This document shows positions 1 through 61,437 of a stretch of DNA of 61,437 bases, piece after piece (within the stretch, counting starts at the first letter, position 1; every line of letters begins with the position of its first letter). This stretch comes from Roseateles aquatilis (GTDB taxonomy: Bacteria > Pseudomonadota > Gammaproteobacteria > Burkholderiales > Burkholderiaceae_C). Location of the stretch: the NCBI RefSeq assembly GCF_002205645.1, contig NZ_NIOF01000022.1:1-61437 (forward strand). The letters are read 5' to 3'. The notes beneath the pieces were generated by a model. It searched no databases. It saw nothing but the letters and a program-made list of their open reading frames with translations, and was not told where the DNA came from. Both the position numbers and the translations under genes were made by a program.

Positions 1-660
1 CGTTGAACGTGGTGGCCACCGGCCAGTACGACAACAAGAATGCCGGCACCGGCAAGGCGGTCGACGTGCAGTTCGCGCTGCAAGGCGCGGACGCCGGCAA
101 CTACCAGTTGGCGCATCAGACGGCCACCAGCACCGGCGCGATCACCCAGCGCGTCATCGACGTGGCCGGGGTCGGCGTGACCACCAAGGTCTACGACGGC
201 ACCCGCACCGCGCAGGTGACGACGCAGGGTCCGACCAACGCCATCGCCGGCGACGCGTTGAGCGTGGTGGCCACCGGCCAGTACGACAACAAGAACGCCG
301 GCACCGGCAAGGCGGTCGACGTGCAACTGGCGCTGCAGGGCGCGGACGCCGGCAACTACAAGCTGGCCTCCGGCACGACCCACGCGACCGGCGACATCAC
401 GACCCGCACGATCCAGGCCCCGACCGTGGTGGCCGTGGACACCACCTTCAACGGCAACACCGGCGCCACGCTGGTGATCGGCGCGCCGCAGGGCGTGGTG
501 GCCGGCGATCAGGTGGGGGTCACCGGCAGCGGCCGCTACGACACGCCGTTCGTCGGCACCGGCAAGGCGGTCAACGTGCAGCTGGCGCTGCAGGGCGCGG
601 ACGCGGGCAACTACCGCCTCGATCCCGCCTCGCTGACCATCAGCGGGACGGTCAAGGCGC
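1..660 (+). repeat. Three tandem 255-bp YDG repeat units
   Basis: The phrase around position 1-65 recurs at about 256-320 with near-identical bases, and a more diverged copy begins near 511. The spacing is 255 bp (85 codons) each time. The first two copies differ at few positions, which suggests recent duplication or gene conversion. The array continues beyond the left edge. Confidence 0.8.
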
Positions 661-1688
661 AGGCCCAGTTGCCGGCGGTCGACGCGCTGGTCGTCCAGCC
701 GATCGGCGGCAACGGCACGCAAGGCGGAGGCAACGGCTCGCCGAAGGTGAGCGGCGGCGGTGGCATCGGTGGCGGCTCCGGTCCCACCCTGTCCACCGTG
801 GCGGCCGGCCCGTCGGGTAACGCGGGCGGCACCGTCGGCCTGGGCAACACGGGCACGTCGAGCAGCGGCGGCACTGGCGGTACCGGCGGCAACGCGGGTG
901 CCGGCGGCGCCGGCAACACCGGCTCCGGCCAAAGCGGCACCACCGGCAACGGCGGCGCGCTGGGCGGCGTCGGCGGCAATGCCGGCAACACCGCCGGCAC
1001 GGACGGATCGGCCGGCGCCGGCCTGAATGGCGGCGCCAACGGCAACGCTGGCGGCACGTCGGTGGGCACCGTCGGCGGCGCCGCGGAGGGGGGAGCCGCC
1101 GGTTCGAACGGCGCCAATGGATCCAATGGCGCGAACGGCTCGAACGGTGCGACCGGTGGCAATGGCGCCAACGGCGCGGGCGGCAACGCCGGCACCGGTG
1201 GCGACGCGGCGGGCCAGGGCGGCAACGCGGTCGCGCTGGCAACTCTGAGCCTGGAGCAGACGCTGCGCGACGGCGGCCAGATCAGCCTGGCGATGGAGGG
1301 CGCGCCGCACGAGCAGGCCCGCCAGAGCCAGCTGCCGATCTACGCCGACGTGGCCGGCGCGACGCCCCAGCCGCTGGGCATGTTCCGGGTCGACGACCTG
1401 GGCGACAGCCTCGCGCTGAAGCCGTTGCAACAGCCGGTGCCGACGACGGACCGCTCTTCGACCGGTGTGACCCGCCAGGTGCGCGCGGTCGTGGCGCTGG
1501 GCGCCGAGCACTCGACGACGCTGGACATCGTCCTGCTGGCCGACGGCACGCTGCGGGTGCAGGCGCCCGACGCGGCGGCCGGCCTGAGCGACGACCTGGT
1601 CGCGGCGCTGGCGCTGAGCGCCCTCAAGCAGCAGGCCGGCGTGGCGCCGACCAGCGTGCGCGCGGTGATGCTGCGCCGAGGCGGCTGA
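1..1688 (+). CDS. 3' end of large YDG-repeat, glycine-rich surface adhesin (5' partial)
   Basis: The reading frame is open to the left edge, so this is only the last ~561 residues of a larger protein. Three tandem ~85-residue YDG-type repeats (about residues 1-215) share the motifs GQYDNKNAGTGKAV and LQGADAGNY. They are followed by a Gly/Asn/Ala-rich low-complexity stretch (about residues 235-410) and a non-repetitive C-terminal part of ~150 residues. YDG/MBG repeats occur in filamentous-haemagglutinin-like exoproteins exported by two-partner secretion, so a cell-surface adhesin role is inferred. The N-terminal secretion domain, which would prove this, is outside the window. A strong terminator follows, so it ends its operon. 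Confidence 0.75.
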   Translation, partial: LNVVATGQYDNKNAGTGKAVDVQFALQGADAGNYQLAHQTATSTGAITQRVIDVAGVGVTTKVYDGTRTAQVTTQGPTNAIAGDALSVVATGQYDNKNAGTGKAVDVQLALQGADAGNYKLASGTTHATGDITTRTIQAPTVVAVDTTFNGNTGATLVIGAPQGVVAGDQVGVTGSGRYDTPFVGTGKAVNVQLALQGADAGNYRLDPASLTISGTVKAQAQLPAVDALVVQPIGGNGTQGGGNGSPKVSGGGGIGGGSGPTLSTVAAGPSGNAGGTVGLGNTGTSSSGGTGGTGGNAGAGGAGNTGSGQSGTTGNGGALGGVGGNAGNTAGTDGSAGAGLNGGANGNAGGTSVGTVGGAAEGGAAGSNGANGSNGANGSNGATGGNGANGAGGNAGTGGDAAGQGGNAVALATLSLEQTLRDGGQISLAMEGAPHEQARQSQLPIYADVAGATPQPLGMFRVDDLGDSLALKPLQQPVPTTDRSSTGVTRQVRAVVALGAEHSTTLDIVLLADGTLRVQAPDAAAGLSDDLVAALALSALKQQAGVAPTSVRAVMLRRGG

Positions 1689-1716
1689 GCCGACCCGATC
1701 CCCTGACGGGATCGTG

Positions 1717-1757
1717 AACCGCCGCGGCGTCCCAGGACGCCGCGGCGGTTTCTTTTT
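1717..1757 (+). terminator. Rho-independent terminator after the adhesin gene
   Basis: A perfect 16-bp GC-rich inverted repeat (1717-1732 with 1735-1750, 2-nt loop) runs straight into a T-rich tail TTTCTTTTT. It begins 28 bp after the adhesin stop codon. Confidence 0.9.
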
Positions 1758-1862
1758 GGGGACATCGGCGTCGCCCCATCGCCTCAGGGATCGGCCCGCG
1801 CGGCGAAAGCCCCTATGCTCGGCCCCTCCGCCGATTCGGCGACTCCTGCGCATCTCCGCTCC

Positions 1863-3179
1863 ATGTCCGCCCCCACCGGTCCGTCCATTCGTGCCCGCCT
1901 CATCCTCGTGCTCGGCCTCGCACTGGCGCTGGTGGCCGCGTCGGCCTGGCTGGGCTGGTGGCAATCGCGGCAGGTGGCGCGCATCGCGCAGTCGCTGTAC
2001 ACGGACCGGCTGGTCCCCGTGGACCTGCTGCGCGACCTGGAGCACACGCTGGGCGCGCACCAGCTCGGCACGCTGCTCATCACGCAGGCGACGCAGCCCG
2101 ACGCGGTCAAGTTGGACAGCGCCACCGCCCAGCGCATCGTCGAGGCCACCCGCCAGTCCTGGGACCGCTACATCACCACCCGCATGGTGCCGGCCGAGCG
2201 TGCCCTGATCGCGCGCACCCAGCCCCAGCTGGAGCAGCTCTGGGCCGCCATGGCCGCCTACTCGCCGCCGTCGCCCGAGGCGCTGCGCGACATCAACCAG
2301 CGCCGCCTGGCCGTGATGCGGATGATCGACGAGCTGATGGCATTCCAGCTCCGGCAGGCCAGCATCGACACCGACCGGGCCCAGGAAGCCGCCTCCGACG
2401 CCGCGCGGCGGGGCCTGCTGCTGGTGCTGCTGACGGCGGGCCTGTGCAGCATCGTCGTGCGCACCGTCTGGACGCGCTATGACGAAGAGCGCCGCGCGGG
2501 CCTGGCCTCGCGCGACCGGCTCCAGCAGCTCTACATCGCGCTGTCCCAGAGCAACCAGCTGATCGTGCGCCGCGAGGCCGACGCGCTGCTCGACCCGGCC
2601 GCCGAGCAGCGGCTCTTCGAGGGCATCTGCCGCATCTGCGTGGAGACCGGCCATGCGCGTTTCGCCGCCATCGTGCTGGCCGACGGCGACGAGTTCGAGC
2701 GTGTGGCCGAGCACGGCCCCGGCGATCGCCTGATGCCCGGCGCGCCGAAGCGCTGGTCCAAGGAAGCGCCGTTCGCGCGCAGCTCGATGGCCACGCGCGC
2801 GATCACCAGCGGCGCGCATCAGCTCAGCAACCGGCCGCTGCAGGACCCGAGCCTGGTCGTGCCCGGGGCGCCGGTGATCCCGCCCGGGGTCGAGGCGATG
2901 GCCGCCTTCCCGCTGCGCCGCCGCGGCGAGGTCGTGGGTGCGCTCAGCCTGCTGGCCGGCGAGCCGGACTACTTCGACCCGCAGGTGCTGGGCCTGATGG
3001 ACGAGCTGGCCGGCGACCTGTCCTTCGCGCTCGATCATCTGCGGCGCGAGCGCGACCAGGCCATCGCGCTGGACGACGCCCTGAGCGCGCTGCAGCGCTA
3101 CACCGGCGATTCGCAGATCACCACGCCCGCCGCGTTCCGGCCTGCGGGAGAATCGCCCGATGCAACTCCTGAGCGTTAA
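1863..3179 (+). CDS. Membrane sensor with 4-helix-bundle and GAF domains, no output domain
   Basis: The protein has about 438 residues from the ATG at 1863; an upstream in-frame ATG at 1815 is possible but gives a non-hydrophobic extension. A first membrane segment (ARLILVLGLALALVAASAWL) is followed by a periplasmic helical stretch resembling the 4HB_MCP ligand-binding fold. A second membrane segment (GLLLVLLTAGLCSIVV) and a cytoplasmic GAF-like domain (about residues 240-400) follow. No HAMP, kinase, GGDEF or methyl-accepting signalling domain is visible. The end overlaps the next gene by 20 bp, so the two are probably co-transcribed. It might signal through a partner; ligand unknown. Confidence 0.7.
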   Translation: MSAPTGPSIRARLILVLGLALALVAASAWLGWWQSRQVARIAQSLYTDRLVPVDLLRDLEHTLGAHQLGTLLITQATQPDAVKLDSATAQRIVEATRQSWDRYITTRMVPAERALIARTQPQLEQLWAAMAAYSPPSPEALRDINQRRLAVMRMIDELMAFQLRQASIDTDRAQEAASDAARRGLLLVLLTAGLCSIVVRTVWTRYDEERRAGLASRDRLQQLYIALSQSNQLIVRREADALLDPAAEQRLFEGICRICVETGHARFAAIVLADGDEFERVAEHGPGDRLMPGAPKRWSKEAPFARSSMATRAITSGAHQLSNRPLQDPSLVVPGAPVIPPGVEAMAAFPLRRRGEVVGALSLLAGEPDYFDPQVLGLMDELAGDLSFALDHLRRERDQAIALDDALSALQRYTGDSQITTPAAFRPAGESPDATPER

Positions 3180-3729
3180 CACCTCCCGCGCCGAGCCGCT
3201 GCCCATCGACGGCCGCACCGTGCTGTCCGGCATCCGCAAGAAGCCGGTCGGCGCCGCGGTCGCCGTCCATCCCCTGGGCCTGGCCGGCGACGAGCAGGCC
3301 GACCCCAGCGTCCACGGCGGCCTGTCCAAGGCGGTCTACGCCTACCCCGCCGAGCATTACGACTTCTGGCGCACGGTGCGCGCGCAGGCGCAGGTGGGCG
3401 GCTGGGACGACTCCCTGCCCTGGGGCGCGATGGGCGAGAACCTGAGCCTGTCCGGCCTGCTCGAGAGCGACGCCTGGATCGGCGACGTGCTGGTCTTCCC
3501 CGGCTGCGAACTGGCCGTCAGCGAGCCGCGCTACCCCTGCTTCAAGTTCAACGCGGTGATGGGCTTCAACAAGGCCTCCAAGCTGATGACGCAGAGCGGC
3601 TGGTGCGGGTTCTACCTGGCCGTGCGCCAGCCCGGCACGATCGAGGCCGGCCAGTCCTTCACGGTCCGGCCAGGGCCTCGCGAAGTGTCGATCGCGGAGC
3701 TGTTCCGGGCGAAGACGCGCAAGGATTGA
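3160..3729 (+). CDS. MOSC domain-containing protein (YiiM-like)
   Basis: A 189-residue MOSC-fold protein. MOSC domains are found in molybdenum-cofactor sulfurases and in YiiM/YcbX proteins, which help detoxify N-hydroxylated bases. Visible family features are the DPSVHGGLSKAVYAYP segment and the single conserved Cys in RYPCFKFN (about residue 127), the expected catalytic Cys. Its length is near that of stand-alone YiiM-type proteins, without the reductase extension of YcbX. The start overlaps the upstream sensor gene by 20 bp, and a terminator follows. The substrate is unknown. Confidence 0.82.
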   Translation: MQLLSVNTSRAEPLPIDGRTVLSGIRKKPVGAAVAVHPLGLAGDEQADPSVHGGLSKAVYAYPAEHYDFWRTVRAQAQVGGWDDSLPWGAMGENLSLSGLLESDAWIGDVLVFPGCELAVSEPRYPCFKFNAVMGFNKASKLMTQSGWCGFYLAVRQPGTIEAGQSFTVRPGPREVSIAELFRAKTRKD

Positions 3730-3741
3730 GCGTCGGTCGCT

Positions 3742-3766
3742 GGCACGCCGGGCGGGCGTGCCTTTT
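3742..3766 (+). terminator. Terminator after the MOSC gene
   Basis: Perfect 8-bp stem GGCACGCC/GGCGTGCC with a 5-nt loop followed by TTTT, 12 bp after the MOSC stop and before the convergent nemA gene. Confidence 0.8.
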
Positions 3767-3819
3767 CGGGTCGGCGTTCCGCGCCGGCATTCCGGGCTTC
3801 TGAGGCCCGGATCGTCCGC

Positions 3820-4896
3820 TCAGTCCGCCAGCGCCGGATAGTCCGTGTAGCCCTCGGCGCCGCCGCCGTAGAAGGTGGCGGAATGCGCCTTCGCGAGCGG
3901 CGCGTTGAGCTTCAGGCGGCGCACCAGGTCCGGGTTGGAGATGTAGGCGCGACCGAAGGCCACCGCGTCGGCGCGGCCCGAGGCGACGGCATCGATCGCC
4001 ATCTCGCGGGTGTAGCCGTTGTTGGCGATGTAGGGGCCCTTGAAGCGCTCGCGCAGCGCGGCGTAGTCGAACGGCGCCACATCGCGCGGGCCGCCGGTGT
4101 GGCCTTCGATGACATGCAGGAAGGCCAGTTGCAGCGGCGCCAGTTGCTCCACCACGTAGTTGAAGAGCGCCTGCGCGTCGCTGTCCTGGCCGGCATCGTT
4201 CACCGGCGTGACCGGGGACAGGCGCAGGCCGGTGCGATCGGCGCCGATCGCACCGGCGATGGCGCGCATCACTTCCAGCAGCAGGCGGGCGCGGTTCTCG
4301 ATCGAACCGCCGTACTGGTCGGTGCGGTCGTTGATGCTGTCGCGCAGGAACTGGTCCAGCAGGTAGCCGTTGGCGCCGTGCACCTCGACGGCGTCGAAGC
4401 CGGCCTCGCGCGCCGCCCGCGCCGCATGGGCGTAGGCCTGGATCATGGCGGGGATCTCCTCCAGCGTCAGCGCGCGCGGCGCGGACACGTCGACCATGCC
4501 GCCCTTGGCGAAGGTCTTGCTGTTGGCCTGCCTGTCGGTCGAGGAGACGGGCCGGCCGCCATTGGGCTGGAACTCCGTGTGGGAGATGCGGCCCACGTGC
4601 CACAGCTGCACGGCGATCTTGCCGCCGGCCTCATGCACGGCGTCGGTCACCTGCTTCCAGGCGGCGATCTGCTCGGGCGAGTGGATCCCGGGCGTGTCCA
4701 GGTAGCCCTGGCCGTCCGGCGTGATCTGCGTGCCTTCGCTGATCAGCAGGCCGGCGCTGGCGCGCTGGCGGTAGTACTCGACGGCCAGCGGGCCGGGCAC
4801 CAGGCCGACGGAGCGGTCACGGGTCAGCGGGGCCATCACGATGCGATTCGCCATCGAGACGGCGCCGAGTTGCAGGGGGTCGAACAAGCTGGGCAT
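3820..4896 (-). CDS. nemA: Old-yellow-enzyme alkene reductase (N-ethylmaleimide reductase type)
   Basis: A 358-residue FMN-dependent ene-reductase of the OYE family, the usual length. It begins SLFDPLQLGAVSMANRIVMA and has PLTRDRS, the active-site His/Asn pair in VHGANGYLLDQF, the family segment YGGSIENR and the FMN-phosphate region AFGRAYISNPDLV. These enzymes reduce activated C=C bonds (enones, maleimides, nitro esters) with NAD(P)H. It is a single gene, convergent with the MOSC gene; no TetR-like nemR lies next to it. The exact physiological substrate cannot be told from sequence. Confidence 0.92.
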   Translation of the reverse strand: MPSLFDPLQLGAVSMANRIVMAPLTRDRSVGLVPGPLAVEYYRQRASAGLLISEGTQITPDGQGYLDTPGIHSPEQIAAWKQVTDAVHEAGGKIAVQLWHVGRISHTEFQPNGGRPVSSTDRQANSKTFAKGGMVDVSAPRALTLEEIPAMIQAYAHAARAAREAGFDAVEVHGANGYLLDQFLRDSINDRTDQYGGSIENRARLLLEVMRAIAGAIGADRTGLRLSPVTPVNDAGQDSDAQALFNYVVEQLAPLQLAFLHVIEGHTGGPRDVAPFDYAALRERFKGPYIANNGYTREMAIDAVASGRADAVAFGRAYISNPDLVRRLKLNAPLAKAHSATFYGGGAEGYTDYPALAD

Positions 4897-5133
4897 GGCG
4901 GTTGGAGTTCCGGGCGATCACGGGGACCGCGAGTTTCAGGATGCCGCGCAGCTTAGCCAGATGACCGTCCCGCCGCAGCGCGTTGGCGACAGCCCGGACG
5001 CCGGCTGGGGCCTTGCCGAGGTGTCATGGGCGCGCCGGGGCGCTTGGCTACACTCGCCCGGTCCGCGCGCCCGCGGCACCACGCCGGTGCGCCTGCCCAG
5101 CCACGAACCGCGCAGTCCGTCTGCGGCCCCGCC

Positions 5134-6387
5134 ATGTCCGTTCGTCCGCCTGCCGCATCCGCGCGCGTCCCTGCCGCCGCCGACACGCTCGATTCATCCG
5201 ACCCCTGCGGTCTCCTCCACCCGTTGTGCTGGACGCCGAGCCGGCGCCTGCTGCTGCGGGGCGCGGCGCTGGTCGGCGCCGCGTCGTGGCTGCCGGCGGC
5301 CTTCGCCGCGCCGGGCAAGGTGCTGAAGGTCGGCCGCGACCATCCGGTGAAGACGCTGGCCGCGGCGGCGTCACAGGCGCAGGCCGGCACCACGATCGAG
5401 GTGCAGGCCGGGGACTATGCCGGCGACGTGGCCGTCTGGTCCCAGGACGACCTGACCCTGAAGGCGGTCGGCGGCCGGGTCCGCCTGCTGGCCAACGGCG
5501 CGCACGCGCAGGGCAAGGGGATCTTCGTGACGACCGGCAAGCGGATGACCATCGAGGGCTTCGACTTCATCGGCGCGCGCGTGCCGGACCGCAACGGCGC
5601 CGGCGTGCGGCTGGAGCGCGGCTCGCTGACGCTGCGCGACTGCCGCTTCCAGGACAACGAGAACGGCCTGCTCGCGGCCAACGATCCCGCGATCGAGCTG
5701 CGCATCGAGTCCTGCGACTTCGGCGCCATCGCGCCCGGCGAGGGGCGCACGCACAACTGCTATGTCGGCGCGATCGGCAAGCTGTCGGTGATCGGCAGCT
5801 GCTTCCATCACGGCGCGACCGGCCATCTGCTGAAGACCCGCGCGGCGGTGAACCACATCTTCTTCAACCGCCTGACCGACGAGACCGGCCGCGCCAGCTT
5901 CGAGCTCGAGTTCCCCAACGGCGGCCTGGCGCTGGTGATGGGCAACGTCATCCAGCAGAGCCCGTCGACCGAGAACTACCACCTGATCGCCTACGGCAGC
6001 GAGGGGCTCGCGAACCCACGCAACGAGCTGCACCTGATCAACAACACGCTGGTGGACCGACGCCCGGCCGGCGGCGTCTACCTGCGCATGGCGCAGGGCG
6101 CGCAGAAGCTGCGGCTGATCAACAACCTGCTGTACGGCAAGCACGAGCTGCCCGCCGGCCCCGACCGCGAGCAGCACCACAACTACTTCGTCGAGCTGGA
6201 CAGCTTCGTCGACGCGGACCGCTACGACTTCCGGCTGCGCCCGGCATCGCCGCTGCTCGGCCGCGCGGTGGACGCGGGCTCGGTCGACGGCCAGTCGCTG
6301 CGACCCACGATGCAGTACCAGCATCCCTGCGCGCTGAAGGAGGTGCCAGCGGGGACGGCGTATTCGCCGGGGGCGTTCCAGGTGTGA
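5134..6387 (+). CDS. Exported right-handed beta-helix protein (pectin-lyase fold)
   Basis: About 417 residues from the ATG at 5134; a longer frame from 5026 adds a non-signal extension. The N-terminal region carries a Tat-like signal, SRRLLLRGAALVGAASWLPA, with a cleavage site near AFAAPGK. The body has repeated short strands typical of a parallel beta-helix, for example RNGAGVRLERGSLTLRDC and later IESCDFG. No catalytic lyase residues can be assigned, so the substrate is unknown; such folds usually bind or cleave polysaccharides. It stands alone between nemA and rlmJ. Confidence 0.7.
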   Translation: MSVRPPAASARVPAAADTLDSSDPCGLLHPLCWTPSRRLLLRGAALVGAASWLPAAFAAPGKVLKVGRDHPVKTLAAAASQAQAGTTIEVQAGDYAGDVAVWSQDDLTLKAVGGRVRLLANGAHAQGKGIFVTTGKRMTIEGFDFIGARVPDRNGAGVRLERGSLTLRDCRFQDNENGLLAANDPAIELRIESCDFGAIAPGEGRTHNCYVGAIGKLSVIGSCFHHGATGHLLKTRAAVNHIFFNRLTDETGRASFELEFPNGGLALVMGNVIQQSPSTENYHLIAYGSEGLANPRNELHLINNTLVDRRPAGGVYLRMAQGAQKLRLINNLLYGKHELPAGPDREQHHNYFVELDSFVDADRYDFRLRPASPLLGRAVDAGSVDGQSLRPTMQYQHPCALKEVPAGTAYSPGAFQV

Positions 6388-6544
6388 CGGCTCAGTAGAT
6401 GGCCTGCTCGCGGGCCAGCGCCATGCGGCGGCCGCGGGTGATGTCGATTCCGTTGTCCCATGCATCCATCGAGGCATCGCGGTCAACGCGTGAATACCGC
6501 AACGGCGCGGGGCTCGCGCCGGCGGCCGCGCTACAGTCCTGCCC

Positions 6545-7399
6545 ATGCTCGCTTACCGACACGCTTTCCACGCCGGCAACCACGCCGACGTGATCAAACA
6601 CCTCGTGCTGTCCGAGGTCCTCCGCTACATGGGGGAGAAGGACAAGGCCTACACCGTGGTGGACACCCATGCCGGCGCCGGCGGTTATGCGCTCGACGGC
6701 CGCTACGCGCAGAAGAACGCCGAACACCTCGGCGGCATCGCCGCCCTCTACAACCGCAAGGACCTGCCCGAGCCGCTGCGCCAATACGTCCAGCTGGTGC
6801 GCGAGTTCAACCAGGACGGCCCGCTCAAGCAGTACCCCGGCTCCCCCGCCATCGCCTACATGCTGATGCGCGAGGTGGATCGCCTGCGCTGCTACGAGCT
6901 GCATCCGACCGATCAGCGCATCCTCGCCAGCTACCTCGACGAGCGGCCCAACACGCAGGTGCTGCTGCAGGACGGCTTCGCGGCGCTCAAGAGCGAGTTG
7001 CCGCCGCCGTCGCGCCGCGGCGTGGTGCTGATCGACCCGCCCTACGAGATCAAGGCCGACTACGGCAAGGTGATCGCCACGCTGCGCGAGGCGCTGCAGC
7101 GCTTTGCCGACGGCACCATCGCGATCTGGTACCCGCAGCTGCAGACCGTCGAGTCCGCCCAGTTGGTCCAGCGCCTCAAGGCCTCCGCCGAACCGGTCGC
7201 CAAGAAGGGCTGGCTGCACGTGCGCCTCACCGTCGCCCAGGCCGACGAGCGCGGCTTCGGCATGATGGGCAGCGGCATGTTCGTCGTGAACCCGCCGTTC
7301 GTGCTCCACGACAAGCTGGCCGAATGCCTGCCGACGCTCGTCGACACGCTCGGCCAGTACGACGGCGCCAACTACCTGCTGGAACAGCAGACCGCCTGA
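6545..7399 (+). CDS. rlmJ: 23S rRNA (adenine(2030)-N6)-methyltransferase
   Basis: 284 residues, the family length. It opens with the RlmJ signature YRHAFHAGNHADVIKHLVL, has the SAM-binding loop VVDTHAGAGGYAL and the adenine-N6 catalytic motif DPPY in VVLIDPPYEIK. It methylates A2030 of 23S rRNA in the cytoplasm. It is monocistronic and followed by a hairpin terminator shared with the convergent reductase gene. Confidence 0.95.
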   Translation: MLAYRHAFHAGNHADVIKHLVLSEVLRYMGEKDKAYTVVDTHAGAGGYALDGRYAQKNAEHLGGIAALYNRKDLPEPLRQYVQLVREFNQDGPLKQYPGSPAIAYMLMREVDRLRCYELHPTDQRILASYLDERPNTQVLLQDGFAALKSELPPPSRRGVVLIDPPYEIKADYGKVIATLREALQRFADGTIAIWYPQLQTVESAQLVQRLKASAEPVAKKGWLHVRLTVAQADERGFGMMGSGMFVVNPPFVLHDKLAECLPTLVDTLGQYDGANYLLEQQTA

Positions 7400-7438
7400 T
7401 CGATCGGCGGGTCCAGGCCCGCCGCCGATCCTGCGACG

Positions 7439-7463
7439 ACGTGCCCCGAGGGGCACGTTTTCA
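7439..7463 (+). terminator. Terminator between rlmJ and the convergent reductase gene
   Basis: Stem ACGTGCCCC/GGGGCACGT followed by TTTTC, 40 bp past the rlmJ stop. Confidence 0.75.
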
Positions 7464-7477
7464 CTTCGGCGCGGCGA

Positions 7478-8119
7478 TCAATACCCGACGGTGAAGCGGC
7501 GGCGGATGTGCTGCGGGCGCTCCAGCTCGTCAACGATCGCGACGGCCAGGTCGGCGGTCGAGACATGCGCGGGACCATTGGCGTCCATCACCGGCGTGTC
7601 CAGGCTGACACGGTAGCTGCCGCGGCGCTCGCCCGGCTCCAGGTGCACGGCGGGCGACAGGAAGGTCCAGTCCAGCGCGCTCTCGTGGCGGATCAGGTTC
7701 AGCGCCTCGCGGGCGGCCAGGGCGCCGGCCTTCCATTGCTCGGGGAACTCCGGCGTGTCGACGATCTGCACGCCCGGCGCCGCATACAGGCTGCCGGCGC
7801 CGCCGACCATCAGGAATCGCTTCACTCCGGCGCGCTTGACGCCGTCGAAGGTGGCGCGGGTGCCGGCCAGGAATTCATCGTAGAGGTTGGGGACCGACCA
7901 GCCCGGGTTATAGGCGCTGACCACCGCGTCGGCGCCCCCGACGGCGGTGGCCACCTGCTCCGCGCTCTTCACGTCGGCCTGACGGACGGTCAGGCCCGGG
8001 CGCGCCTGCAGCTTGGACGGGTCGCGCGCCAGCGCGATCACCTCGTGGCCGCGGGCCAGCAATTCCTTCAGCACTTCGCTGCCAACGAATCCGGTAGGGC
8101 CGATCAGGGCGACTTTCAT
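7478..8119 (-). CDS. NAD(P)-binding epimerase-like reductase (atypical SDR/NmrA type)
   Basis: About 213 residues. The Rossmann motif GPTGFVGSEVLKELL follows the start directly and continues HEVIALARDPSKL. This is the NAD(P)-binding atypical-SDR family often annotated as NAD(P)H-binding protein. The start is set at 8119 rather than the ATG 15 bp upstream, because the AAAGGA ribosome site lies 6 nt before it. The gene diverges from a LysR regulator with a shared promoter region, so regulation by that LysR is likely. The substrate is unknown. Confidence 0.82.
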   Translation of the reverse strand: MKVALIGPTGFVGSEVLKELLARGHEVIALARDPSKLQARPGLTVRQADVKSAEQVATAVGGADAVVSAYNPGWSVPNLYDEFLAGTRATFDGVKRAGVKRFLMVGGAGSLYAAPGVQIVDTPEFPEQWKAGALAAREALNLIRHESALDWTFLSPAVHLEPGERRGSYRVSLDTPVMDANGPAHVSTADLAVAIVDELERPQHIRRRFTVGY

Positions 8120-8268
8120 GGGCGTTCCTTTCATGGGGTTGGGAAGCGACCGCCGCCAACCTCGATGACGGGGCGTGTCGCGATGGGATGAACTGTAGGA
8201 ACTTCACAATCGCCGCAGAAGTCCTCAGAATCCGCCTTCATTCTTTAGATCAACTACAGAATCCTCCG
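8120..8268. promoter_or_regulatory. Divergent promoter region, reductase / LysR
   Basis: 149 bp separate the two divergent starts, with locally AT-richer sequence such as TTCATTCTTTAGATCAACTA. CTGTAG (8194-8199) and CTACAG (8254-8259) form a long-spaced inverted pair. A LysR operator is expected here from gene arrangement, but no site is proven. Confidence 0.4.
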
Positions 8269-9189
8269 ATGCTGGACCAATTGCGCCGCATGGCCGTGCT
8301 GGCGACGGTCGTCGAACAGGGCAGCCTGGTGGCGGCCGCGCGGCAATTGCAGACGACGACATCCGCCGTCAGCCAGCAACTGCGCGCGCTGGAGCGCGAC
8401 ATGGGCGTGACGCTGCTGCACCGCTCCACCCGCCGCATCGGCCTGACGCCGGCGGGCGAGCGCTTCGTGCAGGGCTGCCAGGCGATGCTGGCCGCGGCAC
8501 GCGAGGCGCAGGCGCAACTGCACCATCTGCGCGACGCACCCGACGGCGAGCTGCGCATCAGCGCCCCGGTCGGCTCGGCGCGGCAGATCGGGCCGGCGCT
8601 GGCGCCGTTGCTGGCGGCGCATCCGGCGCTGAGCCTGCACCTGGAGGTCGACGACGGCTTCACCGACCTGGTCGCGAAACGCATCGACCTGGCGGTGCGC
8701 TTCGGCCGGTTGCCCGACAGCAGCTGGGTCGCGCAGCGGATCGGGCACAAGACGATCGGCCTGTACGCGGCGCCGTCCTACCTGGCGCGGCGCGGCGTGC
8801 CGGCCTCGATGCCGGACCTGACCCGGCACGACTGGCTGGCGCTGCGCACCGACGCGGGCGGGCCGCGCGGCATGACCCTGCGCGGCCCCGACGGGCGCGA
8901 GGAGGTCCTGCGCGTCACCCCGCGCGGGAGCAGCAACAACCAGCTCAGCCTGCAGCAGCTGTGCGAGGCCGGCATGGGCCTGGCGATGCTGAGCCCCGAG
9001 GACGTCGACGAGGCGCAGGCGCAGGGCCGCCTGTTGCCGCTGCTGCAGGGCTGGTCCCTGCCGCTGCTGCCGGTGCACGTGATGACGCCGCAGCGCGACG
9101 CGCAGCCGGCCAAGGTGCGCCATGCCATCGAGGCGCTGCGGCTCGCCTTCTCGGGCCCCCGCGGCGACGCTCAGGCCTTGCCCGCATAG
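8269..9189 (+). CDS. LysR-family transcriptional regulator
   Basis: 306 residues from the ATG at 8269, the typical length; upstream codons in frame lack LysR homology. The N-terminal winged HTH is clear: VEQGSLVAAARQLQTTTSAV followed by SQQLRALERDMG, then LLHRSTRRIGLTPAGERF. A periplasmic-binding-like effector domain follows (about residues 90-300, including DLAVRFGRLPDSSWVAQRIG). It probably controls the divergent NAD(P)-binding reductase, a common LysR arrangement. The inducer is unknown. Confidence 0.92.
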   Translation: MLDQLRRMAVLATVVEQGSLVAAARQLQTTTSAVSQQLRALERDMGVTLLHRSTRRIGLTPAGERFVQGCQAMLAAAREAQAQLHHLRDAPDGELRISAPVGSARQIGPALAPLLAAHPALSLHLEVDDGFTDLVAKRIDLAVRFGRLPDSSWVAQRIGHKTIGLYAAPSYLARRGVPASMPDLTRHDWLALRTDAGGPRGMTLRGPDGREEVLRVTPRGSSNNQLSLQQLCEAGMGLAMLSPEDVDEAQAQGRLLPLLQGWSLPLLPVHVMTPQRDAQPAKVRHAIEALRLAFSGPRGDAQALPA

Positions 9190-9220
9190 AGCCGTCGCAC
9201 GGCACGGCTACATTCGGCGG

Positions 9221-9895
9221 ATGTCCTTGAGTCCTGCCGCGTGGGCCCGCATCGTCCCGTTCGCGCTCTTCATGCTGCTGTTGGCGCTGCGGGGCGCCAT
9301 TCCCGAGACAAATGCCTGGGGCGTCGATCCGCGCTGGATCTACGGCCTGAACCTGCTTGTCGTCGGCGGCGCGCTGGCCTGGTACTGGCGCGGCTACGGC
9401 GAGCTCTCGCGCCAGAACCGGCCGACGCTCCGCGAGGTGGGGCTGAGCGTCATCGCGGGCCTGGTCGTCTTCGGGTTGTGGATCTCGCTGGATGCGCCGT
9501 GGATGCGGCTCGGCGAGGCGACGGCGGCCTTCGTCCCGACGACGCCGGACGGCCGCGTGGACTGGCCGCTGATCGCGATCCGATGGATCGGCGCGGCGCT
9601 GCTGGTGCCGGTGATGGAAGAGCTCTTCTGGCGCAGCTTCCTGATGCGCTGGATCGCCAGCCCCCAGTTCGAGACCGTCGACCCGCGCCAGGTGGGAGGG
9701 CGCGCGGTGATGATCTCGACCTTCGTGTTCATGCTCGCCCACACCCTGTGGCTGGCCGCGATCGTGGCCGGGGCGGCGTATGCGCTGCTCTATCGATGGA
9801 CGGGGAAGCTGTGGTGCGCCGTGATCGCGCATGCGGTCACGAACGGCGTGCTGGGGATCTGGGTGGTGTATTCCGGGCGGTGGGAGTTCTGGTGA
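9221..9895 (+). CDS. CPBP/CAAX-like intramembrane protease (PEP-CTERM-associated type)
   Basis: About 224 residues with several hydrophobic helices. The ABI/CPBP motifs are in order: EELFWRSFL (Glu-Glu and Arg), a His in FMLAHTLW, and HAVTNG (His and Asn). These are the metal-site residues of the Rce1-like glutamic/metallo-protease fold. The compact layout resembles CAAX prenyl protease-related proteins that co-occur with exosortase/PEP-CTERM systems, and a PEP-CTERM substrate lies at 25573-26250. The ATG at 9221 starts just before the first helix. Confidence 0.78.
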   Translation: MSLSPAAWARIVPFALFMLLLALRGAIPETNAWGVDPRWIYGLNLLVVGGALAWYWRGYGELSRQNRPTLREVGLSVIAGLVVFGLWISLDAPWMRLGEATAAFVPTTPDGRVDWPLIAIRWIGAALLVPVMEELFWRSFLMRWIASPQFETVDPRQVGGRAVMISTFVFMLAHTLWLAAIVAGAAYALLYRWTGKLWCAVIAHAVTNGVLGIWVVYSGRWEFW

Positions 9896-10184
9896 CAGAG
9901 ACCGGGCATCGGGACGCCCGTCAAGGGCGGCGTCGGGCGCCACGCCTGAATGTGTTTCCATGCTCGGCCGACTATCGCGAGACCAACGAAACGTTGCGCA
10001 TCCTCGCCGTTCGCCACCAGCGTCGCCGACCCATTGACGAGGTGGCAAGGATCGGTGCCGACCCGGGCGCCGAGTGATACTCCGCGCCAAACAGCACCGG
10101 GAAGACCTCTTCCGTGACGACAGTCCCGCCATCGCCACCGGATCACGGTGTCGTCCCCACCGCCCTCACCCAGCGAGCCGTCCC
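9896..10184. other. 289-bp gap without a convincing gene
   Basis: Short frames exist on both strands, including a 118-codon minus frame, but none has a credible start, domain or conserved-looking stretch. The promoter of the following MFS-PlsC gene should lie here. No hairpin terminator with a T-run is visible. Confidence 0.5.
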
Positions 10185-12113
10185 ATGAGCGAGCCTTCCC
10201 ACACCAGCCAGTTCGCCCTGCTGGGCCAACGCCGCTTCGCGCCCTTCTTCTGGACGCAGTTTCTCGGTGCCGGCAACGACAACCTGTTCAAGTTCGCCTT
10301 CACCGTCCTCGTGACCTACCAGCTCAACGTCAGCTGGCTGCCGGCCGCCCAGGCCGGCCTGGTGATCGGCGCGCTGTTCATCCTGCCGTTCGTGCTGTTC
10401 TCGGCGACCAGCGGCCAGTTGGCCGACAAGTACGACAAGGCGCGGCTGATGCGCCTGGTCAAGACGCTGGAGATCGGCATCATGGCGCTGGCCGCCTACG
10501 GCTTCCACGTGACGAACGTGCCGGTGCTGCTGGGCTGCGTGTTCCTGATGGGACTGCACTCGACGCTGTTCGGGCCGGTCAAGTACGCCTACCTGCCGCA
10601 GCACCTGACCGACCGCGAGATCACCGGCGGCAACGGCATGGTGGAGATGGGCACCTTCGTGGCCATCCTGGTGGGCAACCTGGCCGGCGGCCTGCTGGTG
10701 GCCACGCCCATCGTCGGCGCGCAGCACGTGGCGATCGCCTGCGTCGTCGTGGCCGTGCTGGGCCGGCTGACCGCGCAGGCGCTGCCCGCCAGTCCGTCGA
10801 CCGATCCGGCGCTGGCCATCAACTGGAACCCGGTCACCGAGACCTGGCGCAACCTCAGGCTCGCGCACGAGCAGCTGGCGGTGTTCCGCTCGTTGCTGGG
10901 GATCTCGTGGATGTGGTTCTTCGGCGCGGTGTTCCTGGCCAACTTTCCGGCCTTCGCCAAGGAGGTGCTGCACGGCAACGAACAGGTCGCGTCGCTGCTG
11001 CTGGTGGTGTTCTCGATCGGCATCGGCATCGGCTCGCTGCTGTGCGAGGTGCTGTCGCGGCGCCATGTCGAAATCGGCCTGGTGCCGCTGGGCGCGATCG
11101 GCATGAGCGTGTTCGCGATCGACCTGTACTTCGCCTCGCGCGGGCTGCCGCCGTCGGCCTCGATGGGCGTGGGCAGTTTCCTGGCGCAGCACGCGCACTG
11201 GCGGGTGCTGGCCGACCTGGGCCTGCTGGCGCTGTTCGCCGGCCTGTACAGCGTGCCGATGTACGCGCTCATCCAGATGCGCGCGCAGCCCTCGCACCGC
11301 GCGCGCATCATCGCGGCCAACAACATCCTGAACGCGCTGTTCATGATCGCCAGCTCCGTCCTGGCCGGCGCGATGCTGGGCGCCGGGCTGACCATCCCCG
11401 AGCTGTTCCTGGCCGTCGGCCTGGCCAACGCGGTGGTCGGCCTCTACATCTTCCTGATCGTGCCCGAGTACCTGCTGCGCTTCATCGCCTTCATCGTCTC
11501 GCGCCTGATCTACCGCTTCCGCCTGAGCGGCGACGAGCACATCCCCACGCGGGGCGCCGCGGTGCTGGTCTGCAACCATGTGAGCTTCGTCGACGCGGTG
11601 CTGCTGATGGCGGCCAGCCCGCGGCCGATCCGCTTCCTGATGGACCACCGCATCTTCCGCATCCCCCTGTTGGGCTGGATGTTCCGGCTGGCCAAGGCGA
11701 TCCCGATCGCGCCGCAGAAAGAGGACCCGGCCACCTACGAGGCCGCCTTCAAGGCCGCGCAGGCGGTGCTGGACGACGGCGAGCTGGTGTGCATCTTCCC
11801 CGAGGGCGGGATCACCCGCGACGGCACGCTGCAGCCGTTCAAGGGCGGCGTCATGAAGCTGCTGGAAGATCGTCCGGACCTGCCGGTGGTGCCGCTGGCG
11901 CTGCAGAACCTGTGGGGCTCGTTCTTCTCCCGCGTGGAGCAGGGACAGGCGATGGTGCGGCCGTTCCGGCGCGGGCTGTTCTCACGCGTCGGCCTGGTCG
12001 CCGGCACGCCGATCGCGGCGCGCGACGTGTCGCCGGAACTGCTGCGCGAGCGCGTCGCGGCACTGCTCGGCATGGCCGCGCCCGTGACGCCCGGCGCCCC
12101 GCTCAAGGCTTGA
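10185..12113 (+). CDS. MFS lysophospholipid transporter fused to PlsC acyltransferase
   Basis: About 642 residues from the ATG at 10185. The N-terminal ~410 residues form an LplT-like major-facilitator domain of about 12 helices, beginning RRFAPFFWTQFLGAGNDN. The C-terminal ~200 residues are a PlsC/LPLAT domain with the HX4D motif in CNHVSFVDAVLL, the FPEG motif in CIFPEGGITRDG and the later VVPLAL segment. Known relatives flip lysophospholipids inward and re-acylate them, as the separate LplT and Aas proteins of E. coli do. The AMP-dependent acyl-ACP ligase part found in longer fusions is absent, so the acyl donor must come from elsewhere. Confidence 0.88.
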   Translation: MSEPSHTSQFALLGQRRFAPFFWTQFLGAGNDNLFKFAFTVLVTYQLNVSWLPAAQAGLVIGALFILPFVLFSATSGQLADKYDKARLMRLVKTLEIGIMALAAYGFHVTNVPVLLGCVFLMGLHSTLFGPVKYAYLPQHLTDREITGGNGMVEMGTFVAILVGNLAGGLLVATPIVGAQHVAIACVVVAVLGRLTAQALPASPSTDPALAINWNPVTETWRNLRLAHEQLAVFRSLLGISWMWFFGAVFLANFPAFAKEVLHGNEQVASLLLVVFSIGIGIGSLLCEVLSRRHVEIGLVPLGAIGMSVFAIDLYFASRGLPPSASMGVGSFLAQHAHWRVLADLGLLALFAGLYSVPMYALIQMRAQPSHRARIIAANNILNALFMIASSVLAGAMLGAGLTIPELFLAVGLANAVVGLYIFLIVPEYLLRFIAFIVSRLIYRFRLSGDEHIPTRGAAVLVCNHVSFVDAVLLMAASPRPIRFLMDHRIFRIPLLGWMFRLAKAIPIAPQKEDPATYEAAFKAAQAVLDDGELVCIFPEGGITRDGTLQPFKGGVMKLLEDRPDLPVVPLALQNLWGSFFSRVEQGQAMVRPFRRGLFSRVGLVAGTPIAARDVSPELLRERVAALLGMAAPVTPGAPLKA

Positions 12114-12145
12114 GGCCCGAAGCCTGAACCCGGGCCCGCGCCTCC

Positions 12146-12664
12146 TCAGGCCTGCGGTCGGCGCGATCCGCGCCGCAGCATGCGGCGGATGCGCAGCTTG
12201 ATGGCACGCGCCATGCGCCAGGCGGCGCTGGCGCGAACCCAGGCGAGCAGCCCGTCCTTCCACACGGTCCAGCGCGTGTACAGGCGCGCGAACCAGGGCA
12301 GGCTCATCAGCGCCGGCTGCGTCAGCGCGAACAACCGCGCGACGATCGCGGTGCCCAGCACCTTCGCCAGCACGATCACCGCGACCCCCAGTCCGGGCCG
12401 ACCGCTGCCGATGACCCACAGCGCCAGCAGCTTGACCGGCAGCAGCAGCAAGCCCGGCAGCAGGAACACCACCAGCGCCACGTAGGGCGGCAGGCGCCGC
12501 ACCGCCGCCTCCAACTGCCTGAACACCGGCAACCGGCCGATAGCCGCCATCGCGCGCTGCAGCGGCTCCCAGCCCCATTCCTCGAAGAGGATCACCAGCG
12601 CCAGGATCAGGCGCACGGCCCAGCGCAGCGGGGCGAACAACAGCTTGAGCATGGCCGGGATCAT
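12146..12664 (-). CDS. Small conserved-type inner-membrane protein, function unknown
   Basis: 172 residues (or 168 from the internal ATG at 12652). It has two clear hydrophobic stretches: VALVVFLLPGLLLLPVKLLA, followed by a helix GLGVAVIVLAKVLGTAIVARL. A short N-terminal amphipathic segment and a strongly basic C-terminus (KLRIRRMLRRGSRR) are also present. No known domain is recognised. It is convergent with the MFS-PlsC gene and divergent from the TPR-sulfotransferase gene. Confidence 0.65.
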   Translation of the reverse strand: MIPAMLKLLFAPLRWAVRLILALVILFEEWGWEPLQRAMAAIGRLPVFRQLEAAVRRLPPYVALVVFLLPGLLLLPVKLLALWVIGSGRPGLGVAVIVLAKVLGTAIVARLFALTQPALMSLPWFARLYTRWTVWKDGLLAWVRASAAWRMARAIKLRIRRMLRRGSRRPQA

Positions 12665-12849
12665 GCCAGGGCCGCCGCGGGGGGACGCATGACAGAATCG
12701 CCGGCCCAGGCCGGGATTCCCGCCACTTGCGATTCACCCGGGACCCATTTTTTCGACCCGTTGCAGGCGCGTCTCCGACGCGCTTCCGACGCGTTCCCAT
12801 CCCGCCGTCGACCCGCTTCCGACCGTTTCAGACCGGCTCCGCCCTCCCC

Positions 12850-14337
12850 ATGCAAGCTCCGATTTCCTCCCTGCGCGCCGCGGCGGTCGGGCACCTGTCC
12901 GCCGGCCGCGCGCCGCAGGCGCTGGCCGCCTATCAAGCCCTGCTGGCCAGCGCGCCGGGCGAGCCGGACGACTGGTACAACCTGGCCTTCCTGCAGCGGC
13001 AGGCGCGTGAGTTCGCGGCGGCGCTGGCGTCCTACGGTCGCGCGCTCGAACTGGGCGTCGGCTCGCCGGAGGAGGTCCACCTCAATCGCGCCGTCATCCT
13101 GGCCGAGGACCTGCGCCGCGCGGACGACGCCATGGCCGAACTGCGCCGGAGCCTGCACCTGGCGCCGGGCTACGTGCCGGCGCTGGTCAACCTGGGCAAC
13201 CTGCACGAGCAGCGCGGCGAGCGCGACGAGGCGCGGGCCTGCTACGAACGGGTGCTCGCGGTCGAGCCCGGTCAGGCGTTGGCGCTGTCCCGGCTGGTCA
13301 ACCTGCGCAGCTTCCGCGACGCCGACGATCCGTTGATCCAACGCTTGCGCCAGGCCCTGTCGCAACCGACGCTGCATCCGGTCGATCGCGCCGATCTGGC
13401 GCACGCGCTGGGCAAGGCGCTGGACGACGCCAAGGCCTATGACGACGCCTTCGCCGCCTACGTCCACGCCAACCAGGCCAGCCGCGTCAGCTACGGCCGC
13501 CAGCCGCTGCGCTACGACCGCGACGGCCATGAACGCCTGGTCGACGCCCTGATCCGCCAATCGCTGCAACCAGCGCCGGTGCCGGCCGGCGCCGACCCGG
13601 CGCCCGCGGTCTTCATCTGCGGCATGTTCCGCTCCGGCTCGACGCTGATCGAGCAGATCCTGGGCAGCCACCCCGGCGTCACCGCCGGCGGCGAGATCGA
13701 CCTGCTGCCCGCGCTGGCCGGACAGCACCTGCTGCCGCTGCTGCGCCAGGCCGACCGGCCGCTGCCCGCGCCGCTCGCGCAGGAGCTGCGCCGCACCTAT
13801 CGGGACGGCGTCGCGGTGCGCTTCCCCGGCGCGGGCCTGCTCACCGACAAGCGGCCGGACAACTTCCTGTTCATCGGCCTGATCAAGCAACTGTTCCCCG
13901 ACGCGAAGATCCTGCACACGCGTCGTTCGGTGCTGGACAACTGCCTGTCGGTGTTCTTCCTGCACCTGGGGCCGACGATGCCCTATGCGCTGGATCTGGA
14001 GGACATCGCCCACTGGTACCGCCAGTACCGGCGGCTGATGGATCACTGGAAGGCGCTGTTCGGCGACGACATCCACGATGTCGACTACGACGCGCTGGTC
14101 GCGGATCCGCGCCCGCAGATCGAGGCCGCCCTGGCCCATTGCGGGCTGCCCTGGGACGAGGCCTGCCTGAACTTTCACGCCAGCAAATCGCTGGTCGCGA
14201 CGCCCAGCAACTGGCAGGTGCGGCAGCCGCTGTATCAGCGGTCGTCGGGGCGCTGGCGGCACTACGAACGGCACCTCGGCGCGCTGCGCGCGGCGCTCGG
14301 CGCGTTCGCCGACGACAGCGCGAACACGTCAGGCTGA
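12850..14337 (+). CDS. TPR-repeat sulfotransferase
   Basis: About 495 residues. The N-terminal ~170 residues are helical TPR repeats (AAYQALLASAPGEPDDWYNL; LVNLGNLHEQRGERDEARAC). A sulfotransferase domain follows, with the PAPS 5'-phosphosulfate loop in FICGMFRSGSTLIEQIL (about residues 253-269) and the later element ILHTRRSVLDNCLS, likely the 3'-phosphate site. Such enzymes transfer sulfate from PAPS to glycans or proteins. The convergent neighbour is APS kinase, which makes PAPS, supporting the assignment. The acceptor is unknown. Confidence 0.85.
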   Translation: MQAPISSLRAAAVGHLSAGRAPQALAAYQALLASAPGEPDDWYNLAFLQRQAREFAAALASYGRALELGVGSPEEVHLNRAVILAEDLRRADDAMAELRRSLHLAPGYVPALVNLGNLHEQRGERDEARACYERVLAVEPGQALALSRLVNLRSFRDADDPLIQRLRQALSQPTLHPVDRADLAHALGKALDDAKAYDDAFAAYVHANQASRVSYGRQPLRYDRDGHERLVDALIRQSLQPAPVPAGADPAPAVFICGMFRSGSTLIEQILGSHPGVTAGGEIDLLPALAGQHLLPLLRQADRPLPAPLAQELRRTYRDGVAVRFPGAGLLTDKRPDNFLFIGLIKQLFPDAKILHTRRSVLDNCLSVFFLHLGPTMPYALDLEDIAHWYRQYRRLMDHWKALFGDDIHDVDYDALVADPRPQIEAALAHCGLPWDEACLNFHASKSLVATPSNWQVRQPLYQRSSGRWRHYERHLGALRAALGAFADDSANTSG

Positions 14338-14435
14338 AGGCCCGGGCAAGGTCTGCCTCACTCGCCGCGGCTGATGCGGCCGACGCGGCTCCGATCCGGG
14401 AGGCGCGGCAAGGCGGACCGCGGCCATGTCCGGCG

Positions 14436-15071
14436 CTAGGCCTGGCCTTCGCCCACGGGCATGGCGAAGAGGCCCGCGGCGCGCAGCACTTCGAACGCCG
14501 CATCCGCCGCCTCGTCGGGCGTCAGGCGGTCCATCCGCACATGCAGCTCGGGGGCCTCGGGCGCTTCATACGGCGAGTCGATGCCGGTGAAGTCCTTGAG
14601 CAGGCCGGCGCGCGCGCGGCGGTACATGCCCTTGGGATCGCGCTGCTCGGCGACGGCCAGCGGCACGTCGACGTGGATCTCGAAGAACTCGCCCGGCGCG
14701 AGGCGTTCCCGCGCCGCCTGGCGATCGTGGCGGAACGGCGAGATCAACGCCACGATCACGATCAGCCCCGCGTCCGCCATCAGCGCCGCGACCTCGCCCA
14801 CGCGTCGCATGTTCTCGACCCGGGCTTCGGCGCTGAAGCCCAGATCGCGATTGAGCCCGCCGCGCAGGCGATCGCCGTCCAGCAGGTAGGTGTGCAGCCC
14901 GCGCGCATGCAGGCGCTGCTCCAGCCGGTCCGCGAGCGTGGACTTGCCGGCGCCGGACAGGCCCGTCAACCACACCACCGCGCTGCGGTGCCCCTTGAGC
15001 GCGCCGCGCGCGTCGCGGTCGACCTGCGTCCGCGGCGCGACCACGTGGGGAGCGGCGGGCGTGGGCGTCAT
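14436..15071 (-). CDS. cysC: Adenylyl-sulfate kinase
   Basis: 211 residues. The P-loop GLSGAGKST is at residues 37-45, followed by the APS-kinase signature [18 protein letters not shown], then [16 protein letters not shown] and [15 protein letters not shown]. It phosphorylates APS to PAPS in the cytoplasm. No cysD or cysN is adjacent; instead it starts 1 bp after the tgt stop and faces a sulfotransferase, so it may supply PAPS for sulfation rather than only for assimilation. Confidence 0.94.
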
Positions 15072-15072
15072 C

Positions 15073-16852
<1,780 letters not shown>

Positions 16853-16915
16853 CCGGCGCGCGGCCCCGGCGCCCCGCGGCGCGGGACCGCGGAGCCGCCC
16901 GGAAGGTCCGCCCGT

Positions 16916-18589
16916 TCAGGGCTGGGTGATGCTGATGCCGAAGCTGTCGGACCCGTCCGCGCTGCCGTTCACCGTGAAGCCCATGCCGGGCAGCGGCATC
17001 ACCAGGTTGGCGCCGAAGCGCTTCACGCCGGTGGGCGTCTGGCTGCTGCCGGCGGCGCGGTAACGCAGGCCGTTGCGCGGCTGGTTGATGGTGAAGCCGT
17101 CGACGCGCGCGTCGACGGCCCGCTCGCGGGTGTAGCTCTGCGCGGTGGTGTCCACCGTCTTCACCGTCATCTGCGTGTCCACCGGCGCGGTCAGGCCGGC
17201 GAAGGTCATGCTGGCGTCCCAGAACTTGTCGACCTGGCCGACGGTCGGCAGCGCGAGCGCCTGCTGGCGCGACGCCACCGCGATCAGGCCGGTGCCCGCG
17301 GCATCGACCTCGATACCGAACCACACCACCTGGCCGTTGGCGCCGACGAACGGGAACAGGCGCGCGCCCTCGCCGTTGGCATAGCCGCCATTGGCGTCCG
17401 CGACCCAGTTGTCGGCGGCGGGCCGGGGAATCCACGGCACGCAGGCCGCGAGGCCCAGGCAGTCGGCGCCGGCCGTGACCTCGCCCTTGGCGTTGATCGT
17501 GTGCACGCTGGTACCGACGCCGCTGGTGGCGATGTCCTGCGATTCGTGGCCGTAGAACATGACGTTCCAGTTGCCCTCGACGGCGGCCAGCGGCACGTCC
17601 TGCTCGGGCACCAGCACGATCGCGCGCAGCACCTGCCGGGCATCGGGCGCGGCCAGCACGGCCAGGCCGGACTTGGCGACATACAGGCGCGAGGCCCCCG
17701 CATCCATCGAGAACTGGCAGGCGCCTTCGTCCTTGAGCGCCTTGGCCGGCGTGCCGGCGGCGGTGTAGGTCAGCGCCTTGACGTCCAGCGTCACGCGCGT
17801 GGCGGCCAGTGCCAGGGTGGCGGCGCGCGGATTCAGCGCGCGGTAGTTGCCGCTGCGCAGGCCCGCGCAGGTGGCGGCGGCGGGCTTGAGCAGCGTCTGC
17901 GCGCCGGCCGGCGCCTTGTCGTTGGCCACCACGGCGGCGGCCAGGTCGGGCAACGTGGTGCCGGCCGACTTCAGCGCGGCGCCGAGCGCGTCGAGCTGCT
18001 TGTCCAGCGCATTCCCTTCCTTGCCGCCCGAGGCGGCCACCAGCGGTGCCTTGATCGGATCGACGCCCGTCAGGTCGATGACGCCCTTGAGGGCGGCGGT
18101 GATGGCGGAGCGGGCGTCGCCCAGGCCGGCCGCGGTGAGCTTGGCCTGCGCGGCCGCGTCGAAGGTGGTGAACAGCGCGGCGGCATCGCCACCGGCCAGG
18201 CGCGCCACGATCAGCTCGCTGAGCGGCGTGATGTTGGCCACCGCGTTGGTGCCTGTGCCGGCCTCGGCGACCGAGCGCAGCGTGGTCGTGCCGCCTGTGA
18301 CGCTGAGCACGCAGGGCAGGCTGGCGCCGGTGATGGCGACGTTGAAAGTGCCGTCCGCCGCGGTGGTGCCGGTGCCGCTGGCGCCGACGCACTTGATCGA
18401 CACGGCGGCCAAGCCCAGCGCGGCGCCGGTGGCGGCGCTGCCTGTCAGGGTGAGGCTGGCGGCCACCGGAGGAGCGACCGGCGCGGGACTGTCGCCGCCG
18501 CCGCCGCCGCAGGCGGTCAGGATGAACAGCGCGGCGGCTGCGGGCAGCGCGGCCAGGCGCAGGGCGGTGGAATGGATCGACGTGGGCAT
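16916..18589 (-). CDS. Large secreted lipoprotein, function unknown
   Basis: 557 residues. The signal peptide ends in the lipobox LTAC at about residues 24-27, followed by a glycine run and a Pro/Ala linker typical of Burkholderiales lipoproteins. The next ~80 residues look like a carboxypeptidase-regulatory-like beta-sandwich (LTGSAATGAALGLAAVSIKC). The remainder is beta-rich with no recognised domain. It is likely anchored in the outer membrane. It lies between a response regulator and a sensor kinase, which may be chance. Confidence 0.7.
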   Translation of the reverse strand: MPTSIHSTALRLAALPAAAALFILTACGGGGGDSPAPVAPPVAASLTLTGSAATGAALGLAAVSIKCVGASGTGTTAADGTFNVAITGASLPCVLSVTGGTTTLRSVAEAGTGTNAVANITPLSELIVARLAGGDAAALFTTFDAAAQAKLTAAGLGDARSAITAALKGVIDLTGVDPIKAPLVAASGGKEGNALDKQLDALGAALKSAGTTLPDLAAAVVANDKAPAGAQTLLKPAAATCAGLRSGNYRALNPRAATLALAATRVTLDVKALTYTAAGTPAKALKDEGACQFSMDAGASRLYVAKSGLAVLAAPDARQVLRAIVLVPEQDVPLAAVEGNWNVMFYGHESQDIATSGVGTSVHTINAKGEVTAGADCLGLAACVPWIPRPAADNWVADANGGYANGEGARLFPFVGANGQVVWFGIEVDAAGTGLIAVASRQQALALPTVGQVDKFWDASMTFAGLTAPVDTQMTVKTVDTTAQSYTRERAVDARVDGFTINQPRNGLRYRAAGSSQTPTGVKRFGANLVMPLPGMGFTVNGSADGSDSFGISITQP

Positions 18590-18691
18590 GGGCTTTCCCT
18601 GGGGTTCTGAGACAGGGGCCGATCCTAGGAAGCCGGGGTACCGTCGACCTATCGGCCAAACGGTTGAAGCGCGTGCGGTAGTTGGCGGCGT

Positions 18692-21085
18692 TCAGGCCGG
18701 CGCGCGCGTCTCGTGGGGCGTGGACAACGGGCCGGATCGCCGCGACGGCGGTGGTGTCGAGAGCAGGCGCAGCAGCGTGTCCGCGTCGAACGGCTTGTGC
18801 AGCACCGGCACGCCGCGCGCCGCGTAGTCGGCGAACAGCCCGGCCAGGCGCGGACCGACATCGCCGGTCATCACCACGGCGGTCGAGTCGAAACGCGCGC
18901 CGAAGAGCGCCAGCGCCTGAACGCTGTCGCCGTCGGGCAGGCGGTGATCGCTCAGCAGCACCGGCGCCGCTGGCGGCGCGGACGGATCGGCATCGACGTC
19001 GATATCGGCGAGCGCTGCTCGCAGATCCGTCAGGCTGGCCATCGGGACGACCTCCGCGCCCCAGGCGACGAGCCGCTCGACCAGCGCGTCGCGCAGGGCG
19101 CCGTCGTCCTCCAGCAACCAGACCGCGCGCCCCTGCAACGGCGCCGCGGCCGGTTCGACCGCCGCCGCCGGGCGGGCATCCGCCGGCGCGGACGGCAGCT
19201 CGATCCAGAAGCAGCTGCCCCGCCCCGGCCGCGACGCCAGCCCCAGCGCGTGGCCCATCAACGCGGCGCTGCGCCGCACGATGGCCAGGCCGAGCCCGAG
19301 GCCCTGATTGCGGTCCCGCTGCGGGTTGTCCAGCTGCACGAACTCCTCGAAGACCTGGCGCTGATCGGCGGGTGCGATGCCGCGTCCGCTGTCCCAGACC
19401 TGCAGCAGCCACCGCGAGCCGCGCCGGCGCACGCCCACCAGCACCCCGCCGCGCGACGTGTAGCGCAGCGCGTTGCCCACCAGGTTGCGCAGCATCTGGT
19501 CCAGCAGCACCGGATCGGAAGCCACGACCGCGTCGGTCGGGCGCAAGCGCAACCGCAGTCCACGGGCCTGGGCGTGGGGCTGCTCGTGCAACGCGATGGC
19601 GTCGAACAGCGGCTGCAGCGCCACCGGCCGCGGTGTCGGCGCGGCATTGCCCGCGTCCAGGCGCGAGAGGTCCATCAGCCCGCGCAGCAGATCCTCCAGC
19701 GCCAGCACGGCCTGGCTGAGCTTGTCCATCAAGGCCAGCGCCGGGCCGCCCATCGCGGCGACGCGCTCGCGCACCAGCCCGGCCAGCAGGCCGATCGCCG
19801 CCACCGGCTGACGCAGGTCGTGGCTGGCCGCGGCCAGGAATCGCGACTTGGCGGCGTTGGCGTCGGCCAGCTCGATGGTGCGCTCGGCCACGCGGCGCTC
19901 CAGCATCAGGCTCAGTTCCTCGGCCCGCTCCAGGCCGCGGACCAGCCGGTTCAGCAGCATGCCGGCGTAACCCGCCAGCGCGAACGGCGCGGTGTAGGCC
20001 ATCCAGAAGAAGTCGGTGACCGGGAGCCAACTGCGCAGGAAGGCGTAGTCGTGCGCGCCGGACAGCACCAGCGCGCCCACGCCCAGGCACAGCATCGCGA
20101 GTGCCAGACCCCGCTGCCCCCGCAGCAGCCGTGCCATCAGCAACAGCGCGCCCACGCCCATCACGATCAGCAGCGGATAGACCACCTGCCGCACCGGCGC
20201 GAACAGGCCGACCGCCGCCGCGACGGCGCCCAGCAGCGGCAGACCCGGCAGCGCCAGGGCGTACACCCGTCGCAGGCGCGGACGCGGGCGGCCCGCCAGC
20301 TCGATGGAGAACAGGCCGAGCAAGGCGACGGTGCCGCACTGCGCGGAGTAGTAAAGCCAATCGCTGAGCCCCGACGAGAACGGCGACGCGGCGATGAAGT
20401 AATCGAAGTTGCGCATCGACGCGATCAGCCAGAGCGCGCCGAACAGCCCGGTCGCGCGCTCCTGCGGACGCCGCCACCACAGCAGCAGCATGCAGGCCGC
20501 CAACGCCGCGCCGGCGATGTTGAGGTGCTGCGGCCAGCGGGTGTCCCAACCCCGGTCCGACTCGTAGCGCGGCCGCAGGTCGGTGTCCGGACCGATCTCC
20601 ACGGGCGACAGGCCGGCGCGGGTGCTGAAGGTCAGCTCCAGGCGCAGTTCGTTGTCGCCCCGACGAAACAGGGTGGGCGCCAGCGGGAGGTAGGCCGGCA
20701 GCAACCGAAGCCGCGCGCTGCCGTGGCCGCCCTGCTCATGGACCAGGCGACCGTTCAGGTAGATGCGATGCACGCTGGCCAGTCGGTCGATGCGCAAGCC
20801 CCAAAGCGTGTCGCCCGGCGGCTGGTCGAGGTGGAAGCGCAGCCGGTAGCGCGCGCCCCTCAGCGCGCCGCTGGCCGGCCCGGCCCAGGTGTCGGGCAGC
20901 GCCACGGTCTGCGCGACGGCCTCGCCGTCCTTCAGGCGCTCGGCCTGGCGAATCTCGATCGCGAGCGCGGGACGCGCCCAGAGCAGCGCGAGGAACAGGA
21001 CCACCGCGACCAGCCATCCGACGGCGTCGCCGGCGGCGCGTCCGGCTCGACCGACGTCACCGCGCGCCCGATCCGGGCTGTCCAT
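18692..21085 (-). CDS. 7TMR-DISM hybrid sensor histidine kinase with C-terminal receiver
   Basis: About 797 residues. The start at 21085 is preferred because a GAGAGG ribosome site lies 7 nt upstream; the longer frame is unsupported. Order of parts: signal/TM segment, an extracellular jelly-roll sensor (about 40-180), seven membrane helices (about 185-395), a HisKA domain with His in AASHDLRQPVAAIG, an HATPase with DSGRGIAPADQRQVFEEF and GLGLGLAIV, and a receiver with Asp in LLSDHRLPDGDS. 7TMR-DISM sensors often bind carbohydrates. No response regulator is directly adjacent. Confidence 0.87.
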   Translation of the reverse strand: MDSPDRARGDVGRAGRAAGDAVGWLVAVVLFLALLWARPALAIEIRQAERLKDGEAVAQTVALPDTWAGPASGALRGARYRLRFHLDQPPGDTLWGLRIDRLASVHRIYLNGRLVHEQGGHGSARLRLLPAYLPLAPTLFRRGDNELRLELTFSTRAGLSPVEIGPDTDLRPRYESDRGWDTRWPQHLNIAGAALAACMLLLWWRRPQERATGLFGALWLIASMRNFDYFIAASPFSSGLSDWLYYSAQCGTVALLGLFSIELAGRPRPRLRRVYALALPGLPLLGAVAAAVGLFAPVRQVVYPLLIVMGVGALLLMARLLRGQRGLALAMLCLGVGALVLSGAHDYAFLRSWLPVTDFFWMAYTAPFALAGYAGMLLNRLVRGLERAEELSLMLERRVAERTIELADANAAKSRFLAAASHDLRQPVAAIGLLAGLVRERVAAMGGPALALMDKLSQAVLALEDLLRGLMDLSRLDAGNAAPTPRPVALQPLFDAIALHEQPHAQARGLRLRLRPTDAVVASDPVLLDQMLRNLVGNALRYTSRGGVLVGVRRRGSRWLLQVWDSGRGIAPADQRQVFEEFVQLDNPQRDRNQGLGLGLAIVRRSAALMGHALGLASRPGRGSCFWIELPSAPADARPAAAVEPAAAPLQGRAVWLLEDDGALRDALVERLVAWGAEVVPMASLTDLRAALADIDVDADPSAPPAAPVLLSDHRLPDGDSVQALALFGARFDSTAVVMTGDVGPRLAGLFADYAARGVPVLHKPFDADTLLRLLSTPPPSRRSGPLSTPHETRAPA

Positions 21086-21137
21086 GCGCATGCCTCTCTC
21101 CCGATGCGCGGCGAGTCTAGCCGGACAATGCGCGCCC

Positions 21138-21731
21138 ATGCCCCAGAGTCTTTCCGCTCCCGTCCACAGCGAGCTGGTGATCAAGAAGAGCCGCTTCCTC
21201 GGTTGCGTCGAGGCCGTACCGGATCGCGCGGCGGCGCTGGCGCGGGTCGAGCAGCTGCGCGCGCTGCACCCCGGCGCGGCCCATGTCTGTTGGGCGCTGA
21301 TGGCGGGCGGCCAATCCGCCGCCAACGACGACGGCGAGCCCGGCGGCACCGCCGGCCGGCCGATGCTGGAGGTGCTGCGCCACCAGGATCTGGAGGGCGT
21401 GCTGGCCACCGTGGTGCGCTACTTCGGCGGGGTGAAGCTGGGCGCGGGCGGGCTGGTGCGGGCCTACACCGACGCGATCGCGCAGGCGCTGCTGACGGCG
21501 GAGAAGGTGCCGGTGGTGCGCTTGCGGACACTGCGCTGCACGCTGCCCTACGCGCAGGAGGGCCTGCTGCGCCGCGAGGCGCAGCGGGTCGGCGCCGAGC
21601 TGGTCGACGTGACGCACGGCGCGCTGGTGGAAGCGACGCTGCGGCTGCCGGAGACGGCGGCGGACGGCTTCGTCGCGGGGTTGAACGAGGCCGGGCAGGG
21701 GCGGATCGGGTGGTTGCGCGACAGGCCCTGA
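21138..21731 (+). CDS. YigZ/IMPACT-family protein (UPF0029)
   Basis: About 197 residues from the ATG at 21138. Signature segments are IKKSRFLGCVEAVPDRAAAL, the NDDGEPGGTAGRPMLEVL motif and VVRYFGGVKLGAGGLVRAY, followed by the C-terminal DUF1949-like ferredoxin fold. The family is widespread; the bacterial role is poorly defined. It diverges from the hybrid kinase gene across 52 bp. Confidence 0.93.
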   Translation: MPQSLSAPVHSELVIKKSRFLGCVEAVPDRAAALARVEQLRALHPGAAHVCWALMAGGQSAANDDGEPGGTAGRPMLEVLRHQDLEGVLATVVRYFGGVKLGAGGLVRAYTDAIAQALLTAEKVPVVRLRTLRCTLPYAQEGLLRREAQRVGAELVDVTHGALVEATLRLPETAADGFVAGLNEAGQGRIGWLRDRP

Positions 21732-21753
21732 ACCGCCTCGCGTCAGGCGTGGA

Positions 21754-22437
21754 TCACAGACCGGTCATCAGCCGGATGCGTTCCAGCACGACGGGTTTCC
21801 TTCCCGCATCGCCGCCGAGCAGCCAGAGCAGTTGATCGTCGAAGGTCGGATCAGCGATCAGCGCCTCGAATTCATCGGCGATGAAGTCACGTGCTTCGCT
21901 CGGCGCCGCCAGCACCTCGGACACGATCTCGGGCCGCCCGTCGATCACGTTGATCACGTCCTCCAGATCATGGTGCAGATAGTCACCGCCACCTCTTGAT
22001 CGGAACGCCTCGAGCTTGGTGGCCAGGAACATCGGTGCGGCGATGACACGGATCGTTCCGCCGCCGGGCAGCTGACGCGCCATCGCGGTCCTTGCGGCCA
22101 GGGCGTACCAACTGTTGGTGAAGTTCAGGATCCCCTCTTCGGTGGGCATGATGTCCACGATCGTGCCGCCCAGGTGCCACCGACAGATCACCTCCGCATC
22201 CGCCGACTCGCGGAACCCGCGCTGCTTGAGCCGCTCGCAGAACTCGTAGTACGACGCCCTAGGCGTCACTTCGGTCACCAGATCGACGTCCAATGTCGCG
22301 CGCACCACCGGCCGCGCGGCATCGGTGATGAGCATCCCCGTCGCGCAACCTCCGACGAGGATCACCTCGTCGACCAGAGCGCCCAGGGCATGGGCGACCA
22401 ACTCGACGCCCGGGAGGTTCGGATCATCGTGCCTCAT
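21754..22437 (-). CDS. AbiEii-like nucleotidyltransferase (candidate toxin)
   Basis: About 227 residues. It carries a minimal nucleotidyltransferase core: GG in VILVGGCATGMLIT, the D-x-D metal pair in RATLDVDLVTE, a later acidic residue in IVDIMPTEEG, and the AbiEii-like downstream elements FLATKLEAF and DLEDVINVIDGR. AbiEii/MenT-type enzymes modify tRNA or other targets and act as toxins. Its ATG overlaps the stop of the upstream winged-helix gene by 4 bp (ATGA). It sits in an accessory patch between housekeeping genes. Toxin activity is inference. Confidence 0.75.
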   Translation of the reverse strand: MRHDDPNLPGVELVAHALGALVDEVILVGGCATGMLITDAARPVVRATLDVDLVTEVTPRASYYEFCERLKQRGFRESADAEVICRWHLGGTIVDIMPTEEGILNFTNSWYALAARTAMARQLPGGGTIRVIAAPMFLATKLEAFRSRGGGDYLHHDLEDVINVIDGRPEIVSEVLAAPSEARDFIADEFEALIADPTFDDQLLWLLGGDAGRKPVVLERIRLMTGL

Positions 22438-23021
22438 GCGAAGTAGCGGGGCAGGTGCTGATGAGCCAGCTCGCGTTCCCGCGACGCCCCCGCGCGGATG
22501 GCATCGATCAGGGCCATCACTTCGTAAAGACGCCGATCGCGCCTGGCGGCCTCTGGCACGGTCGGGTACAGCGGACACAGCGCGATGCCCCGCGTCGTGC
22601 CGTCCTTGTCGGGCCAGACCACGCGCAGATCGTCCGCGGCGGCGAACGCCGCGGCCAACGGCGGCGCCGATCCTGCCGTCGGGCAGCCCGTCGTCACCGG
22701 GCCGAAGACTGGCGGGAACGCGTACTTGAGCCCATGGACGATGAACTCCATCAGCGCCACGCGATTCGCGCGCAGCTCCCCGAACTCCCGCACCAAAAGG
22801 CCCGAGGCCTGGCCGCGTTGCACCGACGCATGGGCCTCGGAGGCGGACAGGTTCAAGCTGGCGGCCAACGTCGCGAAGGTCAGGCTATCGCCCGCCGTGG
22901 CCATCGCCACCCGACCCGCCATCAGGAGGTCTTGCGGCTTCAGGGCCGTCTGCTTCAACTGAACCGGTGCATGCCTCACGACGTTCGGGATTCGGAAATA
23001 GAGAATGACCGATCGTCGCAT
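22434..23021 (-). CDS. Winged-helix protein coupled to the nucleotidyltransferase (candidate antitoxin/regulator)
   Basis: About 195 residues from the ATG at 23021 (a GTG at 23024 is adjacent). An HTH-like stretch is visible around TFATLAASLNLSASEAHASV, followed by GLLVREFGELRANRVALMEF. The rest has no recognised domain. It is not a textbook AbiEi antitoxin but occupies the antitoxin position: first gene, DNA-binding, with a 4-bp overlap to the transferase. A perfect palindrome sits 104 bp upstream. Confidence 0.65.
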   Translation of the reverse strand: MRRSVILYFRIPNVVRHAPVQLKQTALKPQDLLMAGRVAMATAGDSLTFATLAASLNLSASEAHASVQRGQASGLLVREFGELRANRVALMEFIVHGLKYAFPPVFGPVTTGCPTAGSAPPLAAAFAAADDLRVVWPDKDGTTRGIALCPLYPTVPEAARRDRRLYEVMALIDAIRAGASRERELAHQHLPRYFA

Positions 23022-23213
23022 CACGGACCTAGAGAGGCAAGCCCGACGAATACGGGGATTCGATGCCTCGTGGAGGCCATGCGTTCCCCATTCCCGAATG
23101 ACGAATGTGCGATGGATGCCTTAATTATTCTAAATTTAGAATAAATTGCAGTTGAAATGCAAAATCCGTTGGTTTAATCTCGATACGTCAAGTTTAAGCA
23201 GGACGGCGGTGCC
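23022..23213. promoter_or_regulatory. AT-rich divergent promoter with 20-bp perfect palindrome
   Basis: This intergenic region is markedly AT-richer than its surroundings. At 23125-23144 lies TTATTCTAAATTTAGAATAA, a perfect 20-bp palindrome. It stands between the winged-helix/transferase pair and the divergent gene at 23214. It is a good operator candidate for autoregulation by the winged-helix protein. Confidence 0.6.
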
Positions 23214-23948
23214 ATGCAGGTGATTCGCAGGAGAAGTCCCCGAGGCCCGACCATGCCGTTGGACGAAGCCATCGAACGGGTCGGCACCGCCCTCGAGCGC
23301 CAACAGCTGGAGGCTGCCTCGACGGAAGTCGTCGCGCAGCATCTGGGCTACAAGTCCGCCAACAGCGGCACCGCGCTGTCCGCCATCGCCAGCCTGAGGT
23401 ACTTCGGGCTGCTGGACCGTCCCGAGGACGGCATGCTCGCCGTCACCCCGGCTTTCAAAGAGTTCCGCTTCAACCCAGACGAGCACCAACGACGAGAACT
23501 GCTGATCCGGTTCCTGCGAACGCCTCCCCTCTTCGCGGAACTGCTCGATCTCTACGTCGGCGGCCTGCCGTCGGATGCGAATCTGCGATATGAGCTGATC
23601 CAACGCGGCTTCCTGCCATCGGCAGCCGAGGCCTGCGCGACTGTCTTTCGCAGGTCCGTGGAATGGGTGGACTATTTCCGCCCCCAGCGGGAGAACGGAT
23701 CGCCGGCTCCGGCGTCGTCGCCAATGGTCACCCCGCTCCCGGGCAATGGCGCGGCAAGCGCCCCGCCCCTGGAAGCCCCGGCCGCCATCGCCTCCACGTC
23801 GGACGCCGACGCCATCCCCGTGCGGCTGTCGGGGGGGCGTCGCGCCTGGATCGTGGTGCCGCCCCGACTCTTCGAGGCGGACAAGCTGCGTCTCAAGGCC
23901 CAGATCGATCTGCTGTTGACGGTCGAGCAGGAGACGGGCGAGGCCTGA
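23214..23948 (+). CDS. Uncharacterised winged-helix-like protein, divergent from the NTase pair
   Basis: 244 residues (or 231 from the ATG at 23253, which has GAGG 7 nt upstream). The first ~150 residues are helical, and LDEAIERVGTALERQQLEAA with HLGYKSANSGTALSAIASLR, then YFGLL, look like a winged-helix fold resembling DUF5343-type proteins. A Pro/Ala-rich linker follows, then a C-terminal segment GGRRAWIVVPPRLFEADKLR with a possible coiled helix. No catalytic motif is seen. It probably belongs to the same accessory module as the divergent pair. Confidence 0.6.
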   Translation: MQVIRRRSPRGPTMPLDEAIERVGTALERQQLEAASTEVVAQHLGYKSANSGTALSAIASLRYFGLLDRPEDGMLAVTPAFKEFRFNPDEHQRRELLIRFLRTPPLFAELLDLYVGGLPSDANLRYELIQRGFLPSAAEACATVFRRSVEWVDYFRPQRENGSPAPASSPMVTPLPGNGAASAPPLEAPAAIASTSDADAIPVRLSGGRRAWIVVPPRLFEADKLRLKAQIDLLLTVEQETGEA

Positions 23949-24048
23949 TCCGCAGGCGCCGCGGCGCCGTGCGCGACACCCGGACGCGGGGAGCACGGAG
24001 GATGGCCCCGTCATGAATGGCGAAGCCTCGCGGGCGCGCCCGGCCTAG

Positions 24049-25437
<1,389 letters not shown>

Positions 25438-25494
25438 ACCGCCCGCCGCCGACCGCCCTCCCGCGCCCGACCGGCGCGGGCCGCCCGAAAAGAC

Positions 25495-25524
25495 AAAAGC
25501 CGCTGATCACTCAGCGGCTTTTTT
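25495..25524 (+). terminator. argG terminator
   Basis: Stem AAAAGCCGCTGA with a 4-nt loop and its complement, ending in TTTTTT, 58 bp past the argG stop. Confidence 0.92.
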
Positions 25525-25572
25525 GTTGGCCGGCGCCTCGGGTCCTCGGGTCCTCGCGGGCCGGGCCCGCGC

Positions 25573-26250
25573 TCAGCGGCGGCGACGGCGGGCGATGAAG
25601 CCCAGGGCGCCCAGGCCGGCCAGCATCAGCGCGTAGGTCTCCGGCTCCGGCACGGCGGAGGTCAGCGCGGTGACGTTGGAGCTGAGGAACTCGGTGCGCA
25701 GGCCGGTGAAGTTGTAGCCGGCGGTCGCGGTGTTGTTGACGATGAACTCCAGGGTGTTCACGCCGGCCACGAAGCCGCTGCTGGCCGCGAAGGTGGTCCA
25801 GTCGAGGTAGCCCTTCTCCGCGCCCATCGTCGAGATGACGTTGCCGTTCAGCAGCACCGTGCCGTTGTTGTCCGCCGACCAGCGGCCGGTGAACGAGGCG
25901 GTGCTGGCGTTGAAACCGGTCAGGTCGAAGGTCAGCGTCCACTTGAACACGCCGGCCGTCGAGCCGGTGTCGAAGACGTCGCTCTGCGTCGCGGTCGGGA
26001 CCAGCCAGGACGAGGTGGCGGAGTTCGCGATCCAGTTCGGGAACGGCGCATCGTTGCCGTTGGTGACGTAGCCGTGGCCAGACAGGCCGGTCGAATCGCC
26101 CGCGATCGCCGCGAACGAGTAATGCCCGTCGGCGCTGCCGGCGCCCAGGCCGCTGCCGGTGTTGACCAGGCCGCCGATGGTGGCGGCCGAGGCCAGGCCG
26201 CTGACCAGCGCGGCGGCGACAGCGATCGAGGTACGGGCAAGCAGCGTCAT
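25573..26250 (-). CDS. PEP-CTERM sorting-domain protein
   Basis: About 225 residues from the ATG at 26250; a longer frame adds a non-signal extension. The N-terminal signal TSIAVAAALVSGLASAA precedes a beta-rich secreted body, and the C-terminus has the full PEP-CTERM tripartite signal: VPEPETYALML, a hydrophobic helix GLGALGFIA and a basic tail RRRRR. Such proteins are cleaved by an exosortase and exported, often with exopolysaccharide. No exosortase is in this window. Specific role unknown. Confidence 0.85.
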   Translation of the reverse strand: MTLLARTSIAVAAALVSGLASAATIGGLVNTGSGLGAGSADGHYSFAAIAGDSTGLSGHGYVTNGNDAPFPNWIANSATSSWLVPTATQSDVFDTGSTAGVFKWTLTFDLTGFNASTASFTGRWSADNNGTVLLNGNVISTMGAEKGYLDWTTFAASSGFVAGVNTLEFIVNNTATAGYNFTGLRTEFLSSNVTALTSAVPEPETYALMLAGLGALGFIARRRRR

Positions 26251-26440
26251 GTCGATTCCCGATGGAAAGGTGAATGCGGGGTGAGAGGCACGTCCCGTCG
26301 GTATTTTTTTCCGATCGTGGCCGTCGCGCGGAGCGCGCCGACACGGATAGCAGGATTCGGGCCTTGTGCGGTCCATTGTCCCTAAACCAGGCGGCCGGCA
26401 GTCCCCCATGGGCGCGGGGGTCTGTGGCGTGCGTGCCGAT

Positions 26441-27481
26441 TCAGCGCCGGCGCTCCAGCAGCATCGCGTCGCCGTAGCTGAAGAAGCGGTACCGCTGCGC
26501 GATCGCGTGGCGATAGAGCGCCATGACCGGCTCGTAGCCGGCGAAAGCCGACACCAGCATCATCAGCGTGCTCTTGGGCAGGTGGAAATTGGTCACCAGC
26601 CGGTCGACGACCTGGAAGTCGAACCCCGGGGTGATGAAGATGTCGGTCTCCCGCGCGCCGGCCTTCAGGGTGCCGCCCAGCGCGGCCGATTCCAGCGCAC
26701 GCAGCGTCGTCGTGCCGACGGCGGTGACCTTGCCGCCCGCCGCGCGGCAGCGGGCGATCGCGTCGACGGTCTCCGGCGCGACCTGGAACCACTCGCTGTG
26801 CATCTTGTGGTCGGCCAGCGACTCCACCCGCACCGGCTGAAAGGTGCCCGCGCCGACGTGCAAGGTCACATGCGCGGTGCCGACGCCGCGCTCCGCCAGG
26901 CGCGCCAGCAGGGCCTCGTCGAAATGCAGCGCGGCCGTGGGCGCGGCGACGGCGCCCGGCTCGCGGGCGAAGACGGTCTGGTAGCGGCGCACGTCGTCGG
27001 CCGAGTCGCCGTGCTCGATGTACGGCGGCAACGGCACATGGCCGTGCCGCTCCAGCAGCTCGAACGGGTCGCCCGACAGGCGCAGGTGGAACAGGCCGTC
27101 GTCCGGTCCGCAGCGGCCGAGCACCTCGGCGTCGAAAGCCTCGGCGAAACGCACCACCGCGCCGGCCTTGGGGCTCTTGCTGGCGCGCATGTGGGCCCAG
27201 ACCTCGCGCGTGCCGGGCAGCACGCGCTCGACCAGCGCCTCCACCGCGCCGCCGCTGGACTTGGCGCCGTACAGCCGCGCCTTGATGACCTTCGTATTGT
27301 TGAAGACCAGCAGGTCGCCGGGGTTCAGCAGGTCCGGCAGCTCGCGGAAGATGCGGTCCACCGGCGGTTCGGCGCGGCCATCGAGCAGCCTCGAGGCGCT
27401 GCGCTCGGCGGCGGGATGCTGGGCGATCAGCTCGGGAGGCAGGGCGAAGTCGAAATCGCTCACCGTATACGGACGGGACAT
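26441..27481 (-). CDS. queA: S-adenosylmethionine:tRNA ribosyltransferase-isomerase
   Basis: About 346 residues from one of two in-frame ATGs at 27487 or 27481. Signature parts: [56 protein letters not shown], and [19 protein letters not shown] then [15 protein letters not shown]. It adds the epoxycyclopentane ring to preQ1 in tRNA, the step after Tgt, whose gene is about 10 kb upstream. The two genes are on the same strand but not linked in an operon here. Confidence 0.97.
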
Positions 27482-27575
27482 GCGCATGACGGGCCGGACG
27501 GACCCGTGACTGTCGAGAAATGGAAGCCGGGGATTGTCCCACGCAGCCCGGCGACGGGCGCCGCGCGCGGGGCCG

Positions 27576-28331
27576 CTACTGCCAGCGCGCGCCTTGCTGC
27601 AGCAGCGCCGCGAGGCGGCCGTTGCTGTGCAGGTCGCCCACGCCGCGCGCGAAGGCGGCGGCGAAGCGCTCACCCTCGGGGCGGGTCCGCGAGAACACCG
27701 TGTACAGCGGCAGCTCGGAGATCGCGGGCTCGACCCAGACCAACTTGCCGGCGCCCTCGCGCAACTGCGTCTCCAACAGATGGGCGCCGACGCCCTTGTC
27801 GATCAGCGCCAGGTCGACGCGACCGGCCAGCAGCTTGCGCAGGTTGGCCAGGTCGTCGACGGCGGTCTCGACCGGCAGCTTCGCAGCCTCGAAGCGCTCC
27901 GGGTTGGCGTAGCCGTTGACCACGCCGATGCGCTGGCCGCGCAGCGCGCTCATGTCGTCGACGCGGATCCTGTGGTCGGCGCGGCACATGAAACCGACCT
28001 GGTTCAGGATGCCCAGCGGCGGTGGGAACAGCATCGTGCGCTCGCGCTCGGCCGAGCGCCAGGTGCCGATGACGCCGTCGTGCTCGCCGCGCTGGAACTC
28101 CAGCAGCGCGCGCGCCCAGGGACGGAAGCTCAGCGTCATCGACTGCCCGGCCTGCCGCAGCGCGGCGCGGGTGATCTCGCAGGCGATGCCGCCGCCGGGC
28201 AGGGTGCTGCCGGTGTAGGGCGGGAACTCGGTCGCCACCAGCCGCACCGGCGTGTCCGCCGCGCGCGCCACCGTCGGCAGGACGGGCAGCGCGGCGACGA
28301 GCCGGCGAAGGCAATCACGACGGGTGGTCAT
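27576..28331 (-). CDS. Periplasmic solute-binding protein (ABC transporter type 3 family)
   Basis: About 251 residues. A Tat-like signal [20 protein letters not shown] is followed by the binding-protein fold: [20 protein letters not shown], then a domain with [36 protein letters not shown] and [14 protein letters not shown]. It looks like an amino-acid/polar-compound binding protein of SBP_bac_3 type. No permease or ATPase is next to it. The element's trb end is 171 bp upstream of its start, so its upstream region was interrupted by the insertion. Confidence 0.85.
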
Positions 28332-28501
28332 GGGCGCGAGGCGGATGGCGAACTGCAGGTGGCGGCGGTGAGGTTCCTGGACGCGGCCCTTCAAGGCCGC
28401 ATGGGTCCAGCCTAGCAGGCGGCGCTCCCGCGGACCTCCCCTCGGACCCGCAGGACGTGGCGAAGACGCCGCGTCGCGGCGGCAATCGGTCACGCGCGGC
28501 C

Positions 28502-28509
28502 ATGAAAAA
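28502..28509 (-). other. Attachment-site core at the trb end of the element
   Basis: On the minus strand this octamer reads TTTTTCAT, the 8-bp core reported for Tn4371-family integration. It lies just left of the DUF2274-trbI end, the expected trb boundary, and the chromosomal gene ends 171 bp further left. The other copy should be beyond the integrase outside the window. An octamer can occur by chance, but its placement agrees exactly with gene content. Confidence 0.8.
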
Positions 28510-28784
28510 TGTCCGCTGTCAAGTCTTTTGTGAGGTCATGCAGCGGCGCAAAAGGTCTTATGGGGCAATAGGTTAGCCTAGATTCGGGCTGCGGCGCGCG
28601 CTTGCTGCATTTCTGGCTAGGTGCCACATGGGCGCTTTGCGGTGGCAAACGCAGGGGCGCCGCAGCGGGCAAGATCGCATAGCCATCTTATGCCCCGGCC
28701 TGTCGCAATCCATCCCCAGAAAGCGAAAGCGCAACCCGAGGGCTGCGCTTTCATCGTGAGTGGGTGGTGGATGCGTCCACATCG
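28510..28784. other. Non-coding tail between att core and DUF2274 gene
   Basis: 275 bp with no credible gene. The only clear structure is the hairpin at 28725-28752. It may hold end sequences recognised during excision. Confidence 0.45.
28725..28752 (-). terminator. Hairpin after the trb operon, possible terminator
   Basis: Stem GAAAGCGCA/TGCGCTTTC with an inner CCC/GGG pairing, 32 bp past the last trb-operon stop. The downstream T-tract on the minus strand is weak (CTTTCGCTTTCT). Confidence 0.45.
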
Positions 28785-29030
28785 TCAACCCGACTTCGGC
28801 GGTGCGGCCTTGCCCCTGCTTCCCTTTCTGAATCCCCGATCCCCCGCCATGAACGTCTCCAGCATGTGCGGGATCAACGTCGTTGCATCGACGGCCTCGC
28901 CATACGTCTGCGCGTGCAGTGCGGCGTAGGCGTCCAGGTCGGCTTTCAGGCTGGCCGGGCAGGTGAACGTCAGCTTCGTGCTACCGCTGGACGGCAACGG
29001 GCCGAGGCGGAGTTTTCGGGCGGTACTCAT
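28785..29030 (-). CDS. DUF2274 domain protein, last gene of the trb operon
   Basis: 81 residues from the ATG at 29030, which overlaps the trbI stop by 4 bp. Its body, LRLGPLPSSGSTKLTFTCPA, followed by a helix LKADLDAYAALHAQTYGEAV and IPHMLETFMAGDRGFRK, matches the small DUF2274 proteins that sit behind trbI in Tn4371-like elements. The fold looks ribbon-helix-helix-like. Function unknown; position suggests a link with transfer. Confidence 0.85.
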   Translation of the reverse strand: MSTARKLRLGPLPSSGSTKLTFTCPASLKADLDAYAALHAQTYGEAVDATTLIPHMLETFMAGDRGFRKGSRGKAAPPKSG

Positions 29031-30301
29031 CGCGCACCTCCAAGCTGATAGAACATGGGTTGGTAAGGACGCAACACGAGGTCGCGCGCCACGATCACCC
29101 GAACCGGCAAGCCCGGTCGTGCTGTCAGCGTCGGCTGGATGTTCATGTTGCGCCGAGTGATCTCCTGGCCGACCTGATTGATGCTGTCCTGTGCGCTGTC
29201 GCGCCCGGCGATGACGATGCGGTTGCCGTCCTGGCGGTTCTCCGGCGCGGCCAGCTCGGCGCCCACGCCCAGCAGCGTCGTCAACACGGCGCCGGCGAAG
29301 ACGCGGTTCCAGTGCCAGTCCACGTCGTCTTCCAGGCCGGCGTAGCCGGCCGGGTCGGTGCCCACGAGGTTGTCGAGCGTCAGCGATGACGTGTCGGGCA
29401 GGATGACCCGGTTCCATACCACCTGTACGCGGCTCTGCCCGTAGCTGACCTGGCTGTTGTAGCGCCCGAGGATGCGCGATCCCTGCGGGATCAGCAGGAA
29501 CTTGCCCGTGGCCGTGTCATAGACGGGCTCCGTGACGGTGGCGATCACATCGCCCGGAAGATCGGACTTGATGCCTGTGACCAGCGCCCCGGCGATCACC
29601 GTACCGGCCATCACCTGATACGGCGACGCCGGCAGCGCCAGGTTGCCGGAATTGCGGGTTTCCGTAGAGCCGCCTTTCAGGAACGCCTCCTTCTGGTCTT
29701 GCCGGTTCTGCGTGGCGGTCGGGTCGGCGGGCTGGGCCGCCGTCGAGGCCGGCCCGGCGGCGAGCGGGTCGAAGGCTGCGAGCGCGCTTGCAGCACCCGG
29801 CGCACCCGGCGCCGCCTGCGCCACCGTTGCGGCCTGGCCTTGGCCCTGGCCGCCGGAGCGGAAGAACACCGACGAAGCCGCAGCGGCTTCCGCCTCTTTG
29901 CGCAAAGCGTCATTCGGATCGTGGCCGGGGGCCGCGTAAGCGGCTACGGCCGGCTGCTGCGAAGCGACGATGGCGGGGCCAAGATCGCCCGGCAGCGGCG
30001 GCCCCAACTCGGGCACCTTCCGCAGCTTCGAGTAGTCGGAAGGCAGGCCATCCAGCCCCTCGGACTTCGATACGCGATCCACGTTGTAAAGCTCGGTCTG
30101 TTCGCCAGTGCCGCGCCGATGCGGCTGCAATGACCAGATCGTGGCCCCGAGCACGGCGACCGACAGGCCGCCGACGAGGACGGCCAGCGTGCGCCGGTTC
30201 AGGCGCGTGACCGGACACGGCTGGGCGCGTAGCGCCACCGCCTCGGGCGCGACCTTGCCCGCCTGCGGCGTGGTGAGGTCGGGGGTGTCGTCCTGGCTCA
30301 T
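29027..30301 (-). CDS. trbI: Conjugal transfer protein TrbI (VirB10-like)
   Basis: 424 residues. A cytoplasmic N-terminus precedes one membrane helix (LAVLVGGLSVAVLGATIW, about residues 34-51). A long periplasmic linker rich in Ala, Pro and Gln leads to the C-terminal TrbI domain with GDVIATVTEPVYDTATGKFL, LIPQGSRILGRYNSQVSYGQ and VGTDPAGYAGLEDDVDWHWN. VirB10 proteins span both membranes and gate the secretion channel. It lies 2 bp after trbG and overlaps the DUF2274 gene. Confidence 0.96.
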   Translation of the reverse strand: MSQDDTPDLTTPQAGKVAPEAVALRAQPCPVTRLNRRTLAVLVGGLSVAVLGATIWSLQPHRRGTGEQTELYNVDRVSKSEGLDGLPSDYSKLRKVPELGPPLPGDLGPAIVASQQPAVAAYAAPGHDPNDALRKEAEAAAASSVFFRSGGQGQGQAATVAQAAPGAPGAASALAAFDPLAAGPASTAAQPADPTATQNRQDQKEAFLKGGSTETRNSGNLALPASPYQVMAGTVIAGALVTGIKSDLPGDVIATVTEPVYDTATGKFLLIPQGSRILGRYNSQVSYGQSRVQVVWNRVILPDTSSLTLDNLVGTDPAGYAGLEDDVDWHWNRVFAGAVLTTLLGVGAELAAPENRQDGNRIVIAGRDSAQDSINQVGQEITRRNMNIQPTLTARPGLPVRVIVARDLVLRPYQPMFYQLGGAR

Positions 30302-30303
30302 GG

Positions 30304-31293
30304 TCAGTTCCCCCGCGTGCCGTCGGTGCGCTCGATCCGCACCACGTCGCCCTTGTCCCCGCCCAAGCGCAACTCGGCAGCGCCGAACAAGCGATCAACG
30401 ATGAAATACGGCGAGCGGAAGCGGTAGTTCACCAATTGCCCGTCGCCCTGCGCACCGATCACGAACAGCGGCGGCAACTCGCCCTGGGCGATGCCGGCGG
30501 GAAACTGGATATATACCTTCTCGCCGTCATCGAAGGCGCGCAGCGGCTTCCACGGCGGATTGCTGCCACTGATGGCATAGCGGAAACGGATCTTCTCCAG
30601 CGACAGCCCGGTCTCGACCGGCGCGGCGGCGCTGGCCGCCTGCGCCTGGCGCTGCAAGGCGAGCATCTTGTCCTTGGGGTACTCCCAGGATATCGACGCC
30701 ATCCATGTCTTCTCTGTCGAGGTCAGTTCCAGCAGATAGGTGCGTCGGCTGGTGGTTACAACGAGATTCGTCTTGAGGCCCGAGCGGATGGGCTTGACCA
30801 TCACGTTCACGCGCAGCGCATCCCCGCTGCCGCTCGATGTGTCGCCCACGATCCAGCGCACCGTGTCGCCAGCGGCCACCGTCACCAGTTCCTCACCGGG
30901 CTGGAGCGCGATCACGGTCACGCGGCCCACGGCCGCATAGACCTGATACAGCGCGCCGTCCGTGAAAGGCCACACCTGAATCGCGTTGACGTAGCCCTCG
31001 CGCGTGGGCGCGACGCGCGCCTCGGTATTGGCCCGTGAGACGCGCACCTTCTCGTCGACCGGCTCCGGCGCCGGCTTGGCTTCTTCGCCCTCGGGCGCTG
31101 GCTTCAACTGTGCCGGCATCGGCAGCACCTCGGGCACAGCGACCGCCTCCACAGGTGCAGGCGGCTCCGGCAGCGGCTGCGCCTGCACCGGCTCATCGAG
31201 CGAGATGGTCGGCGGCGGCTTGCCCTGGGTGGCGCAGCCCGCCAGGGCCGCGAGCGCCAGCACGGAAACGTAAGTACGGAAAGACGGGTTCAT
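30304..31293 (-). CDS. trbG: Conjugal transfer protein TrbG (VirB9-like), with lipobox
   Basis: 329 residues from the ATG at 31293, overlapping the trbF stop by 4 bp. A signal ends in the lipobox LAGC with Cys at residue 20. A Pro/Glu-rich linker leads to the VirB9 domain (VNAIQVWPFTDGALYQVYAA; LNVMVKPIRSGLKTNLVV-like segment; FRYAISGSNPPWKPLRAFDD). It forms the outer-membrane part of the channel. No separate trbH lipoprotein gene is present, so the lipobox on TrbG itself may replace that anchor. Confidence 0.95.
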   Translation of the reverse strand: MNPSFRTYVSVLALAALAGCATQGKPPPTISLDEPVQAQPLPEPPAPVEAVAVPEVLPMPAQLKPAPEGEEAKPAPEPVDEKVRVSRANTEARVAPTREGYVNAIQVWPFTDGALYQVYAAVGRVTVIALQPGEELVTVAAGDTVRWIVGDTSSGSGDALRVNVMVKPIRSGLKTNLVVTTSRRTYLLELTSTEKTWMASISWEYPKDKMLALQRQAQAASAAAPVETGLSLEKIRFRYAISGSNPPWKPLRAFDDGEKVYIQFPAGIAQGELPPLFVIGAQGDGQLVNYRFRSPYFIVDRLFGAAELRLGGDKGDVVRIERTDGTRGN

Positions 31294-31994
31294 GGCTTGG
31301 CTCCTTCGGAAGAATCCAGTTCGCGGCTCCACGACAGGCCGTTGACGTAGATGCCCAACGGGTTCTTGCGCAGGCGCTGTTCGGTGCGCGGGGTCTGCTG
31401 CACGATGGAAATCACCGCGTTCCAGCGTTCGGTGCCAGCAGGAGCGCCGTTGACGAAGCGTTGTTCCGTCCAGCGCACGTTGAAAGAGGCGTCGCTGGCG
31501 CGGGTCACGCTGGTGATCTGCACCGTCACCGACTCCTTGCCGATGCGCGCGAACGGATCGTTCACGCGGGCGTACTCGTTGAGCACCACGGCGCCCTTGT
31601 CGGTGGTGTAGTCGTAGGCGTCCAGCCAGTTCTGCCGCACCACGATCGGGTCGATGGACAGCGAGCGCACCAGGCCGATGAAGCGGCCCAGGTGGTAGGC
31701 GATCTGCGCATCGCTGGGCCGGTACGGCGTAGCGGCCTCGCCCACGGCGCGCACTTGGCCCGCGTTGTCCACCTCGATGACATAGGGTGTCACGATGGAT
31801 TGCGCCGAGCGCCAGACCAGGCCCCCGGCCATCAGCACGGCCAGCGTGAGACAGCCGAAGGCCATGAAACGCCAGTTCTTCGCCTGCACGCGGGCCGAGC
31901 CGATGCGCTCGTCCCACACCTGTGCGGCGGATTGGTACGGAGTAGCAGGCTGCGGCGTGTCGGCATAGCGCACCTGCGGTCGTTTGAATCGCAT
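31290..31994 (-). CDS. trbF: Conjugal transfer protein TrbF (VirB8-like)
   Basis: 234 residues. A cytoplasmic N-terminus with TPQPATPYQSAAQVWDERIG is followed by one membrane helix (FMAFGCLTLAVLMAGGLVW, about residues 48-66). The periplasmic VirB8-fold domain contains VTPYVIEVDNAGQVRAVGEA and PLGIYVNGLSWSRELD. It is an inner-membrane assembly factor of the channel. It overlaps trbG and follows trbL by 18 bp. Confidence 0.96.
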   Translation of the reverse strand: MRFKRPQVRYADTPQPATPYQSAAQVWDERIGSARVQAKNWRFMAFGCLTLAVLMAGGLVWRSAQSIVTPYVIEVDNAGQVRAVGEAATPYRPSDAQIAYHLGRFIGLVRSLSIDPIVVRQNWLDAYDYTTDKGAVVLNEYARVNDPFARIGKESVTVQITSVTRASDASFNVRWTEQRFVNGAPAGTERWNAVISIVQQTPRTEQRLRKNPLGIYVNGLSWSRELDSSEGAKP

Positions 31995-32012
31995 GGGTGT
32001 TCTCCTTGAAGA

Positions 32013-33386
32013 TCAGGAATCGGAATCGCGCAGACTCGGCCCCTGGCTGGAACTGCCGCCGTCGCCCCCGCGCAGCGTGTGGGCGGCGGTGGTTGCGGCA
32101 TGGGTGAGTTGCTGGCGGCGATGCAGGCGTTTGGCCCAGGCGGGTTGCTCCTGCGGCGCGGTGGAGGGCGTATCACCACCAGACGCTGGGCCGCCCGATG
32201 CGGCGGCTGTACCGCCTCCCGCCGAAGTCGTGCCTTCCTGGCGGAAAGCTGCGGCGGCACGTTCCTTCATCGAACGCGCGCCATCGGCCACCTTCTGCCC
32301 GGCTGCCTGAGCGCCTGTCTTGGCGACATTGCCGAAGCCCGCAGCGGCACCCTTGAGGCCGCCGCCGGCCGAAGCGGAACCGGCCTGGAACGCCGACCGT
32401 GCACTGCTGGCAGCCCCAGCGGCAGCCCGCGCGCCGCTGCCGGCCAGCTTGGCGGCAGCGGGCGCCATGCGCGCTCCAGCAGCTACCGCGCCGCCGACGC
32501 CCGTGGCTGCGGCGCCGACGGCAACGGCAGCGCCCGCAGCGCCCAGCGCAGCACCGGCCATCGCACCCGCGCCAAGCTGCGGCCCGCCAGACACCAGCCC
32601 GGTTGCAATGCCTGGCCCGAAGATGCCCAAGGCCAGCAGGGTCAGCGAGGCCAGCATCACGACCACGGAGTGGTCGATGGATGGCTCGGCGGGATGTACC
32701 TGAAACTCGGCGAACAGCCCCGAGCCGATGCCCACAATGACGGCGAGCACCAGCACCTTGATGCCGGACGACACCACGTTGCCCAGCACCTTTTCGGCGA
32801 GGAACGCGGTCTTGTTCCACAGCGCGAACGGCACCAGCACGAAGCCGGCGAGCGTGGTCAGCTTGAACTCGATCAGCGTGATGAAAAGCTGGATCGCCAG
32901 CACGAAGAAGCACAGGATGACGATCAACCACGCGAGGAACATCACGACGATGGGCGTGATGTTCACGAACACCTCGGGGAAGCCCGCCATGTTGCCGATC
33001 TGCTCAAGGATCGGCGCACCGGCGTCGATGCCGACCTTGGCCAGCCGCCCAGGGTGTAGGAAGTTCTCCATGCTCAAGGTCGAGCCGCTGGCCGTTAGGC
33101 CCAGCCCGGCGAAGGAGCGGAACAGGATGCCGGCCAGCGTGTTGAAGTTGCCGATGATGTAGGCGAAGGCACCGACGTACAGCACCTTGCGGATCAGCTT
33201 GGCGATCACGTCCTCGCCCTGGCCGACGGCATGGCCCATCGCCCAGAACAGCCCGGCGATCGTCATGTCGATGACGATCAGCGTGGCGGTCAGAAACGCC
33301 ACCTCGCCATGCAGCAGTCCAAAGCCCGAGTCGATGTAGCGCGAGAAGGTATCGAGGAAGCGGTCGATGATCGTTACGTCGTTCAT
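32013..33386 (-). CDS. trbL: Conjugal transfer protein TrbL (VirB6-like)
   Basis: 457 residues. The first ~270 residues form a polytopic membrane domain (FLTATLIVIDMTIAGLFWAM; VVMFLAWLIVILCFFVLAIQ; VVVMLASLTLLALGIFGPGI). A long Ala/Gly-rich region of ~120 residues follows, with a charged cytoplasmic tail containing QPAWAKRLHRRQQLTHAATT. VirB6-type proteins help build the inner-membrane pore. The start overlaps the upstream lipoprotein gene by 4 bp. Confidence 0.95.
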   Translation of the reverse strand: MNDVTIIDRFLDTFSRYIDSGFGLLHGEVAFLTATLIVIDMTIAGLFWAMGHAVGQGEDVIAKLIRKVLYVGAFAYIIGNFNTLAGILFRSFAGLGLTASGSTLSMENFLHPGRLAKVGIDAGAPILEQIGNMAGFPEVFVNITPIVVMFLAWLIVILCFFVLAIQLFITLIEFKLTTLAGFVLVPFALWNKTAFLAEKVLGNVVSSGIKVLVLAVIVGIGSGLFAEFQVHPAEPSIDHSVVVMLASLTLLALGIFGPGIATGLVSGGPQLGAGAMAGAALGAAGAAVAVGAAATGVGGAVAAGARMAPAAAKLAGSGARAAAGAASSARSAFQAGSASAGGGLKGAAAGFGNVAKTGAQAAGQKVADGARSMKERAAAAFRQEGTTSAGGGTAAASGGPASGGDTPSTAPQEQPAWAKRLHRRQQLTHAATTAAHTLRGGDGGSSSQGPSLRDSDS

Positions 33387-33682
33387 GGTGAGTCCTCCTG
33401 CCCAGGCGCATCGGCATCGGCGGGTTCATCGAAGCTGGGCGGAATCGGCGGCAGGTCGGCTAGCGTCTGATACTCGCTCGGCCCGGTCTGGCCGGAGAGA
33501 AAGCGCCGCAGGTCGGCCTGGGCCACCTGCGCGCAAAACGCGCCGTCGTGCGCGCCCGTGCGGCACTGCGCGCGCAGCGTGTGCAACCGGGATGGATCGG
33601 CGGCCAGTGAAGCCACCGACAGCGGCTGATCGCAGCCGGACAGCAGGAACGCGAGAGCGAACACGACAGGCGCGTACTTCAT
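33383..33682 (-). CDS. trbK: TrbK/EexN-like entry-exclusion lipoprotein in the trb operon
   Basis: 99 residues. The signal has a lipobox LLSGC with Cys at residue 17. The body has a pattern LAADPSRLHTLRAQCR, then AFCAQVAQADLRRFLSG, shared with the second lipoprotein at 41293-41520: (N/D)P-x-R, Q-x-C, a second Cys and RRF. Entry-exclusion lipoproteins block redundant transfer into a cell that already carries the element. Position between trbJ and trbL matches trbK of RP4. The specific role is inferred. Confidence 0.78.
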   Translation of the reverse strand: MKYAPVVFALAFLLSGCDQPLSVASLAADPSRLHTLRAQCRTGAHDGAFCAQVAQADLRRFLSGQTGPSEYQTLADLPPIPPSFDEPADADAPGQEDSP

Positions 33683-33694
33683 GGCCGCACCTCG

Positions 33695-34420
33695 TCAGTG
33701 GTTGTAGAAATCGACGGCTTGCGGCGTGTACGGCGTGCCACTGCCCAGGAAGCGGCGCGTCATCTCACGTCCGCGCTCCGTGGCCGCCGCCTGCCGCGCC
33801 AGTTCCAGCGCGGCAGCGCGATCCTGCGTGATCTGGAGCCGCTGCGACTGGATCGACTGCTTGGCCTGCAAGGCCAGCAACTGGTTCATGGCCTGCATCG
33901 CCTGCAACGCACCTTCGGCTGACTGGCTCTTGCCCACGAGGTCGGCGAGCACGCTTTCGTCTTCGCCCAGGTTCTGCGAAACCTGGGCCTGCATCCGCAT
34001 CGTGGTCTGCAAGCCGTTGAGCGTGTTCTTCCATCGCTCCTGCGTGTCGCGGTACATCTGGTCGCCGCTCACCGTGGCGGCGTACTGCTCGGGATACAGG
34101 CGCTGAAACTCCCGATCCAGATTCGTCACGTCGTAGGCCAGGCCGCGCGCCTGGTCGATCAGCCGCTGCGTGGTCGCCAGATTGGCGCGCAACTGGCCGA
34201 CCACGCTGGATGGCAGGCTGGCGAGATTGCGCGCCTGGTTCATCAGCATCTGCGCTTCGTTCTGAAGCTGCTGGATCTGGTTGTTGATCTGCTCCAGCGT
34301 GCGGATCGCGGTCAGCGTGTTCTGCACGAGGTTGGTGGGATCGACCACGACCCATTGCGCATGGGCGGTGGCGGTGCAAAGCATGGCCGCGATTGCGGCG
34401 GCGACAAGACGCTTTTTCAT
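33695..34420 (-). CDS. trbJ: Conjugal transfer protein TrbJ (VirB5-like)
   Basis: 241 residues. A signal peptide (VAAAIAAMLCTATAHAQ) is followed by WVVVDPTNLVQNTLTAIRTL, the TrbJ opening. A long helical, coiled-coil-like body follows (QINNQIQQLQNEAQMLMNQA). VirB5 proteins sit at the pilus tip and aid mating contact. The start overlaps the trbE stop by 4 bp. Confidence 0.95.
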   Translation of the reverse strand: MKKRLVAAAIAAMLCTATAHAQWVVVDPTNLVQNTLTAIRTLEQINNQIQQLQNEAQMLMNQARNLASLPSSVVGQLRANLATTQRLIDQARGLAYDVTNLDREFQRLYPEQYAATVSGDQMYRDTQERWKNTLNGLQTTMRMQAQVSQNLGEDESVLADLVGKSQSAEGALQAMQAMNQLLALQAKQSIQSQRLQITQDRAAALELARQAAATERGREMTRRFLGSGTPYTPQAVDFYNH

Positions 34421-36870
34421 GACAGGTTCTCCAGGGGTTGATCAGCGAGGGAACCCGGCGCAAGGCCGGGGAACGAGGGCAGCAGGTCGGCCGCCCAATC
34501 GAGGCCGCGATGGCGCAGCCAGGCGCCCGCGAAGCCGGGTACGCCGGCGTCCAGCAGCACGCGGTCTATGTCGCGCTGGTCTTGCGGCGTGGAAGCGCCC
34601 GCAAACGCCAGCGCGGCCGGCCCCAGGTCGAGGTCGAACAGGCGGTTGCCGAGGCGGGATTGGTAGTAGTAGTCGCGCTTGGGCTGCGCGGTGGCGACGA
34701 TCTCGATCTGCCGGCTGTTGAGGCCGAAGCCTTCGTAGATCGTGCGAATCTGCGGCTCAGTCGCCTGCGGGTTCGGCAGGAAGATGCGGCTGGCGCAGCT
34801 TTCGATAATCGCGGGGGCGATGCTCGAATCCTTGATGTCCGCGAGCGACTGCGTGGCGAAGATCACCGACACGTTTTTCTTGCGTAGCGTCTTGAGCCAC
34901 TGGCGGATACGCGCGGCAAACACCGGGTCATCGAGGAACAACCACGCTTCATCGAGGATCAGCAGCGTGGGCGATCCGTCGAAGCGTTCATCGAAGCGCG
35001 CAAAGAGGTAATGCAGCACGGCCATGACGGCGGCCTTGCTGTGCATCAGCTCCTCCATCTCGAAGCACTGCACGTCGGCCATGCCGAGCCGGTCGTGGTC
35101 AGCGTCCAGCAGCTTGCCGTGCGCACCACCGAGCACGTAGGGCGCGAGCGCCTGGCGCAGCGCGTTCGATTGCAGCAGCACCGACAGGCCGGTCATCGTG
35201 CGCTGCTCCACCGGCGCACCGGCGAGGCTTCCAAGCGCCGACCAGATAGCCGCCTTCTCGTCGGGGCCGACCGCCACGCCTTCGTGCAGCAAGCGGCCTT
35301 CGACCCATTCTGCGGCCCAGGTGCGGTAGCCCTCGCGGTCGATGCGTGCCAAGGGCTGGAAGGCGATTTCGCCATCCGTGCCCAGGTCGTAGTGTTCGCC
35401 GCCCAAGCCCAGGATCGTGGCCCGCATCGAGCGGCCCATGTCGAAGGCGAAGATGCGCGAACCGCGATAGCGACGGAACTGCATCGCCAGCGTGGCGAGC
35501 AAGACCGACTTGCCCATGCCGGTCGGGCCTGCGACCAGCGTGTGGCCCACGTCGCCGATGTGCGTCACCAGCCGGAACGGCGTCGCGCCATCGGTGCGCG
35601 TGACGATCAGCGGCGGGCCGTCGAGGTGGTCGTTCTTTTCCGGCCCCGCCCATACTGCGGACACCGGCATCATGTGTGCTAGGTTCAGCGTCGAGACGAT
35701 GGGCTGGCGCACGTTGGCGTAAGCGTTGCCCGGAATGGATGACAGCCACGCATCCACGGCGTTGAGCGTTTCCGGGATGGTGACGAAGCCGCGCCCCTGG
35801 ATGACCCGCTCCACCATGCGCAGCTTCTCGTCGGCTACGGCCGGGTCGGCATCGAGCACCGTCACCGTGGCGGTGAGATAGCCGAAGGCGACCTGATCGC
35901 TGCCCAGCTCCTGTAAGGCGGCATCGGCGTCGGTCGCCTTGTTGCTGGCGTCAGTATCGACCAACGGGCTTTCCTGCTGGAAGATCGTTTCGCGCAGCAG
36001 CGCGATGACGTTCTTCCTTTTTGCAAACCACTGGCGGCGCAGGCGGGTGAGTTCCTTTTCCGCCTCGGATTTGTCGAGACAGAGAAAGCGCGTACTCCAA
36101 CGATATGCAAAGCCCAAGCGGTTGAGGTCGTCCAGAATCCCCGGCCAGGTCGAGGTCGGAAAACCGCGCACCGACACCACGCGCAGGTGCTGGTCGCCCA
36201 GCATGGGCGCCAGGCCACCGACCAGCGGCGAGTCGGTCAGCAGGGCGTCGATGTGGAACGGCACTTCGGGCACACCGACGCGGTAGCGCCGCGTCGAGAT
36301 GGTCGTGTGCAGGTAGGTCAGCGTCTGGCTGTCATCCAGCCAGACGATTTCCGGCATCACGCCGTCGAGCAGGTCAAAGACGCGATCCGTTTCCGCGACG
36401 AAGGCTTGCAGCCGCTCGCGCCAGTCCACGCCATTCGTCGGTGTGTTCTCGTAGAGCATCTTGGCTGCACGGGCGCGGGATTCTTCCGGCGGCAGGTAAA
36501 GCAACGTCAGGTGATAGCCGCTCTCGAAGTGATGGCCCGATTCCTCGAAGGCGGCCCGGCGTTCTTCCTCCACCACCCACGAAAGCGGCTCGGGAAACTC
36601 CGAGTGCGGATAGTCGGCCGCAGGCCGGCGCTCGGCTTCGATGAACAGCGCCCAGCCCGATCCCATGCGGCGCAGCGCGTTGTTCAACCGCGCCGACGTG
36701 GCGATCAGCTCGCCTTGCGTCGCGCTGTCGAGGTCAGGCCCGCGAAACCGGGCCGTGCGCTGGAAACTGCCGTCCTTGTTCAAGACGACGCCCGGTGCGA
36801 CCAGCCCGGCCCAGGGCAGCCAGTCGGCAAGCAAGGCCGGGCGCTGGCGGTATTCGGCGAGGTTCAGCAT
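34417..36870 (-). CDS. trbE: Conjugal transfer ATPase TrbE (VirB4-like)
   Basis: 817 residues, usual length. The N-terminal CagE/TrbE-VirB4 domain begins LNLAEYRQRPALLADWLPWA. The Walker A loop is in LVAGPTGMGKSVLLATLAMQ (about residue 450) and the Walker B region is ILDEAWLFLDDPVFAARIR, followed by SVIFATQSLADIKDSS. It is the main inner-membrane-associated ATPase powering pilus assembly and transfer. It is 15 bp from trbD and overlaps trbJ. Confidence 0.97.
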   Translation of the reverse strand: MLNLAEYRQRPALLADWLPWAGLVAPGVVLNKDGSFQRTARFRGPDLDSATQGELIATSARLNNALRRMGSGWALFIEAERRPAADYPHSEFPEPLSWVVEEERRAAFEESGHHFESGYHLTLLYLPPEESRARAAKMLYENTPTNGVDWRERLQAFVAETDRVFDLLDGVMPEIVWLDDSQTLTYLHTTISTRRYRVGVPEVPFHIDALLTDSPLVGGLAPMLGDQHLRVVSVRGFPTSTWPGILDDLNRLGFAYRWSTRFLCLDKSEAEKELTRLRRQWFAKRKNVIALLRETIFQQESPLVDTDASNKATDADAALQELGSDQVAFGYLTATVTVLDADPAVADEKLRMVERVIQGRGFVTIPETLNAVDAWLSSIPGNAYANVRQPIVSTLNLAHMMPVSAVWAGPEKNDHLDGPPLIVTRTDGATPFRLVTHIGDVGHTLVAGPTGMGKSVLLATLAMQFRRYRGSRIFAFDMGRSMRATILGLGGEHYDLGTDGEIAFQPLARIDREGYRTWAAEWVEGRLLHEGVAVGPDEKAAIWSALGSLAGAPVEQRTMTGLSVLLQSNALRQALAPYVLGGAHGKLLDADHDRLGMADVQCFEMEELMHSKAAVMAVLHYLFARFDERFDGSPTLLILDEAWLFLDDPVFAARIRQWLKTLRKKNVSVIFATQSLADIKDSSIAPAIIESCASRIFLPNPQATEPQIRTIYEGFGLNSRQIEIVATAQPKRDYYYQSRLGNRLFDLDLGPAALAFAGASTPQDQRDIDRVLLDAGVPGFAGAWLRHRGLDWAADLLPSFPGLAPGSLADQPLENLS

Positions 36871-36885
36871 CGCGGCGTCCTCCCC

Positions 36886-37158
36886 TCACACGTCCAGCAG
36901 CGGGCGGTGCTTGATGTGCCGGGCGAAGACCTGCATGAACTGCGGATCGACGCGCGCACCCCACACCGCCAGCGAATGGCCGACGATCCAGAGCACGACG
37001 CCCGGAATCCACAGTTGCAGGCCCAGGCCGACAGCGGCGGCCAGCGTGCCGTTAGCGATCGCTACGGTGCGCGGCGCACCGCCCAGCAGAATCGGCTCGG
37101 TCAGCGAGCGATGCAGCGGCACCTCGAAGCCGTCCGCGAAGGTGTCAGGGGCACTCAT
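36886..37158 (-). CDS. trbD: Conjugal transfer protein TrbD (VirB3-like)
   Basis: 90 residues from the ATG at 37158, overlapping the trbC stop by 4 bp. The VirB3 opening FEVPLHRSLTEPILLGGAPR is followed by two adjacent membrane helices (VAIANGTLAAAVGLGLQLWI; PGVVLWIVGHSLAVWGARV). It sits in the inner membrane beside TrbE. Confidence 0.93.
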   Translation of the reverse strand: MSAPDTFADGFEVPLHRSLTEPILLGGAPRTVAIANGTLAAAVGLGLQLWIPGVVLWIVGHSLAVWGARVDPQFMQVFARHIKHRPLLDV

Positions 37159-37538
37159 ACGACCGCCCCGCCGGAGAAGCTGAAGAACGACAGGAAGAAG
37201 CTCGAAGCGGCGAACGCGATGGACAGACCGAATACGATCTGGATCAGCTTGCGGAACCCGCCGGACGTGTCGCCGAACGCGAGCGCGAGGCCCGTGGCGA
37301 TGATGATGATGACCGCGACGATGCGCGCCACCGGCCCCTGGATGGATTCGAGGATGGATTGCAGCGGGCCTTCCCACGGCATCGAGGAACCGGCGGCCTG
37401 CGCGGCTCCGGCCAGGAACAACAGCAACGCGGCCAGCAGCAGCCCTTGCCCCGCAGGACGGGCCAGGCAGCGCAGCCGCGCAAGACGCAAAGCCGGATTT
37501 GCAGAAAAACGGAAAGCAGGAATGGTCATCTGCGTCAT
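37155..37538 (-). CDS. trbC: Conjugal pilin TrbC (VirB2-like)
   Basis: 127 residues. A long N-region and signal end near LFLAGAAQA (about residue 48). The mature pilin starts around AGSSMPWEGPLQSILESIQG and has two membrane helices (VARIVAVIIIIATGLALAFG; IVFGLSIAFAASSFFLSFF). In RP4 the pilin is further trimmed and cyclised by TraF, and a traF homologue is present at 55670. Both ends overlap neighbours by 4 bp. Confidence 0.93.
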   Translation of the reverse strand: MTQMTIPAFRFSANPALRLARLRCLARPAGQGLLLAALLLFLAGAAQAAGSSMPWEGPLQSILESIQGPVARIVAVIIIIATGLALAFGDTSGGFRKLIQIVFGLSIAFAASSFFLSFFSFSGGAVV

Positions 37539-38596
37539 GGCAGTTCTCCAAGTGAGTCAAGGGATGAGGAAGTCGCCGCAGCGGGTACGGCATCGGGGTT
37601 TGGCGACAACTCGGGAAACGGCGTGTCCAGCGCGTCCGCCTCCCAATCCGCCAATCGGTAGCCCACGCCGTCAAAGCCGACGACGCGGGCGATGCTCTCG
37701 ATGCGGCGCTTGCGCCCGCGCCCGGCGATATGGATCACCACGTTGACCGCCTCGGCGATCAGCGCACGCGGCGGGTTCACCGCCACTTCGAGAATCAGTT
37801 GCTCCAGGCGCAGCAGCGCGCCGAGCGCGGAGCCGGCGTGGATCGTGGCGATACCGCCCGGATGGCCGGTGCCCCACACCTTGATGAGATCCAGCGCCTC
37901 GGCGCCGCGCACCTCGCCGACGACGACGCGATCAGGCCGCAGGCGCATGGACGACCGCACCAGTTCGGTCATGGACACGACGCCGGCGCGCGTGCGCAGC
38001 GGCACATGGTCGCGGGCCGCGCATTGCAACTCGATGGTGTCTTCGAGCACCAGTACGCGGTCGCCCGTGGCGGCGATCTCGGCCAGCAGCGCATTGGCGA
38101 GCGTGGTCTTGCCGCTGCTCGTGGCTCCTGCGATCAGGACGTTCTGGCGCTCGCGCACGGCGCGAACGAGAAAGCCCGCCTGCTCGGCGGTCATCATTCC
38201 GTCCTCGATGTAGCGCGACAGAGGGATGACGCCGATGGCGCGCTTGCGCAGCGCGAAGGCCGGCCCCGGCGCAGCGGGCGGCAAGATGCCCTCGAAGCGT
38301 TCGCCGGTTTCGGGCAACTCGGCGGACAGCAGCGGTTGCCCGCGATGGACTTCTGCGCCAACGTGGGCCGCGACCAAGCGGATGATTCGCTCGCCGTCCG
38401 TCTCCGGCAACTCCGCGCCCATCGGCGCGCGCCCACTGGAAAGCCGATCCACCCAAAGGGTGCGATCGGGGTTCAGCATCACCTCCACCACGTCCGGGTC
38501 TTCGAGCGCGGCGGCGATCAGCGGCCCCATCGCCGTGCGCAGCATCTGGATGCGGCGGTCGAGCGAGGTGGTGAGGGATGAAGGCGCGGCGCTCAT
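37535..38596 (-). CDS. trbB: Conjugal transfer ATPase TrbB (VirB11-like)
   Basis: 353 residues from the ATG at 38596. The Walker A loop is in [20 protein letters not shown] (about residue 160). The VirB11 Asp box reads [15 protein letters not shown], and [20 protein letters not shown] with [20 protein letters not shown] are typical of secretion ATPases. It forms a hexameric ring at the channel base. It overlaps the copG-like gene and trbC by 4 bp each. Confidence 0.97.
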
Positions 38597-39057
38597 GAGG
38601 CACGCTCCTGCGCTTGCGCGGCTGCCGCCGCGTCTTCCATCCGCATTGGGTCGGGATGCAGTTCCTCCACCACGTCGCGCACCAGGCTGCGGCCCCGCAG
38701 CAGGTGGCGGCCAAGCTGCTCGGTGAACTGCTCGAAGCGCGCCTTGCCTTGCGCGCGTGCCGCGTCTTGGTGCGCCTCGGGAACCGGAGTGCTCACGGTC
38801 AGGTAGTAGCGGATGAACAGCGCCAGCGTTTCGATGGCGATGTTCTGGTCGCGCTCCATGCGATCGGCCTGGCGCGAGAGGCGATCCAGCCGCTTGGCAA
38901 TGGCCGCCTCGCGCTGGTCGGCGGCATCGGGCGACAGCCATGATGCGAGCGCCGCCGCGACGATGGACGACTTGGACACGCCTTTCTTGGCGGCCAGCTC
39001 ATCGAGCCGCTTGGCGTGCTCCGGCTGGATGAACAGGTTGAGGCGATAGTGGCTCAT
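38593..39057 (-). CDS. CopG/ribbon-helix-helix regulator between traG and trbB
   Basis: 154 residues. The N-terminal ribbon-helix-helix reads [20 protein letters not shown], then [19 protein letters not shown] long helical C-terminus follows ([20 protein letters not shown]). It is a constant member of Tn4371-type transfer operons and may repress the operon or act with the relaxosome. It overlaps both neighbours by 4 bp, so it is translated with them. This is not copper-resistance CopG. Confidence 0.9.
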
Positions 39058-41075
39058 AGCTCGATTCCGTCGTTGGGGTCGAGGGAAGCCAGCCGGGCGC
39101 TGCGCTGCATGGCCGGATCAAGCTGGCGAGGAAGGGGAAGCGGCAGGTCGTCGTCGTCATCGAGCAGCGCGAGGTCGGCCGTGGGAGCGGCCAGCTCGGA
39201 GTCGTAGGCGACGGTTTCGGAGAGTTCGGGCTGACGGCGCGGGCCGCCGTCGTCGGCCGAACCCAAGTTCTCCAGGCCATCAGCGGACGCGGCGGCCAGT
39301 GCAGCGGGCACGGACGGAATCGCCAACCCGCTCCAGTCGTCGGGCCGCAATGGCGGCGCGTCGGCGTACTGCCCATCCGCCAGCGCGGGCGGTGGCAGCA
39401 CGCGACGCTTGAAATTGGCGTCCGCGTAGTAGCGCAGCTTCTTCGCCTTGATCGGCGCCACGCTGGACACCATCACCACGGCCTCGTCAGGCGGAAGCTG
39501 CATGACTTCGCCCGGCGTCAGCAGCGGGCGCGCGGTTTCCTGGCGCGACACCATCAGGTGGCCCAGCCACGGCGCGAGCCGATGGCCCGCGTAGTTGCGC
39601 TGCGCGCGCAGCTCGGTAGCGGTGCCGAGCGTTTCGGAAATGCGCTTGGCCGTGCGCTCGTCGTTCGTGGCGAACGTCACGCGCACATGGCAGTTGTCCA
39701 GAATCGAATGGTTCTGGCCATAGGCTTTGTCGATCTGGTTGAGCGACTGCGCGATGAGGAAGCTGCGGATGCCGTAGCCCGCCATGAAGGCCAGGGCCGT
39801 CTCGAAGAAGTCGAGCCGCCCCAGCGCCGGGAACTCATCGAGCATCAGCAGCAGCTTGTGGCGGCGCTGAATGCCGTCGGAGCCGTCGAGCGATTCGGTG
39901 AGGCGCCGGCCGATCTGGTTGAGGATCAGGCGAATGAGCGGCTTCGTCCGCGAAATGTCCGAAGGCGGCACCACGAGGTACAGCGATACCGGATGCTCGG
40001 CAGCGATCAGGTCAGCGATGCGCCAATCGCAACGCGAGGTGACTTCGGCCACCGTGGGATCGCGGTACAGGCCGAGGAACGACATGGCCGTGGACAGCAC
40101 GCCCGAGCGTTCGTTATCGCTCTTGTTGAGGACTTCGCGCGCAGCGGATGCCACCACGGGATGTGGGCCACCACCTTCCTCGTTCACGAGGTGCGGCGTA
40201 GTCATCATCCGATGCAAGGTCAGCTCGAACGGACTGGCCGGGTCGGAGAGGAAGTTGGCGACGCCGCGCAGAGTCTTGTCTTCGCCTGCGTAGAGCACAT
40301 GCAGGATGGCCCCAACCAGTAGCGCGTGCGAGGTCTTTTCCCAATGGTTGCGCTTCTCCAGCGCACCTTCGGGATCAACCAGAATGTCCGCGATGTTCTG
40401 CACGTCGCGCACCTCATGCGCGCCGCGCCGTACCTCCAGCAGCGGGTTGTAGGCCGCTGACTTCGCATCGGTCGGGTTGAACAGCAGGCAATGCGAGAAG
40501 CGCGAGCGCCAACCGGCGGTGATCTGCCAGTTCTCGCCCTTGATGTCGTGGATGACGGCCGAGGCTGGCCAGGAAAGCAGCGTCGGCACCACCAGGCCCA
40601 CACCTTTGCCCGAGCGCGTGGGCGCGAAGGTCAGGACGTGTTCCGGGCCTTCATGCCGCAGGTACTGGCGGTCGTGCTGGCCGAGGAACACGCCGGCCGG
40701 CTGCGTGAGGCCAGCCTTGCGAATGTCATCCGCGTTCGCCCAGCGTGCCGAGCCGTAGGTCGTAACCAGCCGCGATTGGCGCGAGCGCCAGATCGACATA
40801 CCGATGGCGACCACCACCGCCAGCAGGCCACTGCCGCCCGCGATGGCGCCGCCGGTATCGAACACGCGCGGCGCGTAGGCATCGAAGAAGAACCACCACT
40901 CGAACAGTTTCCACGGGTGGTAGATCGGTGTGCCGAGAAGATCGAACCAGGGCGAGCCAAGGCGTAGCTGGTAGCCAAGGGCTGCTGCTGTCCATTGCGT
41001 GGCGCTCCATACGCCAGCGATCACGATGCCGAATACCACGGCGATCTGACCGAACAGCACGTTCGTCCCTTGCAT
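39054..41075 (-). CDS. traG: Type IV coupling protein TraG (VirD4-like)
   Basis: About 673 residues. The start at 41075 is chosen because GGAGG lies 7 nt upstream; the frame continues to 41126 without a better site. Membrane segments occur near the N-terminus. The Walker A loop is in TFAPTRSGKGVGLVVPTLLS, and the Walker B region is LLLMLDEFPALGRLDFFETA, followed by the sensor FLIAQSLNQIDKAYG. It links the relaxase-bound DNA to the Trb channel. It heads the operon that runs to the DUF2274 gene. Confidence 0.95.
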   Translation of the reverse strand: MQGTNVLFGQIAVVFGIVIAGVWSATQWTAAALGYQLRLGSPWFDLLGTPIYHPWKLFEWWFFFDAYAPRVFDTGGAIAGGSGLLAVVVAIGMSIWRSRQSRLVTTYGSARWANADDIRKAGLTQPAGVFLGQHDRQYLRHEGPEHVLTFAPTRSGKGVGLVVPTLLSWPASAVIHDIKGENWQITAGWRSRFSHCLLFNPTDAKSAAYNPLLEVRRGAHEVRDVQNIADILVDPEGALEKRNHWEKTSHALLVGAILHVLYAGEDKTLRGVANFLSDPASPFELTLHRMMTTPHLVNEEGGGPHPVVASAAREVLNKSDNERSGVLSTAMSFLGLYRDPTVAEVTSRCDWRIADLIAAEHPVSLYLVVPPSDISRTKPLIRLILNQIGRRLTESLDGSDGIQRRHKLLLMLDEFPALGRLDFFETALAFMAGYGIRSFLIAQSLNQIDKAYGQNHSILDNCHVRVTFATNDERTAKRISETLGTATELRAQRNYAGHRLAPWLGHLMVSRQETARPLLTPGEVMQLPPDEAVVMVSSVAPIKAKKLRYYADANFKRRVLPPPALADGQYADAPPLRPDDWSGLAIPSVPAALAAASADGLENLGSADDGGPRRQPELSETVAYDSELAAPTADLALLDDDDDLPLPLPRQLDPAMQRSARLASLDPNDGIEL

Positions 41076-41208
41076 AACCTCGCCTCCGATCACGGCACAC
41101 AGAGGTGCCGCAGCACTGAGGATCAAGGCGTTCGCGCAGGTCGGTCAAAGGCCGATGTGGCGGCAATTTAGGCCCAAAAAGTCAGATTTCCTTTAGTGGC
41201 GAAAGCAA

Positions 41209-41241
41209 TAAAAACGCCGCAAGCGCGAGCGCATTGCGGCG
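41209..41241 (-). terminator. Terminator after the eexN-like gene, upstream of traG
   Basis: Read leftwards, CGCCGCAA and its complement TTGCGGCG enclose a second GCGC/GCGC pairing and run into TTTTTATT. It lies 52 bp past the lipoprotein stop and separates that unit from the traG operon. Confidence 0.85.
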
Positions 41242-41292
41242 TAGTGAGGTAACAGCGAGAACTTCGTCGCAGCGAAGCGACCGAGAGATAAC

Positions 41293-41520
41293 CTACTTGG
41301 ATTTTTGCTCGGGCCGATCACCGAAAAATCGCCGTTTGGCGGCTTCGGCAGCACGCAGACATAGTTCGTCGCCAACCTTCGCGCGGTCTTCCTTGCATTG
41401 ACGTTGAATCTCTTTGATGCGTTCGGGATTGGCTACGAGCGCATCCACGGTTTCCGAAGGTTGAGAAGGACCGCATGCAGGCAGTGCAGTGACCAATATC
41501 AGCAATATCACTTTGTTCAT
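41293..41520 (-). CDS. EexN-type entry-exclusion lipoprotein
   Basis: 75 residues from the ATG at 41520, preceded by an AGGA ribosome site. The lipobox is LPAC after a short hydrophobic signal (KVILLILVTA). The body VDALVANPERIKEIQRQCKE, then ELCLRAAEAAKRRFFGD, has the same spacing of NP-x-R, Q-x-C, Cys and RRF as the TrbK-like protein at 33383. It starts 13 bp after the LysR stop, so the two are probably one transcript. Exclusion is the inferred role. Confidence 0.78.
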   Translation of the reverse strand: MNKVILLILVTALPACGPSQPSETVDALVANPERIKEIQRQCKEDRAKVGDELCLRAAEAAKRRFFGDRPEQKSK

Positions 41521-41533
41521 AGCCTTATTCCTA

Positions 41534-42460
41534 CTATCGGTCGCGTGGAAGGTCTTCGGGGATGCCGAGTTCATCAGCCGAATCAATAAAATCTACTCGT
41601 TCGATAAATCGAGCCAGCATTTCGGACGGCTCCGTATCGCGGCGCAGCAGATAGGTCATGAGCATAGTCGGCTTGCCCGCCAAGCGCCGGGCCACGACTC
41701 CCGGCTCGCGGCTGGAAGCAATGTGCGCCTCGCCCGCCAAGCCCAATGCTAAGCCGGCGGAGACTAAAGTCATCATCACGTCGAAGGTCGCCACGCGCTG
41801 CGCGATCAGCGGCTCTTGTCCGCATGTGCGTAGGAACCGATCGACCTGGCGCGCGTGGCCTTCGCACACTGCTGGGTCGCCCAGCGCCAGCGGATGGCGC
41901 AACACCTCCTTCAGCGGGATCTGTTTGAAGGCAAGCACCGGATGGCGGGCTGGTACCGCCACCATCAATTCGTCTTCCCATGCAGGAGTGACGATGATGC
42001 CATCACCTGCATCCTCTGCCATCGAGAAGCCCGCGTCATACAGGTCGCTATGAAGCCCCTTGATCTGCTGATCCAAAGGCACCTCGAACAATCGGATTTC
42101 CACCTCGGGGTCCTCTTCGCGGCTGCGCGCCAGCAATGCCGGCAGGCGCGAAGGCGTGACGCCATCGGACAAGGCAATACGCAACTGGCCGCAAAAGCCG
42201 TTGGCGGCGGACTTGACACTATCGCGGGCCTGCTCCAGCACTGTAAAGACTCGCTGAACGTGCTCCAGAAACAGCCGTCCAGCGCGGGTCAGTTGTGTGC
42301 TGCGAGTGGTGCGGACAAACAGGCGTGCGCCGAGTTCTTCCTCCAACTCCTTGATGGTGCGAGATAACGGAGATTGGTCGATGTGCAACCGCTCGGCAGC
42401 GCGGGCAAAGTGAAGCTCCTCTGCTACAGCGAGGAAACACCGTAGATGACGAAGCTCCAC
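41534..42460 (-). CDS. LysR-family regulator of the element (TraR-like)
   Basis: 308 residues. The HTH is clear: LRCFLAVAEELHFARAAERL, then HIDQSPLSRTIKELEEELGA, LFVRTTRSTQLTRAGRLFLE. It is of the CatR/BenM subgroup by its opening. A LysR gene beside traG is standard in Tn4371-like ICEs, where it is called traR and thought to regulate transfer. It is followed by the eexN-like gene. Direct control of the traG operon is inferred, not seen. Confidence 0.88.
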   Translation of the reverse strand: MELRHLRCFLAVAEELHFARAAERLHIDQSPLSRTIKELEEELGARLFVRTTRSTQLTRAGRLFLEHVQRVFTVLEQARDSVKSAANGFCGQLRIALSDGVTPSRLPALLARSREEDPEVEIRLFEVPLDQQIKGLHSDLYDAGFSMAEDAGDGIIVTPAWEDELMVAVPARHPVLAFKQIPLKEVLRHPLALGDPAVCEGHARQVDRFLRTCGQEPLIAQRVATFDVMMTLVSAGLALGLAGEAHIASSREPGVVARRLAGKPTMLMTYLLRRDTEPSEMLARFIERVDFIDSADELGIPEDLPRDR

Positions 42461-42607
42461 AAATCAATCTCCTATTAAGTGTTATTTGAACCTACACATT
42501 GAATCTTCTGTCCGGGGTAGTCACCGAAGGCCATGCGCCTATCCGAATCGGACAGGCGCTGGGACTTCTTTCTGACGCCATTGGGAGGCATCAGCAGATC
42601 GCGCGAA

Positions 42608-42892
42608 TTACCCGCCGTGCTCCTGTTCAAGCAGCGAGCTGAGGCGAGCAACTTCATTGCTGGTAATGGCAATGTTCCGCCCGTCCTTCGTCGCCACTGA
42701 GGCGCCGATGGATTGATACACGGCGCGTCCGAAGCGACTTTCCTGTGCCATCTTTCCATCCTTGAAGACGTACAGCGTTCCCCCGTCAGCCAGCGGAACC
42801 ATCTCCTTGGCTGCCTGGGCTGCTGCATGACCGGCGAAGGCAGGCACGGAGAGGGCGCTCAACAGGGCGGCAATGACAATTTGCGATTTCAT
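42608..42892 (-). CDS. copK: CopK-family periplasmic copper-binding protein
   Basis: 94 residues. A signal peptide (IVIAALLSALSVPAFAGHA) precedes a mature domain with the CopK pattern: GGTLYVFKDGKMAQESRFGR, then a hairpin with TKDGRNIAITSNEVARLSSL. CopK of Cupriavidus binds Cu(I) through Met residues; this protein has fewer Met in that stretch, so affinity may differ. A copy of the cop-box core lies 86 bp upstream, and the gene stands apart from copCD, suggesting its own promoter. Confidence 0.8.
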   Translation of the reverse strand: MKSQIVIAALLSALSVPAFAGHAAAQAAKEMVPLADGGTLYVFKDGKMAQESRFGRAVYQSIGASVATKDGRNIAITSNEVARLSSLLEQEHGG

Positions 42893-42977
42893 GATCGACT
42901 CCTTTGTGAAAACGACGACAACTTGCGCCGCGCCGTTAAATGTAGAAGCGCGCGATCTACAGATCGCTTACCCGTGC

Positions 42978-42987
42978 ATTACATTCA
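42978..42987. promoter_or_regulatory. Candidate cop-box core upstream of copK
   Basis: ATTACATTCA here is identical to the first 10 bases of the palindromic site at 50934-50949. A degenerate second arm, TTCATGTG, follows. It is a probable weaker CopR site. Confidence 0.55.
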
Positions 42988-43020
42988 ATTCATGTGCTGT
43001 CATTTGGTGCCAGTCAAGGA

Positions 43021-43947
43021 TTAGGTGCCGTTGGGAGAAAGGATGCCAAGCCACGCAACGCTCGCCAAAACCAGAACGGCTAATGTCGCCTCCGTGAACA
43101 GACTCTGCCGTAGCTTGACGACCGCGTGTGCGTGGTTGCCTGTTCTCAATGCCGCCTCCAGACTTGGGCTCAGTCGAAACCGATTGGCTGCCGCCAGCGC
43201 GAGCATTCCTCCGAACAACAGGAGTTTTCCTACGAGCAGGCGGCCATAGAGCGTTGAGAAGAGCGGATCAAGCGATGGCCCAGCGATCAACAGGTAATTC
43301 AGGGCTCCGGTCACGACGAGTGCCGCCACGATCACAGTACCTATCCGAGCGAAACCATTGGATGTTCGGCTCAGGATCTCTACTGAGCCTTGCCCGGTAT
43401 TTGGTTTGTTCGCCGCAAGCACCAAGAACGCGATCAATGCGCCTACCCAGGCACCGGCCGCCCAGAGGTGCGTGATGTCCGAAGCGAGATGAATGTATCC
43501 GCGCACGCCGTCATCCATGGCGCCATGTCCCGCCCATGCAAGGGTCGCCAACGCCACACCACTGGAAGCGGCCATCGCTGCAAAACGCAGTGTTGAATTC
43601 ATGCGCAACACTGCGATGAGCACACACGTCACTAACGCCAGGATGCGAATGCACCAGGCGATGCCCATGTGCGTGCCCGTAATGAGCATGTCGAAAACGT
43701 GCGTTGACAGCTCCGCGTAGCTTTGGGCGCCGGACATGGCCTTGGCCATGACCGTCATGCCCCACATCGACAGGACAATGCCGATGGCGGCGGATGCGCC
43801 AATGAGTACGCGATAGCGGCGCGAGATCGTCGAGGATCGCTCGTCGTTGCCCAAAGCATAGAGTCCGAACATGGCGACGCCAAACGCCGCCGCCAGGTCC
43901 AGATAAAGCGCCAGGCGCAGGACGATGGTCAACCAATCCCCGGCCAT
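43021..43947 (-). CDS. copD: Copper resistance protein CopD
   Basis: 308 residues with about eight membrane helices (LYLDLAAAFGVAMFGLYAL at the start; VIVAALVVTGALNYLLIAG; LLVGKLLLFGGMLALAAANR near the end). His and Met residues such as TGTHMGIAW and HLASDITHLWAAGAW fit the CopD fold. It works with periplasmic CopC in copper uptake or trafficking across the inner membrane. It starts 4 bp after the copC stop. Confidence 0.92.
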   Translation of the reverse strand: MAGDWLTIVLRLALYLDLAAAFGVAMFGLYALGNDERSSTISRRYRVLIGASAAIGIVLSMWGMTVMAKAMSGAQSYAELSTHVFDMLITGTHMGIAWCIRILALVTCVLIAVLRMNSTLRFAAMAASSGVALATLAWAGHGAMDDGVRGYIHLASDITHLWAAGAWVGALIAFLVLAANKPNTGQGSVEILSRTSNGFARIGTVIVAALVVTGALNYLLIAGPSLDPLFSTLYGRLLVGKLLLFGGMLALAAANRFRLSPSLEAALRTGNHAHAVVKLRQSLFTEATLAVLVLASVAWLGILSPNGT

Positions 43948-43951
43948 GGGC

Positions 43952-44338
43952 TTACTTCACCTTGAAGGTGACGTTACCCGTGATCGGATGCGTGTCCGAG
44001 GAGACGGCACGCCATTCGACGCGATAGTCGCCCGGCTGGAGCGCCTGTGCCGGCGTGATGACCATGGTCTTGCCGTCGCCGGCACCCGCGACGCTGGCGT
44101 TGATCTTCATCGGGCCATGGCTCGCCATTCCCGGCATGCCCGTCATGACAAGGCTTGCGGCGGAGAACTGCGGCACCAGCGTTTCGGAGAACTTCAGCTC
44201 GATGGTGGCTGGCGCGGAAACCTGCGACTTGTCGGCCGGCGTTGAAGACACCAGCGAAGGATGCGCGAATGCGGCGGTGGCGAACAGGCCAGCAGCGATC
44301 GGCGCGACGAGCTTGGCGATGAAATGTGAACGGGTCAT
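43952..44338 (-). CDS. copC: Periplasmic copper-binding protein CopC
   Basis: 128 residues from the ATG at 44338. The signal ends at AFA so the mature protein starts with His (HPSLVSSTPADKSQV), the N-terminal Cu(II) ligand of the family. The later copper ligands are plausible in SSDTHPITGNVTFKVK. There is a central Met pair region MTGMPGMASHGPM that may bind Cu(I). It is coupled with copD. Confidence 0.94.
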   Translation of the reverse strand: MTRSHFIAKLVAPIAAGLFATAAFAHPSLVSSTPADKSQVSAPATIELKFSETLVPQFSAASLVMTGMPGMASHGPMKINASVAGAGDGKTMVITPAQALQPGDYRVEWRAVSSDTHPITGNVTFKVK

Positions 44339-44479
44339 AGAAGTTTCTACCTGGATGTGTGAGGTGTGGTTTAAGAACGAAATGCCGAGATAAGGCTTGC
44401 ACCTTCGCAACGGCGTGGAACGAAAGAAACGGTTCGCTGGGCGATAGCAGACTCCTGTTGGTTCTGAAAGATGTTTCGG

Positions 44480-46960
44480 TCACAGTCGGCTCGCTCTCAG
44501 CCGCAAGGCGTTGCCCACGACCGATGCCGAACTCAGGCTCATCGCCAATGCTGCGATCAGGGGCGACAGCAACCAGCCCGTGAGGGGATAGAGAACCCCG
44601 GCGGCGATGGGGATGCCCAGCGCGTTGTAGAGGAAGGCGAACATGAGGTTCTGCTTCATGTTGCCCACGGTACTCACCGAGAGCGTGCGAGCGACAGCAA
44701 TGCCACGCAGGTCGCCCTTGACCAGCGTGACCTGAGCGCTGTTCATCGCCACGTCGGTTCCCGTTCCCATGGCGATGCCCACGTCTGCCTTCGCCAAGGC
44801 CGGCGCGTCGTTGATGCCGTCTCCGGCCATGGCGACGATGCGGCCTTCTTTCTGCAGCCGCTCGATCAACATGAGCTTGTCCGCCGGCTTGACCTCACCA
44901 TGCACCTCGTCGATGCCTAGGCGTGCACCGACGGCTTTGGCGGTGGTCTGCCCGTCCCCGGTGGCCATGATGACCCGCAGGCCCGCAGCCTTCAACGCGG
45001 CCAGGGCCTCGGGGGTGCTGCCCTTGACCGGGTCGGATACGGCGAGCAAACCCGCGAGTTGCCCGTCCACAGCCAAGTACATGACGCTGGCCCCTTCGCC
45101 GCGCAGAGTTTCGGCCTGGGGTACGAGCGGTTCCACCGATACGCCAGACTGTTCCATCAGCACTGTGTTGCCCAACGCCAGTTGCCGGTGCTCAACCTTT
45201 CCGCGCACGCCGATGCCGGTTCCCGATTCAAAGCTCTGAGGCTTCACGAGTTGGAGGCCCTGGGCACGCGCGGCCTGCACGATGGCGTCGGCCAGGGGGT
45301 GTTCACTGCCCTGGTCCAGGCTGGCCGCAAGACGCAGCACCTCATCGTTCGTAAAGCCGCGTGCTGCGACGACCTGATCGAAAGCAGGTCGGCCTTCGGT
45401 CAGGGTTCCTGTCTTGTCGATGACGAGGGTATCGACCTTGCGAAGATTCTCGATCGCCGCGGCATCGCGGAACAACACGCCCTGCGTGGCGCCACGGCCC
45501 GTTGCGACCATGATCGACATCGGCGTGGCCAGACCCAGCGCGCACGGGCAGGCGATGATCAGGACGGCCACCGCATTGATCAGTCCATAGACCCAGGTGG
45601 GCTGTGGCCCGAAGAATCCCCATACAAAGAGCGTCGTGACCGCAATGGCGACGACGGCCATCACGAAGTAGCCGGCAACGACATCGGCCATGCGTTGCAT
45701 CGGTGCCTTGGAACGCTGCGCCTGGGCGACCATCTGGACGATCTGCGATAGAACGGTGTCCGAGCCGATCCGCTCCGAACGCATGACCAGCGCGCCGTTG
45801 GTGTTGAGTGTGGCCCCGATGACCTTGTCGCCCGCGCGCTTGCTGACGGGCAGCGGTTCGCCGGTCAGCATGGATTCGTCAATCGAGCTGCTGCCCTCGT
45901 GCACGATGCCATCCACCGGCACCTTCTCGCCGGGTCGGATGCGCAGCAGGTCGCCGACGTGCACATGGCTGAGCGGCACGTCTTCCTCGCTGCCGTCCGC
46001 ATTGATGCGCCGCGCGGTCTTGGGCGCCAGCCCCAGCAGCGACTTGATAGCCGCCGAAGTCTGGGAGCGGGCCTTGAGTTCCAGCACCTGGCCGAGCAGT
46101 GTCAGCGAGATGATGACGGCGGCGGCCTCGAAATACACGCCGACCCGTCCCATGGACATGAAGGAGGCTGGAAACACTTCCGGCGCAACGGTTGCCACGA
46201 CGCTGTAGATGAATGCCGCACCCGTTCCCAGGCCGATCAGTGTCCACATGTTCGGGCTGCGGTTGACCACGGACAGCCAGCCGCGGGAGAAGAAGGGCCA
46301 GCCGGCCCACAGCACGATCGGCAACGACAGCACCAACTCGACCCAGCTCTGCGTAGCCATGTCCATCAGGTGCAGCCGCTCGCCCAGCATCGCCAGCGCC
46401 AGGACCACGAGCGTCAACGGCAAGGTCCACCAGAAGCGACGCGAGAAGTCACGCAACTCCGGGTTGTCGTCGTCGAGGTCGGGCAGCAGGGGCTCCAGCG
46501 TCATCCCGCACTTGGGGCAGGTTCCCGGATGATCCTGGCGGATCTCCGGGTGCATCGGGCAGGTGTAGATCGTTCCGGGTGCGGTTGGCGATGCCGCCGG
46601 GGCCGGTGAAACTGCGGTGCTGGCATGGTGATGCGGCGCATGGCCGCTGCCTGTGCCTATGCCCGCGCCACCGCTGGCATATCGCGCCGGATCGGTGTCG
46701 AATTTGGCCTTGCATCCGGTGCTGCAAAACAAGTACGTGTTCCCCAAGTGCGTGGAGCGGTGCTCCGACGCCGCCGTGACCGCCATGCCACACACCGGAT
46801 CGCGCGTCGCGGCATCGGGCTGCGAGTGGCTTGAGGACCCGCCCGCGTCGTCACTGCCGGCATGGCTGGCGTGATGGTGGTGCGTATGCGGGCCGGACGT
46901 TGTGGCACCCGCCGCCATGCCTGCGTGCTCATGTCCTGAAGACTTGCTGGGTGAATTCAT
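44480..46960 (-). CDS. copF: Copper-exporting P1B-type ATPase with YHS and metal-binding N-domains
   Basis: 826 residues. A His-rich start ([11 protein letters not shown]) is followed by a YHS domain (RDPVCGMAV to [10 protein letters not shown]) and a CPMHPEI...CPKCGM metal-binding motif. The ATPase core has TGEP, the CPC motif in [20 protein letters not shown], the phosphorylated Asp in [13 protein letters not shown] and [20 protein letters not shown]. There is no classical CXXC HMA domain. It pumps Cu(I) from the cytoplasm. The name copF follows the Cupriavidus usage and is a best guess. Confidence 0.93.
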
Positions 46961-47072
46961 AGTGACAAGTGCCCTCCGCCGTTAACCGTTGGTGTCTGGT
47001 GATCGCAGCAGGCCGCAGGCGCGCAAGGAGACAAGCGCGGCGTCGCGTGCTCGCACGGTGCGAGCACGCGAC

Positions 47073-47345
47073 TCATTGCTTCTGCTCCTTGGCGGGTGCG
47101 GCACCTTCCTCACCCTGACGCGCGGCATGATCGTGTCCGCCGTGGCCGTGACCACGGTGCATGAACAGGTGCATCAGCGGACAAGCCGCCAGCAGCAGGA
47201 AGGGGAGATAGCCGGCAACATGTGCCGTGTGCTCCTTGAGCAGGAAATACGCGGCGACAGCGGCGATGATGAGGAACGCCACGCCGTAGCGCGATCGCCA
47301 GAACCGGGGACGATCGCTGGGGGTCTGTGTGTGCTGATGCTGCAT
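47073..47345 (-). CDS. DUF2933 small membrane protein of copper clusters
   Basis: 90 residues with two membrane helices (VAFLIIAAVAAYFLLKEHT; LPFLLLAACPLMHLFMH) and a His-rich tail HRGHGHGGHDH that could bind copper. DUF2933 proteins are common next to copper ATPases and CopB genes. Biochemical role unknown. It lies in the leftward cop operon, 33 bp from the DUF411 gene. Confidence 0.88.
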   Translation of the reverse strand: MQHQHTQTPSDRPRFWRSRYGVAFLIIAAVAAYFLLKEHTAHVAGYLPFLLLAACPLMHLFMHRGHGHGGHDHAARQGEEGAAPAKEQKQ

Positions 47346-47378
47346 GGCATATCTCCACGGAAAAGGGTTGATGGATGG

Positions 47379-47864
47379 TCAGCGATGCGACTGATAGACC
47401 GTGCTACTACCGTTTTTCCCGATCAGCAGCACGTCGTAGGCGTCCTTGCGTCCACCATAGGCCGGACCATCCATGCCGGGCGAACCGACCGGCATGCCCG
47501 GCGCCGCGAGGCCGATGGCCTGCGGGGCTTCGCGCAGCAAGCGTTGAATGTCCGAGGCAGGCACATGACCCTCGATGGCATAGCCGCCGATCTGCGCCGT
47601 GTGGCACGAACCGTACTTCTGCGGGATGCCCAGCCGCGTGCGCGCTGCCGTGTTCCCGGTGTCAAGAACCTGCACATCGAAGCCTGCGCCTTGCAGGTGT
47701 GAGACCCAGTCCTTGCAGCAACCGCAGCTCGGGTCCTTCCACACCTTGGCGATCGGTCGGCTCTGCGCCAGGCTCGGTCCTGCGAGTGCCATCACCAACA
47801 AGCCAGCGATCAATGCTTGGCGTCTCGGCACTTTGCCCTGGCTTCTGTCGTAGTGCATGTTCAT
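47379..47864 (-). CDS. DUF411 periplasmic metal-binding protein
   Basis: 161 residues. A Tat-like or Sec signal (RRQALIAGLLVMALAGPSLA) precedes the DUF411 domain, with the CXCC motif in VWKDPSCGCCKDWVSHLQGA, then IPQKYGSCHTAQIGGYAIEG and HVPASDIQRLL. Related proteins in copper clusters are thought to bind and redox-cycle Cu(I). It stands 37 bp after copB. Confidence 0.92.
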   Translation of the reverse strand: MNMHYDRSQGKVPRRQALIAGLLVMALAGPSLAQSRPIAKVWKDPSCGCCKDWVSHLQGAGFDVQVLDTGNTAARTRLGIPQKYGSCHTAQIGGYAIEGHVPASDIQRLLREAPQAIGLAAPGMPVGSPGMDGPAYGGRKDAYDVLLIGKNGSSTVYQSHR

Positions 47865-47901
47865 AGATTGCCTCTCATCAGATGATCAAACCCACAAGGT
47901 T

Positions 47902-48882
47902 CTAGAACCAGAATCGCACGCCAGCCACCCAGCGCGTCTGCTGCGCGCGGCCACCTTCGGCGCGCACATAGTCCGCGGTGCGTCCGAAGCTGCCCGCCCG
48001 TTCCACGCCGATGTAGGGGGCGAACTGGCGACTGAATTCATAGCGCAGGCGCAAGCCAGCAGACGCTTCGGCCAAGCCCTTGCCGATACCGCGTTCCGGG
48101 TCGTCCTTGCCATAGAACTGCAATTCGGCACGAGGCTCCAGAATCAGTCGCTGGGTCAGCAGCAGCTCGTAGCTGCCTTCGACACGCAGCGCCGTACGTC
48201 CGCCACTTCCCACGTAGCCCGTCGCCTTCAGCTCGAACCAGTAGGGGGCGAGGCCCTGGATGCCGAAAGCCAACCATTGACGGCTCGGGCCTTTTCCGTT
48301 ATCCACCCGAACGCCGAGCTGGGTGTCCCAGTACGGTGCGACGGCGTGCCCCCAGAGAAGCTCGGTACGCGATTTTTCGAGCTTTCCTTTGGCGATATCG
48401 CCTTCGGCCTTCACGACGGCCTTGTTGTAGGTCGTCCCATACCAAGCCTGGAGGTTGTAGGCCGTGGAATCGTCCCCTTTGCGCGTGAAGCGGCGTTCCA
48501 GGGTTTCGCCGCGCAACGAGAAGAACCTGTGTTCGTCGGCCAGCATCAGCCGCGGCACACCGGGTACGGCGTAGTCGCCCGATCCCAATGTCAGGCCATT
48601 GGAGTAGCCATGCGGATCGCGGGCGTCAGGAGGCGCCGACCCGCCCTGCATCTGCATGTTGCCGTGATCCATGGCCGGGGCCGCGGTCGAGCCGCTCGCC
48701 GACGTCGCGTGACCCGCGTGCGGGTCGGCGGCAGGAGCCACGGTCTGAGTGGATGGCGCGGCCGTTTGAGCGTCGGCCTGGCCGTGCGCTGCATGGTCGT
48801 TCTGTGCTTGTGCCTGGGCGGCGACGCTTACCAGGGCCAGAAGCGTCGTGGCCAGTGCGCGAGTGGGGAGTGCTTTGGACAT
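47902..48882 (-). CDS. copB: Outer-membrane copper resistance protein CopB
   Basis: 326 residues from the ATG at 48882. A signal peptide ends near SVAAQAQA. A His/Met-rich linker (HAAHGQADAQ; DPHAGHATS; MDHGNMQMQGG) precedes a C-terminal beta-barrel of ~220 residues ending in aromatic residues (GVRFWF), as expected for an outer-membrane protein. It binds copper at the cell surface. It lies 25 bp after copA. Confidence 0.94.
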   Translation of the reverse strand: MSKALPTRALATTLLALVSVAAQAQAQNDHAAHGQADAQTAAPSTQTVAPAADPHAGHATSASGSTAAPAMDHGNMQMQGGSAPPDARDPHGYSNGLTLGSGDYAVPGVPRLMLADEHRFFSLRGETLERRFTRKGDDSTAYNLQAWYGTTYNKAVVKAEGDIAKGKLEKSRTELLWGHAVAPYWDTQLGVRVDNGKGPSRQWLAFGIQGLAPYWFELKATGYVGSGGRTALRVEGSYELLLTQRLILEPRAELQFYGKDDPERGIGKGLAEASAGLRLRYEFSRQFAPYIGVERAGSFGRTADYVRAEGGRAQQTRWVAGVRFWF

Positions 48883-48907
48883 TCTTGGTCTTCCTTGTGC
48901 GCTGGGT

Positions 48908-50809
48908 TCAAGACACCACGACTTCGCGGAACATGCCGGCATCCATGTGGAACATCAGGTGGCAGTGCCACGCCCAGCGGCCGAGCGCGTCGGCTGTCAC
49001 CAGGAAGCTGATGCGTTGTGCCGGCTGCACCGGCAGGGTGTGGCGGCGCGCAAGGAAGCGACCGTCGGGGCTTTCCAGCTCGCTCCACATGCCGTGCAGG
49101 TGCATGGGATGGGTCATCATGGTGTCGTTGTGCAGAATGACCCGCAGCCGCTCGCCGTGTTTGAAGTGCACCGGCGTGGACTTTCCGAACTCCAGCCCGT
49201 CCAGGGACCATGCGTAGCGTTCCATGTTGCCCGTGAGGTGCAGTTCGACCTCCCGGCCAGGGCCTCTCTTGTCCAGCGGCCCCGACGGGGTATGCAGATC
49301 CGCGAGGGTCAACACTCGCCGACCGTTGTTGCGCAGTCCGATGCCGGGGTCATCGAGGTTGGTGCGCGCCATGTCAACGCGCATGTCCGTGCTGGCACCA
49401 TACTCGGTGCGAGCGTGGCGAGCAGTAGTGCTGGGCACGGCCAGTCCCCCCGCCGCCGCGGCGTGTTGGCTGTGATCCATCGCCATGCCACCGTGGTTCA
49501 TGGCGCCGTGATTCATGCCAGCCATCGCCCCATGATCCATCCCGGACATCGAACCCGAGCCCATCCCGGTCATCCCGGTCATGCCCGTCATGCCCGTCAT
49601 GCCCGTCATCTCCATGGCTTGGCCGGACCCGCCGTGGTCCATGCCCCCCATCATGCTGCCCATCATGTCGTTCATGGTCAGCCATTCGACCGGATCGAGG
49701 GCAGGCACGGGAGCTTGAAGACCTTCACGCACGGCCAGCGTGGCCCGCGCGTAGCCTGTCCGGTCCATCGCCTGGGCGAAGATCGTGTAAGCGTCATCCC
49801 GTGGCTGGACGATCACATCGACGGTTTCGCCCGGACCGAATCGGAACTCATCGACCGTCACCGGCTCCATGTCAACACCATCGACGTGCACCACCGTGAG
49901 TTTCAGTCCGGGAATGCGTACGTCGTAGAAGGTGTTGCCCGCACCGTTGACCATGCGCAGCCGCACGCGCTCACCCGGTCGGAACAGCGCCGTCCAATTG
50001 CCGGCGGGGGTGACGCCGTTGGCCAGATAGGTCAGCGTGGCGGCAGACAGATCGGCGAGATCCGTCGGATTCATCCGCATCTCGTTCCACATCTTGCGCT
50101 TGTCGATCGCAGCGGCCATGCCGTCGCGCGAGGCGTCCCGGAAGAAGTCGAAGACGGTAGGTTGGTTGTAGTTGTAGTAGCCGCTTTGGGACTTGAGCTT
50201 GGTGAACACCCGCATCGGGTCTTCGTCGGTCCAATCCGAGAACAGCAGCACGTGGTCACGGTCGGCGCGGATGGTCTCGGCACCAGCGGGGTCGATGATG
50301 ATCGCCCCGTACATGCCCGTGAGTTCCTGGAAGCCGGAGTGCGAGTGGTACCAGTAGGAGCCGCTTTGCTGAACCTTGAAGCGGTACGTGAAGGTCTCGC
50401 CGGGAGCGATGCCATTGAAGCTGATGCCCGGCACGCCATCCATCTGATACGGCAGGATGATCCCGTGCCAGTGGATGGATGTGGCTTCACGCAGCTTGTT
50501 GGTCACACGGATTGTGACGGTGTCACCCTCACGCCAACGCAATGTCGGTGCCGGCAGCGAGCCGTTGATGGTCGTAGCCACGCCTGGCTTGCCCGTGAAG
50601 TTCACGGGCGATTCGGCGATCACCAAGTCGAACTCGGTGCCCTTCAGCACAGGGGCGGCACCGCGCGTCGCGGAGCCTTGTTGGGCAAATGCCCTGAGCG
50701 CCGGGGTGGACAGCCCGGCCAGGACGCCGCCAGCGGCCAGCCCCTGAACAAAACGCCGACGAGACAGGCCCAGTGGGGGCGCGATTACAAAGGGCGAACG
50801 AGGCGGCAT
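48908..50809 (-). CDS. copA: Tat-exported multicopper oxidase CopA
   Basis: 633 residues from the ATG at 50809; GGAGG lies 10 nt upstream and the twin-Arg signal follows (LSRRRFVQGLAAGGVLAGLS). Copper-site motifs are present: IHWHGIILP, YHSHSGFQELTGMYG, HPMHLHGMW and WAWHCHLMFHMDAGMF. A Met/His-rich insert (MGSMMGGMDHGGSGQ and repeats) fits Cu(I) storage. It oxidises Cu(I) in the periplasm. It is first in the leftward operon, divergent from copR. Confidence 0.96.
   Translation of the reverse strand: MPPRSPFVIAPPLGLSRRRFVQGLAAGGVLAGLSTPALRAFAQQGSATRGAAPVLKGTEFDLVIAESPVNFTGKPGVATTINGSLPAPTLRWREGDTVTIRVTNKLREATSIHWHGIILPYQMDGVPGISFNGIAPGETFTYRFKVQQSGSYWYHSHSGFQELTGMYGAIIIDPAGAETIRADRDHVLLFSDWTDEDPMRVFTKLKSQSGYYNYNQPTVFDFFRDASRDGMAAAIDKRKMWNEMRMNPTDLADLSAATLTYLANGVTPAGNWTALFRPGERVRLRMVNGAGNTFYDVRIPGLKLTVVHVDGVDMEPVTVDEFRFGPGETVDVIVQPRDDAYTIFAQAMDRTGYARATLAVREGLQAPVPALDPVEWLTMNDMMGSMMGGMDHGGSGQAMEMTGMTGMTGMTGMTGMGSGSMSGMDHGAMAGMNHGAMNHGGMAMDHSQHAAAAGGLAVPSTTARHARTEYGASTDMRVDMARTNLDDPGIGLRNNGRRVLTLADLHTPSGPLDKRGPGREVELHLTGNMERYAWSLDGLEFGKSTPVHFKHGERLRVILHNDTMMTHPMHLHGMWSELESPDGRFLARRHTLPVQPAQRISFLVTADALGRWAWHCHLMFHMDAGMFREVVVS
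49562..49606 (-). repeat. 9-bp tandem repeat encoding Met-Thr-Gly in CopA
   Basis: Five units of the form CATSCCSGT (two CATCCCGGT, three CATGCCCGT) in tandem. Read on the coding strand they give a (Met-Thr-Gly)n run within the Met-rich copper loop. Copy number could vary by slippage without breaking the frame. Confidence 0.85.
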
Positions 50810-51064
50810 GGCCTGAAATCCTCCATAGATAACTTGAAAGTCGTCTTTAGAGCCGCCTTTGGTCTTGGGCGGCACGGTTCGACGCATGGAGGTCATGCTA
50901 TGGAGTGACCACTTTCGGATGAATGACCCTTGGATTACATTCATGTAATGGTCGCGTCATCTTCGTGGCAGGAAGCGACTATTACATTGCCCCTAAGAAG
51001 CAGATGAATGGGGCATCGTGGGCGGCAAAATTCCTTACGCCGCAGCGATTTCATGGGGCATGCG
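50810..51064. promoter_or_regulatory. Divergent copA/copR promoter with palindromic cop box
   Basis: At 50934-50949 lies ATTACATTCATGTAAT, two 7-bp arms separated by TC, about midway between the copA and copR starts. A further half site ATTACATT is at 50981-50988. This matches the style of CopR/CusR boxes, which are TTACA-type inverted repeats. Copper-responsive control of both operons by CopR is inferred. Confidence 0.75.
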
Positions 51065-51757
51065 ATGAAGCTGTTGGTCGTTGAAGACGAGAACAAGACG
51101 GCGGATTACGTCCGCCAAGGTCTCATGGAGGCAGGGTTCGTCGTGGATCTGGCGCGTAACGGATTGGACGGACACCACTTGGCCATGAGCGAGACCTACG
51201 ATTTGGTGGTCTTGGATGTCATGCTGCCGGATGTCGATGGCTGGCGCATCGTGCGTTCGCTGCGAGATGCTGGCAAACAAGTCCCTGTGCTATTTCTAAC
51301 CGCACGTGGCAGCGTAGATGACCGCGTCAAGGGGTTGGAACTGGGGGCAGACGACTATCTCGTCAAGCCGTTCGCGTTCTCGGAATTGCTGGCGCGGGTG
51401 CGGACGCTGCTGCGACGCGGAAGCGCTCCGAGCCAGCCTGATCGCATCCAAGTTGCCGATTTGGTGCTGGACTTGCCGCGCCGACGTGCAACGCGCGCTG
51501 GTCAGCGCATCAATCTCACCAGCAAGGAGTTCGCGTTGCTCGAACTGCTGGCACGCCGACAGGGTGAAGTTCTGCCGCGTTCGTTGATTGCGTCTCAGGT
51601 ATGGGACATGAATTTCGACAGCGACAGCAACGTCATTGATGTGGCCATCCGTCGTCTGCGCGCAAAGATCGACGATGCGTTCAATCCAAAGCTCATCCAC
51701 ACTGTACGTGGCATGGGATACACGCTCGATGCGCCTGATGATGACCTCGCGCCATAA
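51065..51757 (+). CDS. copR: Copper response regulator (OmpR/CusR family)
   Basis: 230 residues from the ATG at 51065. The receiver has [20 protein letters not shown], phosphoacceptor Asp51 in [14 protein letters not shown] and Lys in [20 protein letters not shown]. The winged-helix output has [20 protein letters not shown] and ending [14 protein letters not shown]. It overlaps copS by about 17 bp. It probably activates the cop operons through the palindrome upstream of its own gene. Confidence 0.94.
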
Positions 51758-53162
51758 GCCACGGCGAAGCCGTCCCGCGTCGCTTGCATTGAGGGTCACG
51801 GCCCTGGTTGGCATTGCCACTACCTTGGTATTTCTAGCGTTCAACTGGGTTGTCGTTAGATCCCTGGAGCACCACTTTGCCCAACAGGACGCCCATGAAC
51901 TGGACGCAGTGGTCACGGCCTTGGCAGAGCCGTTGCGACAGATCGCTAATGACATGGACAAAGATGAGTTGCGGCAGCATTTAGCCAATGCAGTGGCAGG
52001 ACATCATGGGATGACCTATGGTGTCTATGATCGGCCGGGCAATACCATCTATGCCACGCCGGGTCCTGACCTGTCGAAACTTGCCAGCAGCAAAAAGTTG
52101 GTCAACCGCATCACCGCCGACGATTTGACGGTGTGGCAAGAGAATCAGAGGTCTTATCGAGGTGTGGCGCTACAACTGCCTGCCGACGATTCGGCGGCAC
52201 CTGGCTACCGCATCGTCGCTGCCATGGACATCGGCTTTCATCTCGATTTCTTGGCAGAGTTCAAGCGCATGCTCTGGTGGGCGACCTGCCTTGTTCTCTG
52301 CATTGCGCTCGGGGTGGCTTGGCTGGCCGTGCAATGGGGCCACCTTCCAATCCGCAAGGTCAACGAGGAGATTCGCACGATCCGCTCTTCAAAGCTAGAT
52401 GTGAGACTTGATCCTCTGGACGTACCTATAGAACTGGCTGAACTTGTGGTCGCCTTCAACGACATGCTGGCCAGAATCGAGGAAGGGTTTGTCCGCCTGT
52501 CGCACTTTTCCGCCGACATTGCGCACGAGTTGCGTACACCCGTTACCAACCTGATTACGCAGTCCCATGTGGCGCTCGGGCAACCCCGCAGTGCAGAGGA
52601 ATATCGGGAGATCCTCTACTCCAACTTGGAGGAGTTTGATCGCATGAGTCGCATGATCGGCGACATGTTGTTTCTAGCTCAAACGGAAAATGACCCTCGA
52701 AATCTCCGCCTCGGCGAAATCGACTTGGCTGAGTTGATCCGAGGTTTGTTTGACTACTTCGAGGCATTAGCTGAAGACCGCAACATCACACTTTACGCAA
52801 AGGGTGCTGCCGAACCAATACGAGCGGATCGTGAGATGTTGCTGCGGGCGCTCAACAATCTTCTTTCCAACGCAATCCGTCATACTCCCTATGGGTCGCG
52901 TATTACAGTCGCTTTGGCGCAAGATGAGCGATGGACAACGATAAGTGTCGAAAATCCGGGCGAGCGAATTTCGGAGGCTGATCTGCCGAAGTTATTCGAT
53001 CGCTTTTTCCGAGTAGATCCTGCCCGCCAACGAAAGAACGCAGGTGCAGGGCTAGGGCTGGCCATCGTCAAATCAATTGCCGAAGCTCATGGTGGACATG
53101 TGCAGGCAACGTCCAGCGATACAGCGACTAAATTTGATCTAACGCTGCCTCGCATCGCTTAA
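51741..53162 (+). CDS. copS: Copper sensor histidine kinase (CusS family)
   Basis: About 473 residues; ATGs at 51729, 51738 and 51741 all overlap copR and no ribosome site decides between them. Two membrane helices ([40 protein letters not shown]) flank a periplasmic sensor domain. HAMP, HisKA (His in [15 protein letters not shown]) and HATPase motifs ([32 protein letters not shown]) follow. The base composition here is clearly less GC-rich than the chromosome. Confidence 0.93.
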
Positions 53163-53238
53163 GTTGGCCTCTCGCCATTGCGGGAGAATGCAGATCGTGG
53201 ATGGGCGCAGTTTCGACTCGTCGGAAGCAGGTTGCTCG

Positions 53239-55221
53239 TCAGATGATGGACATGCCTTTCTGCCGTCCAATCTCCCATGACACGCCACCGCCGCGTACAG
53301 TGGCAGCAAGTTGCTGACCTAGCCGTTGCTCGATCACTGGTTTCCACGGCACTAGGCTGAATCCCATGCCGTCATCGAGCATCGCGTAGCGCCCGCTGGC
53401 GAGCATGACGCTGCGCCGGTAGATGCCGGCCACGCGCTGCCCATCGGCCACCGGGCGATGCTCCAGGCCGGTTTCGCCGGCAATGTCCTTCGCGGCCTGT
53501 GCCAGTTCCCGGTTGCGCAGCGTGCCCAGCAGGTTGCGCGCCAGGATCACGCGCTGCCCGCGCCGCTCGGCCAGTCCCTGTTCGGCCAGGAAGTCGGCGC
53601 GCTGCTGCATCGCCTGCTTGGCCTCGCCGCCAAAGCCCAGGTCGCCCAGACCCGAGCCGCCGCCGATCAACTGCTGGTCGAGCCAGGTGGCCCCGATCAC
53701 TCGGGCCTGCCGCTCGATGGGCAGGTGCGATTTCAGCTCCACGGCCACGCCGCCCAGGCGCTGCGCGTCGTAGCGGCGGCCCTGCTCGGGCAGATCGTCC
53801 GGCACCTTCCATAGACCTTCGGCCACGCGCTCCACAATGCCGGCGCGGCGCAAGGCTTCCAGCCGACGGACATGGGCTGCGACGACTTCCTGTGGATCGC
53901 GGCCGGGCATGGCCTGACCCTGCGCGATGGCGAGGTGGTGGTCGGTGCGGTACAGGCCATCGCTCGCCAGCGCGGCGATGTTCTTGTCGGCCGCGCGCAC
54001 ATCGGCCGATCCCTTCACCTCCACCACCGCGCCGGCCGGATAGTTCGCCAGTTCGTCGCGGGTGTTGAGCGCGACGTAGTGGGCCTTGCCGTCCACGCCG
54101 TCGATGACCAGATAGCCCCGGTCGCGCAGCTCGTCGGCCAGCCCCTTCGCGGCCACGCGGCCGAGGATGGTTCGGCCATCGTCGCCCGCCTCGAACACCG
54201 CCAGCTCGCGCGGCTCGCCGCGCATGGCCCGCTGCATGGTGCGGATGATGTCGCCACGCTCGCCCAGGGCGCGCAGCGTCTTTTCGGCATCGGCGTGGAC
54301 GGCCCAGGTGCCCGGCTGCATCTCGTCGGCCAGGCCCAGGCGCTGCAAGCGTTGCAGGCGGCCGATCAGCAGCAGGCGCTGGCGTTGCAGCCGCGGTTCG
54401 TTGAACCGTTCGACATGCACCAAGCCATCGTCGCCCAGTTCGCGTTTGAGCGTGCGATCCAGGCTCGTCCATCGCTCCTGATCCACTTCACGCTGCAAGG
54501 TCTGCTGGATCTCCAGCTCGGTGCGTGGCCCCAGCCATTCGGTCGCCAGCTCGGACGCGCGATGCCGGAAGCCATCGGCGATGTAGTCGCCCGCGATGAT
54601 GAGGTCTTTGCCGGTGTCGTCGCGTCCGCGCACGATCAAGTGGGTGTGCGGGTTGTCGGTGTTCCAGTGATCGACCGCCACCCATTCCAGCCGTGTGCCC
54701 AGGTCGGCTTCCATGCGGCCCATGAGATGCCGCGTGTAGGTGCGCAGGTCGTCCAGTTCCGCGCCATCCTCCGGCAAGAGGATGAAGCGGAAATGGTGCC
54801 GGTCGTCGGCGCAGCGTTCCTTGAAGGCGTCGAGGCCGGCAGCATCGGTCTGCGGCCCATAGGCTTGGCCTGGCTCGCCGTCGCGGCCGGCGCCGTCGCG
54901 CTCGATGTAGCGCAGGTGCTTGGCGAGCGACTGCGGACTGGCCCGCTGCTGATTGACCAGCAGCGTCTTGATGGTCACGCGCCGCGACATGGGCGTGAGC
55001 TTCGCGCCCGCGAAGCGCGCCGCCGTGTGGCCGCGTCCCAGCCGCGAGCCGGGCCGCTGGCCGATGCCGGCGCCCTTGCCACTGCCGCCAGGACGGCGCA
55101 CCGCCGACTTGCCGCTGCTGGCCTTTCCTGCCTGCTTGAGCACCTTGGAAACGAAGCCCTGGCCCCGGTTCTTCGGGGCGCTGGGGCGGATGCGGAAATC
55201 GTCATCGCGGCGGTTGGTCAT
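53239..55221 (-). CDS. Relaxase with DUF3363 domain (Tn4371-type)
   Basis: 660 residues from the ATG at 55221. A basic, low-complexity N-terminus (RPGGSGKGAGIGQRPGSRLG) precedes the relaxase core with HLRYIERDGAGRDGEPGQAY and the histidine-rich metal site in DHWNTDNPHTHLIVRGRDD. The C-terminal ~400 residues form the DUF3363 part (EWLGPRTELEIQQTLQREVD; ARVIGATWLDQQLIGGG). It would nick oriT and pilot the strand into the recipient. It is the processing enzyme that partners TraG. Confidence 0.92.
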   Translation of the reverse strand: MTNRRDDDFRIRPSAPKNRGQGFVSKVLKQAGKASSGKSAVRRPGGSGKGAGIGQRPGSRLGRGHTAARFAGAKLTPMSRRVTIKTLLVNQQRASPQSLAKHLRYIERDGAGRDGEPGQAYGPQTDAAGLDAFKERCADDRHHFRFILLPEDGAELDDLRTYTRHLMGRMEADLGTRLEWVAVDHWNTDNPHTHLIVRGRDDTGKDLIIAGDYIADGFRHRASELATEWLGPRTELEIQQTLQREVDQERWTSLDRTLKRELGDDGLVHVERFNEPRLQRQRLLLIGRLQRLQRLGLADEMQPGTWAVHADAEKTLRALGERGDIIRTMQRAMRGEPRELAVFEAGDDGRTILGRVAAKGLADELRDRGYLVIDGVDGKAHYVALNTRDELANYPAGAVVEVKGSADVRAADKNIAALASDGLYRTDHHLAIAQGQAMPGRDPQEVVAAHVRRLEALRRAGIVERVAEGLWKVPDDLPEQGRRYDAQRLGGVAVELKSHLPIERQARVIGATWLDQQLIGGGSGLGDLGFGGEAKQAMQQRADFLAEQGLAERRGQRVILARNLLGTLRNRELAQAAKDIAGETGLEHRPVADGQRVAGIYRRSVMLASGRYAMLDDGMGFSLVPWKPVIEQRLGQQLAATVRGGGVSWEIGRQKGMSII

Positions 55222-55669
55222 GGCTGGGCTCCCTGCAAGCTCTGGCGTGTCCGGGCGTGCGAAGCACGTGGACATGACTGCATCGGCGCGGGCTTCGCGC
55301 CCCAAGCGGCACGGCGGCAAAGCCGCTCCGTGCCGCGCCACCCCCACGTGCAGACAGGCTTTCGACGCGGCCCGGTGCCGCGTCCTTTTGTCTTGCCTTC
55401 CGCATTTGCCTCCCGCATCCGCTCCCGGCAATCGCGGCCCGGTGGCGCTGCTGCACCAGCAGCCAGCGCGCCGGCGAACGCGGATACGGCCGCAGGCCGG
55501 GCGCGTTCGAGGCAAGACGCCTGCACGTTGGACGGCTGCGCCGGAGACAGCGCGAAGTGCGGTGCGAATGCACCCGCACTGCACGCGCGACGACACGGCG
55601 ACGACCAGCAGGACGACACGCCCGATGGCACGATGAGATGCATGGCAACGTGCAGCGAATCGACGGCCA
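55222..55669. other. Hairpin-rich intergenic region, possible oriT
   Basis: 448 bp between the relaxase and traF with no convincing gene. It holds a 13-bp imperfect hairpin (55306-55336: GCGGCACGG, CGGC, AAA, GCCG, CT, CCGTGCCGC) and an 8-bp perfect stem (55364-55371 with 55377-55384) followed by TTTT. Origins of transfer often lie next to the relaxase and contain such inverted repeats. No nic site can be named from sequence. Confidence 0.45.
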
Positions 55670-56257
55670 TCATGGGCGGGATTCCAGCCAGATCGGATGC
55701 GCGACGCCGATCACGGCGGATGCGCTGACCGGCCCGAAATACCGGCTGTCGAACGACGCCGGGTTGGTCACGCTCAAGAGGAACAGTTCGCCAGGCCGAA
55801 GCTGGCGGCACTGCCGCCAGGAAGGCAGCGGACGGCCCAGCCGGTCGGCGGGCAGCACGGCGGCCACCGGCACGCCGTCGATCCAGACCAGCGCATCAAA
55901 CACGCACACCGTTTGCGGCGCGACGGCGCCCACGCGCTTGAGCAGCGGCACGCGCGCCGGCAGGTAGCGGCGCTGCGCGGCCAGCGCGGCGGTGTCTGCC
56001 GGCAACGTGGTCAAGACGATGCTGCCAACGGACAAAGGCTGGTGCAGCGAGTCGGTACGCTGGTGGAGCGGTTCCACGCGATACCAGCCGACCGCCACGC
56101 TGTCGGACGGGTTGTAGATGATGCGCGGCAGCGGATGCACGAAGGACGCCCAGGCCAGCGCAGCGAGGCCGCAGGCAGACAGGCACGCGAGCACGATGCG
56201 AGCGCGCAGGCGTGAGCGAGGACGCGGCGCGGTGCCGACAGTCGAAACGGCGGTCAT
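55670..56257 (-). CDS. traF: Conjugative signal peptidase TraF (S26 family)
   Basis: 195 residues. One N-terminal membrane helix (IVLACLSACGLAALAWASFV) is followed by the S26 active-site region IYNPSDSVAVGWYRVEP with the catalytic Ser. The candidate Lys is in VPLLKRVGAVAPQTVCVFD. A later conserved segment is DSRYFGPVSASAVIGVAHP. In RP4 TraF trims and cyclises the TrbC pilin. It overlaps the DUF2840 gene by 4 bp. Confidence 0.93.
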   Translation of the reverse strand: MTAVSTVGTAPRPRSRLRARIVLACLSACGLAALAWASFVHPLPRIIYNPSDSVAVGWYRVEPLHQRTDSLHQPLSVGSIVLTTLPADTAALAAQRRYLPARVPLLKRVGAVAPQTVCVFDALVWIDGVPVAAVLPADRLGRPLPSWRQCRQLRPGELFLLSVTNPASFDSRYFGPVSASAVIGVAHPIWLESRP

Positions 56258-56811
56258 GGCAGCGCCCTCCCGATGAGCCATCCGGCGTGCCGCTCGGCGG
56301 TGTATTCGGGCAGCGGCAGGCGCGCAGCGAGCCGGTTGGCGAGCGTGCGCCAGTACGCGGGTGAAGCGGCGGATGGCGCGATCCCCAGCGCCTCGATGGC
56401 GTCGATGCGCTCCAGCACGGCGCGCACCTGGTTCTCGCCCTCGGTGTGCAGCAGCAGGCGTGCGCCCGGCTGCACACCGGGGATGCGCTGCGCCGCGTCC
56501 AGCGGCGTGCAAGCCTGCATCACCATGAGCTGCCAGCGAACAGTGCCGTAGTCGGTGGACTGCCAGCGAATGCGGCAGAACATGGCATTCGGCATGAATA
56601 CGGCGAGACTGCGCCAGCGGTCGAGCCGCAGCGTGCGCGCCGGTTCGCCGAAGCGCAGGTAGAGCTTGAAACGGTGCTCCAGGAAGGCCAGCGAAACGCG
56701 CGTTAGCGGCGTTGATGTTGGCCCCGTCGCGTGTGCTAGGAGTGGCGGCGACGGTGCAGCCGTGGCCGCGAAGGCAACAGGCGCGGGGGCAGACGAAGCG
56801 GATGCGGTCAT
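56254..56811 (-). CDS. DUF2840 protein
   Basis: 185 residues from the ATG at 56811. After an Ala/Pro-rich start, the core reads LTRVSLAFLEHRFKLYLRFG, then RWRSLAVFMPNAMFCRIRWQ and YGTVRWQLMVMQACTPLDA. DUF2840 proteins occur between traF and the partition genes in Tn4371-like ICEs. Function unknown. It is translationally coupled at both ends (4-bp overlaps). Confidence 0.88.
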   Translation of the reverse strand: MTASASSAPAPVAFAATAAPSPPLLAHATGPTSTPLTRVSLAFLEHRFKLYLRFGEPARTLRLDRWRSLAVFMPNAMFCRIRWQSTDYGTVRWQLMVMQACTPLDAAQRIPGVQPGARLLLHTEGENQVRAVLERIDAIEALGIAPSAASPAYWRTLANRLAARLPLPEYTAERHAGWLIGRALP

Positions 56812-57083
56812 GGTGTGTTCTCCCTGCGTTGTTCTGGAAACTCGCGCTCCAGCAGGCCGCGCAGCAGTTCGGCCACCGTCACGCCTTGCGTGAACGCCGA
56901 CACCTTGATGCGCGCCCGCATTGCGGGCGTGATGTCGAGCGTCAGGCGTGCGGTGTAGAGGTCGCCCTTGCCCAGCGCATCGGCGTCGCCCTGGCGAATC
57001 CACGCCTCGGCGTGCGGATTCGCGGGCGGACGCGCGCCGATGCCGACGCGCTTTGTCGTGCGCTTGCTGGCGGGGCTGCTCAT
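56808..57083 (-). CDS. Small ribbon-helix-helix partner of ParA
   Basis: 91 residues from the ATG at 57083. A basic N-terminus (KRTTKRVGIGARPPANPHAE) precedes a ribbon-helix-helix-like domain (YTARLTLDITPAMRARIKVS, then QGVTVAELLRGLLEREF). It overlaps the parA stop by 4 bp, the usual position of a ParG/ParB-like centromere-binding partner. That role is inferred from position and fold. Confidence 0.78.
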   Translation of the reverse strand: MSSPASKRTTKRVGIGARPPANPHAEAWIRQGDADALGKGDLYTARLTLDITPAMRARIKVSAFTQGVTVAELLRGLLEREFPEQRRENTP

Positions 57084-57718
57084 GTCGGCCACCGCAGCAG
57101 TTCGTCCACCAGTGCGGTGATTTCGCGCGCGGCGACGCTGTCCGGCGCCGTCTCGCGTGCCAGCCGGCCAGCAGCCACGCTGTCGGCGAACACGATGCGT
57201 TGATGCACTTCCGCGCGCAGCGCAGGAAGCGGCTGCTCGGCCAGCGCGCCGCGTGCTTCGCGTCCGATCACCGTGGTGCTCACGCGCCGGTTGATGACGA
57301 AGGCCGCGCGCAGCGCAGGCCGAAACACCTGCGCCTCGCGGATCAGCGCCACCATCTCGGCGCTGGCCCACAGGTCGTAGGGGCTGGGCTGCACCGGGAT
57401 CAGCACGCGCTCGGCCGCCAGCAGCGAGGAGCGCGCCAAGGCGGCGATGCGCGGCGGCCCGTCGATGACGACGTGATCGGCCCGCCTGGCGAGTTCTGGC
57501 GCTTCCTGGTGCAGCGTTTCGCGTGCGAGGCCCACGGCGCTGAACAGCCTTGGCAAACCTTGCTGGCTGCGGCGCTGCGTCCAGTCCAGCGCGGAGCCTT
57601 GCGGGTCGGCGTCCAGCAACACGACGTGTTGGCCGCGCATCGCCAGCTCGCCAGCGATGTGGGTAGCCAGCGTGGTTTTGCCGACGCCGCCTTTCTGGTT
57701 GAGCAGCGCGACGATCAT
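57080..57718 (-). CDS. parA: ParA-family partition ATPase
   Basis: 212 residues from the ATG at 57718. The deviant Walker A is right at the start (VALLNQKGGVGKTTLATHIA, residues 3-22), followed by VVLLDADPQGSALDW and VVIDGPPRIAALARSS. It is the short plasmid-type ParA without an N-terminal HTH. It would segregate the element, which matters if the excised circle replicates. The 253-bp region upstream holds the iterons. Confidence 0.94.
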   Translation of the reverse strand: MIVALLNQKGGVGKTTLATHIAGELAMRGQHVVLLDADPQGSALDWTQRRSQQGLPRLFSAVGLARETLHQEAPELARRADHVVIDGPPRIAALARSSLLAAERVLIPVQPSPYDLWASAEMVALIREAQVFRPALRAAFVINRRVSTTVIGREARGALAEQPLPALRAEVHQRIVFADSVAAGRLARETAPDSVAAREITALVDELLRWPT

Positions 57719-57971
57719 GGCCTGGCCCTCCCTGTTGGAAAGCCCGGTTGTTGCCGCTGTGCTTCGCGCCGCGTGGCGGTTTTCCACCGAGGTGCGGCGC
57801 TTCTACTACCAGTTAGATGTTTTAAGTTAGGGAAGTTAGGGGAGGCCGAAACCCGCGCCGTTATTGGCTTTGCGGCCGATCCGTACTCCTGATAGCACGA
57901 GAGTCGTACTCCCGATAGCACGATACCTCGTACTCCTGATAGCACGAGCCCGTCCACAAGCTGCGCACCGT
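57719..57971. promoter_or_regulatory. parA promoter / putative origin region with iterons
   Basis: This 253-bp region between repA and parA contains three iterons (listed separately) and an AT-richer part with three AGTTAG copies around 57811-57840. An origin of vegetative replication and the parA promoter may both be here. No DnaA box is certain. Confidence 0.55.
57882..57947 (+). repeat. Three 19-bp direct repeats (candidate iterons)
   Basis: CGTACTCCTGATAGCACGA occurs at 57882-57900 and 57929-57947, and with one change (CGTACTCCCGATAGCACGA) at 57905-57923. Start-to-start spacing is 23 and 24 bp, about two helical turns, so bound protein would stack on one face. The array lies between the repA stop and the parA start. 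Confidence 0.9.
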
Positions 57972-58841
57972 TTATCCCCGTGCCGCGAACGGCACGGGCC
58001 GGAAGGTCAGCAGCTCGGCGCTGTTGTCCGGCATCCGCTCGATGCCTAGGACGTAGCCGGGCAGCGACTGCCGCGCGACCAGTGCGCGCAGGTCGTAGGC
58101 GAAGTCTGAGAAGCGCGTGGCACTGCCCGATTTCCGATACAGGTGTCGGAAATCGAATTGCCAACCACCCGGCTGTCGCCCGCCGTGTTTGCGCACCAGC
58201 CGGTACAGCCATCGCTCGATGCCGCCCGTGAGCCGGAAATACGCTGGGTCGATGGTCAGCACCAGCGCGGCATCCATGACGCCCGCGTAAAACCAGTCCG
58301 GCAGGATCAGCTCCAGCCCTAAGGGCGTGCCCTTGGTATCGGCCAGTTCCTTCCATTCGTTGATCCACGAGAAGCGGTGCAGCCGTCTTCCCGTGGTCTC
58401 CCGAATGGACGTGGCCACCGTCGTGGATTGCAGGCGATCCAAGGCCGCCTTGAGGCGCTGGTAGTCGCGCAGCGACGTACCGCGCCCAATGAATCGCTGG
58501 ATCTCGTAGGGCGTGGCCTGCATGAGCCGCGATGGACGCAAGCCCGCGTCGCGCGCCTCCACAATCTGCGAAGCCGCCCAAATGAGCACATCTGCATCCC
58601 AAATCGTGGCGATGCCATGCTCCTGCGTTCCCTCCACGCGGATCGTGATGCCGCTGGCGCGGAAGTCGATCGGCGCCACGCGCCGCGACTTCGCCAGCGA
58701 GAAGAACGGAAAGGCCATCAAATCCTGGCTGTCGCGCGGCGCCATGTCGCCCGGCAGGGCACGGAACAGGTCGAGCTGTTCGCGCTCTGGCACGAGCCGC
58801 TGCCGGGACGGCAGCGCAGGGCTGGACATGGCGAAAGCCAC
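57972..58841 (-). CDS. repA: Replication initiator protein A (RepA, RPA family)
   Basis: 289 residues, or 285 from the ATG at 58829. Characteristic parts are LPGDMAPRDSQDLMAFPFFS, IATIWDADVLIWAASQIVEA, LKAALDRLQSTTVATSIRE and LILPDWFYAGVMDAALVLTI, ending in LTGGIERWLYRLVRKHGGR. RPA-type initiators are found in plasmids and ICEs. The iterons beyond its stop codon are its likely binding sites. Start not decided by a clear ribosome site. Confidence 0.9.
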   Translation of the reverse strand: MAFAMSSPALPSRQRLVPEREQLDLFRALPGDMAPRDSQDLMAFPFFSLAKSRRVAPIDFRASGITIRVEGTQEHGIATIWDADVLIWAASQIVEARDAGLRPSRLMQATPYEIQRFIGRGTSLRDYQRLKAALDRLQSTTVATSIRETTGRRLHRFSWINEWKELADTKGTPLGLELILPDWFYAGVMDAALVLTIDPAYFRLTGGIERWLYRLVRKHGGRQPGGWQFDFRHLYRKSGSATRFSDFAYDLRALVARQSLPGYVLGIERMPDNSAELLTFRPVPFAARG

Positions 58842-58855
58842 CCGCGCGCCAGCGG

Positions 58856-59146
58856 TCAGCGCGCACGGCTGTCCGCCGAATGCTGCTCGGCGTACTCGGG
58901 ATCGGATGTGCTCTCGAAGCTGCGCTCGGAAGCCCAGGCATCGAGATCGGCCACGGCGTACATGACGCGGCGGCCGAATTTGCGGAACTTGGGGCCGCCG
59001 CCCAGCACGCGCTGCTTTTCCAGCGTGCGCGGTGACAGTCGCAGGTAGTCGGCGGCTTCGTCGTTGGTGAGATAACGCTGCGGTTGCGCGACAGCGGCCG
59101 AGGTGGTTGCGGGAGCGGCGGCAGGCCGCAAGGGAGCAGGACGCAT
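58856..59146 (-). CDS. AlpA/MerR-like helix-turn-helix DNA-binding protein
   Basis: 96 residues. The start at 59146 is supported by GGAGG 8 nt upstream; ATGs further up are weaker. The HTH_17 core reads RYLTNDEAADYLRLSPRTLE, then GGGPKFRKFGRRVMYAVADL. Excisionase-type directionality factors and repA-linked activators share this fold. It is just upstream of repA (14 bp), so control of repA is plausible; an excision role is a second option. Confidence 0.88.
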   Translation of the reverse strand: MRPAPLRPAAAPATTSAAVAQPQRYLTNDEAADYLRLSPRTLEKQRVLGGGPKFRKFGRRVMYAVADLDAWASERSFESTSDPEYAEQHSADSRAR

Positions 59147-59229
59147 GGTGAGAACCTCCATCGGTTGCAGGGCTCCGGCCACACAGCGCAACCGGATGGA
59201 GGCAGTCTCAGAAAATGAAGCTCTCTTGC

Positions 59230-60003
59230 TCAGGGTCGTTTTGCGTGGCCTTCAAAACGACCCTTCTCAAGCGGCGCAAGCTGTGCTAGGCGGCGATAGC
59301 CGCCGCGCATCAGCGCATCGCCGCGCCGCGTCAGGCGGCGCACCTTGGAGCGCAGGCCGCCGTCGCTGTACCAACCGGCTGCGGCATCCACGCCGAACAA
59401 GCCTTCGGCCACATCGCGCAAGGACGCACCCGCCAGGGTTGCGTCGAGCGCCTGCAAGGTGTGCAGTTCCAGCAAGGCCGAATGCGATGGCCGGGGCCGA
59501 GCATTGGCCAGCGCCGCACCGGGCGCATGGCCGCGTGCAGGTGCGGCAGCACCGCCGTGATGGGCATAGGCGACAGCCATGCCGTCCTCCAGGCCGGGTG
59601 CCAGCGCGAAGCGCAGGCAATGGCCAGGGCTGCGCGCGATCAGCACCAGCCGCTTGCCATCGTGGATCAATTGCTTGTGACCAGGGATGCGCCAGAACGC
59701 GAAGGCGGTGGCATTCTGCGGTGGGTCGGCATCGGGGTAGAGCTGCACCACGCCGGCATGGCCGGGGAGCCAGGCCGGATGCGCGTCGCGCGCATCCAAG
59801 GCTGGGTCTTCCAGCAGGCGTAAGCCCCAGCGATGCGCCGCGTGCTGTGCCGCCTGCGGCCGGCGATGACGGTGCAGCCAGTCGAGCCGGTAGTCGGGAT
59901 GGCGCCGCAGGTACTCACAGGCCAGTGCGAGTGCATCGAGCCGCAGAACGTAGAGGTAGGCGGCGGTGGGATACCAGTGCGGGAAATGGTGAGGGCTGAC
60001 CAT
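59230..60003 (-). CDS. DUF2285 regulator-like protein (DUF6499/DUF2285)
   Basis: 257 residues from the ATG at 60003. The N-terminus reads YPTAAYLYVLRLDALALACE, then YLRRHPDYRLDW, as in DUF6499 domains. The C-terminal DUF2285 part has LRDVAEGLFGVDAAAGWYSD and LRSKVRRLTRRGDALMRGGY, which looks helix-turn-helix-like. Such proteins are fixed members of Tn4371-like and related ICE maintenance modules. Function not established; it may be a transcriptional regulator. Confidence 0.88.
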   Translation of the reverse strand: MVSPHHFPHWYPTAAYLYVLRLDALALACEYLRRHPDYRLDWLHRHRRPQAAQHAAHRWGLRLLEDPALDARDAHPAWLPGHAGVVQLYPDADPPQNATAFAFWRIPGHKQLIHDGKRLVLIARSPGHCLRFALAPGLEDGMAVAYAHHGGAAAPARGHAPGAALANARPRPSHSALLELHTLQALDATLAGASLRDVAEGLFGVDAAAGWYSDGGLRSKVRRLTRRGDALMRGGYRRLAQLAPLEKGRFEGHAKRP

Positions 60004-60346
60004 GACGAAAGCTCCTGTCGAACAGCAGGAACGTCGCCACGGGCCGATCAAAACGAAGCTATCGCATCCAGATCAAAACCATCATCTGCATCAATTCAAG
60101 CATGTAACATGCGGTGTCAAGACTGATTGGCTCCGGTGTATTGCGAATCCCGTCCGAATGCGACGACCGCCCGACCCGACAACGTCATGCGGCACAAAAC
60201 ACCGTGCCCGTACCCGCATAAAAGATCGTGACTGATTGGGTCACACCAGCACGGGTTGAATGCAAGAGTGCGGATTCAGACCGGACAGGTCTGGAATAAG
60301 ACTGAAATAGTCCCAATACGCCCCGCTTGGCCGCAGTGCGAACGGT
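60004..60346. other. 343-bp gap upstream of the DUF2285 gene
   Basis: No gene is seen. It contains GATCAAAAC twice (near 60047 and 60071) and an inverted repeat CAGACC-GGACA-GGTCTG at 60277-60293. It probably carries the promoter of the leftward DUF2285-AlpA-repA unit. Confidence 0.45.
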
Positions 60347-60694
60347 TCAATCGAGGATGGAACCATTCTCCTGGGCCAGCCGCAGATATTCCGACAGCGG
60401 GCGTGCCGCCTGAAAATACCGATCCCGCATCACGGGCTGCTTGCGTGGCCCGACGATGGATTCCAGATCGGACAGCTTCACGGTGCCCAGCTCGGGCATT
60501 CCCAGCCCCAGGTCGATCAGGCCAAAGGCCGTATCGCCATCGGCCGGATCGAGCGCGGCCAGCAGCCAAGTGAGATGCGCGTCCGGCGTGAACAACCGCA
60601 CCACGGGCAACGGGTCGATGGAGCCGCCAGCGGCGCGATTCTGGCCGTGGGCCAGCAACTGCCTGCGCTCGTCCTCGGTGATGAGTCGGTTCAT
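60347..60694 (-). CDS. DUF2958 protein
   Basis: 115 residues. The family opening is MNRLITEDERRQLLAHG, followed by PLPVVRLFTPDAHLTWLLAA, then DPADGDTAFGLIDLGLGMPE and LGTVKLSDLESIVG. DUF2958 proteins are common in conjugative elements; function unknown. It is leftward and divergent from the XRE gene. Confidence 0.9.
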   Translation of the reverse strand: MNRLITEDERRQLLAHGQNRAAGGSIDPLPVVRLFTPDAHLTWLLAALDPADGDTAFGLIDLGLGMPELGTVKLSDLESIVGPRKQPVMRDRYFQAARPLSEYLRLAQENGSILD

Positions 60695-60910
60695 GGGCAG
60701 CCCTTTCTTGGAACAAATCCACCGAAGCGTGAAAGCGTAAAGCCGTATCGGCGGATTTGAGGAAATGCACGGATTCGGTTTTGTGCTTCCGTGAAAAACC
60801 GCAAATGCGTATTTCTGTAAAGACGTAGAAGCACGAAAAAGGATTGATTCGGAATGAATGAGTTAAAGATAACGTGGTTTTAATTGTGCTGCGAATTGAC
60901 GCTTCTGTCT
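60695..60910. promoter_or_regulatory. Divergent promoter region, DUF2958 / XRE regulator
   Basis: 216 bp, AT-richer than the genes, with repeated short phrases such as GCGTAAAG, TGTAAAGACGTAGAAGCACG and CGTGAAAAA. The XRE protein probably acts here; no exact operator can be named. Confidence 0.4.
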
Positions 60911-61204
60911 ATGCAGAAGCGAACCGTCCAGCGCGGCCGACCGGCCGGCTCCACCACCCATGACGCCGAGCTGGCCCACGCCTTCGGCGCGGCGGTGCGT
61001 GCTCTGCGGATGGAGCGCGGCATCGCGCAGGAATCGCTGGCACACCAGGCCGGCATCGAGCGTTCCCACATGGGGAAGATCGAGCGCGGCGAGCACATGC
61101 CCACGCTGGCGATCATTTTCAAGATCGCTGGCGCGCTCGAATGCAGCACGGCAGTGCTAATGAGCGAGGCTGAAAGCCAGCTCGCAGCGGCGGCCCCGCC
61201 GTAG
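60911..61204 (+). CDS. XRE-family helix-turn-helix regulator
   Basis: 97 residues from the ATG at 60911 (a frame from 60884 adds nine residues). A basic N-terminus QKRTVQRGRPAGS is followed by an XRE/Cro HTH: AFGAAVRALRMERGIAQESL, then HQAGIERSHMGKIERGEHMP. It is rightward, opposite to the rest of the maintenance module, and lies before the right-edge gene. It may repress excision or transfer genes. Confidence 0.9.
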   Translation: MQKRTVQRGRPAGSTTHDAELAHAFGAAVRALRMERGIAQESLAHQAGIERSHMGKIERGEHMPTLAIIFKIAGALECSTAVLMSEAESQLAAAAPP

Positions 61205-61405
61205 GCGCTGGCCCGGCCGATCCGGCGCAAGCCGGTTCGGCGGTGTTCAAGGGGCGCCAAGTGCAGCGCGGCGGGGATGGGCCTTGCGCCGATCCCCTGG
61301 AGCAAGCGACGCGCGCAGCGCCGCAGGCGCGAAGGCGTGAGCAACTGTCTTAAAAGTCAAGACAGCGCATCGTGAAAATATCGAATTTCGTTATCGTTAT
61401 TCGAT
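61205..61405. promoter_or_regulatory. Promoter/operator region before the right-edge gene
   Basis: Two perfect inverted repeats: CTGTCTT/AAGACAG (61345-61351 and 61359-61365) and ATATCGAAT/ATTCGATAT (61378-61386 and 61399-61407, 12-bp spacer). The second overlaps the start codon of the next gene. Both are good operator candidates. Confidence 0.55.
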
Positions 61406-61437
61406 ATGAAAGAAAAACCAACACCCCGCGCCATGGA
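61406..61437 (+). CDS. Start of a gene running off the right edge (first ~10 codons)
   Basis: An ATG at 61406 opens MKEKPTPRAM and stays open to the edge. No usual ribosome site is visible; an inverted repeat overlaps the start. It is too short to identify. By position it belongs to the element. Confidence 0.35.
   Translation, partial: MKEKPTPRAM

Follow-up and report, generated by a model that had tools for sequence, protein, structure and literature searches.

A Candidate AbiE/MenAT-Like Toxin-Antitoxin Module with a Clade-Specific Third Gene between yigZ and argG of Roseateles aquatilis

Three-component toxin-antitoxin systems such as omega-epsilon-zeta and PaaR-PaaA-ParE keep a regulator in a separate gene, and AbiE, by gene order, has a winged-helix partner in the operon of its transferase. 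AbiE (AbiEi-AbiEii) is described as a type IV toxin-antitoxin abortive infection system (PMC3985639) and as the fourth most abundant phage-defense system (PMC11375011); the latter source also presents AbiE-type transferases as restrained by antitoxins of unrelated kinds. For MenT1 of the MenAT systems, Thr39 is given as the auto-phosphorylated residue (PMC10435456, PMC11375011). Here, we report the gene order, conservation, operator, group pattern, and empty site of a three-gene block (A, B, and C) in Roseateles aquatilis, which we read, with some reserve, as an AbiE/MenAT-like toxin-antitoxin module that moves horizontally and that has a third gene in one clade.

The block lies in a contig stretch of 61,437 nucleotides (the window), flanked by two housekeeping genes named by eye:

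21138..21731, plus strand, yigZ, left flank
21754..22437, minus strand, B, AbiEii/MenT-like nucleotidyltransferase, predicted toxin, 227 aa
22434..22979, minus strand, A, winged-helix protein (MarR_2-like), 181 aa from the inferred GTG, predicted antitoxin and autorepressor
22984..23005, minus strand, proximal dyad of A, 3/4 triplets, just upstream of the inferred GTG
23084..23105, no strand, distal dyad, full TTC-N4-TTC-N2-GAA-N4-GAA, between the starts of A and C
23125..23144, no strand, perfect 20-bp palindrome (TTATTCTAAATTTAGAATAA), upstream of C
23214..23948, plus strand, C, third gene of the block, 244 aa
24097..25437, plus strand, argG, right flank

The three open reading frames (ORF list), the insertion between yigZ (end, 21731) and argG (start, 24097), and the overlap of the DNA-binding gene with the transferase gene all lie where a sequence-only reading of this DNA had placed them, the TGA stop of A and the ATG of B sharing the ATGA at 22434-22437 (TACTTCGCATGAGGCACGAT). 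The region between A and C is AT rich, as that reading had it, with a GC content of 0.586 and 0.580 in the two 500-base windows spanning the gap versus 0.73 to 0.76 in windows on yigZ. For A, the 196-aa ORF (to 23024) extends too far; we infer that A starts at the GTG at 22979 (181 aa), a start that agrees with the operator position and with homologues such as P0245 (first residues, MRHAPIQ). For C, the start at 23214 is backed by the family alignment (M1 invariant in 32 rows). Database entries are shorter for every gene (B, P0004, 215 aa; C, P0124, 231 aa; A, P0244, 174 aa), and a promoter and terminator scan gave no match.

Other features of the window include an Rfam Bcj11 (Burkholderia RNA 11) match at 10849-10970 (90.3 bits) and a protein at 25573-26409 with a PEP-CTERM-like tail (VPEPETYALMLAGLGALGFIARRRRR, by eye). 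ARAGORN called a 91-base tRNA-Trp antisense inside argG (25162-25252), probably a false positive because an Rfam scan at gathering scores finds no tRNA.

B carries the GG (G29-G30) and D-x-D (D50-x-D52) transferase motifs already recognized from the letters, together with the AbiEii-like motif II Arg (R46) and motif III (KLEAFRSR), within the series G29-G30, R46-x-T48-x-D50-V-D52, D95, KLEAFRSR (141-148), and D157-x-x-D160. Among the best 120 of its 2,139 relatives (protein search, E ≤ 0.001; the window's own B included), G29, G30, R46, T48, D50, D52, D95, K141, R148, D157, and D160 are identical in 120/120. In the KLEAFRSR motif, K141, F145, and R148 are likewise kept in 120/120, with L at position 142 in 100 and A (76) or S (44) at 144; in motif IV, D157 and D160 (120/120) are preceded by His in 115 and by K/R in none. 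Pfam AbiEii (PF08843) gave no match to the window's B at E ≤ 10 and matched 20/38 members of the B alignment at E ≤ 1 (best, 2.3e-6). Split B copies were seen in four genomes of the order sample (G145, G261, G349, G357), others being partial and one holding an in-frame stop (G203), and one locus (L050) has two B copies near each other (222-917 and 2354-3040).

Absent catalytic geometry, which had been named as grounds for doubt, does not appear likely from the predicted B model, which is confident and nearest MenT1 in fold. By motif rather than by coordinate superposition, T48, D50, D52, K141, and D157/D160 were assigned as putative equivalents of T39, D41, D43, K137, and D152 of MenT1 (PMC10435456, PMC11375011), and the spacing from T48 to the first catalytic Asp equals that of MenT1 Thr39. 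The identity of B to MenT1 is 22% in the structural alignment, and the likeness to MenAT is one of the predicted toxin B.

In 80/80 loci, A directly precedes B; these loci are the best 80 of at least 555 relatives confirmed in a B alignment scan of named genomes and represent the near part of the family. A has 174 relatives at E ≤ 0.001 (protein search; best 120 listed), a conserved C-terminal domain, and a single Pfam match at E ≤ 10, to MarR_2 (E, 3.1e-4, below the family cutoff). No AbiEi family appeared among the 25 listed of 34 Pfam matches for 38 A members, and the A profile did not match three AbiEi-like neighbors (a weak test). These searches support the first proposal of a winged-helix protein without the AbiEi signature and lend no support to A as a classical AbiEi.

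The pair is not unrecognized, as had been suggested: PADLOC-DB 2.0.0 holds models for both proteins as PDC-M21, an entry that carries no description, and these match the adjacent genes strongly (PDC-M21A to A, E 7.8e-43; PDC-M21B to B, E 1.1e-67), the assignment resting on model match plus adjacency. The A-B core is an already listed candidate of AbiE/MenAT type whose predicted antitoxin is unusual. C lies outside the PDC-M21 models, and neither C nor five further C or C-like proteins matched any PADLOC model. The open-licence literature, preprints excluded, yielded no paper on PDC-M21 or on an A-B-C module, and COG2253, COG5340, MarR, and AbiE are not mentioned in PMC2701414. What the present analysis adds is the third component, C, and the operator code.

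Dyads were sought in the 330 bp upstream of A, with mononucleotide shuffles as controls. The 22-bp dyad TTC-N4-TTC-N2-GAA-N4-GAA is present with at least 3/4 triplets in 69/81 loci (shuffles, 0.4), namely in 19/19 C-bearing loci (window included) and 50/62 others (shuffles, 0.14 and 0.29 loci), and with 4/4 triplets in 17/19 and 42/62, respectively (shuffles, 0.00). At least two matches occur in 15/19 C-bearing loci and 30/62 others (part of the latter overlapping), and 12/62 have no dyad. The two dyads in the A-C gap (22984-23005 and 23084-23105) are the sole ones in the 61-kb window, and the full dyad is found at two places in the organism's own 6.39-Mb genome, one of them 23084-23105. The operator region predicted ahead of A is in this way supported by conserved dyads; since loci lacking C have them as well, their likely binder is A, not C.

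The dyad center covaries with Glu63 (P0002 numbering) in the recognition helix of A, a residue that adjoins the nearly invariant Ser62 and lies near His65 (invariant, 38-row alignment). For the site nearest A in the 62/81 loci with the shorter pattern TTC-N2-GAA-N4-GAA, a GC center goes with Glu63 in 34/36 and another center with another residue in 22/26; the Glu63 column has the top mutual information among the columns tested (0.68 bits; runner-up, 0.42). Relatedness of the loci limits the weight of this covariation: supported branches offer four independent pairs, of which none runs against it (median p, 0.125). Judged from sequence, the covariation makes A probably an autorepressor acting through its own operator dyads. 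Inverted repeats are described as controlling AbiE and a relative, too (PMC3985639, PMC7319586).

The block resembles AbiE in its two-gene operon with a winged-helix partner. Further likenesses are DUF1814 transferase motifs I to III plus DxxD and promoter inverted repeats (PMC3985639). It differs from the AbiE described there in the motif I-II spacing of B (x19 versus x15) and in the first position of motif IV (His versus K/R), and further in the missing Pfam AbiEi match of A and in the divergent third gene, C, in one group of B. Like omega-epsilon-zeta and PaaR-PaaA-ParE, it has a further gene, probably for a DNA-binding protein, next to the predicted toxin-antitoxin pair; unlike in those systems, A itself combines a DNA-binding domain with an operator to match, and C would come in addition.

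C adjoins A in 18/80 loci (17 divergent and 1 tandem, L003), so that a third gene does recur beside the pair and a lack of co-occurrence elsewhere, named earlier as a refuting outcome, is contradicted. On a B tree of 80 rows including the window (L049, with a split B, omitted; midpoint root, for drawing), one group, supported at 100/98, holds C in 19/20 rows, versus 0/60 elsewhere, a pattern that requires two changes (17 with shuffled labels); the lone C-less row of the group is a Rhizobacter (L027). Assuming a root outside the C-bearing group, the tree suggests one gain and one loss. The B proteins of C-bearing loci are 45 to 59% identical to the window's B.

Surveys for C, which include the own genome repeatedly and weak matches, gave hits in 5/399 genomes of the order, 8/399 of the family, and 3/369 of the class and at one locus in viral contigs; a protein search gave 959 relatives at E ≤ 0.001 (best 120 listed). 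Of the nine distinct strong matches (E below 1e-35), six have A-B beside them (own genome, L116, L117, L119, L124, and L126) and three stand without adjoining A-B (L082 and L083, both near-complete, and L084, truncated). The genome search showed one internal stop codon each in L117 and L083, where a single open frame still spans nearly the whole C profile, and two in L084. L123 (C match, E 5.3e-11) retains adjoining fragments of B and C, a remnant of the block, and for five weaker C-like matches (L085, L120, L121, L122, and L125; E, 2e-13 to 2e-26) A-B is missing from the 2.4 to 18 kb of DNA covered. In the order sample (399 genomes), B is present in 34 genomes, C in 5, and both in the window's genome only. 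The tie of C to A-B is group specific, neither obligate nor general, C being confined to one B group. Among the 25 neighbor clusters listed, no other approaches the frequency of C save antisense frames over A-B; a metallophosphoesterase-like gene (by eye) just downstream of B in 5/80 loci (L037, L040, L056, and L070, with L078; all but L078 Legionella) may serve other parts of the family as an accessory gene in place of C, and a type I methylase-like cluster (by eye) occurs in 7/80.

This distribution bears on the foremost rival, in which A-B is a plain two-gene toxin-antitoxin pair and C a passenger captured once, inherited by linkage, and functionally untied. The absence of C from 61/80 tree rows and from 33/34 B-bearing genomes of the order sample would suit a passenger, as would its occurrence without A-B (L082 and L083). 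Retention in all but one row of the group at such low B identity, always next to A and divergent across the operator region in all but one locus, argues the other way, because neutral linkage should have broken more often. We regard the passenger account as a real but less likely possibility.

The empty site is seen in 14/15 other genomes of the genus, where yigZ directly precedes argG and the block is absent; the fifteenth (L091) has no yigZ in the stretch examined. The yigZ-argG gap measures about 100 to 250 bp in 12 of these genomes and 721 and 903 bp in L088 and L089, where other inserts may share the site. B is present in 4/16 genomes of the genus, the three other copies having A and no C within 1.5 kb, and one of these three has coordinates equal to a plasmid match in Mitsuaria sp. 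7. Plasmid records hold B in 114 cases and C in one. A viral contig (L126) carries a complete A-B-C between DNA methyltransferase/lysis and anti-repressor/replication genes, with terminase, endolysin, DNA methyltransferase, anti-repressor, and helicase-loader genes as neighbors. Phage records gave no match to B, PHROGs gave nothing significant for A, B, or C, and a viral contig scan with B confirmed 0/23 pattern matches and missed L126, which carries B. Among the neighbors in larger regions taken around three of the weaker C-like matches (L127 to L129), a glmS-like gene (by eye) precedes a distant, solitary C-like gene (L128, 6652-7656) by about 600 bp, the region downstream of glmS being a site often used by Tn7-type elements. 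The block is apparently mobile, moving horizontally.

Structure prediction for C (23214-23948) gave a winged-helix/helical domain (residues ~10 to 156), a low-confidence linker (~160 to 198), and a C-terminal beta-beta-alpha part (199 to 240). Its top structural matches include the recognition domains of FokI, BspD6I, and BpuJI, a borderline likeness over residues ~10 to 156; the similarity to the FokI and BspD6I domains is weak, and the C model, in contrast to those enzymes, has no nuclease domain. Upstream of C, GTATAA/TTATAC is found in 12/19 loci versus 2.4 expected, in some as an inverted repeat with 6-bp spacing; a good paired repeat (at least 10 of 12) occurs in 11/19 loci versus 16% of shuffled sequences and is absent in the window. 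This motif may mark a second operator, conceivably one for C itself. Two other identities for C were set aside: a DUF5343 protein (one record, P0204, is so named, yet C has no Pfam match; the open-licence literature yielded no paper on DUF5343) and a phage protein (50,697 phage records gave no match, viral folds likewise none at E ≤ 0.001, and a single viral contig holds C).

The matches to nuclease recognition domains, the two-part layout of the model with its low-confidence linker, and the presence of the block among phage genes speak for a special case of the favored reading in which C is a sensor: its nuclease-free, FokI-like domain would sense foreign DNA or DNA state, and its C-terminal part would release or activate the transferase. 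We hold this version to be rather doubtful. Slightly more doubtful is a full tripartite sensor-antitoxin-toxin defense, in which C detects invading or altered DNA and, via the shared operator or contact with A, frees a tRNA-modifying transferase; if true, a toxin-antitoxin pair that was once self-contained would, in one group, have become an immune module triggered by DNA. That B is a small-molecule nucleotidyltransferase, e.g., aminoglycoside-modifying, with A an ordinary MarR-type regulator is quite improbable, and a housekeeping or resistance role for B was also considered less likely.

Under the favored reading of an AbiE/MenAT-like module, B, as a polymerase-beta-type transferase, would most likely add nucleotides to tRNA acceptor ends, a target suggested by analogy with MenT, and translation would stop. 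The winged helix of A would bind both of the 22-bp dyads that precede the A start, and the conserved domain at the C terminus of A may neutralize the putative toxin B, possibly through the invariant Thr48 of B, whose spacing to the first catalytic Asp is MenT1-like. C, probably DNA-binding and gained once by one group, is transcribed away from the shared control region; since the distal dyad lies between the starts of A and C, A probably controls C too, presumably by repression, and C would most likely tune or trigger A-B expression by binding DNA. The likely outcome would be growth arrest upon phage infection or module loss.

With the A-B family comes a candidate antitoxin that is MarR-like and whose operator code can be read. 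The gain and single loss of C, placeable on the tree, offer a natural experiment in which a two-gene pair acquires a new input, and PDC-M21, until now a library entry without description, is offered a testable mechanism.
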